From: Zasmidium citrigriseum
Lineage: Eukaryota; Ascomycota; Dothideomycetes; Mycosphaerellales; Mycosphaerellaceae
Length of the DNA stretch: 64,000 bases
Direction: 5' to 3'
Assembly (NCBI GenBank): GCA_002786025.1
Contig: NHNW01000002.1
Coordinates: 62,001 to 126,000, forward strand
A program made the translations under genes and the position numbers. Below are positions 1 through 64,000 of this stretch, in pieces; the first letter of the stretch is position 1; each line of letters opens with the position of its first letter. Below the pieces are notes generated by a model. The model was not told the DNA's origin. It worked only from the letters and a program-made list of their open reading frames with translations, and ran no database searches.

Positions 1-720
1 AGAACCGCCCTAGTAAGAAGTAGATAAGTATACTATCTTCCTAGCGTATTAATAATAATACGAGGATCCGGAATTCTATAGGAGAGGTTAACTTAGGTAG
101 TAGTATATACTACCTCCTAACTATTCTAGCTAGCTACTAGTTAAATACTATTAATAAGGGCTCTAATATTAATAGGCCTCTAGAGAATAACTAGCGATAC
201 GAGCTATATATTAAGAGAGGTTCTAAGGGCGCTAAATTCTCCTACTATATTATAGTACCTAGTATATTTAAGGGAGCTTATCTAGACTATATATAGAGTA
301 ACTACTATAGTAAATACTCCTTTAGTTCTTATATTAAGTAGCTACGATAGCGTTAGGCTCCTTAAACTCCTACTTAGGATCGTACTCCTACTACTAGCTC
401 TACTAGAATTACTAATACTATACGCTATTAAGAGTACTAGATTTAGGTACCTAACTCTAATAACTACTCCCGTCGTAGCCGCTTAGTTATTAACTTTAAC
501 TTCCTAGCTAGAGCTACTAGCTATAATAATAAAATACGTAGTATTAGTATCTAGATATAGGCTACTATAGCTTAGGTATTTATACGTTAGCTTTAGAATT
601 AGGGTATAGGCCGTACTCGTTCTAAGAGCTAGGGTAGCTTCTATAGTACTTATTCTAGAGGTAGAAATAGTAGTTAGGGAGGTAATAGAGGTTAAGGAGG
701 TTAGGGAGGAGGATCTCTAA
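1..720 (+). pseudogene. 3' part of degraded ORF with Gly/Arg-rich C-terminus
   Basis: One plus-strand frame from about position 360 to 715 has stops only of the TAG/TAA type expected from RIP of glutamine codons. It reads through a Ser/Thr/Arg-rich stretch into a C-terminus rich in Gly, Arg and former Gln (motif SRGRNSS, then repeated GG). This resembles the nucleic-acid-binding tail of a retroelement gag or another RGG protein, but no family is recognised. It runs off the left edge of the window. It is opposite in orientation to the neighbouring gypsy element, so it belongs to a different unit. Confidence 0.4.
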
Positions 721-1000
721 TATAGTATTAACTTAGCTAGCTATATAAGGAGATTATAATTAAGTACTTAACTTAGTTCTTAGTTCTTTAGCTTTTTAGT
801 ACGTTAATTATAGGTAATAGGGAGCTTATTACTAAAGGTAACTTACTAGGCCTAGCTATCTTTTATCTTATTTAATATTTTTAATTTTTAACTTAATAAA
901 AAGTTAAGCTTAGGGAGGAACTACTTATAACTTATAAGGATATATATATATACTTATAAGAAATTAGAAGGCTATACTACTAACTTATTATCTTATTTTC
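721..1000. other. unassigned RIP-mutated spacer
   Basis: No coherent degraded frame is visible. A purine-rich tract near 909-920 (core AGGGAGGA) could be the polypurine tract of a plus-strand LTR element, but no repeated LTR partner lies in the window. Confidence 0.3.
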
Positions 1001-1879
1001 TATATCCTCTAGGGTCTCTACCTTAGATTTATAGATCTAGCCCTTCTCTTAGGCTTAGGATTAGGTACTTCTATCTTAATATCTAAGACTTCTATAGATT
1101 AGTTTATATTATCTATAGGGATATTATAACTCTACTTAATAGCCTCTAAGCTATATTCCCTATAAGGTATATTACTAAGATATACTTCTATTACTTACTA
1201 GACTAGAGTATCTATATCTACGTTATTTTAAAGAGACTTAGTATTATAGCCTACTATTATAGGTCTTTCCTTAGCTCTAAAGGCCCTTTATAATTATATA
1301 TCTATACTTATAACCCTATACTCCTCTAGAGCTAGTACTAGCTAAGTATTATATAATATAGGAGGTAGAATAGGGACCTTAATCTAAGCTTTAATATTCT
1401 TAGGAGGGTAGGTATTAGTATTCCTAGCTAGTCTATAACTTCCTAAAGCCTATAGCTACTAAACCTAAGCCTCTTTTCCCTCCCCTATTAAGAATAGACG
1501 GCTACTAGGCCTTCTAAAGCGACTATACTTCGCCTTATATTTAGTAGTTAACTTTTTCTAAGTTTCCTATAACTAGCTAGATATATTATTCTAGGATAGT
1601 ACCTAGCTATAAGCCTAGCCTATTAAGTTAAGGATATTCTAATTAAGAGTATTAGTATTCTTAATTTAAGAGCGCTAGCTAGTCTTTTTAGCCTATACCT
1701 AAAACTATAATAGTAAGGAGGCTACTACTTTAATTAACTAGTTCCTATAGACTAAATACTTAAGTACTCTTCTATAAGGAGTCTATAAGATATATATTCT
1801 AAGCTAATACCTTCTAAGTACTTAGAGTAGTCTATACTATCTAGGTTCTAGTTTTTAATAATTCTTATTACGAATTAAT

Positions 1880-2960
1880 ATAAAGTTACCCTCTTAGATT
1901 AAGTCCTTTTAAGGATTATTCTATACCTTCTTAGGAGAGACTAAGCTAACTTTAGTAGCTTTTATAAGTAGTCTTTTATTACTAAGCTACCTTATATACT
2001 TAATAGCCTTAAGCCTATTATCTTAATTATTAAGGGCTATTATTATAAGATCTCCTAGTAGTCTAGGCTTTTACCTATATACTAGCTCGTAGGGAGAGTA
2101 ATTTATCGACCTATATTAGCGAATCCGTATTAAGAAGATAGCTTATAGGAGGTAGCTATCCTAATTATAAATACTTAATCTAATATATATCTTAGTTAGG
2201 ATACTTCTAAGGATTCTATTAAATCTCTTAACCTTACTATTAGTCCTTAGGTAATATAGAGTAGTTAGCCTATAAGTTATATATAATTACTTAAGTAAAT
2301 ACTTAATAATCTAACTAAGAAACTCTATACTATTATCTAATAAAAGCTCTTTAGGGAATCTATTATAAGAGAAGATATACTTATAAATAAATTAAGTAAT
2401 ATAGATTATAGACTTTAAGGGTAGAGCTTTAGTAATAGGCTAGCCTATAGTATAATTAATAGCTATAATAATCTATTTATTACTATAGGGAGTCTTAGGT
2501 AATAGCCTAACTATATTAATAGCCTATCTATTAAATAGCTTTAGGTTAGAGTTAATCTAATAGAACTTAACTTTATTCTCTATATTAGGCTTAGATCTTA
2601 AAGAAAGCTAGTACTTAGGGTATTCCTTAATAAAGTTCTTAAGGTCTCTCTTTATAGATAGCTACTATCTACGGTTCTTAAGAATGCCTAAAATACTAGG
2701 GTATCTAAAATACCTATAGCTCTTATAGAGCTTTATAGTAAAGTTACGCCTAACTAAGGGGTATAAGTATAGTATAGTACTATTAGAATTATCTAGAATA
2801 CGAAGGAGCTTATACTTCTTACTAAGCTTATAGTATAGCCTATATTACTAATTTACTAAACTAGCTTATTAAGTTTAGTATTCCCTAGGATAGTACTATA
2901 CTTTAAAAGGTTATATATAGTAAGTATAACTTCCTCCTCTAGGAAATCTCTAAAGGGTTT
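1880..2960 (-). pseudogene. Ty3/gypsy integrase domain
   Basis: The minus strand at about 2640-1880 reads as an integrase core of gypsy type. There is a conserved stretch ending in a motif of the form GFPKE-x-L-x-DN (here RFPKELLLDN), followed by TNSKVKRFN-like and SPYELVY-like blocks. It is preceded by a zinc-binding HHCC-like region that is poorly preserved. RIP stops occur throughout. It follows reverse transcriptase in the expected gypsy order. Confidence 0.7.
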
Positions 2961-3699
2961 AGTTATTATAGTAGCTAATATTAGCTTAGACTATAATATA
3001 TTAGCTTTAAGGTCTTCTATAAAGTCTAGCCTTCTACTAAGGGTATTAGGGATAATTACTTAGGCTCTAGGACGGTATTTAATATCTAAATTAAAGGACT
3101 AGAACTCCTTAATCTACCTAGCTAGTCTCTTACTTTAATAGGTTATAGTATTTATATACTAGAGGCTTTAGTAATCTATAAGGATAGTAATAGTATAGCT
3201 ATTAAGAATCTAGTACTCCTAATCCTTAAGAGCTAGCTTAATTATAAATAGTTTCTTCTTATAGATAGGGTAATTAAGTTTAGTAGTATATAGCTTCTTA
3301 CCTCTATATATAATAGGATAGTATTTACCTTTAGAGTTAAACTAGTATAATATAGCTCTAACTACCTATTCTAAAGTATTAGTCTTAATTAGGAAGGGTT
3401 AAGAAGTATTAGGAATAGCTAAAACTAGTTTACTTACTAGAGAATCTTTAAGCTTATTAAATATAATACTATATTAGGCTATCTAGGTAATAGGCCTATA
3501 CTTCTTAGTTCTTAAAATAGTATTATTCTCTTTAAGAAGATTCTATAAAGGGATAGTAATCTAAGTATATCTATAGATATACCTATAGTAGAAACTAGTA
3601 ATTCTAAGGAACTAGCGGATATAATAAATAGTTTAAGGTATTAGCTAAGTCTTAATAATATCCACTTTAGATTATAATAGCTAGATAGAGTTATATATA

Positions 3700-4470
3700 A
3701 TATAATAGCTATAAAACTTAATCTTAGGAACTCTAATACTTATCTTACTAGGAGATATATATAGTCCTTTATCTTTAAGGATCTTAAGAAGTTACTTAAG
3801 GTACTTAGTATATTTCTTAACTAATAAGGAGTATATAATAATATTATCTAAGTAGACTTAGATAGATACTCTAATTATATCCCTTAGGATATCGTTTATA
3901 AAGCTCTAGAATATAGCTAGAGCGTTATAGAGACTAAATAGTATAACTATAAACTTATATTTACTATCCTTAGTATTAAAGGTAGTCTTAGGAATATCTC
4001 TTTAGTTAATAAGGATCTACTAAAAGCCTAAAGTAAGGTTAATCTTACTAAAGACCTTAGCTCCTCTAAAGGTATTAAGATAGTCTTTAATCCTTAGAAG
4101 CGGGTACTTATTCTTAATAGTCTTCTTATTTAAGGCTCTATAATCTATACATATTCTCTATTTACTACTAGGCTTAGGAATAAAAAGGACTAGGCTACCC
4201 TATAGGCTTAAAGATAGCCTAATTAATCCCTTTTAAAGAAGAGAGGTAACTTACTTCTTCTATTCTATAAGCTACTATAGTATTAACCTATAGTATATAG
4301 TATTAATAGGGTATTTACTATCTATAGTATTAATCCTATACTTAATCCTAGATCCTATTAGTAGTTCTAGTAGAAGCTTAGATCTAAATCTATTAGAATA
4401 CCTATTAATAAGCTATTAAAGTTAAGGATAAGTACTTATAGGAAGCTTATCTTACTTAATAGACTCCTTA
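3700..4470 (-). pseudogene. Ty3/gypsy reverse transcriptase domain
   Basis: The minus strand reads clearly as gypsy RT. The segment at about 4165-4085 contains [17 protein letters not shown]. The catalytic YxDD box lies at 3843-3857 and reads YLDN, consistent with one RIP G-to-A change in the second Asp codon. Several TAA/TAG codons interrupt it, so it cannot be functional. Confidence 0.85.
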
Positions 4471-6483
4471 ATAATTATTATAAGAGTATACTTATTAATA
4501 TTATCTATTAAAGTAAAGAGCTCTATTTCTAAAGAATCCTAAGACTTAGGATCTAAAGTAAGTTAATAAATCCTTAAGTTATACTTAATCTTATAGACTA
4601 CTCTATACTTAGGGATATATATTACACCCTTTAGGAAATTAATTATAGCTTAAGAGTTAATAAGCTAATCTAGGCTAAGGATTATATTATATCTAGAGAT
4701 ATTAAGAACTCTTAACTTAATATCTTAAGTATAGTTCCTAAGCCTTATAGGTAAGAGTATAGCTTTAGTACTCTCTAATCTCTAGCTACTTAGGAGTAAG
4801 ACTATAGATCTTAGGGCTAAAAGTCTCTAGGCCTTAGGAAATAACGAGGCTAAGCGCTTTAAGATAAATATAGTAGTTATAGCGGTATCTAGGATAAAGG
4901 TAGCTTTCCTAGAAGCGCTTATAGGTTTAAGGAAACTAGGAATAGTAAGTAACTTAGAATCTATAGCTATAAGACTATAAAAGGAAGCGCTATTATAAGA
5001 GGCTTTTCTATAGCCTAACCTTAAAGCCTTATAAGTAAGATTAGGAGTTAGTTTTCCTACTTAATCTCCTTATAAGGGTATTAGTTCTTTAAGTAAAGGA
5101 TACTTTACTAATTATAATAAGCTATTACCTTACTATCCTTTCCTATAGGATTCCTTTAGGCTTTTAAGCGCTTATAAGAGGGTTTCTTACGCTCCTTTCT
5201 ACTATCTCTTAAGCTAGATAACTAGCCCCTTCTAGTACTACCTTTCTTATAAGGTAAAGCTACTAAGTTATCTTTAGAACTAGACTTAGAGTTATTTTCT
5301 AAGTTATTCTTATCGCTTTTAGGCTATCCTAGGTCGTTAGGAAGGGTAGTAAGCCTATTCCTAGAGGTCTAGGGTGCCTTATTAGATAGTATAGCTTACT
5401 CTACTAACTATTAATATAACTTAGTCTTAGGTAAAAACTCTAGCTCTCTTAACCTACGTTAAGAGTACTCGCTTAACCCTTAGAAAAAGGTCTAGTTAAG
5501 TTCTCTAGGAATCCTACTAAGTTAATTTAACTTAGTAATCTATTAGGTATAGAACTCCCTTATAGAGAGGTTTCCCTACTTAAAGTTCCTAAAAGCTACT
5601 TATCTTTACTCCTTAATATCCTTATTAATATATATTATCCTTATATTCTCCTATATCTCTTCTATATTAAAGGGTACTAGTCTATATAGACCTAAGTTTA
5701 TAATAAACTAGTATATATACGTATATCTCCCTCTCTACTATACTAAGAATAATCCTCTAGTATAGTTTAAGTACCTAGAAATACGCTACTATAGAGTCTA
5801 TATCTTCTTAGGGTCTATTTCCTAGAGCTATATCTTACTTTTAGTAATCTATTATTTAGCCTTAAGAGCCTTTTAAGTAGTATTAAGGGGATTAGGATTA
5901 TAGATAAATAGGGCCTTAGGCTTATAGTATAGAGGGCGCTAAGTTAAGAAAGATAGTATAGCTAGCGTAGCTATAGGAGGTAGAGTTAGTCTTAGTTTAC
6001 TTAAGAGTATTAATAGGGAGCTCTTAATTAGGCTAAGGCGAGCGTTTAGGTCTTAAGAGAATTCGTATATAAAGCGTTAGAAGTCCGCTAGGGAGAGACT
6101 AGGAAGGGTTTATTATCCTTAAGTATATTAAGAGCCTTACTAAGTATTACTAGCCTTATATTAGGGTATATAAGGTACTTAAGTCCCCTAGGTACCGTTA
6201 GTATAGTACTAGGTTAAAGAGCCCTCTTAAGGGTCTATTATAACTTAATTAAGCTACTAGTAATTTATAGCGATAGTAAGGAAGGGTAATACTTTAAATA
6301 ATAAGGGTATTAGGTTTAGGGATATTAGGAAAGCGAAGTATAGGAAAGGAATAAGGATATAAGAGTAATATAAAGGCCTTTTTAAATCTATATACCTTAA
6401 CTCCTTCTAACCTATAATTTAAAAACCTTTTATCCTAACCTACTATAGTATTAATAAGCGAGCCTACGATAGAATTATACTAG

Positions 6484-6841
6484 TATAGGCTAGCTAGCTA
6501 GCTTCTACGGAAGCTACTACGGCTACTAGTACCTACCTTTAACTTCCGAGCTACGAGTACCTTTATTATTATTACGATACCTACTTTATATATATACGAC
6601 TAGCTTCTTATATATTATACGATATAGATAGATATAGTAAAATCCTATATACTAAACTTCTTCTCTTCTTTTATAGCTTCCTCTAGAAGTACCTTAGTAT
6701 ATATAAATACCTCCGTATATCCGAATTTACTAATAGAGCTATATTATACTCTCTATTAAGATCTATCGCCTATAACTCCTCTTTAGCTCTATTACCTACT
6801 TAGCGACTATAGGTAGGTTAGTCTATAGGCGCTAGGTTATA
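6484..6841 (+). repeat. 5' LTR of giant element
   Basis: Begins TATAGGC and ends GGGTTATA-like; both terminal dinucleotides are TA, as expected for a TG...CA LTR after RIP. It matches 30914-31271 over its whole length with scattered differences, mostly C/T or G/A. The preceding CTAG is the target-site duplication. Confidence 0.9.
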
Positions 6842-7987
6842 TTTTTAGTAGTTAGTACGAGAGTAGAAGATATAACCGTCTTCTTCTAACTTCTAACCTT
6901 CGAGTATTCGATAATACGCCCTCGCGGAATAGTACTCTAATAGATTCGATATAAGTAAGAGTATTTATAAGAGTAACGCTAGTATAGCTATATTAAGGAA
7001 AGATATAAGAATATAAGAAATACGAGATATATAATATTCGGTATATAGGAGCTTCGGTACGAATAACCTAGTAATATAGAATAGTAGATATAATAGTTTA
7101 GCTATAGAAATAGGCTCGAGTCTATAGTTAGTTAAACGAAATAGGTATAAACGGAATACTAGAGATTATATTATTAGGTAGACGTATCTAATAAGCGAAG
7201 CTCGAATATACGAATATACGAATCCTAGGAACGACTAGAATTCGGAAGGGTAATATTATACTTTACTACTCGGCGGAAGTAGGTATAGCGGAAACCCTAA
7301 TAACTACTTCTCGTAAATATAATAACTACCCTCGGTAATACGCTCTCCTTTATTAAAATTAGATACTATCTATAGATAGCCGAGATTACGCTCCGACTTA
7401 ACTACCTTCGGACTATTAAGATTCGAAACCGCTATAGGATAAGGTATTTAGAAGAGTCGTTCTAGGTAGGAGCTTAGAAAGGGGTAACTACTCGTAAGGC
7501 TACGATCCCTAGAATAAGGTTTATCTCTCTAGATCGAAGCCGCTAACTAAATCGTAGCTACCTAATATAGTAACGGCTATTAGGCCTATACGTATAGGAA
7601 GGACGTATTAATATATAACCTTACCCCTAGACCTCGCTAAGAAGAACTACTATTAATTAGTACTTTATACTTCTAGTAATAGCGAACTCGTTACTAGTAC
7701 TATACCCGTACTATAACTAGTACTACCCTTATACGCTACTTTATACTATATATACCTATATCCTTACCTTCTATTATATATTTACTATTCGAACTATTTA
7801 ATTTATATCTATCTATCTATATCTATACTCTATTACTATACTCGGCTTAAGGCTATATCTTATTATTACCTAAGTTATAAAAACCTTATAAAAACATTAC
7901 TTCTATCTATTTTAATTAATAAGGACGCTTTCGTATCTAATTTATACCCCTCGCGTTACTAACTAAGTACTAAACCTTTACCTCTCG
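6842..7987 (+). other. leader of giant LTR element
   Basis: About 1.1 kb between the 5' LTR and the first hairpin-like box. No convincing degraded frame was followed here. The primer-binding site should lie immediately after 6841 but is not recognisable after RIP. Confidence 0.4.
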
Positions 7988-8013
7988 ATTTTATATCCCG
8001 CGAGGTACGAAAA
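7988..8013. repeat. hairpin-like box 1
   Basis: First of four related boxes with an ATTTTATA(C/T)CCC arm, a short GC-rich centre and a GGGTACGAAAT- or GGGTATAAAAT-like arm. The others are at 24199-24225, 27286-27312 (inverted) and 30763-30789. They separate coding blocks of the giant element. Confidence 0.5.
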
Positions 8014-8099
8014 GATATAACTAGGATTCTAGACTCTACGCCCTAGGATTACCTACTATCTACTATATACTTTACTCGGGGAAGTAGTTTAAGTAGATT

Positions 8100-11000
8100 A
8101 AAGTTACCTCTTATAAGTAGCTCGCCGCTATAAGAGTCTAGGTTAAGAGAAGAGTCTCCTATTAATTAACCTTTAAGATAGGAAGATCCTAACGCTAACC
8201 CTAAGTTTCGTAACTTACTAGTAGACCTTAGCCCTTCTAAGCTAAAGATATCTACTACCGATAGATCTTCTAGCTCCGAAGAAGTTAAGACTCCTACCTC
8301 GGAATAGTTACTAACTAGAGCGAGTATAAGTACTACTTCTAAAGTCCCTACCCTACGTTCTCTACTCCTTACCTATAGAAGATCTTATCGTTCCTAGATA
8401 GCTACTCCTACTACTAACGCTAATACTAATAACGGTAATAGCGGAGGAAATAGCTAGGCTACTAGATCTTCCGCTACCCTAGCTTAGTAAGCTAACCCTT
8501 AGGCTATTATTTAGTAACTAGCTTTAGTTCTTCCTAACTTATAGCCTAAAATACCTATACTAGGTTCTAGCGAGAATCCTCTTTTCGATAGGAAGAATAT
8601 CTTAGCTTTTATCGATCGTTTTAATAACTTAATCGCCGAGTATAACCCTAACTTAACTAATACTAAGAAGTTGTCTCGCTTCCGACTAAATACTAACCTA
8701 CTAACTCGCCTACGTATAACTCGAGTTCTAGGGTACGAAGATAGGGACTATAAGAAGTTTCGTATCGAGGTTACTCGTAAGTTCGCCTAGACTAATACCT
8801 TTATACTCCTTAGAACCCGCTAGTACCTAGAATAACTTACTAGTACTAACCGCTCTATAGGGGATAACTTATCTAGCTACTACCGCTAGTTTATTATAGT
8901 AAGTAAGAAGATTAAGAAGGTAGATATAGAAGATAACTCCCGTACCCGACTATTCCTCTAAGGGCTCCCTAATTAGTTATAGCGGAAGCTATATTAGAAG
9001 TTTAACCTATACCCTTTACGCGAGTATAGCTTCTAGGAATTCGATAAGATCTTCGATAAAGCTATACGCCTAATCGAAGGGAACGAAGGGTATAACCTTA
9101 CTTAGAAGGAGACGACTATATAAATAAAGACTCTTTAGAAGTCTATCGAAGATAGATAACCTATATTAGATATTAGCTTATCTTATATTTCGAATATTAC
9201 TCTAGCTTCTTATAATACTAAGATTAGCTTACTTACTAATCGACTTTATCGTATAGAAATCGCTATAATATAACGCTAGTACTTAAGTAGAGTAATACTA
9301 CTTAACCCTTAAGCTACGGATTAGATAAGAAATATCTCTAGTAGGTATAATACTAGAGTCTTTACTATATAGTAGAGGAAAGCTCCTCTAATAGGTCCTA
9401 CTATAGCCGATAAGTACTAGAACTATAGTAAGCCTAGTTATACTAGCGCTACCTACGAGATATTTAAGATATTCCTTAATACTAGCTACTACTACCTACT
9501 AGATAATAAGTAGTACTTAGGACTAAAGGGTAGCTATAACCCGAAGTCTATAACTTAGCGATAGGATAGAACTAAGCCGAAGCTATATAGTATATTACTA
9601 GCTATTCGAATAGAGTAGCCTACCGAGAAGATCGCCTTTACGGGAACTAATACTAATAAGTTCCTAGCTAAATAGAGAAGTAATAATAGCTCTATTACTA
9701 GGATCTCTACTTTAAGTTCTATAGCGCTACCTATGTTATCGTTAGTAAAGGTCTACTTCGCTAGAGTTAGCGAGGCTAAGGAACTATACGATCCTACTTT
9801 CTAGTATATCTAACGCTCTAAGATTATCGAAGAAGCTATAGATACCTTCGACTAGTACGAATATAGATCCTTCTATATTACCCCTAAATACTTATAAGAT
9901 AGAGATTACTACTCTAATACTACTACCCGCTCGTAGGAGAAGATAAATCCTACTCCGAAGATATAATTCGCCCCTATAGGTATCCTTAAGAATAAAGAGC
10001 GCGAGTAATCCTTAGCGGCTAAGACTCGGTAGCTCCGAGCTAATAATACTTCTATCGCTAACCTTCCTAAGTCCTAAGATTAACTTTATAGGACGGATCT
10101 TTAGCCTAGAGTTAAGGATATAACTAAGGATTCTTAAATATAGACTTAGACTATAGACTAGAATTACTCCTAGCGAGACGAATCTATAACGGATAGGAGT
10201 AACGATAAATTTAAGGATACCGCTCCCCTTAACGCGCTAGTTACCGCCCGCCGAGGTAAACCTAAGAGTAAAGTATTTCTATATTACGTCCGCGCCTATA
10301 GTAGTAGAAATAATAAGCTATTCTAGAGTAAGTAAGTAATAAATACTCCTCTTAATATTACCGTTAGTAATATAATAACTTATAACGCTACCTTTACGAA
10401 GTACTAGTTATAGCGAATCCTTAATAACTCTAAGTTTATAGACGAGCTTAAGAAGTATAGGGAGATACTATAGACGAGCGCTATAGTATAAGTTAATTTA
10501 CCTAACTAGCGTATATCTATAGCCGTTTAACTTCCGTAAGAAGATATAAGATTCTCTAGACCGCCTAAGGCTAGTAAGCTATATAAAGATAGCGCGAAAA
10601 TTAATCTTTCTAGTATTACTATAGATTTAGTCTTAGCTCCTAGCCCCTAGGTAATAGCTATAGTTAGCTATATCGAGTATATAGTTCGTACTTTAATTAA
10701 CGAAGGATCTAAGGGTTATATTATAAGCTATAAACTAGCTTCCTAGCTTAGGCTCCCTATTATAGGTAATATAAATATTAATATAAGCGGCGCTAGCGGA
10801 CCTTACTAGTTTAGTAGAGTTACTCGCGCCCTAAAGATTATAGTTTATAGTATTACCTTCTTCTAGGATTTCTTAGTCTTAGTTTCCCTATCTATACTAT
10901 TTATTCTAGGACGCTCCTAATACCGAAAGGTCTAGCTAACTAGCGTTAACTACGATAATAGTATATAGGAGGGAACTATTACTAATAGGCGAGGGAACTC

Positions 11001-12097
11001 CGTTTACTTTACGGGAATTTAAGCTACTATAACTAGGTATAAGCGAATAGACGATATCCTTCGTAGTCTTAGGCTAGCCCTAAAATTATAGGGAATTCGC
11101 TACCTACGTCGACTTCCCCTATTATAGTAGGAGTATATATAATCTTCTAGAAGGAATAGATAGACTTAGACGATATAGATAGATTAGAGAATCCTTTAAA
11201 AGGCTCGCGCTCTAAGATCCGTAGAGATAGTAAGCTATTTAGATTTTATACCCTATAGGATACGAAATTAGATATTACTATTTACGCTCTAGGAGCGACT
11301 TCCTTATACCTATTACTTTCTATATCCGCGTTCACGGTATTTAAAAGAGGGAGGGGAGTTAAAAATTCTTACCTCGACGTTACCGCCGCTACCGAATTAC
11401 TACCTAATATTACTAAGGCTAGATTTCTCTATATTAAAGACTAAGATAACGATAATATTAAGGGTATTCTCCTCGCTATAACTATTAATAAAGCGGCTCG
11501 AAGATTAAGGAGATAGGCTTATATACGCCCGCCTATTAGTATAACTACTAATATATATACTATATATAAACGGAAAGCTAAGAAAGTCCGCCCTATTAAG
11601 GAAGATAGTTCGAGAACTAATAGCTTAAAACCCGGCGGATCCCTTACCTAGCGAGACGACTACCTAGCTTATAAAGTAATACTTCCCCCGGGAAATAGTA
11701 AGTTCGATAGGAAATATCTAATTAAGAAGTTTTCTAATATTCCTAAAGAAAGCTAGCTAACCTAGGAACGTCTAGATACTATCGAGATTAGTATAGACTT
11801 ACTCCCTCTAGAACTAGAAATAATCTACGAGATACTCTATAATAGAGAAGCTACTATAGCCTATAGCTTTAAGTCTTTAGGACGAATTCGGGAAGAAGTA
11901 ATTAGACTATAGTATATTCGGACGATACTATATACGCTATAGTAATATCCGCTCTTCCGTTTAAATCTATTACTTCAGTCTATAGTTAAAGGTATAATTC
12001 GCGAACGGCTTAAAGTATAGACGATCGAATCTAGCTACTCGAGCTATTAGAATCCCTACTTCCTAGTTAGGAAGAAGTCTACTAGGCTAGAGAGGAC
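8100..12097 (+). pseudogene. gag-protease-RT (5' part) of giant element
   Basis: A long degraded plus-strand frame begins near 8100. It runs through a gag-like protein (about 8570-9200, with readable stretches such as FIDRFNNLIAEYNP and SRFRLN), a protease region near 10,680-10,760 (NEGSKGYI-type motif) and the start of reverse transcriptase (NPYFLVRKKS near 12050). The frame ends exactly at the hAT target duplication and continues at 21056. Stops are mostly TAG/TAA. Confidence 0.75.
12090..12097. repeat. hAT target-site duplication, left copy
   Basis: GAGAGGAC, identical to 21048-21055. Eight base pairs is the duplication length produced by hAT transposases. The identity extends leftward by CTA, which probably reflects the element's terminal TAG. 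Confidence 0.85.
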
Positions 12098-12240
12098 TAG
12101 ACGACGAAGTAGGCTAGGCTTAAGCCTAATAGTTAAAGTAGGCCGGGCCGAGGAGGTAAGGCCTAGTAGACTAGGTTAAAGCTAGGCCAAAGCCTAGATA
12201 GGGCCTACCTCGGCCTACTTTAGCCTAGTAAGAATACTAA
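12098..12240 (+). repeat. left terminal inverted repeat and subterminal region
   Basis: An 18-bp terminal repeat is followed by repeated GGCCTA/TAGGCC-type motifs. Matching motif-rich sequence, in opposite orientation, lies at 20930-21047. Such subterminal repeats are typical transposase-binding regions of hAT elements. Confidence 0.75.
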
Positions 12241-13189
12241 AACAATACGAGAGACTGCCTTATATAAGTAGTTTACTACGTATATATGAACGCGAGATAT
12301 AGATACTCTATAGGTTAAAAAACGAGCCGGCTACGTACGCCGACTACGAAGATATAACTATCGCACACCTAATAACGTAATCGTAAACCGACGGGAGTAG
12401 CCGAAAGCTTAGCTTTAAAGCCGAGCTCTCGTCGCAATTTGATCCTTCCTTTAACACTACCGATTTTTACGCTAGAGCGACGAAAATCGACCGCGCGATA
12501 TCGAGAAAACATCGCGAGATATCTACCGACTACGCCTACCGGCTACGTAAGCGAATATAACGAAGTACAATCTATCCCCGTCGCTACCGGCCGACGAACC
12601 GCCGAAAATAACGCCTTTATCGAGAGGAAAGCGCAGAAAGGCGGACGAGGACCTCTCGCTTAATTAGAATACTCGGCGCGACCGTATGCGTAAGTAGAAG
12701 ATAAGTAAGGATAGGGTAGAGGAGAATAGAGAGCGTAAGAGAAAGAATACGGCCTTTAGAAGATAGATAAAGAAGAACGTAGAGCCGGCTAAACTAAAGG
12801 GCTTAAGTAAGTAGTAGGAGAAGGTGAAACGAGATACCCTATAGGCTTAGTAGGAACTTAAGTAGTAAGTTAACCGTAGCTAGTAGACATAGCCGGTAGT
12901 ACTAACTCTCGTATAGGGTAATATCGATAGAGACAGCCGGCGACGAGAATACCGTATATACGGTAGAGGAAGCCGACGATATAGCCGCCGATAATACCGT
13001 ATCTAGTACACTCGTTCCTAGTAATACGATTCCTAGTACCTATCGATAGGAGGCGTAGACTATAGTAGAGATCGAGGATAAGGAGTAGATTTACGACGAG
13101 AATAGCGAGCGCGTAAGGCGGATAGGTATATATCTTTACTCGCCTAAGCCACCTAGTACTAATACCGAGGACGACGTATAGCGCGAGAG

Positions 13190-14229
13190 ATCCTAGATCC
13201 GTAAGGCGATAGTAAACGAGGAGCTCTGGTAGCGGTCGGTCTAGAAATACTAGTATAAGGCTATTTATAAGACGATAAAGAAGCTAGACCGCCTTAAGCG
13301 TATCGGCCGTATAGGACACTTCCTTAAGACCGACGCTAAGCTCTTCTTTAGTAACGAGCTAATCGTATATTACTTAGCCGTAGCCGGCACATATAGCCGG
13401 TATAAGAGTACTTTACTAACGATAGATAGGATATATTAGTAGGGGGTAGTACCTATAAGCTATACTACCTCTTTAACGAAACGGAGCGCGCGGTTATTAG
13501 AAACTATATAACCTAGGACAAGACGATTGTATCTTTATAGGCTTAGATAGATCTACGCGGATACGACCTAGTTATATACGGATTTCTAGACGACCCGCTA
13601 ATTCAAACGGCTACCGCGGCTAAGAAGATATATAATGTCTTCGTTCAAGATACTAAAGACCTTTATCTAGAGGTCGGCGTCTTTACCGAGGTTATAATCT
13701 AAGAGCGTATACTAGCCGTCTTTAGAATTAAGCCTATATTTATAGAGCTAGTTAGCCTCGAAGACCTTACTCTACTCGATAACGATAAGACGCGGTAGAT
13801 CTTACGGGGTCTTCGAATAGCTAATACGCGAATTAAGAGTAGAGAGCCCCTATACTTTACGGAGGCCTATATCGACTTCGAGGACGCTAGCCCTAACTTC
13901 GAGGAGGCTAGCCTTAACGAGTCTACTAGCGTAGCCGGTAGCCGTAGCCGGCTTAATATAGCTAATAAGCTCGTAGACTAGGCGATAGTAGAGGATATAG
14001 GAGAGGAGGAGTTTAAGCTTATAGTACTACTAACGGATCTAAATAGGAAGAGACTAGGTCTAGTTATACTAGACCTAGAGCCCGTATAAGGTAAGGACGA
14101 CGTTTCGGATAATAACTAGATATAGGACGATATACTAGCGGACTTTAGAGATAATAAAATAGATCTCGACTAGGGTTACTATAGTAACTAGTATATTAAT
14201 ATACTTATAGAGGCTTTAGGCTCTTAATG
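13190..14229 (+). pseudogene. unrecognised hAT-borne gene 1
   Basis: A degraded plus-strand frame with only RIP-type stops runs from about 13190 and is readable over more than 300 residues. An intron at 13380-13429 (GTAGCC donor in a 24-bp module, CTAAC branch site, AG) joins the two frames in phase. The product includes a hydrophobic stretch (DLVIYGFLDDPLIQ near 13565) and a long Asp/Glu-rich C-terminal part. No family is recognised. It lies upstream of the transposase in the same orientation; it could be an N-terminal part of the transposase gene, though about 500 bp of less coherent sequence separates them. Confidence 0.5.
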
Positions 14230-14690
14230 TAACTCTCTTCTCTCTATCTATATCTCTATCTCCTACTCTACGCTATTATACCTCGCCTCCCTAGTACGTT
14301 ACTAAATAGCTTATAGGTCCCCCCGCGATCTCTACGATTAATAATACGAGAAAGCGAATAATAAAATAGTAGAGTACTTCGATCTAGGGTATTATAGTCT
14401 AATAAGCGCTTTAGGGAATATATTGTATCGCTAATTAGTCGTACCTAAGGGACGGAACTAACCTCTATATCGCTAGTAACTAGTAATCCTCTCCTAAGGC
14501 GGCGACTTTTCTAAATAATAAATAGCCTAGGAGCCTCTCGTCGAACTCGTTCTTCTCCTACCTAGATACGAAGCTTACCTCTATCTACTTAGAATTAGAT
14601 CGATACCTTATAGTTCCGTAAGATTAAGGACATATACATTTACGAGGACAAACATAAAAAAGCGCTAACCGAATACTACTATTCGTAGTA
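14230..14690. other. spacer between hAT genes
   Basis: Starts with a pyrimidine-rich tract (14230-14300) and has no frame that could be followed confidently. It could hold the promoter of the transposase gene. Confidence 0.3.
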
Positions 14691-17175
14691 GGATAAGGTA
14701 TTATAATATAGCCTATATAAGAAGCTCGTTAAAAAACGAGGACGGTTACTATTCGAGTTTAGTAGTAGGAGGTCGAGCTCGTACGTATAGCAATTCTACT
14801 ATAAGGGCGTTTCTAAGGAGGGTAAACCCTATATTCTTTATTAAATCTACGGGGTACGATTAGTATATCTAGGCTTTAATATAGGGACGACGACTATAGA
14901 TCGATATTTATCTTCGAGAGGCTATCTAAGAGTAGTCGTAGTATAAGGACGTAACGATACTAAAGCTACGAAGGCTAAAGAGCTTACGGTACGTCTTATA
15001 CGAATACCTAGATCTGCCGGCTACGTATACCGGCGACGCGTACGATACTAACGAAGAATAGATATAGAAAAAGCGTTCGGGATTTAGGGGAGAATCGCTA
15101 AGTCTAAACGACTTTACGATACTATAGACTAATATAATTATTACTAATAGGTTACTATTAGATTTCTTCGAGCGAGATTCGGTATAGCGAACGTACCTTT
15201 GTTTTTATAAGGAACTATAGTTCCGCTCCTCGATAACTTAACGAGTACGGATCCGAGAACGCGAGAAGTAGGTAATATAGTAACTATAAGGACAAATTAA
15301 CAAGTATAACGTAGTCGCTTTCGCTATTAATACGTAGTCTGCTAGGTTAATACGGGCGTCGTTCCTTAGTATTAAGGGCTATTAGATTAATCCTACTTAG
15401 ATATACTATAAGGAGCTACTCGATTTCCCTACTATTCATAGCTAACATACTAGAGAGAATATAGCGAAACTAGTCGAGAAGGCGATAACCACCTATAGAT
15501 GTAATCTAAAACTAACCGCCTTAACGACTAATAATACTAGTAATAATAGAACTCTCTATCGCGCCGTATACGTATTATAGAGTTACGAAGCGCGGAATAT
15601 TCTAACGAATTATAGTCTAAAGGCAGTTTAGAAGCTGTCTCGATCTACTAACCTTACTTAGCTTACGAGGCCGGAAATATAGGTATAAGCCGTAGGTAAA
15701 GAGAACGAAATAGAGTCTAACGAGTAGGTTTACGATCCAATAGAGGATAGTCCGAAGATATATTACTTTCTATGTTTTGCGTATATTGTATAGCTAGCTA
15801 TTCGGGCTCTATTCTCGGAGCTAAAGCTAGAGCTAGAAAACGACGATCCGGAGAAGACGATTAATAATACTACGTCTCGTAAGGAACTTGAAAAGATTAA
15901 AGCTAAGAATAACGTGGATAATATTCCCCCGGTTCTTTTCAAAGTAAGTATTAGATTTGATCGTAGCCAGTACGCGTAGCCGGTAATAGATATCTCTAAT
16001 TAATAATCTATAGATTCGATAAACAGCGATCCACGTTAATTAGAACTTACCGCGGACGGAGGCTTTCGAACGTATTTAGGTCGAAGTGAATAAGAAACCT
16101 ATTATAACTAAAACCGCGATAGCCTAGAACGAAAGATAGATACGAGATATATTTCGGAAGCTTCGACTTATCTAAGATATTAAGATACGATTCGACTCGA
16201 CATACTATATACTTATTCGACTATATCTTCTCCGAGACTCTATTAATAAATACTATAAGGAGTATAAGCTCGACTAGCTAGAGCTCTCTAATACTAAGTG
16301 GAATTAAGTTAAATACCTTATTAAGTTAGCGAGACCTTTCGCCGAGGCGACAGCGCTTATAAGTCGGTCCTATAGGCTAATACTACACCTTATCTTCGGG
16401 TTATATAACTACATTTTTAATAGTATAGATACTACTCGATAGCGACTTAAGAAGAAACGGAAACTATAGAAAAAGAGAATACTTATAGCTCTAGAGGCAG
16501 CGTAGGAAAAGCTTAACAAATACTACTCGTAGACGTTTAAATTATTTAGCGATCTATATAGTATTACTATCCTACTCTATCTATCTTAGAAGCGCGAGTT
16601 ATAGCAACTGCCTAAATAGGCTTTAGAACTAGAGTAGGAAGAGCACTATTAGAGCTGTCTCGAGAAGCTCTTTCGAAAGTATTCTAAAGCTAAAAGCGGC
16701 TCGTAGGAGAACTCGTAAGGTAGATAGCGTAAGAGACAGAAGCTTACGAAATAGTTACGACTCTTCCGAGGAAATTCAAGTTAGACGAGCTCTTCTTAAT
16801 ACGTAGAAGACGACCCTATAGAAGAGTTCTTTCGTTATAAACGAAAAGGTACGTTAACCGTAGCCGGCACTCGTCGCCGGTAGCCGCCGCTAGCTACCTA
16901 TAGTAGTCTAACGTATCTAGACTTTTCGAACCTCTATAATATAGTTAGTAACGATATCCTTACTTAATAGGCCTATATTAAGCAATAGTTCCCTACGATT
17001 GCGAGGATTACTAGAGACGTACTATATATACCTAGAGTAGGAATTAGATACGAGAGGGCCTTTAGTATTACTCGCTACTAAGCTCGTTATAATCGCTCGT
17101 ACTATCCGGATATCTTTCGCGCTATTATAATATGTCGCTACCGTCTTCGTTAAGAGTTAAGGTAGATAGAACGGT
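14690..17175 (+). pseudogene. hAT transposase
   Basis: Landmarks of the hAT RNase H-like transposase appear in order on the plus strand. HTRENIAKL at 15446-15472 corresponds to the HTGENIA block. LTTNNTSNN at 15521-15547 corresponds to the catalytic xxDNASNN block, with the Asp codon now Asn. FAYIVQLAIRALF lies near 15780, the RWNSTYYIL block near 16190, and a dimerisation (hATC) motif of the form IPxxGxxxERAFS at about 17030-17070. RIP-type stops and the D-to-N change make it inactive. At least one intron, near 15,940-16,020, is likely. Residues before about 15,150 are uncertain. Confidence 0.82.
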
Positions 17176-17460
17176 CTAATAAGGATTCGTTCGAGTAGTA
17201 GATAGAGGACGACGGATTAGAGTATAAGATCGCTACTAAGGAGGATTACTACTATATTAGTAACGAAGGAGAAGGCGGCGTACTAAAGAGAAGAAAAACG
17301 CGTACCTAAAGTAGAAAGAAGCCTACTATATTAGATACTACTCTTAAGGCGTAGTCGGTAGGCGTAGCCGGCGTTCACGTGCTTCTTAGCGTCTTAGCGG
17401 CAATTTAAAAGCTTCCCTTTTCCCCGCTCTTACTATCTTCCTTTCTTTAACCTCTAAAAC

Positions 17461-18260
17461 ATACCCGCTATCTACTCTAATTAATTCCTAAGTAATTAAG
17501 CCCTTCTCGATATACCTAGTCTAATAGATAAGGATAAATATAACGACAAACTCGATAATAACGATAAGGTTAATAACGATATACTATCCTCCCCGCTACT
17601 ACGAAAACGTATAGAAGTACTACCTACTAGTTAACCCTTAGCTTCGGATACGGACAGACCTATATCGCGGAAGACTACGGTATAAAGTACCTATCGTTAG
17701 CTAAGTACCTAATCTAACGACGGTCTTAGAACCCTAAAGCCGGTCCGTCTCGACTATAAACGTCCTCGAAAGCCCCTCGTAAAACGGTACTAGCGAAGGC
17801 GCTACGCAAAACTACGAAAGCACCTTAATAAAAGAAGAGAGCTAAGATAGCGATTAGAAAGGTATAAAAAAGCGCAGCCCGAACTAGGCGTAAGAAAGTT
17901 ATCGCGAAGAAAACGGATTATAATACACCTCGTAAACGACGAAAATTTAATACTAGTCGAGCTACTCTACATAAGATCCGGAAATATTAGGGCTCTACGA
18001 AATCCGGGTATTCCCTCCTTATATAAAAGGTACCCTTCTAACGACTAGTTCGAGAGATTTCTAGCGAGTAGGCCGTAGGTAGGGAAATTATAAGATAGTA
18101 GGCGTCCGCGATCGAGGTATTATAAGAAGCCGCCGAAGCGTTCCTTATCTTAGAATTCGAGTGCTCCAACCTACTAGCTATCCACGCGAAACGCGTTACC
18201 CTTATATCGAAGGATATAGCTCTATATAAAAAGCTACGGTAGCGCTAGACTAGCCGAGAT
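17461..18260 (+). pseudogene. CenH3-like histone H3 gene carried by hAT
   Basis: The histone part is in one frame, 17763-18242. A basic tail containing KAPRK leads to SRATLHKIRKYQ at about 17958, VPFQRLVREI at 18030-18059, LQEAAEAFL at 18120-18146 and AIHAKRVT at 18177-18200, ending [10 protein letters not shown]. These are the alpha-N, alpha-1, alpha-2 and alpha-3 segments of H3. In-frame stops at 17988, 18039 and 18123 coincide with three invariant Gln of H3 (YQ, PFQ, LQE), as RIP of CAG/CAA predicts. The loop between VREI and LQEA is 20 residues against 17 in canonical H3, and LQEAAEAFL and VREISSE are the forms seen in fungal CENP-A. The N-terminus (17461 on) is open in a neighbouring frame, so a splice or frameshift near 17,760 is needed. 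Confidence 0.87.
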
Positions 18261-18640
18261 TAGTAAGAATAGTACTAATAAATATCTATTATTCCCTAAG
18301 TCTTTCCGTGCATTTTCCCGCGTTTTCAAGCGGTATATAAAGGGTTTTTACCCGTAGTAAAGTATAAGGTAAAGTATAATCCCCGCGGCTTACTATACGT
18401 TTTTTCCCTAGCTTCTACTAGCTACGTAGGCCGGCTATAGCTCCTTCCCTATATTCTTCGGCATACCTACCGTTATATACACCTATAACGTTATACGAAA
18501 TACTAGTATAAAATACCGGTCGTAATCTTAAACCCTCCGATACTATAACACCTACCCCTACCGCCGCCTTAGCCCGTTTCGAGCGCTCTAACCGCCTACG
18601 ACGCCCGGAAAAATTCATATATACTTCACCTTACCTTATT
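18261..18640. other. spacer between the two histone-like genes
   Basis: 380 bp without a convincing plus-strand frame. A 66-codon open frame on the minus strand (18418-18618) has no recognisable domain and is probably chance. The region may contain the promoter of the downstream histone-like gene. Confidence 0.4.
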
Positions 18641-19451
18641 ATAGCGCGTATAAAGAGACCTACCGCGTAAGCTAAAGCGTTAGTAGCGAAAGCGCCTCGT
18701 AGGCAGCTCTCTACTAAGGCGCTACTAGGTATCGCTCGTACGCGTAATATTAAGATACCGGGCGTAAATAGTTAGGAAGGCCGTACTTTAACGCCTTAGT
18801 AGTAACTTCGTAAGCCCGTAGCCGGCACTCGTAGCCGGTAGGTCGCTAACGCTTTAATAGAGAGATACTTTCGAGAGACGCGACGTCTCTAGGAAATTCC
18901 GCCTGACTAGGAAATCCCCTTCGCGCTATTCTCGCGCCTTATATGGGAAATAGTATAGAAAGAGTACGTAGACTAGGCTGAGAGAGTTAGGCGTTATATC
19001 GAAGATAAGGGCAAATATATTTATTTCGAGCTACGCTAGAAGAAAGATACAATCTAAGCCCTCCGATATACTATAGTATACGTACTATACGATATATTTA
19101 AAGGTATATTCTACGTAGCCAGTAAGCGTAGCCGGCGTATACTAATAATTTTTAGCCGCTAACCTTATTACGCTTAACGGAAAGCGTATTACGCTTATAT
19201 AGAAGGATCTTTATACTCTTAGTCGGATCCTTAAGATCTATAATAACTTCGAGCTACGCAGTACAATAGACGCTCCCTACCTAAGAGCTACTATTAGTAT
19301 CGGTCTTAAGAAGCAAATCACCTACCTAAACAATAAGAGACAAGGTAAAGTTAACTCTCGTATTATTACGAACGATAATAACGAAGCGGCGTTCTAGGCC
19401 TAAGAGGAGTAATATAAGGGTAATAGAGGCCGGAAGCGCCTCGTCTAGGGC

Positions 19452-19615
19452 AGCTAGCGTACGCTACGTAAGAGAACTCGAGTTGCCTTACCTAAGCCCG
19501 TCAGTAGCTAGCGTACGCTACGTAAGAGAGGACCTCGAGTTACCTTACCTAAGCCCGTTAGTAGCTAGCGTAATCCACGTAAGAGAGCTCGAGTTACCTT
19601 ACCTAAGCCCGTCGA
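19452..19615 (+). repeat. three tandem 54-57-bp repeats
   Basis: Copies start at 19452, 19506 and 19563. In the frame of the H3-like gene they encode a basic unit of the form SSQRTLRKR-x-RVTLPKPV, followed by an acidic run from a GAA tract at about 19614-19634. Differences between copies are few, one being a 3-bp insertion in copy 2. Confidence 0.85.
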
Positions 19616-20582
19616 AGAAGAAGAAGAAGAAGAATAAGACGGTAGCGATAAAGAGGCTCTTTAGCGTCGTGTCGACAAAACGGATAGAGAGCTAAAACGA
19701 TTATCGTCGCGCCTCGAGAGAATAGAGGCCAATAACGAAGAAGGCTTAAGTAATAAGAGTACTAGCTATACGGACCGTATTATATAGTATAAGTTACGTA
19801 GCCGGTATACGTAGCCGGTATTTACTAATAATATCTAGTAAAACGTAAACGAGAGAAGAAGATAGCTAGGAAGGCTAAGGTAAAGAAGAAGCTAGCCGCC
19901 TAGAAGAAAGCGGAGAAGGCTACTAAGAAGTAGACCGATAATAACCGTAAATACTATATAATCCTCTAACGCGTCTAGGGCTAGGTCGATATTAAGGACT
20001 TTAAGATTACTACGGACGAGGCTAAGTATATTAACGGCCTACTAAGGGACTTTTAGAACTACGCTAAGACGAAGGCTAGTCGTAAGCCCCTACTAGATTA
20101 GATAGGCGATATAGTCGATCCTAACGTCTATCCGACTATTAAAGCCTAACCTAGTAAGAAGGCGACCCCTAAGAAGACTCCGCTATAGCTAACGACTAGA
20201 GTAGTATAGGCGCCTAACTCTAGCGTAGCCGGCGACCGTAGCCGGTAGGAAGACGAAGAACGAAAGTAAGAATAGGCGATAAATAAGGCGTAGCTAATCG
20301 CCGAATATATCTAGAACTAGAAGGATATTAAGGTCCTTAAGATTCGAAAGGATAAGGCGGACGTAGCTAACGCGCTACTTAAGTAGTAGTAGATAGAGTT
20401 TCGCGCCTAGCGCCCTAAACCTCCCGTAGGTTATCCTTAGGAAGAGTAGGCTAAAGAGTAGCCTACTATCGGTAAATAAGATAGTATTAATATCTATTAG
20501 CTACCCGAAGAGCCCGTAGCCGGTAGTAGTAGCCGGTAGCTAACCGAGACTATTACGACTAATACTTAGGTATCGCCGAGTA

Positions 20583-20675
20583 AGTAGCTAGTAGAGGCTA
20601 GTACGAAGGAGCCTTAGGATATACCGACCGAGTAGCTAGTAGAGGCTAGTACGAAGGAGACTTAGGACCCGCCGC
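20583..20675 (+). repeat. two tandem 48-bp repeats
   Basis: AGTAGCTAGTAGAGGCTAG begins at 20583 and again at 20631. In frame this gives two copies of a QLVEASTKE-containing unit near the C-terminus of the H3-like gene. Confidence 0.8.
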
Positions 20676-20769
20676 CCTAGTAGTAGGCTAAGGAACCGCA
20701 GACTAAGACTAGTACTAGAGAGAATACCGCCTAAAGTAGAGGCTCGAGAGATAATTTATTTTTCAAGCG

Positions 20770-21047
20770 ATATTAAGAGCGACGATACCCCTACTCCCCC
20801 CCCCTCCTTAAAAGTTATATAGCTTACCTCTTTACTATACTACTTCCCCTACCTAATGTTATATAGCCGATTAACACTTTATCTATATAAAGATCAAATA
20901 TATCTTTTCTCTATTTATAGCCTACTTTAGCCTAGTAGGCCTACTAAGGCCTACTCGATTTTTCCCGGGCCTAGAAGCCTAATTTTAATAGGCCTAGTTC
21001 TAGGCCGTAGGCCTAGCCTAACCTAACCCAGCCCACCTCGGTATCTA
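20770..21047 (-). repeat. right subterminal region and inverted repeat of hAT
   Basis: Includes a CT-rich run near 20800 and clustered TAGGCC/GGCCTA motifs at 20930-21020. The terminal 18 bp (21030-21047) pair with the left end. No gene. Confidence 0.75.
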
Positions 21048-21055
21048 GAGAGGAC
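21048..21055. repeat. hAT target-site duplication, right copy
   Basis: GAGAGGAC, identical to 12090-12097. The reverse transcriptase frame of the host element resumes directly after it with YRLINT, so removing the insertion restores frame continuity. Confidence 0.85.
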
Positions 21056-23900
21056 CTATCGTCTTATTAATACTACTATTAAGATTAATAAGGTTACTAT
21101 TCGGGATACTAACTTACTTCCTAATACTAATAGCTTCTTAGAAGACTTTACTAGATATAAGATAGCGAGCTTAATCGATATCTTCTCTAGATATAACTAA
21201 GTTACTCTATATAAATCCTATAGAGATATTACGGCCTTCGATATACTACTCGGATTATTCTAATAGACTACTCTTCCGTAGAGAGCTACGAATTTAGTCG
21301 CCTAGTTTATAAGAGCTATTACCTAGGTATTAATAGCTTATATATCCTACCGAGCTCGGCCCTTCTTAGACGATATTAGCGTTAAAGGCCCGAAGATAGA
21401 TTATAATAGAGAATATATCGAGCCTAGTTTATAGAGATTTATTATAGAATATATTATAGCTATCGATAAAGTTCTCGCTAATCTAGAACGAGCTAGTTAT
21501 ACTATAGCTAGGAAGAAGCTCTAACTTCTTTATAAGAAGGTTAAGATTATAGGCTATATAACTAATAAGTTTAGTCGCTACCCCGATATAGTACGAGTAC
21601 GGAAAATACTAGAATAGCCTACCCCTACCTACTAAAAGGATATTAGGATCTAGATAGGACTAGTTATATACTTCCGGATCTAGGTGCCTAAGCTAGCTAT
21701 TCGAGGGAAACCGCTTTTCTAGCTTCTTCGAAAGGACGCTAAGTTTATCTAGAAATAGGAATATTAAGATACTAAGGATACTATTACCCGTCTCCTCGTC
21801 GAAGCTCTAGCTTTAAAATTAATCGACTACTCTAAGGAAGGAGGAGGTATCGTACTTATAGTTAATACTTCTAGCGAAGGTTTTAGTACTATCCTTATAT
21901 AATACGATCCGAAGAATCCTAAAGTTTAGTATCTAGTCCGATTCGAATCTAGCCTTTTTAGTCCCCTAGAGTAGAAGTATAATACTAGGAAGCGCGAATA
22001 TTTAGGAGTACTAAAAGTATTATAGAAGCTAAAGCTATAGCTATTTAGTATCTACTTTATCTTAGAAGTAGATACTAATACGCTAATATATTAACTTAAT
22101 AAGGCTTTATCGGATCTACCGAACGTAGCTATTACTAGATAGATTGCTTAGATTCGGCTATTTACCTTCGAAGTTCGATATATACCTAGAACTAAATACT
22201 CTACTCCTAATAGCCTATCTCGTAAGCTAGCTACAGACTAAGATTACGAGGAGCTAGCGGAGGAAGAGGATATAGAGGCTATAATCGACGATAACTTCTA
22301 TCTCGTATACCTAGTATAGCGAACTAATCCCCCTTAGGAGGATACTAGTATTCTTAATTACCCGGAATATTATAACGAGACTTCCTAGTAACTAGCCTAG
22401 ATTACTACTAAGCGCCGCCGCCCTCGGAGAATAATATACTAAAGATATCGTACGCTAGTATTATAGTCGAGGAAGTTTATAGTTTAAGGCGGAGTCTTAT
22501 TCCGATAACCTTATAAATATACCCTATTATAGCGTATTATAGACTAGCCTTATATATAGGACTAGATCTTATATACCTTCTACGAGAAGAATAGCTATTA
22601 TAGTACTAATATTATATTCGATATAATTTAGCGACGATACTAGTAGGAAGGACTATACCTATCTTACTCTAGGTATTTTAAATCCTATAGCCTATATAAC
22701 TACTAGAATAGATATCCTTAGCTAGCTAAACTCCGTCTAACTATATAGAACTTTATTAGCGAAAGATAGGCTATAGATCCTATCTATATTAATACCTATA
22801 GATATCTACTCGTAGTAAGGGAGGTACTTAGCGAATAGATCGAAGTTAAGTATATTAACTATTCTTCTAAGAAAGTAACTACCCGGATTATCGCCGACTA
22901 GCTATATACTAATATCTTCTACTAATATAGAACCCCTCTAGAGATTATTCTTAATAATACTAAGTAATATACTAGTAAAGTAGCTCGTCTACTTACTAGC
23001 CTAGGTATTAAGAGAGTTCGTATTTCCCTATATAATCCCTATTCGAATACCTAAGTTAAAGTTAGATATTAGCTATTACTAGATACCCTTACTAAACTTA
23101 CGAATAGTACCCTAACTAGGTAGAGGAAATAGGTTCCTACTATTACCTAGGCGGATTAGACGATAACTAATAGTCGAACTAGCTAATCTCCCTATACTAT
23201 TATATTTAGATATAAAGTAGTACTACCTATCGAAGTCGAATACCCTACTACTACTATCTAAGATTAGGGTATAGTTCGTAACCGCGGAATACTTCTATAG
23301 TATTACGCTAAATAACTTTAGCGAATAGAAGAATCGCTCGAAGAACTCTAAGCTCGCTAAAAACGGATAAAGGCTACTATAAAGTAGTACTACGATAGCC
23401 GTAATAATATTAGCTTCGAGGAATTTTAGCCTAGCGATACGGTTCTTATATATCGCGCTAAAGATAAGTATAATAAGTCCGATAAGTTATTATTCCGCTA
23501 GAAGAGCTCCTTTCGTATTAGGGAAAGAGATATAACTAGCTTCTCTAAGCTAGAGCGACTATACTCCTATCTATTAGAAGAACTAGATAGTACTAAGATA
23601 GATAGGACCTTTACCTACTATCTTCTTAAGAAAGTAGTCTACCTATTCCGTACGTTAGTAGATAATACTAATATTACTATCTCTAAGGTAGCTAAAGCCG
23701 ACTAGCCGCGATTGTTTAAAGCCGAAGATAGGATCGAACTAGACGATAATAATCTTAAGGAAGAAGATCTATAGTTTACTAAGCTAGGTATCGCTTATCC
23801 GTAGTTAAGCCTCTCGCGGCTAAGCTCTAAAGAAAGGGAAGGGTACTAAAGGTACGACTAACTAGCGGGTTAAATTTTATTAAACTACTATAGTAATAAT
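21056..23900 (+). pseudogene. RT (3' part), RNase H and integrase of giant element
   Basis: The frame resumes in reverse transcriptase. FLDD, the YxDD-equivalent catalytic box, is intact at 21363-21374, followed by VKGPK. RNase H lies at about 21,830-22,230. An integrase zinc-binding region lies at about 22,480-22,640 and a core at about 22,690-23,200, including YRTPLEIILNN and the GIKRVRISLYNP block. A C-terminal domain extends to about 23,850. Stops are nearly all TAG/TAA. The family is a Ty3/gypsy type common in ascomycetes. Confidence 0.8.
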
Positions 23901-24198
23901 AATATCTTAATAACCGCGACTAACGCTACTACCCGCTCTACTACTATATAAGAAGGATTGTTTTCTTTCTTTCTAACTTTAACTAAAGGATTAACCTCGA
24001 AAGCTTTAACTACTAGTACGCTAGCGGTTAAAGTATATTACTACTAGCTCTAGGAGAAAGTATATTAGTATCTAGTATATATTACTATTAATATATTAAC
24101 GTACCTTCCTTATAACGATATTACGACTAATCGCGACTTCCTATCCGTATAATATAGCCGAGAAAGCGATACCTATACCTAGAATTATAGCCTTTAGT

Positions 24199-24225
24199 AT
24201 TTTATACCTCGCGGGGGTACGAAAT
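24199..24225. repeat. hairpin-like box 2
   Basis: ATTTTATACCTCGC followed by GGGGGTACGAAAT. It is the near reverse complement of the box at 27286-27312 and lies just after the integrase block. Confidence 0.55.
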
Positions 24226-27200
24226 TATTATCGTCTAATAAGTATTAAATACTCGACTACTATAGAAAGGCTAGTACCTAGATATATCCGAACCTAACTC
24301 TAGTATAAATCTAGCTAGAATAAGAGTAAATAGAGGGGTAGATATTAGCTAAAGGTTATTAGATACTATAACTTCCTCTTTAGGTATAGCGCGTAACTAG
24401 CGCTAATAATATACTATATATAGGCTCGCCTTTACCTTTCGATAATACTATAGAGTAATAACTCGGACTTTTAGAGCGACGTCGCTACCTCGCGCTCGAC
24501 TTTCCTTATTAAACTAACCTCTAATAATATAGCTCTACTAACTACTACGCTAAGTACTATATCCGCGGATCTAGTAGTACTAATATATCGGATCTTAAGG
24601 CTATTAAGTTAGTCCTAGAGACGGAATACGAAGAGCTTTAGATAGAGCGTAACTATATCCTTAGCTTACCTATAAATAGTAGCTACGAGTAGAAGGCTCG
24701 CTAATAGCGAGTCTACGAGATTAAGAATACTATCGAGTATCTTAAGATAGATCGAGATTAGATCCGCTTAACCCTAATCGGCGAAGAGAATAGAGTATCG
24801 GATATTATAGACGCCTTTATTCGCGACTACCTCGCTATATACCTAGGAGTAATAGTTACTTCTACTATAGTTACTAAGGATTATATATTTTAAGTAGTAG
24901 AACTAAGAGTTCGAGCTACTCGCCTATAGTATTAGATCTTCCGCCTTATAGAAGAGGGTACTAGAGGATAGCGCGACGACGATCGAGGTATACGCTTTAA
25001 TATTAACGAGATCTAAGCTAATCTAGACTTACTCTAGCGAGATATTACTCTATAGGAGCGTATCCTTAATAAGTATACTATTATAGGAAACGAGCGCCTC
25101 TACTAGAATATTAATCTATAGCGTAAGCTCGAGAACCGCTATACCTACTATCCTCCTAGCTACTACGACTCCTACTACTCGATCTATCGCCTAGGTTATC
25201 GTAACGATACTACTAGCCGTATAGTTAGTACTACCTATAGTCCCTAGCTACCTATTAATACTAGCTTTATTATAGTACGTATCGATAGTATTAATAGACT
25301 ATTCCTAAATCCTTCGAACCTATAGACGGCTTAGATTACCGCCTAAGTCCGTTAGCTCGATACGTAAGAAAGAAATATCCGTCGTAGCTATACTAGTCTA
25401 GATAGACTACTTCGTTAGGAGAGGCCTAAGACTAATCGAGTCTCTAAGGATTAGAGCTAAGTCGTATAAGCTAACCGCCGTTAGTTAGAACGCCTATAAG
25501 GATATCGTATCCTAGACTACTAGTACTAGAAGTAACGAGTTAAGTATAGAAAGAGGGATAGCTAGAGAGAAATAGATAGAAGAATCGGGAGATAGCTTAT
25601 AGTAATAGCTACTTCTTCCTCGCGAGCCTTCTAGTTTAGAGCTCCTTAGTATAAAACCTTTATTCTCCTTTCTTAACGAGACGTATTAAACTTTCTAGAG
25701 CGACCTAATAGATACGATATATTCGTATAGTCTTAAGCTAAAAAGATTATAAGCTATAATTTCCTTTTTCGGACTAGCGCGTACTACTAGTATAACTTCC
25801 TACTACTTTTCGAATTTTAACTTCCTTTCTACTATACTATAATATTAACCTTTAGTATCTACTCTTATCTAATAGGAGCTTTATTAAAAGCTAAACGCCT
25901 ATCGCGCGCCTAACGCTATATACCTATTAATTTCCGAGCGAGAAAGAGTAAGATAGTTTAGATAGAGATTTAAAAGCTAGCTAAAGTAGCTAAAACTAAG
26001 TACCTTAAATTACGGATAGAGCGTAACTACCTTACTACTAGTACGACTATACTAGAGGCTCGCCGCTAGCGTATTCGCGAATTAGAGAATCTAATTAAGC
26101 GGGTTATAACGGATACCTATTAACTTTATTAGTAGGATAACGACGAGGCGTAGATTAAGGCTAACTTAATAGGTACTTTCGATAACGCCTACTCCGCTAC
26201 CTATAATAGCGCTACTACCCCTTAGTATCTCTAGGATTAGTATCTTTAGAATCGCGTCGAACCTCGTATTCTCTATACTCGCCCTTAGACTTAGATCTTC
26301 TAGATTCTCTAATAAGGTAGTACTAGCTAGCGCGACGACGACCTAGATCCTCGCTTTAATATAGCTAAGATCGATACGAACCTACGCTATCTCGATAGAG
26401 ATATTACCCTTTAGGAAACTATCCTTCGCGAGTATACCGCCTATAGCGATATTCGTACGCGCTAGGAGGCGGATCTTTAGTAAGAGCTCGAGCGTCGCTA
26501 TAACTATCTAGCTCCTAGCTCTAGTAACTCTCGCCGCTCTATTTACTATCTTAGATATACTAACGACTTAGTAGATCGTACGCTTAGTACTACTAACGGT
26601 CCGACCTTACCTACCTTTAATACCCGCCGAGTTACTATTAATAGAGTAGATCGCTAGGTAGAGACTAATCCCCTAAATATAGCTATAGCTAGGATTAGCG
26701 CCCGTATTTATTAACTCGACTAGCTTCGTACTAATACCTACTACTCCCGCGCTTAACTCGATCCTCTACTTCGTTAGGAGCGCTCTAAGCTTAACTTAGT
26801 ATACGCGGACTAGACTAACGTAGCCTAGGCCGACTAGTCCCGCCTAAGCCGCCTATAATTTACGCTACTAATTACGAAAGGTCCTTTCGACTAGGCTATC
26901 CTTATAATTTAAGAGGCGTTTAGGGAGGAAGGTTTAGAGGGACTAGGGAGAAAGGGGGCGAGAATATATAAGTTATAGAGGATAGATACCGCCTCGACTA
27001 ATCTAGGGATTAGAGTTCTCTAGTAATACGATTAACCGTACCTTTCTAGACCTTATATTCTTTTATTATTTCCTTTATAATATCTAAAATTATATCCTTA
27101 CTATTAGCGGTAATAGAAGTCTATACTATACCTCCCTCGCTCCTTACTAATACCTACGCTTATTACTATTATAGATATAGAAGCTATCCCTACTTACCGC

Positions 27201-27285
27201 CTAATTCTAATAAAGTTAAACGTAGATTCTAGAATTGCCTAGCTAACGTTCTCGACCCTCGATAGGCTCTATACGCCCTAGTTAT
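24226..27285 (+). pseudogene. extra degraded ORF region 1 downstream of integrase
   Basis: The plus strand can be followed for long stretches with TAG/TAA as the main stops, for example about 25,020-25,560. The predicted product is rich in Gln, Arg, Leu and Asn with likely coiled-coil segments and His/Tyr-rich parts; no domain is recognised. A similar composition recurs at about 26,300-26,850. It could be an additional ORF of the element in the position of env, or another inserted element. Confidence 0.45.
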
Positions 27286-27312
27286 ATTTCGTACCCCTAT
27301 AGGGTATAAAAT
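27286..27312. repeat. hairpin-like box 3, inverted
   Basis: ATTTCGTACCCC-TATA-GGGTATAAAAT. Its reverse complement matches box 2 except in the centre. It separates the two extra ORF regions. Confidence 0.55.
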
Positions 27313-30300
27313 CGATACTACTTCTATTAGGTATCTAATACCTACGCCTATATTCTAAAGATATAAGATAACCGCCTCCGTATCTAAAAACCTTTTAAGA
27401 CTACCGCTATTATTATATTCTTTAATTTATAGTACCTAATATATAGAGTATTAGATAACTACTATAAACCGCGCCTCTACGCCGAATACGAGCTAATTAC
27501 GAGACGAGGAATCGACTAGAATAATTATAGGTACCTTAGAAGCGTTTATATTTACTATTTACTACGGAAGAAGACTCTAGTAGTAGTAGCCGCGAAATCT
27601 ATAGTCCTCTACCCTTCTTAAGCCTAGTTTATTTCTAGAACTTCTAATACTTTACTACTACTAAACTAACTTCTAGCTTTACTTTCTCTACCTCTTCTTT
27701 ACCCCTTTTAGATCTACTACCTTCGATACTATCTATAGACTCCGTTAATACTATCTTTCTAAATAGATCCCCGATACCTACTACTATAGCGCCTTCTAGA
27801 GCTAGACCTATTATCCCTAATAATATAGTCGAGTAGGCTATTACTTATATAGTAAAGTCCCTTATAGCTAACGCTAATAATAAAATCGTCCTCTACGAAG
27901 CTCTTAGTAGACTTCCTTTCCTTAAGATATACCGTCGCTAGCTCGGATTTAAGAGCTCTATTAGCGACGAGGATATTAAGATCTTTAACCTAAATATAAA
28001 AGATTTTAAAGTATAAGTCTCTACTATAGACGAGTATTATTAGAAGCGTCTTTCCGAATTTATCTATAGCGTCTTTAACCTATAACTTCTCGCGGCGGCT
28101 ATTAATACTAATATTATAGTCTCTAGTCTCGAAAGCGCGCTCGAATTAAAGGCTTAGCGGATTATTAGTAATCTCCCCGACAAGTTCTCTATCGTTAAGT
28201 AAGTATAGAAAATTAGCTAAGATACTTATAATAGGTACTATTAGCTACTAAAACTTATTAGTACTAACTAGACTAGTAACGAACTCTATTGGGAATTTAT
28301 CTACGACTTTATATAGCTATTCGTAGCCGAGGACCGCTAGAAGTATATATACGCCTTTATTACTAAGTACTAGAACTAGCTAATAGTAGCCCCGCTTTTA
28401 TCGAAGGCTATTATTTAGCGAACTATTAACTAGTCTAGGTAGCGAGGTACTAATAATAAGTTCTATTTAGTCTCCTTAGATCTTTAGAACTTAATAGTTA
28501 ATACTCGAAAGGAAGCTAAGCGATAGATAAGGAATAAAGCGGAGATTAAGAAGATTAATCTAGAAGATCCTACTATTAAAGCTTATATCGACGCCTAGGG
28601 ATACGAGTTTACCCCTAATATATTCCTTTAGAAGAAGACTCGCCTATCCCTAGCTCTACCTACGCCTCGCCCTAATAACTCCCCTCCTTCTCCTAGGCTA
28701 AATAGGCTATCTACGCTAAAGCTATTAAAGGATACTACTTAGCTAAAGCTAGTTTAGAATCCGAATCTACTAGCTACTCGTCGTAGTAAGCGTCTTAACC
28801 CTAACGAGTAGCCTTAAACCTAGCTCGTAGATTATACTCGCTTACGTACTAACTCTTAGAGTTCCTATAAGTCGAGCCCTTAGACGCCTAGCTAGTCTCG
28901 CGAGTAGACCCCTTTATAGTCGCCTACTTCTCGCTAATCTTAGGCTTCTAGAAAGGCTAGTTTAGAAGTTTCCTATACCTCTAATCCGAAATCTAACTTA
29001 GACCTTAAGCTATATACGAAGTATATCTATAGTACTTCTACCGCCCTAATTTCGCTTATTAACTCGAATACTACCCTTAAGATATAAGATATCCTTCTAG
29101 ATCTAGATAAGATCTAACTACTAGAGATCTACTACTAGGAGTATTAGAAGAATAGTAAAGTACTCTATACCCTATACGTTAAGAAGCTTACTAGTCTAAT
29201 AGGATTATAAACTAAGCCTAGCGAGTTATACGATTAGATAGTTAAGATATATAATAGTCGCTACGATCTATATACCTTTCGGTAGGCGAACCTAGATCTA
29301 TTCTATATTAAGGGAATAGGAAATGTTCCTTCTAACGCTCTCGGACTATATCGACTAGGTACTAGGCTAAAGAACGGAGAGTACTTCCTTTCTACTAAGT
29401 AGTCGAACCTAGTTAACCCTTAGAATCTAGAGCGAGCGATATTCCGGGCTCTCGGCCTAATAAAGGCTAATAAGGATAAGTAGGATAACGATAGTAACCT
29501 TATCGTAAATAGGCTATTCGACTAGTAGAAGGAGTTTAAGAATTCTAAGACTAGCTAGTCTATATATAATACGATACTAGAAGAGCTTAAGATATACTAG
29601 TAGTACTAGCGAAAGATCTAAGACGTTAATAATACTAGCTAGGGCCGAACTTAAGTCTTCTTACTCGCCTAGTAGATTATACGTATAGACCCTATATACT
29701 ACCTACTAACTATACTACTACGCTACGATTATACGCCTTTCCTCTACCCCTATCCGTACTATATTAAAGACTAGTATACGAATAACTTCTCGACTTAGGG
29801 ATTTCGATATATCGATAGTAATATTCGTAAGATAAGAGAGACTAGAGGTAGGTAGTATATAATTTAGGGCTCCCTTTCTCTATATATAGAGGCGAGTAAT
29901 AACTATACTAAAATTATTCCTAGCCTATATAAGCCGGAGCTATAGAATAAGTAAGTAAATCGCGTTATAAGGGATATACCTAATAAAGAAGATAGCCGAG
30001 TTAAGACGATCGATAATAAGATATAGACTCTAGAAGATATCTAGAATACTAGCTATAACTAGAAGGTAGTACCTTATACTAAGGCTCTAGGTATTTATAT
30101 CTCCGAGCCTACTCTCCTATACGATACGCCTAGAATTAATCCTATACCTAGTAGTAGCCGTAACTAGGACTATAGTAACCTCTTCCCTTAGTATACTAAA
30201 GTTAATCCTTAGAATAGAGATCCGGAGATTACTAGCGCTAGTACTTAGGAGGAGATAAGCCGCTCCTATCGTAATATAATAGCTCCGCCTACGACGCCCT

Positions 30301-30762
30301 CTAGCTACCCGAACAAATATAGAAAGATCCCTTTTATCTTCCTCGCCGCGGTCTATATAGATAAGTAGTAGGACGTTACTTAGGCCTTAACCTACTAGAA
30401 GAAGTAGAATAATCTATAGGTTATCCTCGCCTAGCGCTAGTTTATCTAGTAACTTTATAACGAATATAACCCTACGAATAATAATAACGGTAAGGATAAC
30501 TCTAACTTTACTAACTTCTTAACGTACTATTATAAGTACGTCGCTTAAGATTTCTAGAAGCGCTAGAGTTAGGTATAGATCTTAGAGAAGGATCTATATA
30601 AGGATAAGAGCTTCTTTAAGAATAGTATAGACTTTAGTAAGCTCCCGCCGCTAGACTACTCTATAGATATAGAAGACGATAAGGGTAAAGAGCTACCTTC
30701 TTACCTCGAGAATAACTTTATTAACTCTCGTAGTAATACTATTCTATCGTAAGGAGGAGATA
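27313..30762 (+). pseudogene. extra degraded ORF region 2 before 3' LTR
   Basis: From about 28,000 to 30,760 one frame is readable for roughly 900 codons with only RIP-type stops, which argues that it was a single large protein. It is hydrophilic and rich in Asn, Gln, Ser and Lys, with a Ser/Pro/Thr-rich middle (about 28,650-28,950) and an acidic C-terminus (DIEDDKGKEL near 30,690). No domain is recognised. It ends just before the last hairpin-like box and the polypurine tract. Confidence 0.5.
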
Positions 30763-30789
30763 ATTTTATACCCTTATAGAGTATAAAAT
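30763..30789. repeat. hairpin-like box 4
   Basis: ATTTTATACCC-TTATA-GAGTATAAAAT, preceded by the purine run AAGGAGGAGA at about 30751-30760. Confidence 0.5.
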
Positions 30790-30902
30790 TACTATATAGG
30801 CCTAGGCGATAGAGCGTTTAATATAAGATTTTCTTTTATAATTTAAGCGATTTATATAATAATTATAATAGATATAATAAGTCTACGGGTTAGACTTATA
30901 GT

Positions 30903-30913
30903 AAGGGAGGGAA
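30903..30913 (+). other. polypurine tract
   Basis: AAGGGAGGGAA lies directly before the 3' LTR, where plus-strand priming of an LTR retrotransposon takes place. Confidence 0.75.
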
Positions 30914-31271
30914 TATAGGCTAGCTAGCTAGCTTCTACGGAAGCTACCGCGACTACTAGTACCTACCTTTAACTTCCGAGCTACGAGTACCTTTATTATT
31001 ATTACGATACCTACTTTATATATATACGACTAGCTTCTTATATATTATACGATATAGATAGATATAGTAAAATCCTATATACTAAACTTCTTCTCTTCTT
31101 TTATAGCTTCCTTTAGAAGTACCTTAGTATATACGAATACCTTCGTATATCTAAATTTACTAATAGAGCTATATTATACCCTCTATTAAGATCTATCGCC
31201 TATAACCTCTCTTTAGCTCTATTACCTACTTAGCGACTATAGGTAGGTTAGTCTATAGGCGCCGGGTTATA
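30914..31271 (+). repeat. 3' LTR of giant element
   Basis: Matches the 5' LTR at 6484-6841 over 358 bp. Differences are few and mostly transitions, so the two LTRs were similar at insertion and diverged chiefly by RIP. CTAG follows directly. Confidence 0.9.
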
Positions 31272-31431
31272 CTAGTAGAGGTTCTAAATAGATCTCTTAA
31301 CTATAGCTTAATACTAGCTTATTAGTATATATTAAGGATCCTTTAAATAGCCTATAAAGGCTAGAGGCCTATAGAAGGGTCCTCTAAGACCTTTCTTAGC
31401 TACTAGATATAGTTTTACCTAGGGGGTAACG
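31272..31431 (-). repeat. probable 5' LTR remnant of outer gypsy element
   Basis: Read on the minus strand it begins GTTACCCCCTAGG, a start common in fungal LTRs, and contains a TTTAAA-like promoter motif. It ends at the CTAG where the giant element inserted; minus-strand sequence from 6483 downward could begin with a primer-binding site. RIP depletion stops at its right edge. No second LTR copy is in the window to confirm it. Confidence 0.45.
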
Positions 31432-31989
31432 ATTAACAAGATAATTGTAGATACTATAATAACTATCTAAGGTTTGAAGAGTTTTCACATAGTGCTAAGA
31501 AGGATGCCTTAGGCATACAGAACCACACTTCAACGTTCGAAGCTTCCCCGTGATCGAGAACAACTTAACAACAATGACTCGATGAGAGCAGGACACGGAG
31601 ACGATGTATGAGACCACGCACTCCAGGCAGCATAGGCACAGCCTACCTCTTTATGAGCACCCGCCAGCCTGATGTGCCTGATAAGTGAGGCCGCTCAGCT
31701 GAACGCCAGCGCAGTCGCACTACTGCATGACTGCCAGCTCCATGCGGTGCAGTATGGATAAGACCACAGGTCGCCCTCGTCGAGATGCACTGCATCCACG
31801 CGGACGGCAGCCGCGAAAGGTCGCTCGAGCATGCTGCGAACAGCTGGGATGTATCAAATGACAGCCTCTAGATCCACCATGGCCTTGTCAAACCTGTGAG
31901 CCTGTTACTCTCGCGCCTACGCGACGTTTCACTGCACAGCGGTACACCGGTGTACAGGACTCAGTATCTCGACGCTCGTCTTGGTCAGA
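31432..31989. other. transition from RIP block to gene-rich DNA
   Basis: CA and TG return within the first tens of bases. No gene is supported; short open frames overlapping here are shadows of the downstream gene. It should contain the promoter of the first HET gene; no clear TATA box was identified. Confidence 0.6.
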
Positions 31990-34341
31990 ATGAGCAGTAT
32001 CAGTCGGCCTACAGGAGCAGGACGTGCCACTGCGACCAAGGAAACATGGCCGTTGCCAGACATATTGGATCTTTGCAAAAAGCTCCTTAGGGCCCTTTTC
32101 GACATACAGGGAACCCTGTTCGATCCAAATGGAGTATTCTTTGGGACTGAAGAAGACTTGAAAGAGCTTGCGAGAATCTTTCTCCGGCTGGCGAAACTCG
32201 GACAAGAGCATGAAGATCATGATTCAGCAGGTGACAAGCTTGATACCGTGGTGACAAAGGAGGATGACGAGGATACGGACGACATGGAAGAGGACGAGCT
32301 ATTCAAGCCAACATGCGTCCTTTTGGGCAAGCCACCAAATGTCGATGAGAAGATGGTGAACTACGTACTAGGCACCACGTTCTCGCGGACCGTGTGGAAC
32401 TTTGTCAACATGTTCATCGATGTCGGAGCAAATCATGCAATCGCGTTGACTCTTTTGATCCAGTGTGCACCAGCTGGGACTAATTGGCCCTTCCCTGCGA
32501 TATCCAATATCCATGGACTTCTGGACGATTCCAAATCCGAACCCGCCCCTGTCACTGATTCTTCATTCACATACAAGCCGTTGCCGTCATCGCGAGAATG
32601 GTTTCGTATCTTGGTCCTGTGGCCGGCTGAAAGACGGAATGATCCGATCAAGTGCTCTCTTGCATTCGAGAGGTTTTCAAGCGAAGTGAAGTATGAAGCG
32701 CTCTCATACACTTGGGGAAAGTCGAACGATACTCGCACCATTTCCGTGGACGGCAACCCTTTCGAGGCAACGTCAAACTTGTTCGACGCCCTAGAAGAAC
32801 TGCGGTACATGGGTAAAAAGCCTCGTGTCCTCTGGATCGACGCTGTGTGCATCAATCAGCGCGACATGTCCGAGAAGAGTTCTCAAGTCCAGATGATGGC
32901 AACGATATATCAACAAGCTTCTCGGGTCATCATTTGGCTAGGTCCCATTACCAACACCAGTGCTACATTCTGGGATCTACTTGACTGGTATCGTGGTGCG
33001 ACGATCGAATGGCAAGCATTCAACGCAGACAAAGATCAGGACCAATTCTTCATGCCTTTGGATTTGGACACATCAGGACGCCTGGCCGTACACAAGTTTC
33101 TGTCTCGCCCGTACTTCGGAAGAGCCTGGGTACTGCAAGAGGCCATTCTTGCAAAGCATGCAGTTGTTCGATGCGGCAATCGCGAAATGGACTGGGAGAC
33201 ATTCGGCTACTTTGTCTGTGATTTCCGATATGCCTACCTCGAAGACACTTGGAACGGGCTGTTCTCCAGAGCTATGTTCTTTGACGACGAATTGGAACGA
33301 ACGTATCACAAGCATCACGAGATCGTGAGCGGCTCCCGGCTGATGAATTTGCCGTTCCTTATCGTGGCCATCCGAGGAGCTCGCAAACGGGGTCGAAAGC
33401 TGACGATGTGTGAGCTCCTTAAATACGCCCGCCTGCAAGCTGCAACGGACTCCCGTGACAAGGTCTACTCGATCCTTGGGCTTCTCGATGATGATGAACG
33501 AGCCTATCTGCCAACGCCTGACTACTCGTCCCATTTTCTGAGTGTCTTCAGCACGTACGCCAAGATCTCCATTGTTCAAAGCGGTACTCTGGCTCTACTG
33601 GCAGCAGTGCATACCTATCGAAACTCTCCATTCCTCGAGACCAGAGATCTACCAAGTTGGGTACCGGATTGGCGAAACCCAGATCGGCCCATGTACGATC
33701 GCCCGCTCATGCCAGTAGAGTCTCTCGACATTGGAGAGGCTTCTATCTTCAATGCAAGCCTTTATCCCAAGTCGCCATATCATTTCAATTTCCTCATACA
33801 GGATAGGGTCTTATGCGCTCGCGGTATTCGTTTGGGGAAGCTCCCATCACTTCCTGGCGGCCATACATTGAACTTTGAGATGGGCGACGGGGCTTCGACC
33901 TCCCTTAGCAAGAATCTGCGGACTCTCGTTGCCGACCATAGACAATCGTTGATCGAAGCCGGGACATACGTTCGAGACGAATTTTGGCGTACAATGTCCT
34001 GGGACCGCTCAGCCAGATCGATTTCCAAGGCTTTGAATAAGACGAGACGAATCGATCCTGACGGTGTTGAGCTAATGACGGGAGGCCACTTTCCGCCACG
34101 AGACGACCGGGAGGAACAACTGTTGCTCACGAAAAGCAGAGACGATTTCATCGACGCGGACGGTTATCAGATCAGCGTCAGCTCTTCGATGGGGCTGATC
34201 GTACGTACTACATCGGGCCATCTTGGGTCTTTTCCGTTGAAAGTCAAACAAGGCGATGAAGTTGTCATCCTTTTCGGACATGACAAGCCCGTCGTGTTGC
34301 GAAGGTGCCATGACTACTACATCTTTGTTGCTGAATGGTAG
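31990..34341 (+). CDS. HET-domain protein 1
   Basis: Intronless, 783 aa from the first ATG at 31990; the open frame extends three codons upstream without ATG. A HET (heterokaryon incompatibility) domain spans about residues 230-390: YEALSYTWG, then ATSNLFDALEEL, VLWIDAVCINQ and an AxRVIIWLGP segment. The C-terminus has the GDEVVILFGHDKPVVLRR signature common in this group. HET proteins trigger cell death on fusion of genetically different hyphae. An acidic stretch (about residues 85-105) precedes the domain. It is the nearest gene to the RIP block, about 0.56 kb away, yet its sequence shows no RIP damage. Its partner is unknown. Confidence 0.88.
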   Translation: MSSISRPTGAGRATATKETWPLPDILDLCKKLLRALFDIQGTLFDPNGVFFGTEEDLKELARIFLRLAKLGQEHEDHDSAGDKLDTVVTKEDDEDTDDMEEDELFKPTCVLLGKPPNVDEKMVNYVLGTTFSRTVWNFVNMFIDVGANHAIALTLLIQCAPAGTNWPFPAISNIHGLLDDSKSEPAPVTDSSFTYKPLPSSREWFRILVLWPAERRNDPIKCSLAFERFSSEVKYEALSYTWGKSNDTRTISVDGNPFEATSNLFDALEELRYMGKKPRVLWIDAVCINQRDMSEKSSQVQMMATIYQQASRVIIWLGPITNTSATFWDLLDWYRGATIEWQAFNADKDQDQFFMPLDLDTSGRLAVHKFLSRPYFGRAWVLQEAILAKHAVVRCGNREMDWETFGYFVCDFRYAYLEDTWNGLFSRAMFFDDELERTYHKHHEIVSGSRLMNLPFLIVAIRGARKRGRKLTMCELLKYARLQAATDSRDKVYSILGLLDDDERAYLPTPDYSSHFLSVFSTYAKISIVQSGTLALLAAVHTYRNSPFLETRDLPSWVPDWRNPDRPMYDRPLMPVESLDIGEASIFNASLYPKSPYHFNFLIQDRVLCARGIRLGKLPSLPGGHTLNFEMGDGASTSLSKNLRTLVADHRQSLIEAGTYVRDEFWRTMSWDRSARSISKALNKTRRIDPDGVELMTGGHFPPRDDREEQLLLTKSRDDFIDADGYQISVSSSMGLIVRTTSGHLGSFPLKVKQGDEVVILFGHDKPVVLRRCHDYYIFVAEW

Positions 34342-35417
34342 CAACCCCATAAACACCGGTCACAGGGGCCTACTGACAATCGTTGCAGCTACGTCCATGG
34401 GGTCATGGACGGCGGAATTGTTCGAGATCAAGAAGCTGGGAAGCACGAGACCGAAGAGTTTCAAATCGCGTAGTCTTGTGGTACTTGGCTGATTCTTGGT
34501 CTTGTAAGTCCACAATCATGTCGCTAACCATCGTAATGCTTCAGATACTCACATCGTGTCGCGTTGTTCTGCTGGACTTGGTTCGAATGTTGTCGAAGTA
34601 CTCATGTTGCACCAGACGATAAGTATCTTGAAGGCGTGGTCGAAAGTGCTTAAACGAGTCAAGCCTCATCCAATGGAGGCTTGTGGTTAGCCAAAAGCTA
34701 GATCTTTTCTTGGAGGTCACGACGTCAAGCCATCCAGTGGATATCTCAGCTTTGGCTTGAGGTGTTTCCAGCTGGCTCTCCGTCTAGACTTTCTTCTCAG
34801 CAGTCATCAGTATACGGTATTCTCATCCGATGCCATACGATGGAGAAGTGCATACGGGGATTTCATCATTGACTGTTCCTCCCAAAGCTCCGCGGCGTTG
34901 AACAAACAACGTTCGTCAGGCCACCCACACATTTCCCGCCTGATCTTCATACCATCACACCGTCAAGACGCAGCTTGCACTCTCTGCAACGATACGAAAC
35001 TCTTGCCTCCAAAGTCCCGATACCAAGTCAATACATGCGGCCAAGTATAGCATTCCGGCACGTGGGTGCCGATGGGATTCCGTATATAGCTTGCCTTTGG
35101 CGCTAAAGGGCGAAGATCGTCCAGACTCTGAGCTATTAGAATGCAAAAGTGGCAAGACCGACGTCACATGGGGTGGTTGCAGCGACCTCATCCGTTGGAG
35201 CATTGGTATGAGCTACATCATGCAGCTCGTATTGACCAGCCGGTGCCCGGTGCATCGTTGTTGTGTAAGCCGATGCATTGTTGTGTAAGGAGGTGCTGAG
35301 GAGGATATAAGAAGGCAAGTACTTCTCTCGATCCCAAGCTCCATCAGCATCAACATCACGAAATCTCCAACAGCTACAACTTACACCAACTCAAAAACCT
35401 CTATCACCAACGACAAA
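34342..35417. promoter_or_regulatory. intergenic region with promoter of secreted-protein gene
   Basis: No gene is supported in about 1.1 kb. An imperfect direct repeat, TGCATCGTTGTTGTGTAAG (35251-35269) and TGCATTGTTGTGTAAG (35274-35289), lies just upstream of a TATA-like ATATAAG at 35305-35311. A CA/CT-rich leader then runs to the start codon at 35418. Confidence 0.5.
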
Positions 35418-36087
35418 ATGAAGACCACCATTTTCTCCGCTGCCGCCGCTGTGCTCTCGCTGGCCTCGACTGGTCTCGCACAGGAAGTGCACCAGTCAAA
35501 GCCCTTCCAGCTCGTCGTCAAGGCCCAGGACAAGCGCCTCAATGGCAAGATCCTGTCGGCGTGCCACGAAGGTGCTGCCATTGAAGGTCTTTGCGTCACC
35601 GGCGCTGGAAAGCCTTCGTCGGTCAATACCTATCAATTCAACACCACCTCGAACCAGATTGTGTCAAACAAGAAACTTGGCCCAACCGGTCTCTTGACCT
35701 ACGAGCTCCAGGGCGGTAACTTCAAAGGTGAGCCCGGTGACATCTTCTTGACTTGACAACGAGCATCATCTAAATCAATCAACAGAGTCCGAGCCAATGG
35801 AGTTCTACTACGACCCATCCACCAACCTTGCCCTCCCGCTCTTCGAGCCATCTGTGACCGGTCAGCAAGTCGGCTTCGACTCCAACAACCGCATGCACGT
35901 TCAGTCGTACCTTGACGACACCGTCAACCCACCAAAGAGCGTCGAGGTCTACGCTCTGTACCGCTGGTACGTGTGCGAGACCTACTACACCGGATACACC
36001 TACCAGACCTTGACCTGGCTTTCCGGCAACGGCAAGCCTCAGAACCCATCTTGCAAGAAGGTCGATGTTGTCAGGAAGTTCGAGTAG
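35418..36087 (+). CDS. small secreted protein, possible DUF7907 family
   Basis: Exons 35418-35727 and 35786-36087 with a 58-nt intron (GTGAGC...CAG) give 203 aa in frame. The N-terminus MKTTIFSAAAAVLSLASTGLAQ is a typical signal peptide. The mature part starts FQLVVKAQDKRLNGKILSAC and includes GLCVTG and YQFNT, a pattern resembling the DUF7907 secreted proteins of dothideomycetes (recalled, not searched). It is Tyr-rich near the end with two further Cys. There are no transmembrane segments after the signal. It is likely cell-wall or apoplast located; its function is unknown. A TATA-like box lies about 110 bp upstream. Confidence 0.8.
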
Positions 36088-36816
36088 AGCGGATATGAAG
36101 TCATGTACCTAAGGACACAAGTCTTGTTGCATTTTTGGGTGTAGCGAGTTCTCGAAAAGCATAATGACAAGCCAATCAACCAATCTATCGACTCACTCAC
36201 TCAATATCAAAACGATCGCTACCACAAGGTAGGCAGGCCACAACTCTAATCATGTAGCACTAATTGATAGCACTCACATTGATAGAGCTATCAGTGGCCC
36301 TCTCCAGCTATGAGTACGAAGCGAACGGGACTGACATATATATGAAGAACGCTCGCAAACTATCCCAGAAAATTCTTAACCAAGAGGCGAAGATCAAGAA
36401 ATCCAATTCCACCAAGGCTGGAGTTGGATGCTACTATACAGCATCCTGAATACTCTCTTGGGAAGCCGTCGGAGATATAAAATGTTTATTAATCCTGATC
36501 CTTCACATCAAATCAGCCGCACGAGGAGTGCTCTACGTACACGGCTGAGAGACCCCCAAATCGCCGCAATCCCGGCATTGCGACAAATCGCGACATGAAA
36601 TGCATGTTTGACAACCTTGATCAGTTGGGCCTTGGTACGGACGGATAACATCATTGTGCTGACCTCGGCCGTTCGAATTGATAATTCGCTCTCCGGGCGA
36701 GGCCCGACGGATTCTGGCGTTCTTCGAACCTCTCTTAATGAAGACATGATATATAGTAAAGGCCTGTCCATGTTATCATTGCTTTGGGATAAGGCTCATT
36801 ACGAGGGTACAACGAC
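36088..36816. other. intergenic, no gene seen
   Basis: About 730 bp. Small open frames (for example 36264-36449) have no supporting features. It contains the 3' region of the secreted-protein gene and the promoter of the dehydrogenase gene. Confidence 0.5.
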
Positions 36817-38005
36817 ATGGCCTTGCCAAGCAAGATGAAAGCGATCAAAGTCGTCGAGGCCGGCAAGGCTGAGATTCACGAGGCTCCATTGCCGAAGCTT
36901 AGAGATGGAACTCTTTTGGTCAAGAACACATATGTGGCAATTAATCCAACCGATTGGCGAGGCTCCCTATTCTCTGCCAGCTATGAGACTTCGGCTGATT
37001 GCGACTGCAGGAAGCATATCGATCACATGGCTACTCCAGGGGTCACCGTCGGCTGCGACTTTGCCGGCATCGTCGAAGAACTCGGCCCCAACGCTGGTAA
37101 TAGATGGAAGAAGGGTGATCGAATCGCTGGCGTTGTCCATGGGTGCAATGCGATCAGGCTGGACGACGGCTCGTTCGGCGAGTACACCGTTGCTGATGCC
37201 AACGTCTCGTTCAAGATCCCCGACAATGTCACCGATGAAGATGCTGCTGGAATGGGCGTTGCGACTATCACTGTTGGACTTTGCTTGTATCAGAAGCTTG
37301 GTCTTCCAATGCCGGGGTCTGTTCCTGCGGACTTTCCGGTCCTGATCTATGGAGGGAGCTCGGCGATGGGCAGTGTTGCCATTCAATTGGCCAAGCTGTA
37401 AGTTGTAATTGGTCTTTCAGAGATCATCGACTGATGCTTTTGCAGCTCTGGGGCCACGGTCATCGCCACCTGCTCAGCGAGGAACTTCGACTTCGTGAAG
37501 TTGTTGGGCGCTGACGAAGCTTTTGATTACAACGACCCCGATTGTGCTGAGAAGGTAAGCTGTGTGTCACCAATTGTGTTGGGACGAGCACTCACAACTC
37601 ATCCAGATCCGCGAGGTAACAAAAGATAATCTGCACCATATCATGGATTGCATTGGAGGAGATGGAGCCAAGATCTGCACGGATGCAATGTCCTCCAAAG
37701 GCGGCCAGATTGTCTCGATCAACTCAGGATCAACCTACGATGGCGTAGATGTAAGAGTGAAGACAGTCGTTGCGTATAGTGCCATGGGCGAGGCATACCA
37801 CGTCGTGGGCAAAGATTTTCCCGCACTCATGGAGGAATATGATCTTGCCAGCATGTACTTCCGCATGATGGCGAGGTTGATGGGCGAGGGCAGAGTCAAG
37901 GCGCATCCACCGAAGACTGGCCAAGGCTTGGAAGGAGTCCTGCAGGGACTGGATGAGATGCGACAGGGTAAGGTCAGTGGGTCGAAGTTGACCTACAAGA
38001 TCTGA
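36817..38005 (+). CDS. zinc-type alcohol dehydrogenase-like / trans-enoyl reductase
   Basis: Exons 36817-37397, 37446-37554 and 37607-38005; both introns have GTAAG donors and AG acceptors, giving 362 aa. A GroES-like N-terminal domain (NPTDWRG; GCDFAGIVEELG at about residues 77-88; KKGDRIAGVVHG) precedes a Rossmann domain with LIYGGSSAMGSVAIQLAKL, interrupted by intron 1. The medium-chain dehydrogenase family includes ToxD-like proteins and the stand-alone enoyl reductases that serve polyketide synthases; catalytic zinc ligands are not evident, as in that subgroup. No synthase is nearby, so a biosynthetic role is not shown. A second in-frame ATG is at 36835. Confidence 0.85.
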
Positions 38006-38879
38006 GAGATAGTCTGGCCCATTAACGTAGAAGACGACGAGAGCACAGGTCCAAGTTATGGCAGAGAATGCAAATCGAACGTCATCGATGGTCCTGGCAT
38101 CCTCGATACAGTCTCCTGCTCTTGATATCGATCTTTTGCCTCCTCTGCAGGGCCTCCAGGACACAGCCACTTATTTTCGGGATCACTCGTCGAGACGCCT
38201 ATCCGGCAGGTCGGCTCAAACGTTTCTTAGAATCCCAGACTGCGATTGCTGGTTGCAGCCATGCGTGTTTCTCCAGAACCACATCGATGCTGTCCAGTCT
38301 GGCGGATGAGTGACCGCGAGTACCATGCTCAGCTGACCAGAGTCAATTCGTTGATCGCGTGCGCTGAGAAAAGTACCACAAATCCCGAATCCGGAAACAG
38401 AATCTCAGTGAAACCATGGATCGTCCAGGAACCCGTTTGCCGTGTGATCCAGCTTCTGCAGTCCCCAGAATATGATTGAGCGCCGACTTTGCCCTTCTAC
38501 CAAACTTCTGCCTAACGGCAGTGGGGTTCGCTGCTTCGTACCAAACTTCGGTTCAACGGCAGCGCTGTGCGTATTCCCATCGCAGGGCTGTGCAAAGACC
38601 TCATTCGATCATGATGGCAAGACAGTACCCAGGAAATGTTACTGTTCGAGATGGCGATGACATTGATGTTTCGCTCGCTGGATTTTATATGATAATACCG
38701 TATTCCGATCTGTAATGATTCAGTCTTCATTCCAAGAACACAAGATCTTGACGATGGCAGGCGCTTTCCCACCTTGCCCAGGCCCGCCTCCAACCAAGCC
38801 ATTACCGCCGGTGCCGTCCAAGTGAGACCAACTGTCAGCTGAGTCCGGGTATACCACTGTCGACTCGGAGGGGAAGGCC
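38006..38879. other. intergenic, with short direct repeat
   Basis: About 870 bp with no supported gene. An imperfect 27-bp direct repeat lies at 38497-38523 and 38538-38564 (shared TACCAAACTTC and AACGGCAG), 41 bp apart. Confidence 0.5.
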
Positions 38880-39881
38880 ATGGACATTCGACCGTTATGC
38901 GATGTTAAAGAGGCCACTCGATCGCCCAACCTTCTGTCTGGAGCAAACGCAATGGAAGCAAAGCCTGGACCTTTGGATATGTTCGACGGTCAACAACCAA
39001 GTCATCGTCTTCTCTCGCTCCCTCCCGACATACGCAACATCATATACTGCCTCGTCTTCCATCAGCCTCATGGCGTTCATGTCGATCTCGCCGGCCCTGA
39101 TGCCAATGCCAAGCTCCGTCCCATGATGGCGCTGGCCTTGACTTGCAAGCAGATCTACTACGAGACTCGAAGTCTTCCATACTGGCTCAACACTTTCCAC
39201 TTCCATGTGCCGTTCCTTCAGAACATGGAAAGCATCTTCACCACGACGCTCCCTTTGGAGACATGGCCGGTGCCAAAGACATCGCCCTGCAGCAGCACGC
39301 AAACTCTGAATCTCTGGCAGAGACAAGGTTGTGTTAGGCAGAAATCCGAAGAGTTCGTCTCGATGGCGTTTCGACTGCCGCATGCAGAGGACCTCGCTCA
39401 TCGTCTTGCCAAGGTGCTGGACCACCCGCAGCCTTGGACGCAGCTGCGAAAGGTGCATGTGAATCTAGGATCCCAGATCAACAACACTTTCGTGGAGAGA
39501 TTCTTTCATGCCTGGACTGAGGTCGACACCATGCTTCAAAGACTGCATACGAAAGTCGAGTTGCGCATCACTTTCGAGCTGAGAATCAGTCGGGGGCTAG
39601 TCGTACGGTACGACTTCGATGTGACAAGGGCCGAGAAGACATTGGCGGATATGGATTCTTGTGTGAAGTCGAATGGAGTCTTGACGCTACCTGAGATTTC
39701 GACCATCAATGCTGTTCGGACGAGAGTGTGGCGCGCCTTCTTTGAAACAGCTTCAGGCAGCAGCAAGCCTGCCCCTTTTCGAGCTGCGCCAAGAACGGAG
39801 GCAACTACGACGACCGAAAGTTGTGGTGAGAGGACAGAGGAACTTCTGCACATGATTGCGTTTGAGGGATTCGCTCATTGA
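38880..39881 (+). CDS. 2EXR/F-box-like domain protein 1
   Basis: Intronless, 333 aa from ATG at 38880; the ATG at 38952 is a possible alternative start. It contains HRLLSLPPDIRNIIYCLVF (about residues 42-60), the F-box-like start of the 2EXR/DUF7730-type domain, then LALTCKQIYYETRSLPYWLNTFHF, also characteristic. The family is greatly expanded in filamentous ascomycetes and its biochemical role is unknown. The C-terminal part has no recognised motif and a Thr/Ser-rich tail. Three other genes in the window share the N-terminal signature. Confidence 0.72.
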   Translation: MDIRPLCDVKEATRSPNLLSGANAMEAKPGPLDMFDGQQPSHRLLSLPPDIRNIIYCLVFHQPHGVHVDLAGPDANAKLRPMMALALTCKQIYYETRSLPYWLNTFHFHVPFLQNMESIFTTTLPLETWPVPKTSPCSSTQTLNLWQRQGCVRQKSEEFVSMAFRLPHAEDLAHRLAKVLDHPQPWTQLRKVHVNLGSQINNTFVERFFHAWTEVDTMLQRLHTKVELRITFELRISRGLVVRYDFDVTRAEKTLADMDSCVKSNGVLTLPEISTINAVRTRVWRAFFETASGSSKPAPFRAAPRTEATTTTESCGERTEELLHMIAFEGFAH

Positions 39882-40142
39882 TCGAAACCATCTTCCAATG
39901 AATCGACTATCCATGCATCTTCGTCAAATATCATGTAGCATCACGGAATGCTTCGAGCTGGTCTCGAACAATCCAGACATCGTACGCTGTCTTTTCTCAA
40001 AGTTGGTAAACGCAACATTTCTTTATTTCACTACAAGACACCGCTGCATGAAAGAGCATTCGCTGGCATATATACGAGCAAAGATGGGGAGCGAGCATTG
40101 CAGCGGCATCTACTTCCACCTCAAACTCAATCTGCTTACGGC

Positions 40143-41042
40143 ATGTCAGCGAACACTGGTCTCCCTACTCTCCCCCTTGAAGAGCTCGAGCGCAGTCTTG
40201 AGGACGCCTACTGCACTCTCAAAGTTCCAAACAACAACCCCGTGCCTTTCAGACGTCTTGCTGAGGACACGGTCATCCACCATGTTCGAAGCGACATACT
40301 CCAGAACATCTTTCACGATCTGGATCAACTTCAAGATCAAGCAGAACGAGTCTCCAAGCACTTCCTGTACATGTATGGGACCCAGGTTTGGGATGTCGAA
40401 GATCCTGTCGCGATCGAACTCGCAGATGAGCTGCAGCGCGACATGAAGTCGTACTTTGTGTGTCTACTGCAGATCCCCCTGGAAGTAACTGAGGACAAGC
40501 TGCTTCTGGACACGATCAAACCGGAACTCAAGACTGAGTCGCATGAAGCTACCGCTGAAGACGAAACCGACGAGGCCGGGGAGTCTCCTGTCACGGAAAA
40601 GGAGAATCAAGCCAACACCTGCGAGTCTGCTCGAGGAGAGGCGAAAGATGATGGACATCAAAGAGGTGATGGAAAGTTCACAATTTACAAGGAAGGCACT
40701 CATGGAGAGACTCTCACACCTTCTGAAGTCCTTGCATCGAAACAGGACACCACTGCGTTCAACAGCGGAACTCTCGAGGAAAAGCATCAACAGCACACCG
40801 CGCAAGTCGATGAAATGAGCAAAGCCTTGGATCAGCTCATGGTCGGCGAGTATCTGCAGGTGTCTGATTTCCAGAAAGATCCTGTCAGTCTCAAAAGGAG
40901 TGTCGACGACTTCATATGGGATGGAGGCATGAGTCCAGAGCAGACGCCAGAGAAGTCTACGGATTGCCCAATCTGCGGGGCGTTCTTTGCGACTGCATTG
41001 GACGTTGCAGACCATGTCGCGAGAGATCATCCTGAAGTCTAA
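40143..41042 (+). CDS. single C2H2 zinc-finger protein 1
   Basis: The open frame runs from an ATG at 39948, but the ATG at 40143 (MSANTG) is preferred because the two related neighbours start at equivalent points; this gives 299 aa. A helical N-terminal part contains FRRLAEDTVIHHVRSDILQ and ends at GTQVWD. It is followed by a long acidic, low-complexity middle and one finger at the extreme C-terminus, C-x2-C-x12-H-x4-H (CPICGAFF...HVARDH). A lone C-terminal finger suggests protein or weak DNA binding. It is first of three related genes (next at 41622 and 44163). Confidence 0.7.
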   Translation: MSANTGLPTLPLEELERSLEDAYCTLKVPNNNPVPFRRLAEDTVIHHVRSDILQNIFHDLDQLQDQAERVSKHFLYMYGTQVWDVEDPVAIELADELQRDMKSYFVCLLQIPLEVTEDKLLLDTIKPELKTESHEATAEDETDEAGESPVTEKENQANTCESARGEAKDDGHQRGDGKFTIYKEGTHGETLTPSEVLASKQDTTAFNSGTLEEKHQQHTAQVDEMSKALDQLMVGEYLQVSDFQKDPVSLKRSVDDFIWDGGMSPEQTPEKSTDCPICGAFFATALDVADHVARDHPEV

Positions 41043-41621
41043 GTTGCGCTTGGAGGGAGAGTTTGTTGAATGGAAGGGCACGAGCATGGGCTCAGGGGAT
41101 CTCTCATTGATGGCATTCGCTCACAAGTACGTAGCTATGCCAAGGCAATGAGCCCCACATGTTAATGATGTACTTCAATTCAAGTCAGAGTGTCTGATAA
41201 GGACTTTTAGGGATCCAAATATCTTGATCATATCAATCTTTCGTTGTTAGTAGAAGATTTTGGATCTTACTGTGCTCTCGTGGGTTTTAGGCTTCTCACA
41301 TGAGCCATTGCTATATGGACATTCTTGTTACCTGTCTTACACAGAGGCTTGTGCCAATATGCCACCGGGAACCGAGACAGCACAAGGCTGCTGAAACAAT
41401 TCGAACGAAAGTGAGGAGGTGTTATAGAATGTTCCAGGCAGCCTGACTTGTCACATGCAAGACCATTTCCGATTCTAGAAGTTAGCAAACAACATGTGAT
41501 CTCTTGGCCTCAACATCCCTTTGAGACATCTGCCCACATTAAAGACGGCGGACAACAACATATACAACAGCAACACCGCCAGCATCACGCCCACATCGAC
41601 CTTCTCTCAACAACCCACACC
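41043..41621. other. intergenic between zinc-finger genes
   Basis: No separate gene. The downstream frame is open from 41448, but that stretch is CA-rich and repetitive (CAACAGCAACACC-like near 41565) and looks like 5' untranslated sequence. Confidence 0.5.
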
Positions 41622-42347
41622 ATGGCCCCATTCCGCCTATTCCGTTTCGAAGAACACCAGCAACAACTCGAACAAGGTTTCGACGCCCTGGCACTCCCAT
41701 CAATCACCGAACTCGACTTCCGCAAGCTCGCCAGAGACGTCATATCGACCATAATTCCCAAAGACGAGCTCGACGATGTTCAGAAAGATCTATTGAAACT
41801 GGACAAGTACGCAGGGCACGCGGCCAGAGCATTCCTCGCACTACACGGCCCGAGACTATGGGATCGGGAGTATGAGACGCTCGACAGGAACAAAGTCCTG
41901 AAGGGCGACTTGCGCCTCTTTCTGTTTCACATCATCCAGACGATGCGTGTTGTGCCTAAGAAGGTTTCGGATGAGGTGTTCGAGATTGGTGATGAGGGAG
42001 GCGAAGTGGTACAGCCGAGGAGGGAAAAGAAGACTTACAAAGGCAAGGGCAAAGCGCCGGCATGGGACCTGAACGTCGACTGGGAGAGTGAATACAAAGA
42101 AGCAATGAAGAGGCTCACTATCAAGGGCAAGAGCAAGGAGCCAGCTTGGGATGACGTGGACTGGGACAAACCAGCAGTCAGACGGAGGAGAGCGATCAGC
42201 TGTCCAGGACAGATTCGTTGTCCTTCTGACCCTGAAGACCAGACCACCACCGTGACGGACTGGGCCCAAGAAGTGATCTGCCCGGTGTGCCAATTGGCTT
42301 TTCCGGACGAAATGGCAGTCACCGACCATTTCGACAGGGCGCATTGA
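41622..42347 (+). CDS. single C2H2 zinc-finger protein 2
   Basis: Start at 41622 (ACACCATGG context) gives 241 aa; an upstream in-frame ATG at 41448 would add 58 low-complexity residues. The N-terminal helical part LDFRKLARDVISTIIPKDEL...GPRLWD parallels the preceding gene. A basic/Trp-containing middle has two related KGK-x2-APAWD/KEPAWDD units. The C-terminal finger is C-x2-C-x12-H-x4-H (CPVCQLAF...HFDRAH) ending two residues before the stop. It is a local duplicate of the 40143 gene; its function is unknown. Confidence 0.78.
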   Translation: MAPFRLFRFEEHQQQLEQGFDALALPSITELDFRKLARDVISTIIPKDELDDVQKDLLKLDKYAGHAARAFLALHGPRLWDREYETLDRNKVLKGDLRLFLFHIIQTMRVVPKKVSDEVFEIGDEGGEVVQPRREKKTYKGKGKAPAWDLNVDWESEYKEAMKRLTIKGKSKEPAWDDVDWDKPAVRRRRAISCPGQIRCPSDPEDQTTTVTDWAQEVICPVCQLAFPDEMAVTDHFDRAH

Positions 42348-42642
42348 TTACGAGCAGTCGACTTTGTTCGAGATGGATGGAACGTCAGCGTGAGGAAAGG
42401 CGTTCGCGAATGGAGTAGCGCACTTACGAGCAGAATATCTCCAAAACGCCTCGCATATGCTGGTGCATGAGTGACAGTTGATGTGGGTGGTGGAGAGAGC
42501 TCGTGGTGATTTCATCAAAAGCTTTCATTTTACCTAGGTAGATTCGATAAAAGCGAGTGTGTTTTAAATTGCGTCCATCTTCACTGAAGCTCAATCTGAT
42601 GGCCCAAATGCAGGGGCACTGGCGACGATCATATTTCGTCAA

Positions 42643-43202
42643 TCAGTAGCCCGTCGGGCTAGCCAAACACTCCATCACAGTCGTCGCCGTAGTACAAACA
42701 CACGGCCCTGCTTTCAGTCAGCTCTCAATCCCCCACCCCAAGAACATCATAAAAACTTACCAGGAACCTCAAAATTCACAGTCTGCAACGCACACCCCCC
42801 ACACTCAACCCCAATCGTCCTCGTCGTAGCAAAGCTCGTAGCCCCACAATCCTGACACCCAGCTGTCGTCTTCGTAGCAAGTGTCAAACACCCCGTATCC
42901 TCCTGACGACGAGCGTAAGTCTCCATGGAAGGCGTGACGCTCGGAGCGCAGGACGTCACGGTGGTGGTGCGGTCGGCTTCGATGCCTGTTGGGGCGGCGC
43001 AGCGGACCATGTCGCAGACGTTGGGGGAGGGAGTCGTCATGAAGCAGCCGTTGCAGTCGACGTAGGCTGTTGCGGTGTGGCCCGCGGGACCGAGACAGCA
43101 TTGGTAGTCGGGGGTGTTGGTTGTTGTGCAGGAGGGGTAGGAGGAGGCTGTTGCGAGGGCGGACAGGGTGGCGATGAGGGCGGTGATGTTGATGGACTGC
43201 AT
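42643..43202 (-). CDS. cysteine-rich secreted protein
   Basis: Exons (minus) 43202-42761 and 42707-42643 with a 53-nt intron (GTAAGT...GCAG) give 168 aa. Signal peptide MQSINITALIATLSALATASS. The mature protein has 16 Cys in about 147 residues, including CC, C-x2-C (DCNGC, CQDC, ECGGC) and CVC, with Thr-rich spacers. This suits a disulfide-stabilised extracellular protein, a class that includes candidate effectors and surface proteins. An acceptor 3 nt earlier would add one residue. No named family is recognised. It stands between zinc-finger genes 2 and 3 on the opposite strand. Confidence 0.75.
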
Positions 43203-44162
43203 TTTGAGGTCGATTCGTGGGTCAATTGTGGGAAATTGGCGTTCGAAAGATGTGTTCGTGTATATGCTTCCTCGTAATGGTATTCACGGTGAGGGTAGTT
43301 GACTTTGAAGATGGTGAATGTGGCAGCCTGTGATGATCAGACCACGGATAGACACCCCCAGGTTCTTTATGGCAGTCCATCGTAACACAACGAGAATGCA
43401 GCTCCTCGGGGCGACGCCATGTCATGCTCAGCCGTCGTCTTGGCTGTCATGCAATCACTGCCCCTTCGTCGGAGAAACTGAAGCCACAGTTCCTACTCGA
43501 TGTCTCCTAAGATCCAATGAGCATTTGTTGTCCAGCTTACTCCCGACTAAAATGAGGTGACGCAAAGACCATGTCGATTCGTGTGGTGCGCAAGGGTTGT
43601 CGAATAAGTGGTAGGGCTGAGCATTCCGAAACAGAACGCCTGACTCTGTGGTCCCTGAAGGAAGCTCAGGTCGCATCTTTATATTTGGGAATGTTCGTAC
43701 TATAGGTTGCACAGTCAGTCGTATTCTCCTCTGCTCGATCTTGGTACTTGGCTCTCACGTATGGGTGTCGATGAGAGCCAACAGCTTATGGCAATTGGTC
43801 CTGTCTCGAATCGGTCGCCACGCTGTCGCTCTTCGCATTCGAATTCGCAATGTAAGTGTTTGTCCCACGGCAACTTGTCGTCGCGGCGCTGAATGTCAGA
43901 GCCGGGCCAGTTCATGCCGTGAAAGAGTAGAAGCGTGTTCGGGCCGTGAAGGGGGTCTTATGTTAGACCATCTTCACAACTGTCGAATGCAGCATCGACA
44001 TGTACTTGGTGAAGACAGCGCATACATCTTAGATCTGTCAAGATGATATGAGATCCAATATCTGATCTAGGAATGTCAGCGAAATGGCTTCAAATACAAG
44101 AATAATACGTACTCCCCAGAGCATGACCACCACATTCAGTTGCGTAGTCACAACTCATCAAC
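43203..44162. other. divergent intergenic region
   Basis: About 960 bp between the secreted-protein gene (minus) and zinc-finger gene 3 (plus), so it holds both promoters. Open frames here (such as 43648-44046) show no domain or signal peptide. Confidence 0.5.
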
Positions 44163-44891
44163 ATGTCTAATCCAACCCTGCAACAGAATCTAGAAAGCCT
44201 GCACGCGACTGTGCAGCAGCAGATGCCCCTCTCCGAATTTCGTGAGCTAGTAGGCCAACACACTCTCGACTTCCTGGACATCGTGGACGAATCCCAGCTC
44301 CCACTCAGCCATGACGTCCTGCTCAAAAAGGACGATCTGGTCAAAACCTTTGTCGCCGACCACCACCATCTATGGAATGTGTTAATCAAAGACCTCAGGC
44401 AAGACGCGAAGGTGTCGGGCTTGCTTTCGGATGTCTTTGGCGCACTGTTGGTGAACTTGACCCGGACAGTAGAGGAAGTCTACGGAGACACGTACTCCGA
44501 ATCCGAGTTCAAGAATCCATCGTTATCGCCGAGTCCGAAGGATCGGGCTCCTTCCGTTGACATCGAAGCAGCGATGGCCCGACGGGATAGTGACAGCCAG
44601 AGTCCAGACAGTGACACAGAAAGCACGGGAGACAAGGCAGGCAATGCATGGACATCGCTCGGTCCAGAGGATTGGAAGGACAGCTCCGGTGACGGCTCGA
44701 AAGGCGTGATGAGCTCCCAGATGCCGGTCCCTGCACCTGACTGGACTGCGAATTTCATCATTGTCGATATCAACGAGCCTGGTGGGCTGAGGCACATGTG
44801 CTTCGTTCGTGGATGTCGAAGAATCTTCTATTACGCCTGGGAATTGCATGAGCACATTAGAGACGAGCATGGAGAGCAGACGCTTAGATGA
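44163..44891 (+). CDS. single C2H2-like zinc-finger protein 3
   Basis: Intronless, 242 aa, start at 44163 (CAACATGTC context). The helical N-terminus has FRELVGQHTLDFLDIVDES, and the middle is acidic and Ser-rich. The C-terminal finger is of the form C-x4-C-x12-H-x4-H (CFVRGCRRIF...HIRDEH). Size, domain order and finger position match the genes at 40143 and 41622, though sequence similarity is low. Function unknown. Confidence 0.75.
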   Translation: MSNPTLQQNLESLHATVQQQMPLSEFRELVGQHTLDFLDIVDESQLPLSHDVLLKKDDLVKTFVADHHHLWNVLIKDLRQDAKVSGLLSDVFGALLVNLTRTVEEVYGDTYSESEFKNPSLSPSPKDRAPSVDIEAAMARRDSDSQSPDSDTESTGDKAGNAWTSLGPEDWKDSSGDGSKGVMSSQMPVPAPDWTANFIIVDINEPGGLRHMCFVRGCRRIFYYAWELHEHIRDEHGEQTLR

Positions 44892-45089
44892 TAGCTTTCG
44901 ATCTGAACGGTCGCCGTTCTGCTCAGAATGCAAGTTGGTGCATCCTCATTGCTGGTGTGCATCCTAGAAGTCATTGCGTACTGATGGGATGAGCGGATAT
45001 TGGGCGGATGTGAAATGTGCTAATGTATGGTATCTTAGTAAGTAGAAGCTCGTCTAAACGTACAGTCTGCGAATGGGCCGCTCTGAAGC

Positions 45090-45787
45090 CTAGCCACGGC
45101 TGAAGATGCGCGACACCAAGGCGCCGCCAACATTTCTGGCGAGAGAGCCGGAGTACAGTCCTCTTTCGACCAAGCCGCTGGCCTGGCTAAACTTGTCGCA
45201 TCTTGAAAATGCGAGCGTGTTTGTGATTGTAAGAACCAACGCAATGACTGCCATTGTCAGCTCCTTGCCCGTAATCCATGCAAAGACCGAGATCGATGTA
45301 CTCACCAACCAAGATCAACCACTCGAACTTGAGCCTGACCATAGCCAAGATCGCAAGTCCAACCCAAAGCGCAGGCTGCGCATAGAGGGCCAACCAAAAG
45401 AACCTCTTATCCGTTGAATTGACTATCCTTCCACCCGGCTCATTGGGCTGTGGCGCGCTTTCAAAAACCCACTGCGAATCTCCATTTTGCGGATTGACCT
45501 CGTTCCACCATCTTAGCCCTACTAATCTCCTTCCCGCGATGTTCTTGAGGTAATAGAAGTCGGCAGCGAGGAGGTTGATGGTGATGATGAAGATGAGGAC
45601 GTAGTTGTCGGTGAAGAGCATGCCAAATAGGTAGACGAGGAGACTGGCTGGAGGTGGATTAGTCTTTGTGCTATGGGAGGGATTGGGTGGATATACCAGC
45701 GCGGAAGGAGAGGAAGGTGACGAGGGTGATGGGGTGGGCGCTGAGTCGCCAGTTGAGGCTGCCGTCGGGGGCGTTGATGTCGGCCAT
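45090..45787 (-). CDS. TVP23: TVP23 family Golgi membrane protein
   Basis: Exons (minus) 45787-45697, 45647-45306 and 45247-45090 give 196 aa; introns of 49 and 58 nt join in frame. The protein starts [19 protein letters not shown]. Strongly conserved Tvp23/FAM18 blocks follow: [23 protein letters not shown] is split by no intron, then [27 protein letters not shown], and after intron 2 [19 protein letters not shown]. Four hydrophobic segments are visible. In yeast Tvp23 resides in late Golgi with Yip4/Yip5 and acts in vesicle traffic. The C-terminus ([12 protein letters not shown]) is typical. Confidence 0.92.
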
Positions 45788-46257
45788 GGCGGGTCGTTAT
45801 CGGCGTGGATGGGACATCAATCGCGAAGAGGAGAGCGACGCAGATGTGCGAAGGAGTTTTGGTGTTAGGCTGCCAAATAATCACCACCAACGACTTTCAC
45901 GAGCGGCTTCACAAGACGACGTGTCGCGAGCACGACCCCTGTCCCGCAAGGTTTCGGCTCGGTCCGGTAGCTCATTGGCCGACCTCACCTCATGGACGAA
46001 TACACCTTCTCCAACCATCTACAATGCGTCTTCGCTTTGGTTAGATCTACCCTGGGAGACGTGCTGTCTCGTATCTGTTCTGCCAGATAGATTGCTAGAG
46101 GCAGCTGCTCGAAATAGCAGAACCATGCGCAGATCTCTTCCAGCCCCCTCAGCCGCATGGCACGAGGTCTGTTGACATTTCCAGAAGATCTCCACGACTC
46201 TCTTGAGCAGCTTTCCCTTGATTTCCTATTGTAATTTCATCGATTACTATCGTATCC
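45788..46257. promoter_or_regulatory. divergent promoter region TVP23 / HET gene 2
   Basis: 470 bp between the TVP23 start (minus) and the HET gene start (plus). A frame open across it (45666-46175) overlaps TVP23 exon 1 antisense and has no domain. Confidence 0.5.
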
Positions 46258-48647
46258 ATGTCAAACCTTTGCGAATGCTGTCAATCATTCGACATCCGAG
46301 CTCTCCTACTTGCCGCCGAAGCCTCCAACGCCAGGACCAACAGAGATGATCGAGGGCTGCTCCGATCTGCGAAGGAGGGCCTAGTACACGATGCTCTGCC
46401 CAAATATTTCAAGCATCAACCGAACCTCCGAGCCCTGAAGGCTGCTTCTCCTGAGTGTGACCTTTGTGGATCGATCTGGAGAGAGTACAGTCGTGCCAGA
46501 CAGCCGGACGAGCTAACTGATTCGGCACTCGATCAGGGCATTGGGAGCGAGCAGATTTACATCGGTACTCTGGTCTGGGATGCTGGTCTGAATAGCACAC
46601 CTCATGTAGCTGTGACTCAACATGGCCCACCACCACATAATTCTCAGCGACAGTTGGCGTGCTTCGAAGTCTGCGCTGAGCACGGTGGTCAGTGTCAACT
46701 CATTTAATATTTACCGCGCTAATGACACGCTAGGCGATACTTCAATCGACAACAGTCATCTTTTAGCAAGATTGCAAGCGGGCTCCTCAAATGACGAGCA
46801 ATGTTTCGCTCTGGCTCGGCAGTGGATGAGCAAGTGTCAAGCTGAGCATCCCTCTTGCAAGCAAAGGGGATCTGGCGACCTCAGACTGCCGACTCGCCTA
46901 CTTGATGTCGGCTTGAACGACCGCAGTGTTGCAAAGGATGACGATCCGGTCCGTCTTGTCCAAGGATCCGACTGCAGTGGCCCATACGCTGCGTTGTCTT
47001 ACTGCTGGGGACCCGACCGAGACCTCATTCTCACCCACAATAGTGAACAACGACTTCGCTCTGGAATACCTGCCACCGATTTCCCGGCTACTCTGAGAGA
47101 TGCAATCTTCGTGACACGACAACTACACATCCCTTACATCTGGATTGATGCGCTTTGCATCTTCCAAGATCAAGAGCGACAAGAGTCGAAAGATGATTGG
47201 GCGAGAGAAGCTGGGCGAATGAGAGATGTCTACAGAGGAGCCACGATCACTATCGAAGCAGCTTCCGCGAGCCGAGGTGGTGAAGGATTCCTGAAGGAGA
47301 GAATCAGCTCGAAGCCATACTGTGCGTTGAAGTGGAAAAATGGAAATGACACATCCCTCGTCTACTTAAGACCGATCGTGGACATTACGGACAACCAACT
47401 GATCGGCACGAAGATCTTCACTCGAGGATGGACGCTACAAGAGCGACTACTGGCTCCAAGAACAATCTCCTTTGGAATGCAGCAAATCTCATTCGAATGT
47501 AGCAATGGTTTCGCTGATGAGACCGGTCGAGCATCGCTACTCCCACGAGCAACAGAGTCCTATCTTAGCAAAGACTCGATGTTTCAACTGCGCCGCGATC
47601 GAGGGCCTTTCGCAAAGATCGTACGCCTGCTATCTAGACAATTAGGGCTTCCACCAGTCGTGACCCTCTGGAACGCTTTCAACATCAGCTGGTCAAGTCA
47701 AGGAGTCTTAGATGTGCCCGGTGGCTACTGGGCAAAATACTACGACTACTGGCGCGGGGTCGTCGAGCGCTTCACTGAACGACAGCTCACCAACCGACAG
47801 GACAAGCTCCCCGCTCTATCGGGTCTGGCTGATGAGTTTCAACGAGCTACTGGTGGCGTTTACATCGCTGGCATGTGGAGAGATGAATTAGTCGAGAGCT
47901 TAGCCTGGACGGTGAATAACCTCTACAATCCGGAGGGAGAATATGGAAACTATCCGGGCTATATACCCCCGAGCAACTTTGTCGTGGGTCCCTACCCAGA
48001 AAGTGTCAAATCGGCTGATTACGTGGCACCATCGTGGAGCTGGGCCTCAACGCAAGGCAGGATCCGTTTCTTCCAAGGGACGTACCACATCGACCGCACT
48101 GTCAAGAAGTTCGCAAAAGTCCAAAGTGTCCAAGTCGAGCCGAAGTACAGCACCGATTCCCTTGGAGCTTTGAGTGGCGGATCTCTGACTCTCTCTGCAC
48201 CATTCCTCGTGATCCCAGACCCTCAAGAACCGTGCCCGGAAAACTATCCTCTGAAGACCCTCCACAATCAGATACGCCGCCAAGACCTCCAAAAAGAAAA
48301 ACTTCACGACAGAATTCTACCAGCACCACGAGCCACACGCAAACCAAGAATTTGCCCTCGTCAAGCTTCTCGAAGAAACCTCCCGAGATGGACAGGTCGG
48401 TAGTCGGCTCTACCTCCTGCTAGTTGAGAGTACCGGGAACGGAGGTTGGAGAAGGTTGTGCTGTCTGAATGTGTTGTTGGTGACGATGGAGGAGCTGGAA
48501 TGGGACAATTTTCGGTATTTGGATGAAAACAATGAGCAAGATCGGGAGTATAAGAAGCATTTGAGGCCGGCGTTGAGGGAGACTGCGGCGACGGCCAGTG
48601 AGGTGAGGGAGGCAAGGTGGAAGAGGAGGAGGATTGTGATGTATTGA
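46258..48647 (+). CDS. HET-domain protein 2
   Basis: Proposed exons 46258-46687, 46734-48231 and 48272-48647 give 767 aa. The N-terminus has paired cysteines (CECC near residue 5; CDLC near 64), a zinc-ribbon-like feature found before many HET domains. The HET domain is YAALSYCWGPDRD...YIWIDALCIFQD...MRDVYRGATITIEAASA. RGWTLQERLLAPR and PSWSWAS follow, then a C-terminal FYLLL-VESTGNGGWRR-type block. Intron 1 has a GTCAGT donor. Intron 2 is only 40 nt with a weak GTGCCC donor; without it the frame stops at 48403 and the conserved C-terminus is lost, so a frameshift is the alternative. It is convergent with HET gene 3, 70 bp away. Confidence 0.82.
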
Positions 48648-48717
48648 ACTTCATCCGAGGGGATCGATTTGTGTGGAACGACATGATTCCCCTATTGACA
48701 GACTTCATACATGAGCA

Positions 48718-49977
48718 TCATCTCTTTCGCCTGCTGGTCCTCCACGCACTGGTAAGCCAACCCAACATCTCACCACTACAATCGATCCAGGATCGGCCCA
48801 ATCTCATTTCATGAGGCATGTGAGATACGTCCCAGTCATCATGCATCCTCACCCACGCACAGAATGTCTCAGGTTGGTCTATGGACGCCAGTTCCAGAGC
48901 TGCAAATATGTAATGACACAGTAGCTGACGAAAAATATTCTTTGGTTGCTCGCCGAATTCATCTGCACTCAGCAGACGGTCCGACCATTCCAGCACATAC
49001 ACCGCCAGCTCGTCAAGAGTCAAAGAGTAGTCCGGGCGTAAACTAGGAAAGCTGTTCAAATCTCTTATCCTGGGATGACCTAGCAGCGCAAAGATTCTGT
49101 CTTGGGGCTGAGAGCACCGACTATACACTAGAAACTCCATAAGGAGTATCTGCAAGGTACCTCTCCACGCGCTGGAAACAGGATTCCAGAAGGCTAAGTT
49201 ATTGTTCTCTCGGCTGCGAAGTTCCACGAGGTAGCTACCATGTGTTTGAAAGTTTTCTTCGTTTTCGAGGAAAAAATTGGCGTCCTCGAAGGCCAGAGTG
49301 CCGGCACGCAAAGGTCCACAGAGTATTTGCAAATCGCGGGCTTGAATGAATTCGGATTTGATCCAGGTTCTCTTGAAGTATTCTCGATCCAGAAGATCCT
49401 CGATCTCAGGCCGTGCATCGGCAAGACACTTTGACGAAGTGCACAAGCATTGATCCACGCCAGCGCAATCCTTCATGGCTGCTTCCACGGCCGTGTATGC
49501 ATTTTCGGCGCTTTGGTTACTGGGTCCAATACACGCGAAGACTTGTTCGGCATCGGAGTAGATTCTCCACATCTGATGCACTTGGTGGTTTCGTTCTTGC
49601 ACATTACTCTGATCCAAACAGAGCGCATCGATCCAGTAGTACTTTGATAGGTTGTGGTGCTTCAAGATCGACTTCAGCGTTTCCCACAGGCTTGTAGTGA
49701 CGGCGATATGTTGACCATTGACGATGATGGATCTCGTGGAATCTGGATCGCCCCAGCAATACGATGAGGCGATATATTCCACGACCGAACTTAATGCTGT
49801 GTTCTCGATAGCGAGTCGAGCCTTGCCGCCTGTCTCTTCGTCGTCGTGACCCACGTACTTGTCAAAGTGTTCCATGACCAAGTGGATCCCGTCCAGGTCT
49901 GGGTCCTTGTCGGCAACAAAGCTAACGAGACGAATAGCATTCTCTCCGAGTGGCCAGTAACGTAGAGGCTGTCTCAT
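48718..49977 (-). CDS. HET-domain protein 3
   Basis: Intronless, 419 aa, ATG at 49977. The HET domain starts at about residue 65: SSYCWGDPDSTRSIIVNG, then TTSLWETLKSI, YYWIDALCLDQSNVQERNHQV and RIYSDAEQVFACIGPS. The expected ALSY is replaced by IASSY. It is shorter than the other HET proteins here and lacks the C-terminal GDxVxIxxGxxxPxVLR block, ending RTSRRKR. RDLNSFPSLRPDYSL matches the PDY motif found after HET domains. Divergent from the GDI gene. Confidence 0.85.
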   Translation of the reverse strand: MRQPLRYWPLGENAIRLVSFVADKDPDLDGIHLVMEHFDKYVGHDDEETGGKARLAIENTALSSVVEYIASSYCWGDPDSTRSIIVNGQHIAVTTSLWETLKSILKHHNLSKYYWIDALCLDQSNVQERNHQVHQMWRIYSDAEQVFACIGPSNQSAENAYTAVEAAMKDCAGVDQCLCTSSKCLADARPEIEDLLDREYFKRTWIKSEFIQARDLQILCGPLRAGTLAFEDANFFLENEENFQTHGSYLVELRSRENNNLAFWNPVSSAWRGTLQILLMEFLVYSRCSQPQDRIFALLGHPRIRDLNSFPSLRPDYSLTLDELAVYVLEWSDRLLSADEFGEQPKNIFRQLLCHYIFAALELASIDQPETFCAWVRMHDDWDVSHMPHEMRLGRSWIDCSGEMLGWLTSAWRTSRRKR

Positions 49978-50537
49978 CTTTCCGGCCTTCGTAGCTTGCA
50001 GGGAGATCTGCTAGTGCCTAAGTTGCAGGTGTCAAGTTGATTTACAGTTGAAGAATTGTAAGTGGCACCGATGAGAATTCAAAGCTGAAGAGACGTTCTC
50101 AACTTCCACCGGGCAAAGGGCTGTGCAAGCCGCAGACCGCAGCCTGCCTGGAGGCTCTGCCCCGTGCTCCCCACCTCGCAGTGCATTGCCAAGGGTGGCG
50201 GGGTTCGATATGGCACAGAGTGATCATCTGCGTACTGACTCACGTGCCCGAAATTGAGTGCTTCTGTCACACAGATATTGATGAAGCACCGATAGGTAGA
50301 TGTGATGAGTCTGGATGCAAGTGGTGAGGTGAAAGAGGTGGGATAGAGTTTGATAGACCCTTGAATCAGACCCGCTTTTAACCGTTTCTAGAGCCCGTGC
50401 GCGGCAGCTCCCCACGTTAGCTCCAGGTCGAAGAAAGCAGTGGCAGTTGACCGCCTGTGTAAACACTCAACTCCCAAAAATCGCCTCTTCTTGAGATACC
50501 CAGCCGCACACACGACACTACAAACACTACCGCACCA
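49978..50537. promoter_or_regulatory. divergent promoter region HET gene 3 / GDI
   Basis: 560 bp with no gene. The GDI-proximal 70 bp are CA-rich (CACACACGACACTACAAAC), typical of fungal 5' leaders of well-expressed genes. Confidence 0.5.
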
Positions 50538-52050
50538 ATGGAGGAAATCGCCCCCGAATATGACCTCGTGGTCCTAGGCACCGGTCTGACCGAGTGCATT
50601 CTCTCTGGAGTGGAATCCGTGAAGGGCAAGAAAGTCCTCCACATGGACCGTAATGATCACTACGGTGGCGAGGCCGCTTCAGTGAACCTGGAGGCCATGT
50701 TCAAGAAGTATGGCAACTACCAGCAAGGTTCAGAACCCTGGAAGAAGTACGGCCGTGCCAACGACTGGAACATCGATCTCGTGCCCAAGCTCCTCATGAG
50801 CAATGGCGAGCTCACCAACATTCTGGTCTCCACCGACGTCACGAGATATGTTGAATTCAAGCAGATCGCTGGCAGCTACGTCCAGCAGGGTAGTGGAGCC
50901 AAGGCCACTGTGGCCAAAGTGCCTAGCGATGCCGGTGAGGCGTTGAAGAGCCCTCTGATGGGAATCTTTGAGAAGAGGAGGGCGAGGAACTTCCTCCAGT
51001 GGGTGGGTAACTTCGATGAGAACAACCCAAGCACACACAACGGTAGGTATTTGCAAGAGCAGTGGGGGCTGTGACAACGCTGAGAGTGACTAGGTATGAA
51101 CCTCGCCCAGACCACCATGCGCCAGGTCTACGACAAATTCGGTCTCGAGCCCTCCACGCGTGACTTCATCGGCCACAGCATGGCTCTCTACACCACCGAC
51201 GAGTACATCGAGAGCAAGGGCATGGCTCGGGACTGCATCGACCGCATCCGCCTTTACGTGAACAGCATGGCCCGCTACGGCAAGAGCCCTTACATCTACC
51301 CTCTGTACGGCCTGGGCGAGCTCCCACAGGGTTTCGCTCGTCTCAGTGCCATCTACGGCGGCACTTACATGCTCAACGCCCACGTTGATGAGATCAAGTA
51401 TGAGGGCGGCAAGGTTTCAGGCATCAAGGCACACATGAAGGAGCGAGGCGAAGAGGGTGAGGGCATGAAGTTCGAGACCAAGTGCAAGAAGATCATTGGA
51501 GACCCATCATACTTCCCCGACAAGGTCCGCGTTGTTGGACACTACCTCAAGGCCATCTGCATCCTGAACCATCCCATTGATAAGACGGATAATGCCGATT
51601 CGCTGCAGCTGATCATCCCTCAGTCGCAGGTTGGCAGGAAGCACGGTAAGAAGATTGCAATGCAGGAAAAGAATACAACATATGCTGACTTCTTTATTAG
51701 ACATCTACATCGCCATGGTCTCCTCCGCCCACAACGTCTGCCCCAAGGGCTACTACATCGCCATCGTCAGCACCATCGCCGAAACCAACGCAAACCACCA
51801 CCTCGAGCTGCAGCCAGGTCTCGAGCGCCTCGGCCGGATAGAAGAGCAATTCATGGGCCCACCGATTCCGATCTACGAGCCAGTGGAGGACGGCACAAAG
51901 GACAACATCTTTATCAGCAAGAGCTACGATGCCAGCTCACACTTTGAGACAATGACGGATGACGTGCGGGATCTGTACAAGCGTGCTGAGGGTGAGGCAT
52001 TGGTAGTGGAGGGTTTGAAGGAGGGTCAGAACTTGGTCGCGGACGAGTAA
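50538..52050 (+). CDS. GDI1: RAB GDP-dissociation inhibitor
   Basis: Exons 50538-51042, 51094-51645 and 51701-52050 give 468 aa; introns of 51 and 55 nt (GTAGGT and GTAAGA donors). N-terminus EYDLVVLGTGLTECILSG and MDRNDHYGGEAAS are the conserved dinucleotide-binding-like region of the GDI/REP family; MARYGKSPYIYPLYGLGELPQ is the Rab-binding platform. Length and the short C-terminus fit GDI rather than the longer REP. The protein extracts GDP-bound, prenylated Rab GTPases from membranes and is essential in yeast. A housekeeping gene in an otherwise accessory region. Confidence 0.95.
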
Positions 52051-52286
52051 GATGAAAGTGGAGGGGTTGGATCAGGGGAAGGATGTGCAAGATGAAAGAT
52101 CAATAAGACATCATGGATACCGTAAGTAGTCAGAGCGCCGCGAGCAGGCATATGCAGGCGTTGCAAGAATGGAAGGCGCACAGGCGCGAGTTGAAGATTG
52201 CTCCCCGCAAAGAAGCTTCGATTTGAGTCTCTCGATGAGAAGACGCTTGCACGGCACGGGGTGCTTATTGAGAGAGCTGACGACTG

Positions 52287-53440
52287 CTAGTAATGGCAGC
52301 ACTCCGAAGGACCCCCGAACAGCGTTGCGAAGCCATGGTACTCCGTGGCGTAGGAACAGCAGCACTTCGGGCGGAGATACCACAGGGCCTTCTCGTCTGA
52401 ATCCTCTACCTCATAGGTCAGCCCGCCCTCGGCCACTCTGATGCCCTCTCTCTCGAACTCGTCTTCGGTGACATCTTGCATGTTCCAGGCCTTGATTTGC
52501 GCGGACAGAGGCACTGTGAGTGAGAACCGAAGCTCGAGTTTCTCTTTGCGGGTGAACGGAGTGCTCTTGTCTAATGTTTAGGGCTGGCGTCAGCAGGTGT
52601 CTCAGAAGACGCAGTGTTTTTCCAGGGCCTACTCACCGAACATGAAGTCGTGGAAGGTCGGAGCTTGAATCAGGCACTCGTCATTCCAGAACTCGAAGTG
52701 GTCGATGTGGTTGAGGACTAAGATCTCTGGGGATGGTCAGCTACGATATTTGGGAGATGGATGGCTTGAGTACGCACCGAGGCCGATGGACGCTTGCTTC
52801 TCTGGAATCCACTCCGCGAGCTGGCTCATCATCCGTGACAGTTCGGTGGTGGCATCTACGGAAACGACATCAGTATCGATCCCCGAGAGATAGATGTGCG
52901 ATCAGGCCATCAATAGCCCTCTTCGAGAGTCCATCGCGCCTTGACGTTCTTGGGGATAGCTCTGCAACATCACTTACGCTTTGATGGAGTCCACTCACGC
53001 CGCAGCAGCTCCTCTGGAGTCTCACTCGCATCGGTAGCTTGCATGAAGTGGCTCAGCTTCTCCTCGTCCACCTGGACGAACAGGCCGTAGGGTACGATGA
53101 TGTGACACCACTTCACGTGGTTGAAAAGCTTCTTGGGTACGCCTGGCAGCAGTTCAAAAGCAGAAAGCTTCAAGTTGAGTTCACTCGTAGTCACACGCAG
53201 CTCAGAGCGCTTCAGGTACACATCCTTGTACTCGGCGTGAATCTGCTTGCAGATGCGGAGCACGGCGGGGATGGGCGCATTGTCGAGGTGGATTCTGCTC
53301 TTCGGCAAGCCATCCTCGCGCGCGCCTTTGACTGTAATGCGAATTGTGTTGTCTTGGACGAGGTGTTCGTAGATGTGATTGCGGAGCTCTCGAGGGAGCT
53401 TGAGGAGATGGCACGGTGGATCTCCGTCTTCGTCCTCCAT
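52287..53440 (-). CDS. 2EXR/F-box-like domain protein 2
   Basis: Proposed exons (minus) 53440-52978, 52855-52778, 52726-52637 and 52570-52287 give 304 aa with every junction in phase. The open frame extends upstream of 53440 but without ATG. Start MEDEDGDPPCHLLKLPRELRNHIYEHLV carries the F-box-like signature, followed by LRICKQIHAEY and VKWCHIIVPYG. An alternative exon-1 donor at 52998 (GTGAGT) would remove seven residues and keep frame. The C-terminal part (FWNDECLIQAPTFHDFMFG; KCCCSYATEYHG) is not recognised. It faces the related gene at 53742 across a 301-bp shared promoter. Confidence 0.72.
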
Positions 53441-53741
53441 CGCGTCGGGTTGTCGTGGTCGTTTTCGGTGGCGTGGATTGTTGTCGCAAGTTGGAGAACA
53501 GGTTGCGAAGCCTGCTCTAAATTTCAAGCTGCGCCTTCCAGAAAGTTTAAAGTTTCGGCACGTCGCTAGCGTGGCAATCACATGGGCCTATGGAAGGCAC
53601 GGCGAATTGAACTTCACTTGCGCCTGTCACATGAAGTCACTGCAACCTCATCTCAAACATCGCCTTCTTCTAGCATCCTCATCCATATCAGCCACCAGGC
53701 ATTCCTTTCGCATACATTCGCCAGCATCATCACTATACGTC
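53441..53741. promoter_or_regulatory. shared promoter of two 2EXR-like genes
   Basis: 301 bp between divergent starts at 53440 (minus) and 53742 (plus). Both frames are open into it without ATG. No clear TATA box. Confidence 0.45.
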
Positions 53742-54383
53742 ATGGCAGAGACACGCACACCGAATCATGACCACTTCCGGCTGTTCGACCTTCCCCTCGA
53801 ACTACGAAACATCATTTACGAGTTCGTAGTAACGAGAGGAATCATCGATCCCACCAACATCAGCGTCGTCACCTATCGTACACCACCGAAGCGATGCCCA
53901 ATCATGTTCCACCTTCCCGGCGACAAAGAATGGGCTAGCGTCGACCAAAGCGACATCCCACCACTCCTTCAAACCTGCCGACAGCTGCGATTCGAAGCCT
54001 CCAAAGTCTACTACAGCAGCAACACTTTCGTCATCCGCCCTCGATACGATTCGCCACTTAATAGCACCTACCACTGGCTCAAAAGCCGCCAAACAGAAGC
54101 TTGCAGTTGGATGAGGAAGGTCTTGGTGCTATCACCTGCATGCTGTCGATGCGTCAAGTGGCATGGCACATTGAAGGTTCTCATCAATTTGAAGAGGGGT
54201 GATATCAAGTGGTTCGAGCAGAAGGGGCGCGAGAGATGTTGTCAACGACCGGAGCAGCTAGCATTGAGGACCAAGAAGGTTCGGAATATCATTGAAGAGG
54301 CGAATGCGTCTGGCGGTATTACTTGGGAAGACATCAACGCCATTGGCATGTGCATCAGGCGGGAGATACCACGGAGATGGTGA
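53742..54383 (+). CDS. 2EXR/F-box-like domain protein 3
   Basis: Intronless, 213 aa from ATG at 53742; the frame is open further upstream, but that stretch overlaps the divergent gene. HFRLFDLPLELRNIIYEFVV (residues 12-31) is the family signature. Then IPPLLQTCRQLRFEASKVYYSSNTFVI (about residues 69-95), a nearly canonical match to the second conserved block. A Cys-rich stretch (ACCRCVKWH; RCCQRPEQ) lies in the C-terminal half. Function unknown. Confidence 0.8.
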   Translation: MAETRTPNHDHFRLFDLPLELRNIIYEFVVTRGIIDPTNISVVTYRTPPKRCPIMFHLPGDKEWASVDQSDIPPLLQTCRQLRFEASKVYYSSNTFVIRPRYDSPLNSTYHWLKSRQTEACSWMRKVLVLSPACCRCVKWHGTLKVLINLKRGDIKWFEQKGRERCCQRPEQLALRTKKVRNIIEEANASGGITWEDINAIGMCIRREIPRRW

Positions 54384-54576
54384 GAACAGCGTTCGCTTCG
54401 TGATCGATGGAGTAATGAATGGGATTATGGCAGATGCTGGGTATTGAGAATACTGGATACTGCTCATTATGTCAATCTGATACTGTGCTCAGTTCAAGAA
54501 CTCCCTCTGATCTCAACTTCGTCCTGGCGAGTCGATCCGGCGGATACTGTCTCTCTTCATCACCTCGGCTTCCAAT

Positions 54577-55134
54577 TTAGAAGACAAGCTGAGCCAAGCG
54601 AGCAGTCAAGCCCGCAACCACGACAGAGCTGGTGGCGAAGACTTGGAATCGAGCCATCACCTTGTTGACGGTGGCATGAATGAGCGAATGGATAATGCGC
54701 AGGCCTGTGTATCCCCACGCAGCATAGACTCTGAGTAGTAGGTTAGCAGATGTCTCAACTATGCAATACGAGGGCTTTTGCCCCATAATTTTGCATACGT
54801 GTACGGATGAGAGTCGCCAACCATGGCAAGAGCGAGCGCAACGGCAAAGAAGATAGTTGGCTGCTCATGCAAGTGGTTGTAGTTCTCCGCCTGCCAGCGA
54901 ATCTTTGGTGGAATCTTGGTCTTCACTATTCTGATGTCAGCGATCTTACTCATCACAACCAATCTGGACAATCTACTTACGATCATCCGTGACCGTCTCG
55001 CCATTGGGCTCAACATTGTACTTCGACATGGCGGGGAGACGAGTCGCGTACATCCACGCCTCCATCACGAAAGTCCATCCTGCAAGAGCAGCGACGGGGC
55101 GGAGGAGAGGCGAGCGACCGAGTTGGAGAGCCAT
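54577..55134 (-). CDS. MAPEG family membrane protein
   Basis: Exons (minus) 55134-54981, 54925-54799 and 54730-54577 give 144 aa; all joints in phase (GTAAGT and GTATGC donors, a CTAAC branch site in intron 2). The protein has WQAENYNHLHEQPTIFFAVALALA, an AENxxEQ-type motif of the MAPEG family, and GLRIIHSLIHATVNKVMARF, matching the RxxHSL block. Four hydrophobic segments fit the usual fold. MAPEG proteins include glutathione-dependent transferases and leukotriene/prostaglandin synthases; the fungal substrate is unknown. Confidence 0.82.
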
Positions 55135-56043
55135 TCTGTTGTTCTGGATTCGTGTTCTGGAAATTCGATGTCGTTGTTGATTGAAGGATGGTCCAAGGAC
55201 GGAAGGAGTGAGGTTGGAGCTTGAGCTCCATAGAGTCCATACCCTCGGCAGTTGGCTGAACCTTGATGGGTACCCCTGTCGTTGGTGACTAAGCGACACG
55301 GGTGTTGGTCCCGCTCGTCCATTCGTTGGGTTTCTTCTCCTGACTTCACCTCAAGATCTTGTCGACAAGTACGAAATCTCTCGAATGGATTGACACTAGG
55401 CTTGCGACCGACAGTGCTTCGGATGCCAGAGATTCTCATCCACAAGGCTGCCGCTCTCGATCCAGCATGCTACTTGGGTACGGCAGCAAGAACGCACACA
55501 TGCCAGAGTCTTTGTGAATGAAGATACTGCCAATCTGTATCTGTATAGGCAAAGTGCACACTGCATTGGTCTCACTGCTCATGTGGCAATCGATGAAAGA
55601 ACAGTGATGGAGGAGTAAGATACATGTACTGGAAGCTGCCGGAGCAGAGCTCCTGCAATCCACTATTTTAAGCCAGCCTTGCGATGCATGCATGCTGTGC
55701 CTCAAAGCTGTCAGCCTATCTGTCCGCCCCTCCATCATGAGCTCTCTATTTGCACACGCTAAGCTCAGAATCGCAGGTGTCAGCTACAAAGGTGTGCTGC
55801 GTGACGAACCACGACCTATCTGGCTATTGAATAGACTTTAGCCTTACTGCCGACTTTTGCTGAAGATGCATCTTCGCACGGCACGCGTGCATGTGGCAAA
55901 TATTGATGTCGCTGGCAGCATGCAAGTCCAATATGTACACCGGGGCGCAGTTCCCTCCATGCGGCCGCCTGGCCGTATGAAAGCACGAGCCTTTCGTCGT
56001 TTCAGGGGCGGCCTGAAACGCGACCATATCTGCTTCAACCAAA
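55135..56043. promoter_or_regulatory. divergent intergenic region MAPEG / DUF3176
   Basis: About 910 bp between two divergently transcribed genes. Short open frames on both strands have no domain support. Confidence 0.5.
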
Positions 56044-58264
56044 ATGGCTCGCTTTCACAAACTGGTCGACAAGTCTGAGAATACCTTCGCCAAATGGGCG
56101 GGAACTTGGGACGTGGAGATCTTCGCGGTCATCTTCAGCTGTCTCACCTTGATCGCCATGATCATAATGCTCGCAGAAGGAAACGATAAGATTGTCTGGA
56201 GCGGTGTCACACTCAATACCTACGTATCGATATTGGCGACCGCGAGTAAGCTATCGGCGCTCTTCGCTCTCAGCTCAGCCATCGGACAGACCAAGTGGAA
56301 CACCTTCAGGAGACAGTCTGGCTCGTTGCTGGAATTCGAGGCGATCGATCTGGCTAGTCGAGGGGCGCTTGGATGTGTGCAGCTACTTTTTCAGACTCGC
56401 AAGGTGTATGTTGAAATCTGATACATATCTGCTGACACCGAGACTGATGTTTGCGATAATAGCGCTCTCGTCGGCGCCTTAACGTTCATCCTCGCATTCG
56501 CCTTCGACCCCTTCACACAGCAACTAGTCCAACTAAAGGCCGACATGTCCTTCAAAGACAGTGCCAGTGTCGCCGCACCAATCACTGCAAGATACAGTGG
56601 GGGAAGTCAACTGCATCATCCAATGATGGGTATGAATCACCCAAGCCCTGCCACTTATTGCTAACACAGTAGCAGTTGTAAACTCATCGTCGATGGAGAC
56701 CCTGCTCGATCCTCACGTTGACATCGCCATGCAAACCTCGATATTGTCCGGGCTCGTTCAGGACGAGAGTATCGTAACCAGGCAACTCCTGGTCTCGTGT
56801 CCTTCTGGAAACTGTACCTGGGCGCCAATGAAATCGCTCGCTGTCTGCAGTCGCTGCGACGATATTGGATCGATGATAAAGAAGTCCAGCTCGAAAGGCA
56901 ATCCGCTCAACCTCATGATAGGGGAGGGCGATGCGCCCATGGCGATTACAAGAAACACGAGATACTCACTGCTTAATGGGCTCTACATCGAGAACGTAGA
57001 TGGGTGGACGCAACTCCGCATGACTACTCTCGGAACGGGACGGCCGGAGGATACTGTGCAGATGAAAGATGTCGACACCTTGATCTTCTCTATGACAATG
57101 CTCAGAGCGTTGCCAAATCCACGGAACGCATCTGCTGTTTGGCCCGATCTCTCCATTCAGGCTACTGAATGCGCCCTTTACTACTGCGTGAGGCAGTATT
57201 ATCTCGCCGTGGAAGGCAACGAAATCAAGCAAAATTCTAGCGAGCTTGTCGACATGAAGCGTCGGCCAGACTCGTGGCAACCATACACGTCGTCCTCCAA
57301 TCGCTCCGCATCATCTGTTGTGTCGAATTCGATCTCGTGGGATATGGCCGACTCTACCAACCACACTGATCTGTCCCTTGGCGACGGGAAGCAAAACTTC
57401 AATGTGTCTTTCGATGCAGTTCGGTCAATCAGCCAGTACTTCTGGGCCAACTTCTACACCAACATCACGGAATTCCCGCACGTTACTGGGTTCTATATTG
57501 ACTCCTCAGAAGGTGAAGACTTCCGGCCAAGCGTAATGCAGCTGCTATACGGAGAGGACGATATTCCCAAGAGATTCGAAACTTTGGCTCATAGCATGAC
57601 CAACGCCGTTCGCATGCACCAAGCAGGAAGGGAAGATATCCATGGCAAAATTGGCCGCTCAGTGACGAAGTATCGGATCGAATGGCCATGGATCACAATG
57701 CCGATCCTCATCGTTTTCGCCACGATCGTACAACTCATTCTAACGATTCGAAACTCGCGCACACGACCGATCTTGAAGTCGAGCATTCTCGCTGTCTTGT
57801 CTCGCGGGCCGTATCTCAATGGAGTATTCGATGGCGCCGAGACTGTCAAAGATCTGAGAGATGCAGCTGCTCAGGAGAACGTCTGCTTGTTCGACATGGC
57901 TGAGCCGATGATCTCACCTCGCCATGCGAAGAAGTTCTCTATCAGCTCTTCTGATATGACGGCCTCTTCGCCTGCATTGACGGTGGATGGACCGCGGTCT
58001 TCTTCGCTGGCTCAAGATAGTCCAAGCCACTGGAATGCCGACGGGTTCTCTGTCACACAGATGAGCACTGGGAGATCGAATCACGGACTTGGTATAAGTA
58101 GTGATGATGGAAGTCCGCTGGTGTCGCCTCGACGCGCATTGCTGTCGTCATGGCATGAAAGGTCAATGTCGTCTGGGGTAGAGGACACTCAGGGGTCACC
58201 TCTGCTGAGGGAGATGCAAGAAGACTGTCCTCACTTTCGAAGTGCGGAAAGGGGGTCAAGATGA
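56044..58264 (+). CDS. DUF3176 membrane protein
   Basis: Exons 56044-56405, 56463-56629 and 56676-58264 give 705 aa. The GTATGT donor at 56406 is needed to keep frame into ALVGALTFILAFAFDPFTQQ. Transmembrane segments lie at about residues 28-46 and 58-77, at ALVGALTFILAFAF, and near residue 510 (MPILIVFATIVQLILTI). Features of DUF3176 include WNTF after segment 2, DPFTQQLV, and a Cys-containing SGNCTW block opening a long extracytoplasmic domain with several N-glycosylation sequons. The C-terminal tail (about 170 residues) is Ser-rich and probably cytoplasmic. Function of the family is unknown. Confidence 0.85.
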
Positions 58265-58532
58265 GCGCTGCGACCAGATCATAATGTCAATCGCACGATT
58301 TCTTTCACGCCAATCGCCAGAGGAAGCCTGTCATACCTTTCGTCAAGATGTCGAACCTGAGGCACCCATGCAGTATTCAGCTGTACCAAGCTCAGCTACA
58401 TCTGCATGCTCGTTACTATCAACTTTCCTTTTGTGCCGCCAGACCAACCGCTGGAGGCCCCTTCTCTCTGCGAAGAGAGTGCTGAGGAATCAAAAGACTC
58501 AATGTCGAGGCATCCTCTGCAATCTGTTCGAG

Positions 58533-60293
58533 ATGGGCGATCTCGAAAGCTTGTACAGAGACCTGCGGCTCGACCAAAGCGAGATCAGAGTCTTGACTCT
58601 CGTCCCTGGCAATCCAGACGATGCCATCGAGTGCAAGCTCTCCAAGTTGCGTTTGGACGATCAAGCTGAGTTTAGCGCTCTGTCCTACGTCTGGGGCGAC
58701 CAGAAAGACACCAAGCCCATCGCGGTCAATGGCATCGCATTTCAGGCGACATCAAACTTGGAGGCGGCACTTCGCCATCTTCGTAATCTTAAAGAGCAAC
58801 TCATCGTCTGGATCGACGCCGTGTGCATGAATCAAAGCGATGTCGAAGAACGGAATTGTCAAGTCCAGCTCATGGGCAGGATCTACAGCAGAGCTTCCAC
58901 GGTCTTTATCTGGATCGGCAATGGTGATGCTGATAGCGATAACGCTTTCGACTCGATGGATGCAATCAACGCTGGTCAACTCGACAATCGAGCGAAGACG
59001 GAGACGGCCAATTTCTACCTCACAGTTGGCAATAGACCTTGGTTCAGACGGGTGTGGATTCTGCAGGAAATGGCCCTGGCTAGCAATGATCCAATCGTTG
59101 TCTGCGGGAATCGAAGAGTCCCTTGGTCCGCTTTCATTGGAGCATGGCATACCGTTGCTAGAGAGATGTTTTCTGAGACAGACGAAATGCGCAGGATCCT
59201 AGGCCCGCGCGGTGAGGGTAAGAAGGCCGAGATTATGGGCAAATTGAAGATCGACGTTCTCGACGAGTTACGACAAGCCGTGCAGACCGGACCTGGCGAG
59301 GAGCTAAGAAAGCTTCTGATCATCTCACGAACATCGCAGTCGACGGACCAAAGAGATCGAATTTACGGACTTCTTGGCATGTTGAAGGCTGGAGAGCCTG
59401 GAACAGAGATCAAAGTCGAATATGGCCTGTCGACAGCTCAAGTGTATGTTCAAGCCATGGCGCATCTCTTTGCGAATGGAATTGGTCCCTATGTTCTGTC
59501 TGGTCTGTGGTTGCAGGTGCTTTCGCCCACGATTGAAGGGCTTCCGTCTTGGGTGCCGGATTTCTCGATGCAGACGTCTGGTCATGCGGTTGGGTTTAGC
59601 GGGACCACGTTTCGTCCTCCTGATCCTTTGAGTGTTTCTGGTCCTGGGGCTGGGGCGCATAACGGGAAGCTGATGGACGACGGGCAAACGTTGGCGGTTG
59701 AAGCCTTGCCTGTCGATGTCGTCGAGGATGTTCTTATCCTGGACCAGCACTTCGCCACAGCCGTCTCCCAACTTCCTGACGTGGAAGTTCTGGTGGCCGC
59801 TGCCCGCAAACGCTTTGTGCCAGACCCTCAACTTCGGCCTTCCTTCGAGAAGTACAGGTCATGCGAGCCACTCTGGAAAGTCTTGATCTCCGGCTCAGCC
59901 TTCGGGTCAGGATACGATGAAGCACCACCAGCGTATGAAGAGCAATACGAAAAGCTCCGAGCGGCTGAACGCGACTTGCCGCAACATATACAAGACGCCA
60001 CCGGTGTGATGGAGCCTGATCGCGAATACACAAACGCTCTTCGGCAGCACCTGCCTGGTCGTGCATTCTTCACTACGAAAAGTGGTCTCTACGGGCTTGC
60101 GGTGCCGGAGGTAGAGAAGGGAGATGAGATCTGCATCTGGTTTGGTGCTACGATCCCGTTTGTTGTGCGCAACGAGGGCAAATTCTGCCGGCTTGTTGGT
60201 GGTGCTTATGTGGGTGGTATCATGGCTGGTGAGATGGTCGATGAGTTGTATTGCGAGGATCTCTTGGATTCGAAACCGTTGATGGTGAGGTGA
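58533..60293 (+). CDS. HET-domain protein 4
   Basis: The open frame reaches back to 58242, overlapping the previous gene, so ATG 58533 (MGDLESLYRDLRLDQ) is preferred: 586 aa, intronless. HET domain at about residues 45-190: FSALSYVWGDQKDT, ATSNLEAALRHLR, VWIDAVCMNQSDVEERNCQV, RIYSRASTVFIWIGN and a WFRRVWILQEMALA block. RDRIYGLLGML and LPSWVPDFS follow. The C-terminal LYGLAVPEVEKGDEICIWFG-x5-FVVR is the common terminal block. Closest in architecture to HET protein 1. A proline-rich acidic insert lies near residue 455. Confidence 0.88.
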   Translation: MGDLESLYRDLRLDQSEIRVLTLVPGNPDDAIECKLSKLRLDDQAEFSALSYVWGDQKDTKPIAVNGIAFQATSNLEAALRHLRNLKEQLIVWIDAVCMNQSDVEERNCQVQLMGRIYSRASTVFIWIGNGDADSDNAFDSMDAINAGQLDNRAKTETANFYLTVGNRPWFRRVWILQEMALASNDPIVVCGNRRVPWSAFIGAWHTVAREMFSETDEMRRILGPRGEGKKAEIMGKLKIDVLDELRQAVQTGPGEELRKLLIISRTSQSTDQRDRIYGLLGMLKAGEPGTEIKVEYGLSTAQVYVQAMAHLFANGIGPYVLSGLWLQVLSPTIEGLPSWVPDFSMQTSGHAVGFSGTTFRPPDPLSVSGPGAGAHNGKLMDDGQTLAVEALPVDVVEDVLILDQHFATAVSQLPDVEVLVAAARKRFVPDPQLRPSFEKYRSCEPLWKVLISGSAFGSGYDEAPPAYEEQYEKLRAAERDLPQHIQDATGVMEPDREYTNALRQHLPGRAFFTTKSGLYGLAVPEVEKGDEICIWFGATIPFVVRNEGKFCRLVGGAYVGGIMAGEMVDELYCEDLLDSKPLMVR

Positions 60294-60519
60294 TGTCGCG
60301 CGCAAAAAGCATAGCGCGGACCTAGTCGTCAAGGTGAAGATGAAGGCGGGAGCGAGAATCAATACGCCAAATTGTCTCCTGTCGACAACGTGCAGTGTGC
60401 TCAAGATGCTCCCGATTGAAGAGTTTGACTCCTTCTCTCGAGCCAGTGAACTGCATATCCCGACACACTTGATCCTTGTGCAGGCCGGACAACGGTCAAA
60501 GAGCGCTACGTGATTTGCC

Positions 60520-61400
60520 TCAAAACCCATTACATGGGGTTCCTATGCCCACAGACCGACATATGTCGCTGCAATGTCCTCTTATGTCTTTGAGGGCATA
60601 CATTCCCGACATGTAAGCCGTCTTCTCACAGTAGAATTTGCACCCAAAGTTCATGTCAACCAGAGCTCTGTCCCATCCCTGCCGAATTTGTAGATCTCTT
60701 GTCCTGCCGGCCTGGAATAGCTGCTCTGCGACCACGAAACCGTGTTCGAAAGCCCTTATCGTCTTCTGCATGAATTTGTCGTAGTCCCAAGGGTCTTTCA
60801 ACGCAGCTCTCTTGTCTTCTTCCGACATCTTCACGCTGTATTCCATATTCCAAGCCAAAGGGCTGTGTGCAATGGTCATGTTCTCTATGCCTTCCATCTG
60901 GGTGGCCCATCGCACCAAATCGAGGAGTCCTTTGCCGCACGTCCAGCGGTCCTTGAAGAAGAACAAAATCATGTTCATGTGCCTTCTGTTGCTCTCGCCG
61001 ATGGTCTCCATGAAGTCAATGAAATATCCGAAGTCGCAACCGTGAACATGGTACAGAAATCTGTTCTCGTGATAGAAAATGGGTATGCACTCTGAGCGGA
61101 TCTGTCGATTGACTCTCGTCAACGGGGGTTGGATGGCTTCGTATCTGTGCTCTAGACGATTAGCCAACGCTTAGAGAATCGCCATGAACCTTTGACTCGC
61201 CTTCGCCAATGCCTGCAAGCACTGGGAAGCATGATATCGCCCTGCGAAATCAATACGTCCTCGTATATCCTGTTACGCAGCTCGGCAGGCAGGTCAAGGA
61301 AGCGGAAACTGTCGGATGGCACCTGGACTGAGGTCAGTCCCTGACATTGCGGATTATGGAAATGAGATACTTGTGTTCTCACCTCGTCCTGCTCCGCCAT
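60520..61400 (-). CDS. 2EXR/F-box-like domain protein 4
   Basis: ATG at 61400. The preferred model joins 61400-61190 to 61151-60520 (280 aa) with a 38-nt intron and GTTCAT donor; an alternative donor at 61222 (GTGCTT, 71-nt intron) gives 269 aa. A 42-nt GTGAGA...TCAG segment after codon 6 could be a further in-frame intron. FRFLDLPAELRNRIYEDVLI is the family signature, then LTRVNRQIRSECIPIFYHENRFLYHV is the second block. The rest (FFFKDRWTCGKGL; GCKFYCEKTAY) is unrecognised. Neither donor is strong, so the splice is uncertain. Confidence 0.68.
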
Positions 61401-61810
61401 CTCGGCGTTGGTTCAAGCCGCGATGCAAGGTTGTGCGGTGTTCGTTTTGTTTCGGGAAGGACGTGAAGTCGAAGGAAGGAAGGCGACAAGGCACCAGCCG
61501 GCGCTAGCGCGACTTCACTTGCAGGGATCAAGCGCGTGGCAGTCACATGCTGACCCGCTAAGGGAAGTCAAAACTCGAATCTCTTCTTCGAATTCCGCAT
61601 TGCGACCTTCAATGTTTCTTGCGATATCCAAGTGCGGTAAACATGCCATGAGGTCGAATTGCAGCCCGTTGCTCGCTTCCGCGTGCTGCAGATGAAATCT
61701 CCAGGATACTTGATATTTTTGATCGACGAAGCACTTGCTCGACATTCTTGAGGTCCTTCATGGGACGGGATGCCTCAATTAAAGTATCTGGACATGTCGA
61801 AGCCTTCGAC
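61401..61810. other. intergenic between 2EXR-like gene 4 and MFS gene
   Basis: 410 bp holding the promoter of the 2EXR-like gene (minus) and the 3' end of the MFS gene (minus). No gene seen. Confidence 0.5.
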
Positions 61811-63519
61811 TCAGCTGCCTCCCTTCTCCTGGAACTGCACGCGAAAAGCATGCATTCCGACAGTCCCAATGATGGCCAGCGCGCCAAACAGTATGAGGAT
61901 CTGATATCCGTAGTCGTACTTCGGAGCATCGTAAGTGGGGAAGAGGCCCACTGCATCACATCAGTATAATGCACTTCGAAAAGAAATTCGAAGAACTTAC
62001 AGGGTAGCCAAGCATTGAAGGTGTACGAGATCACATTCCCCGTCGCCACGAGCAACTGCCTCAATGTGGGATCCGCAGCAGCGAGGTGGCTTCCCCAGGC
62101 CTATTACACATGTTAGCTAGACAATCTCACCGCTCAATAGCACGGACACTGACGATAACAATGGGTTGCGCCGCCATACCCGCATAGCTCAAATAATACG
62201 CAAACAGCAAGGCTCCCTTCGGCAACTCCCAAACCGCCAAAAGTGCATTCGACAAAATGACCAAAAGCTCAATCACTACAATCAGCGTAGCATTCCAGCC
62301 CGTCTGATCCGCAGCAATACCGAAGGCAAGAGCAGCGACGATACTCAGAGCATCACCAGCAGTGGGCAAGACGTTGGTCTGCACGACGCTGTACCCAGCA
62401 TCTTTGAGGTAGAGGTTGAAGTACTTCGTGCCAGCAGCTGCTTGTCCAACCATCAGATACGCCAGAACAAAGAGCCAGAGCCGCCAGTTCGTGAAAACAC
62501 GACCGATGACTGCGAAGGTGAGCTTCTCAGGGGCTTTGCGGCCGAAGGATTCGACTCGTTGGATGCCGTATTCTTTCTCCTGATCTCTTGTTAGCACTTA
62601 GTCTCAAAGCGCGTTGATATTGACTTACCTCTTTACTGAAATAGAACGCCCTGGTTGTATGCGGCAGATCCGGGACAGCAAACAGTCCCCATACGGCCAC
62701 TGGAATCCCAATAATCCCATCAAAAACAAACATCCACCTCCACCCAGCGAGCCCCTGCACCCCATCCATTCCCGTATACAGTGCCGCCTGCAGGTAGCCT
62801 GAGAACATATTGCCTACCTGACGCATAAAACCAGTATCAGTACGAATCTCAGAAAAATTCCTAGTCTGGGCCACACTCACCGCACTACTCTGCTCAAAAA
62901 CCGCCGCCCTCTTCGCCAACTCCATAGGCCCATACCAACCCCCCAGCAACGCCGCAAACCCCGGAAAACAACAAGCCTCCGCAAAGCCCACAAAAAACCT
63001 CAACACATACAACGTCTCCACACTCTTCGCAAAAGCCATGCCCACCACAAGCAAACTCCAAAAAATCTCACAGCAAGGAATAAACACGCTCGGGCGGATG
63101 TATTGCGCTTGGATCAACTGGGCGGGGAGGGTTCCCAAGAGGATTCCGATGTTGAAGTAGGTGTTTAGCCAGTTGCGTTCGTTGGCGTAGAGGGCCAGGT
63201 CTTCGCGCATGCCGGAGATGAAGGCGTTGGAGATGTTTGTTTGGTCGATTTGTTTGATGAAGTAGGCTAGACACATGTAGGAGAGCATGTAAGTGTCGAG
63301 TTTGAGGATGTGGGTGCGTTCTTGCGGGCTGCAGGAGAATGTGTCCCAGAAGATTCCGAGGATGCGGCGCCAGGTTGGTATTCGAGAGGGTGTTGTGTTT
63401 GCCTCATCGTATAATCGTGGTGTTGCAGCGGTGGTATTGTCTTGTACGGGGTCGGGGTTTGCTTGAACAGTCACCGATGTCTGCTTCTCTGATATCCCTT
63501 CTTGCTTTTCGGACTCCAT
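61811..63519 (-). CDS. MFS transporter, anion:cation symporter (Dal5-like)
   Basis: Exons (minus) 63519-62881, 62817-62629, 62579-62154, 62100-62001 and 61950-61811 give 497 aa. Introns are 63, 49, 53 and 50 nt; the 63-nt one is in frame but has canonical ends. The frame is open nine codons upstream of 63519 without ATG. IKQIDQTNISNAFISGMREDL with NWLNTYFNIG is characteristic of the allantoate/pantothenate/nicotinate-type symporters (Dal5/Fen2/Liz1 group). About 12 transmembrane segments; hydrophilic Thr/Gln-rich N-terminus. Substrate cannot be assigned, but vitamins, ureides or small organic anions are likely. Confidence 0.87.
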
Positions 63520-63873
63520 GGTGAGTGTTGTCTTTGTGGATGTCAAAATCTTCGATACGGCTTCTTGAACTCTTTCAAAAAGTCATAAACATGGTGTAGA
63601 GGTAGTAAGGGGAGTAACTTGCGCAACAAAAGTGGAAACTTGATATCAAACGCCTACGGCCGCCGAAGGCCAGCATCGCTGAGTACCGCTGCAATGCTAG
63701 AAAAACTGTTCGTTGAGCACCTAGATCGCCGCTCTTGGCGAGTGGACCTTGGTGGGCGCAGGATGCTTGGCGTGCATGGGTACGGAGATACTGTAGTGTT
63801 GTAGGTAGGAAAGGAAAAAGGGATGATGTGAGAAATCCAGCTTCGATAGTGGAAGTGATACAGGGCATCAAGC
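63520..63873. other. intergenic, promoter of MFS gene and 3' end of next gene
   Basis: 354 bp without a supported gene; short open frames on both strands have no features. Confidence 0.5.
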
Positions 63874-64000
63874 TCACCGCTTGCCAGTCCTCTTCGCCTT
63901 CTCCCTCGCATACGCATTGCTCTCGGCACCCTCCTCGGCCTGCACACTCGCCACCAAACGACGATACTTCTTCTCGTACTCCTCGTCTCTGGCTCTCTTC
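63874..64000 (-). CDS. C-terminal end of a basic protein (partial)
   Basis: The minus strand is open from the window edge to a stop at 63874-63876. The last 41 residues are highly charged and helical: ARDEEYEKKYRRLVASVQ, then AREKAKRTGKR at the end. This looks like the tail of a nuclear, nucleolar or ribosome-associated protein, but no family can be named from it. Confidence 0.55.
   Translation of the reverse strand, partial: KRARDEEYEKKYRRLVASVQAEEGAESNAYAREKAKRTGKR

Follow-up and report, generated by a model that had tools for sequence, protein, structure and literature searches.

An H3-type histone variant gene carried by several families of RIP-mutated hAT elements in Zasmidium citrigriseum

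Structure of the element and its surroundings

The window, i.e. the whole stretch of 64,000 nucleotides analyzed here (Zasmidium citrigriseum, GCA_002786025.1, contig NHNW01000002.1, positions 62,001 to 126,000), contains a hAT element that holds an ORF1 region, a transposase and two H3-like histone genes, H3L1 and H3L2, between inverted ends (Table 1). The element is bordered on both sides by GAGAGGAC, a perfect 8-bp target site duplication. The other full copies of the same family (family A) have perfect duplications of their own, TCTAAGTT in L019 and CTTCTACT in L028; an 8-bp duplication is found in all three family-A copies with both ends, and also in the single bounded copy of family B and the single one of family C. 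Terminal inverted repeats are present in the bounded copies of all three families. The family B copy measures 9,807 bp, has GTAGTAGC twice and ends similarly to family A; the family C copy measures 10,143 bp, has GTTATTAG twice and an end that differs from A, each of these descriptions referring to one copy.

Table 1. Coordinates of the features in the window
Feature	Position	Strand	Basis and remarks
hAT element, family A	12098..21047	+	8,950 bp; inverted ends 20 bp, 14/20 matching
Left target site duplication GAGAGGAC	12090..12097	n/a	end comparison
Right target site duplication GAGAGGAC	21048..21055	n/a	end comparison
Dispersed YRYAGCYRGYR sites (22)	12537..20525	both orientations	7 pairs 13 bp apart
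ORF1 region	12608..13772	+	carried over from L028 511-1675; protein-level similarity to family B
Predicted intron with motif doublet, ORF1 region	12865..12916	+	L028 768-819
Predicted intron with motif doublet, ORF1 region	13365..13425	+	L028 1268-1328
hAT transposase, minimum extent	14828..17322	+	similarity to families B and C; from L028 2836-5330
Predicted transposase intron with motif doublet	15944..16013	+	L028 3952-4021
Predicted transposase intron with motif doublet	16849..16920	+	L028 4857-4928; place and phase match family C
H3L1, H3-type histone variant gene, RIP-mutated	17763..18242	+	frame and PF00125 score
H3L2, the other H3-like gene, with a long loop 1	18641..19250	+	profile score, intron removal
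H3L2 predicted intron, relaxed pattern	18810-18860	+	intron pattern
H3L2 predicted intron, strict pattern	19104-19155	+	intron pattern
Predicted intron with motif doublet, right part	19789..19838	+	L028 7797-7846

The ORF1 region resembles family B in protein stretches (43% and 29%), and a Pfam search of this region in L028 gave no match. The transposase frames are heavily mutated. The hAT dimerisation domain (Dimer_Tnp_hAT, PF05699) is recognized in L028 at 25.7 bits (cut-off 21.4); it stays under this cut-off in the window copy (13.4 bits) and in family B (18.7 bits), and the Pfam search gave zero match to it in family C. Neither DUF659 in L028 nor a DNA-binding domain in the element was found by the Pfam search. 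In families A and B, the transposase lies upstream of the histone gene and shares its strand; in family C, it is located at the left, on the strand opposite to the histone gene.

Joined to each other, the flanks of the window element form one open frame. From the general look of such proteins, we take this frame to be a gypsy-type reverse transcriptase. The right flank matches RT_RNaseH with 28.8 bits (cut-off 24.8) and RVT_1 with 13.8 bits, the latter under its own cut-off. The hAT element sits within this older retroelement. At a larger scale, positions 1-32000 of the window are AT-rich and RIP-mutated with a GC content of 27-45%, and an abrupt border separates them from positions 32001-64000, with a GC content of 50-55% and long open frames.

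The histone genes and their mutation by RIP

The sequence-only reading of this locus had proposed a histone H3 gene with CpA-to-TpA mutations, carried in a hAT transposon, and in these respects it is borne out. With stops treated as X, the window frame of H3L1 scores significantly against the Pfam Histone profile (PF00125; 70.8 bits, E 1.6e-19, cut-off 26.4), and the less mutated copy L028 reaches 78.8 bits when its stops are read as Q. As judged from its sequence, H3L1 encodes an H3-type histone fold. The predicted structure, a poor model (mean pLDDT 65.4, pTM 0.39), shows four helices in the correct order; its six PDB matches at E<0.1 are entries with nucleosomes or hexasomes (TM 0.22-0.45, rmsd 7.6-13.1). 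In contrast to host H3, H3L1 can be read through with no introns.

The frame is interrupted by 11 in-frame stops, seven of which are sense codons in L028, with CAA or CAG at six positions and TGG at the seventh (18096). The earlier assumption that all core stops had been Gln is hence ruled out by a Trp codon, and holds for the six. Among the three stops assigned to invariant Gln positions, 18039 and 18123 are indeed CAA in L028, but 17988 is a stop in eight of eight copies, and Gln at this position follows solely from H3 relatives. Four stops (17826, 17988, 18069 and 18099) are kept in the window and in all seven other family-A copies compared.

Between L028 and the window, 342 differences are C>T changes, of which 282 precede A, and 305 are G>A changes, of which 245 follow T; 164 differences run in the opposite direction, because L028 is itself mutated. 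The TpA/ApT ratio is 2.02 in the window element versus 0.51 in the window's right half, and the (CpA+TpG)/(ApC+GpT) ratio is 0.13 versus 1.32. The window element has clearly been killed by RIP, and all element copies examined are mutated.

H3L2 scores 17.6 bits when read straight, versus a best score of 11.6 in 1000 shuffles; upon removal of the two predicted introns it scores 35.0 bits versus 9.5 for shuffles, and two introns in this gene are plausible. Its reading in L028 starts with MARIKRPTAQAKALAAKAPRR, which resembles the H3 tail, and its predicted loop 1 is clearly longer than that of H3. No counterpart of H3L2 was detected in family B at E 1e-4.

Copies and families in the genome

A PF00125 profile search of the genome (44.4 Mb, 148 contigs) yields at least 49 matches, 38 with in-frame TAG or TAA and 11 without. 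Among the stop-free matches are host H3 (L029), the two-exon host CenH3 (L003) and further genes with a histone fold. Because 38 of the 49 matches contain in-frame stops, H3L1 belongs to a repeat and is not one pseudogene. That a single host pseudogene had landed in the element by chance is ruled out by these at least 38 RIP-marked matches; moreover, the gene occupies the same spot in eight of eight family-A copies compared, seven of which were fetched for holding it.

According to nucleotide similarity, 20 places of the 38 plus the window (21 in all) were sorted into families, and the other 15 are unsorted. Family A comprises eight members (the window, L011, L019, L020, L021, L022, L024, L028), family B three (L023, L025, L027), family C seven (L010, L012, L014, L016, L017, L018, L026), family D two (L013, L015) and family E one (L009), whose stretch contains another two of the 38 matches. 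Amino-acid identity of the transposases is 42-56% between A and B and 27-33% between A and C; reversed B and C sequences as controls gave zero match. Three bounded, diverged hAT families (A, B and C) hold a histone gene between their ends. For the other two families, the link to hAT is putative: both members of D are partial loci, and a comparison of E with the transposases of A, B and C gave no match at E 1e-4.

H3L1 and H3L2 are both present in the window, L019 and L028, as well as in four family-A copies extending to the right end (L011, L020, L021, L022); L024 contains H3L1, and its similarity to the element fades soon afterwards. All family-A copies except the window entered the comparison via the histone search. 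As the sequence-only reading had expected, related copies keep the gene, i.e. three of three with both ends, two of them found via the histone search and the third being the window itself.

Gene-less copies were sought with 78 bases of the left end as query, which returned 16 places. Six of these have an H3-like match near the expected distance (C61 twice, C3:12431, C120, C60, C76), and at C13 the match is much farther off, so that an insertion may intervene. Five meet a contig end first (C148, C111, C134, C65, C3:1738; the last three judged by coordinates), and the element match ends after 3.7 kb at C122 and after 1.8 kb at C145. C90 has a diverged H3-like gene, and C95 shows no match within the 1.6 kb seen. 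In this small test, no intact copy without the histone gene occurs among the 16 left-end places. The locus at C90 (L040, C90:337500-339100) is a more diverged element with an H3-like gene of 65.6% nucleotide identity, perhaps from another family. Furthermore, two open and strongly diverged H3-like histone-fold genes lie about 8 kb apart at L034 (C134:56000-57300) and L033 (C134:48000-49300); they score 37.1 and 28.0 bits against the H3 profile and have no TAG or TAA stops in the match.

Motif doublets and introns

The element contains an array of a short motif, YRYAGCYRGYR, with 22 sites in the window copy versus 0.9 expected, 21 sites in L028 and 21 in L019. Family B shares this motif (L025: 21 sites versus 1.6 expected, shuffles up to 9), and family C has another one, CYRYAGTAGYR (L012: 14 sites versus 0.8 expected, in pairs 11 bp apart). 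The arrays consist mostly of pairs. As controls, three window stretches outside the element contain one to two sites; family D has one site of the A/B motif and family E four. Both patterns were picked after the repeats had been seen. A motif-free count of places sharing one doublet word gave 8 for L028, 12 for the window, 13 for B, 11 for C and 8 for E, versus 3, 4, 1 and 1 in four control stretches. An exact search for the paired motif matches only at C61 (four) and C122 (two), because the other copies are mutated. In family E (L009, C1:303075-313074), where four histone stretches lie within 10 kb, the doublet word is TACTAACTAYGG, whose complement by eye resembles those of the other families (CGTAG..GTA). 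Longer repeats occur as well: 21-bp units are arrayed at L025:7198-7526 (family B), with 11 registers, and family-A copies vary in a 21-bp tandem array near window position 13926, which is mostly missing from the window copy.

In family A (L028), six of 14 motif clusters fall within strict intron candidates (n=7), at an expected fraction of 0.01 (p 2e-8), and eight lie outside. The corresponding counts are 2 of 15 clusters for B (p 0.036) and 2 of 11 for C (p 0.026); with a relaxed intron pattern they rise to 8 of 14 (L028), 4 of 15 (B) and 4 of 11 (C). The enrichment of doublets in introns is strong in family A only. Avoidance of coding stretches is weak: in L028, two of 14 clusters lie wholly within stretches that match family B at protein level (p 0.046), or two of eight when the left part is taken alone (p 0.077), and one of these two clusters (at 1282) is itself an intron candidate. 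One predicted transposase intron has equal position and phase in A and C, and bears in each the motif of its own family.

The doublets could be unrelated to the histone, i.e. introner-like or slippage-made repeats that spread inside the element, and repeated short introns are indeed known from fungi. This would leave many doublets outside introns and in both orientations to be accounted for, as well as the different motifs that A and C bear in the same old intron; we regard such an origin as rather unlikely.

Relationship of the H3-like genes to H3 and CenH3

The protein of family A shares traits with fungal CenH3 (CENP-A): a W before the invariant Q (TRWQ in L028), a longer loop 1 and the alpha-2 sequence LQEAA-AFLV with its AA-AFL core. 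The traits are not common to the other H3-like genes. W is replaced by F in families C, D and E and in P0122, an intact 164-aa H3-like protein from a metagenomic contig, and family B is unreadable there; the longer loop occurs in A, B and P0122, and the insertion is absent from C, D and E. In addition, the C-terminus of the H3-like proteins differs from that of fungal CenH3. A sequence search of the PDB places Schizosaccharomyces pombe Cnp1 at the top with 92.8 bits, by a small margin over the best H3 (90.4 bits). P0122 was found among the 120 of 406 matches listed in a protein search, and further intact relatives may exist beyond these; in a separate profile search against the protein database, long H3 proteins crowded out the other matches. 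The host CenH3 has named matches in Cercospora beticola (86% over 79%) and Zymoseptoria brevis (77% over 95%).

The main tree was inferred from 37 rows, including eight H3-like rows (among them P0122) and 15 CenH3 rows. One branch (100/94*) has all eight H3-like rows on one of its sides, and the CenH3 rows form a group of their own without them (100/99*); an earlier run with a less accurate host H3 sequence gave 96/93* and 100/99*, respectively. The program warns that the long branches of C, D and E meet and that their joining may be false, and RIP skews the base composition. When these long rows are omitted, A, B and P0122 group together (100/97*); their placement on the side of CenH3 has support of 93/80, too little to be decisive.

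Clade tests on the main tree, partly picked after the first tree, do not reject a grouping of the H3-like rows with all CenH3 (p 0.30), with host CenH3 (p 0.077), with host H3 (p 0.22) or with host H3 and Armillaria H3 (p 0.30). Rejected are the groupings of A and B with host H3 (p 0.005) and of A and B with Mycosphaerellales CenH3 (p 0.02). With the earlier host H3 sequence, p was 0.20 for A, B and P0122 with all CenH3, 0.25 for A and B with all CenH3 and, in the reduced tree, 0.16 for the H3-like rows with host H3. Tree groups and clade tests therefore point to a lineage of its own, whose depth is uncertain. The earlier label "CENP-A-like" describes traits of family A, but the origin of the gene is not thereby settled: the H3-like group lies outside both fungal H3 and fungal CenH3, and a sister relationship to either one is not rejected.

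Selection on the histone core

Transversions were counted by codon position in a protein-guided alignment of the histone core. Because RIP makes only transitions, transversions record older evolution. At positions 1/2/3 they number 19/10/32 between A and B and 16/9/31 between C and D, which pooled gives 35/19/63 (p 3e-6). The rank order 3 > 1 > 2 holds in ten of ten family pairs, which share branches, and p is below 0.05 in eight of them (exceptions: A-D, p 0.22; B-D, p 0.097). When the same DNA is read in the other two frames, the peak shifts along with the DNA. A DNA-guided alignment over longer stretches reproduces the order in seven of seven H3-like pairs, with p from 0.23 (A-B) to 0.00025 (C-D). 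The transposases of A and B display the same pattern in three stretches (p 0.01 to 0.0001); no codon-position bias was seen between the transposases of A and C (p 0.55) or in a spacer control (p 0.49). From the transversion pattern we conclude that the H3-like protein was, to judge by its substitutions, functional while the families diverged.

These results bear on the published reading for related elements, passive transduplication (Dhillon et al. 2019, PMC6710886), according to which a transcript of host H3 entered a hAT element in the distant past and was amplified there unused, until RIP killed the copies. The intron-free H3L1 would fit a captured transcript, and placing all H3-like rows together with host H3 is not rejected. 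What speaks against it is the codon-position constraint in the core, the rejected grouping of A and B with host H3, and the presence of the histone in both A and C, whose transposases share so little identity. We therefore consider passive amplification unlikely.

A histone that was selected could also have served as an architectural helper, packing or bending an element of 9-10 kb so that its ends meet for the transposase, with no part in anti-silencing. The length of the elements and the retention of the histone alongside the transposase would be in line with such a role; yet most hAT elements are not known to need a histone, and the intron doublets would be left unexplained, so that we rate it as quite improbable. 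Less probable still is a captured CENP-A that steers the element to centromeric or kinetochore chromatin: the family-A traits, the top PDB match to Cnp1 and the tree without long rows are in its favor, against which stand the CenH3 group that leaves out the H3-like rows, the rejected grouping of A and B with Mycosphaerellales CenH3, and the families in which W and the loop insertion are missing.

Comparison with published systems

The sequence-only reading knew of no described system of this kind; this proved wrong. hAT elements with H3-like genes have been reported from Pyrenophora tritici-repentis (Manning et al. 2013, PMC3538342) and from Pseudocercospora, Cercospora and Sphaerulina, with Pseudocercospora fijiensis, Cercospora zeae-maydis and others, all Mycosphaerellaceae (Dhillon et al. 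2019, PMC6710886). The window element is genuine, and elements of this kind have been published before, probably from the same fungal family. Among the matches listed in our search, which covered few subscription journals, there are no other reports of H3-like genes in transposons.

Dhillon et al. (PMC6710886) infer that a host H3 transcript was captured once, roughly 100 million years ago, with H3 and not CenH3 as the reference. By description, those elements agree with ours in being hAT elements with an 8-bp duplication and of similar size (9.5-9.9 kb versus 8.95 kb), in containing one H3-like copy or two, of which the second bears an insertion, and in having AT-rich blocks and copies dead by CpA>TpA RIP; the 16-residue insertion of their second copy recalls the long loop 1 of H3L2. 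They differ in forming one repeat family in P. fijiensis, as against several families in one genome here, and in the domains detected: DUF659 but no dimerisation domain there, and the reverse here. The authors found no further direct or inverted repeats, in contrast to the motif doublets, and our elements differ by description in a selected H3-like group of their own and in the predicted introns of the second copy. The Pyrenophora elements (PMC3538342), again compared by description, likewise have inverted ends that enclose an H3-like gene, one more ORF and a hAT dimerisation domain, and their H3L protein likewise matches neither H3 nor CenH3, with ESTs present; unlike ours, they are 5.6 and 2.3 kb long, near-identical and mostly intact, with one H3-like gene. 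Relative to the descriptions in both papers (PMC3538342, PMC6710886), new are the three bounded families, the constraint on the histone core, the predicted H3L2 introns and the doublets.

The closest functional analogue of the motif arrays appears to be VANDAL21 of Arabidopsis. We take this element to belong to the Mutator-like superfamily, i.e. not to hAT. VANDAL21, likewise a DNA transposon, has a short motif specific to its family, which forms arrays in introns and other non-coding DNA, but it works via VANC proteins and without a histone (PMC5735166). Motif binding and loss of methylation have been demonstrated for VANDAL21/VANC21 (PMC5735166); for our arrays, binding by a protein is a prediction.

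Implications for the biology of the elements

Our tentative preference, at a little short of an even chance, is that H3L1 is a histone variant which a hAT lineage has long kept under selection, and which was loaded on the element via the doublets, so that the chromatin of the element escaped silencing. The window element is a RIP-killed hAT copy with a transposase and two H3-type variant genes. According to this model, H3L1 would be no fresh passenger from the host; it would be an old part common to several hAT families, selected during their divergence. The H3-like protein may have paired with host H4 and entered nucleosomes on element DNA, and an element-encoded DNA-binding protein reading the doublets could have helped its deposition. 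Element chromatin might thus have evaded host silencing long enough for transcription and movement. That the histone acts on the element's own chromatin, as the sequence-only reading had supposed, is probable in our view and gains indirect support from the constraint at protein level and from the motif doublets.

Whether a hAT lineage possesses a chromatin system of its own, in which a transposon-owned H3 variant is loaded via doublets in introns and spacers and counters silencing, is doubtful. If true, it would be a histone-based counterpart of VANDAL anti-silencing, and an H3 variant lineage would live in transposons and not in hosts. If the histone variant was selected, the view taken in the literature, that a housekeeping gene was amplified passively, would need revision. 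The intact P0122 and the motif doublets make a chromatin role testable in yeast or Neurospora. Should selfish DNA own a selected histone variant, chromatin would be a tool that the transposon uses no less than its host does.
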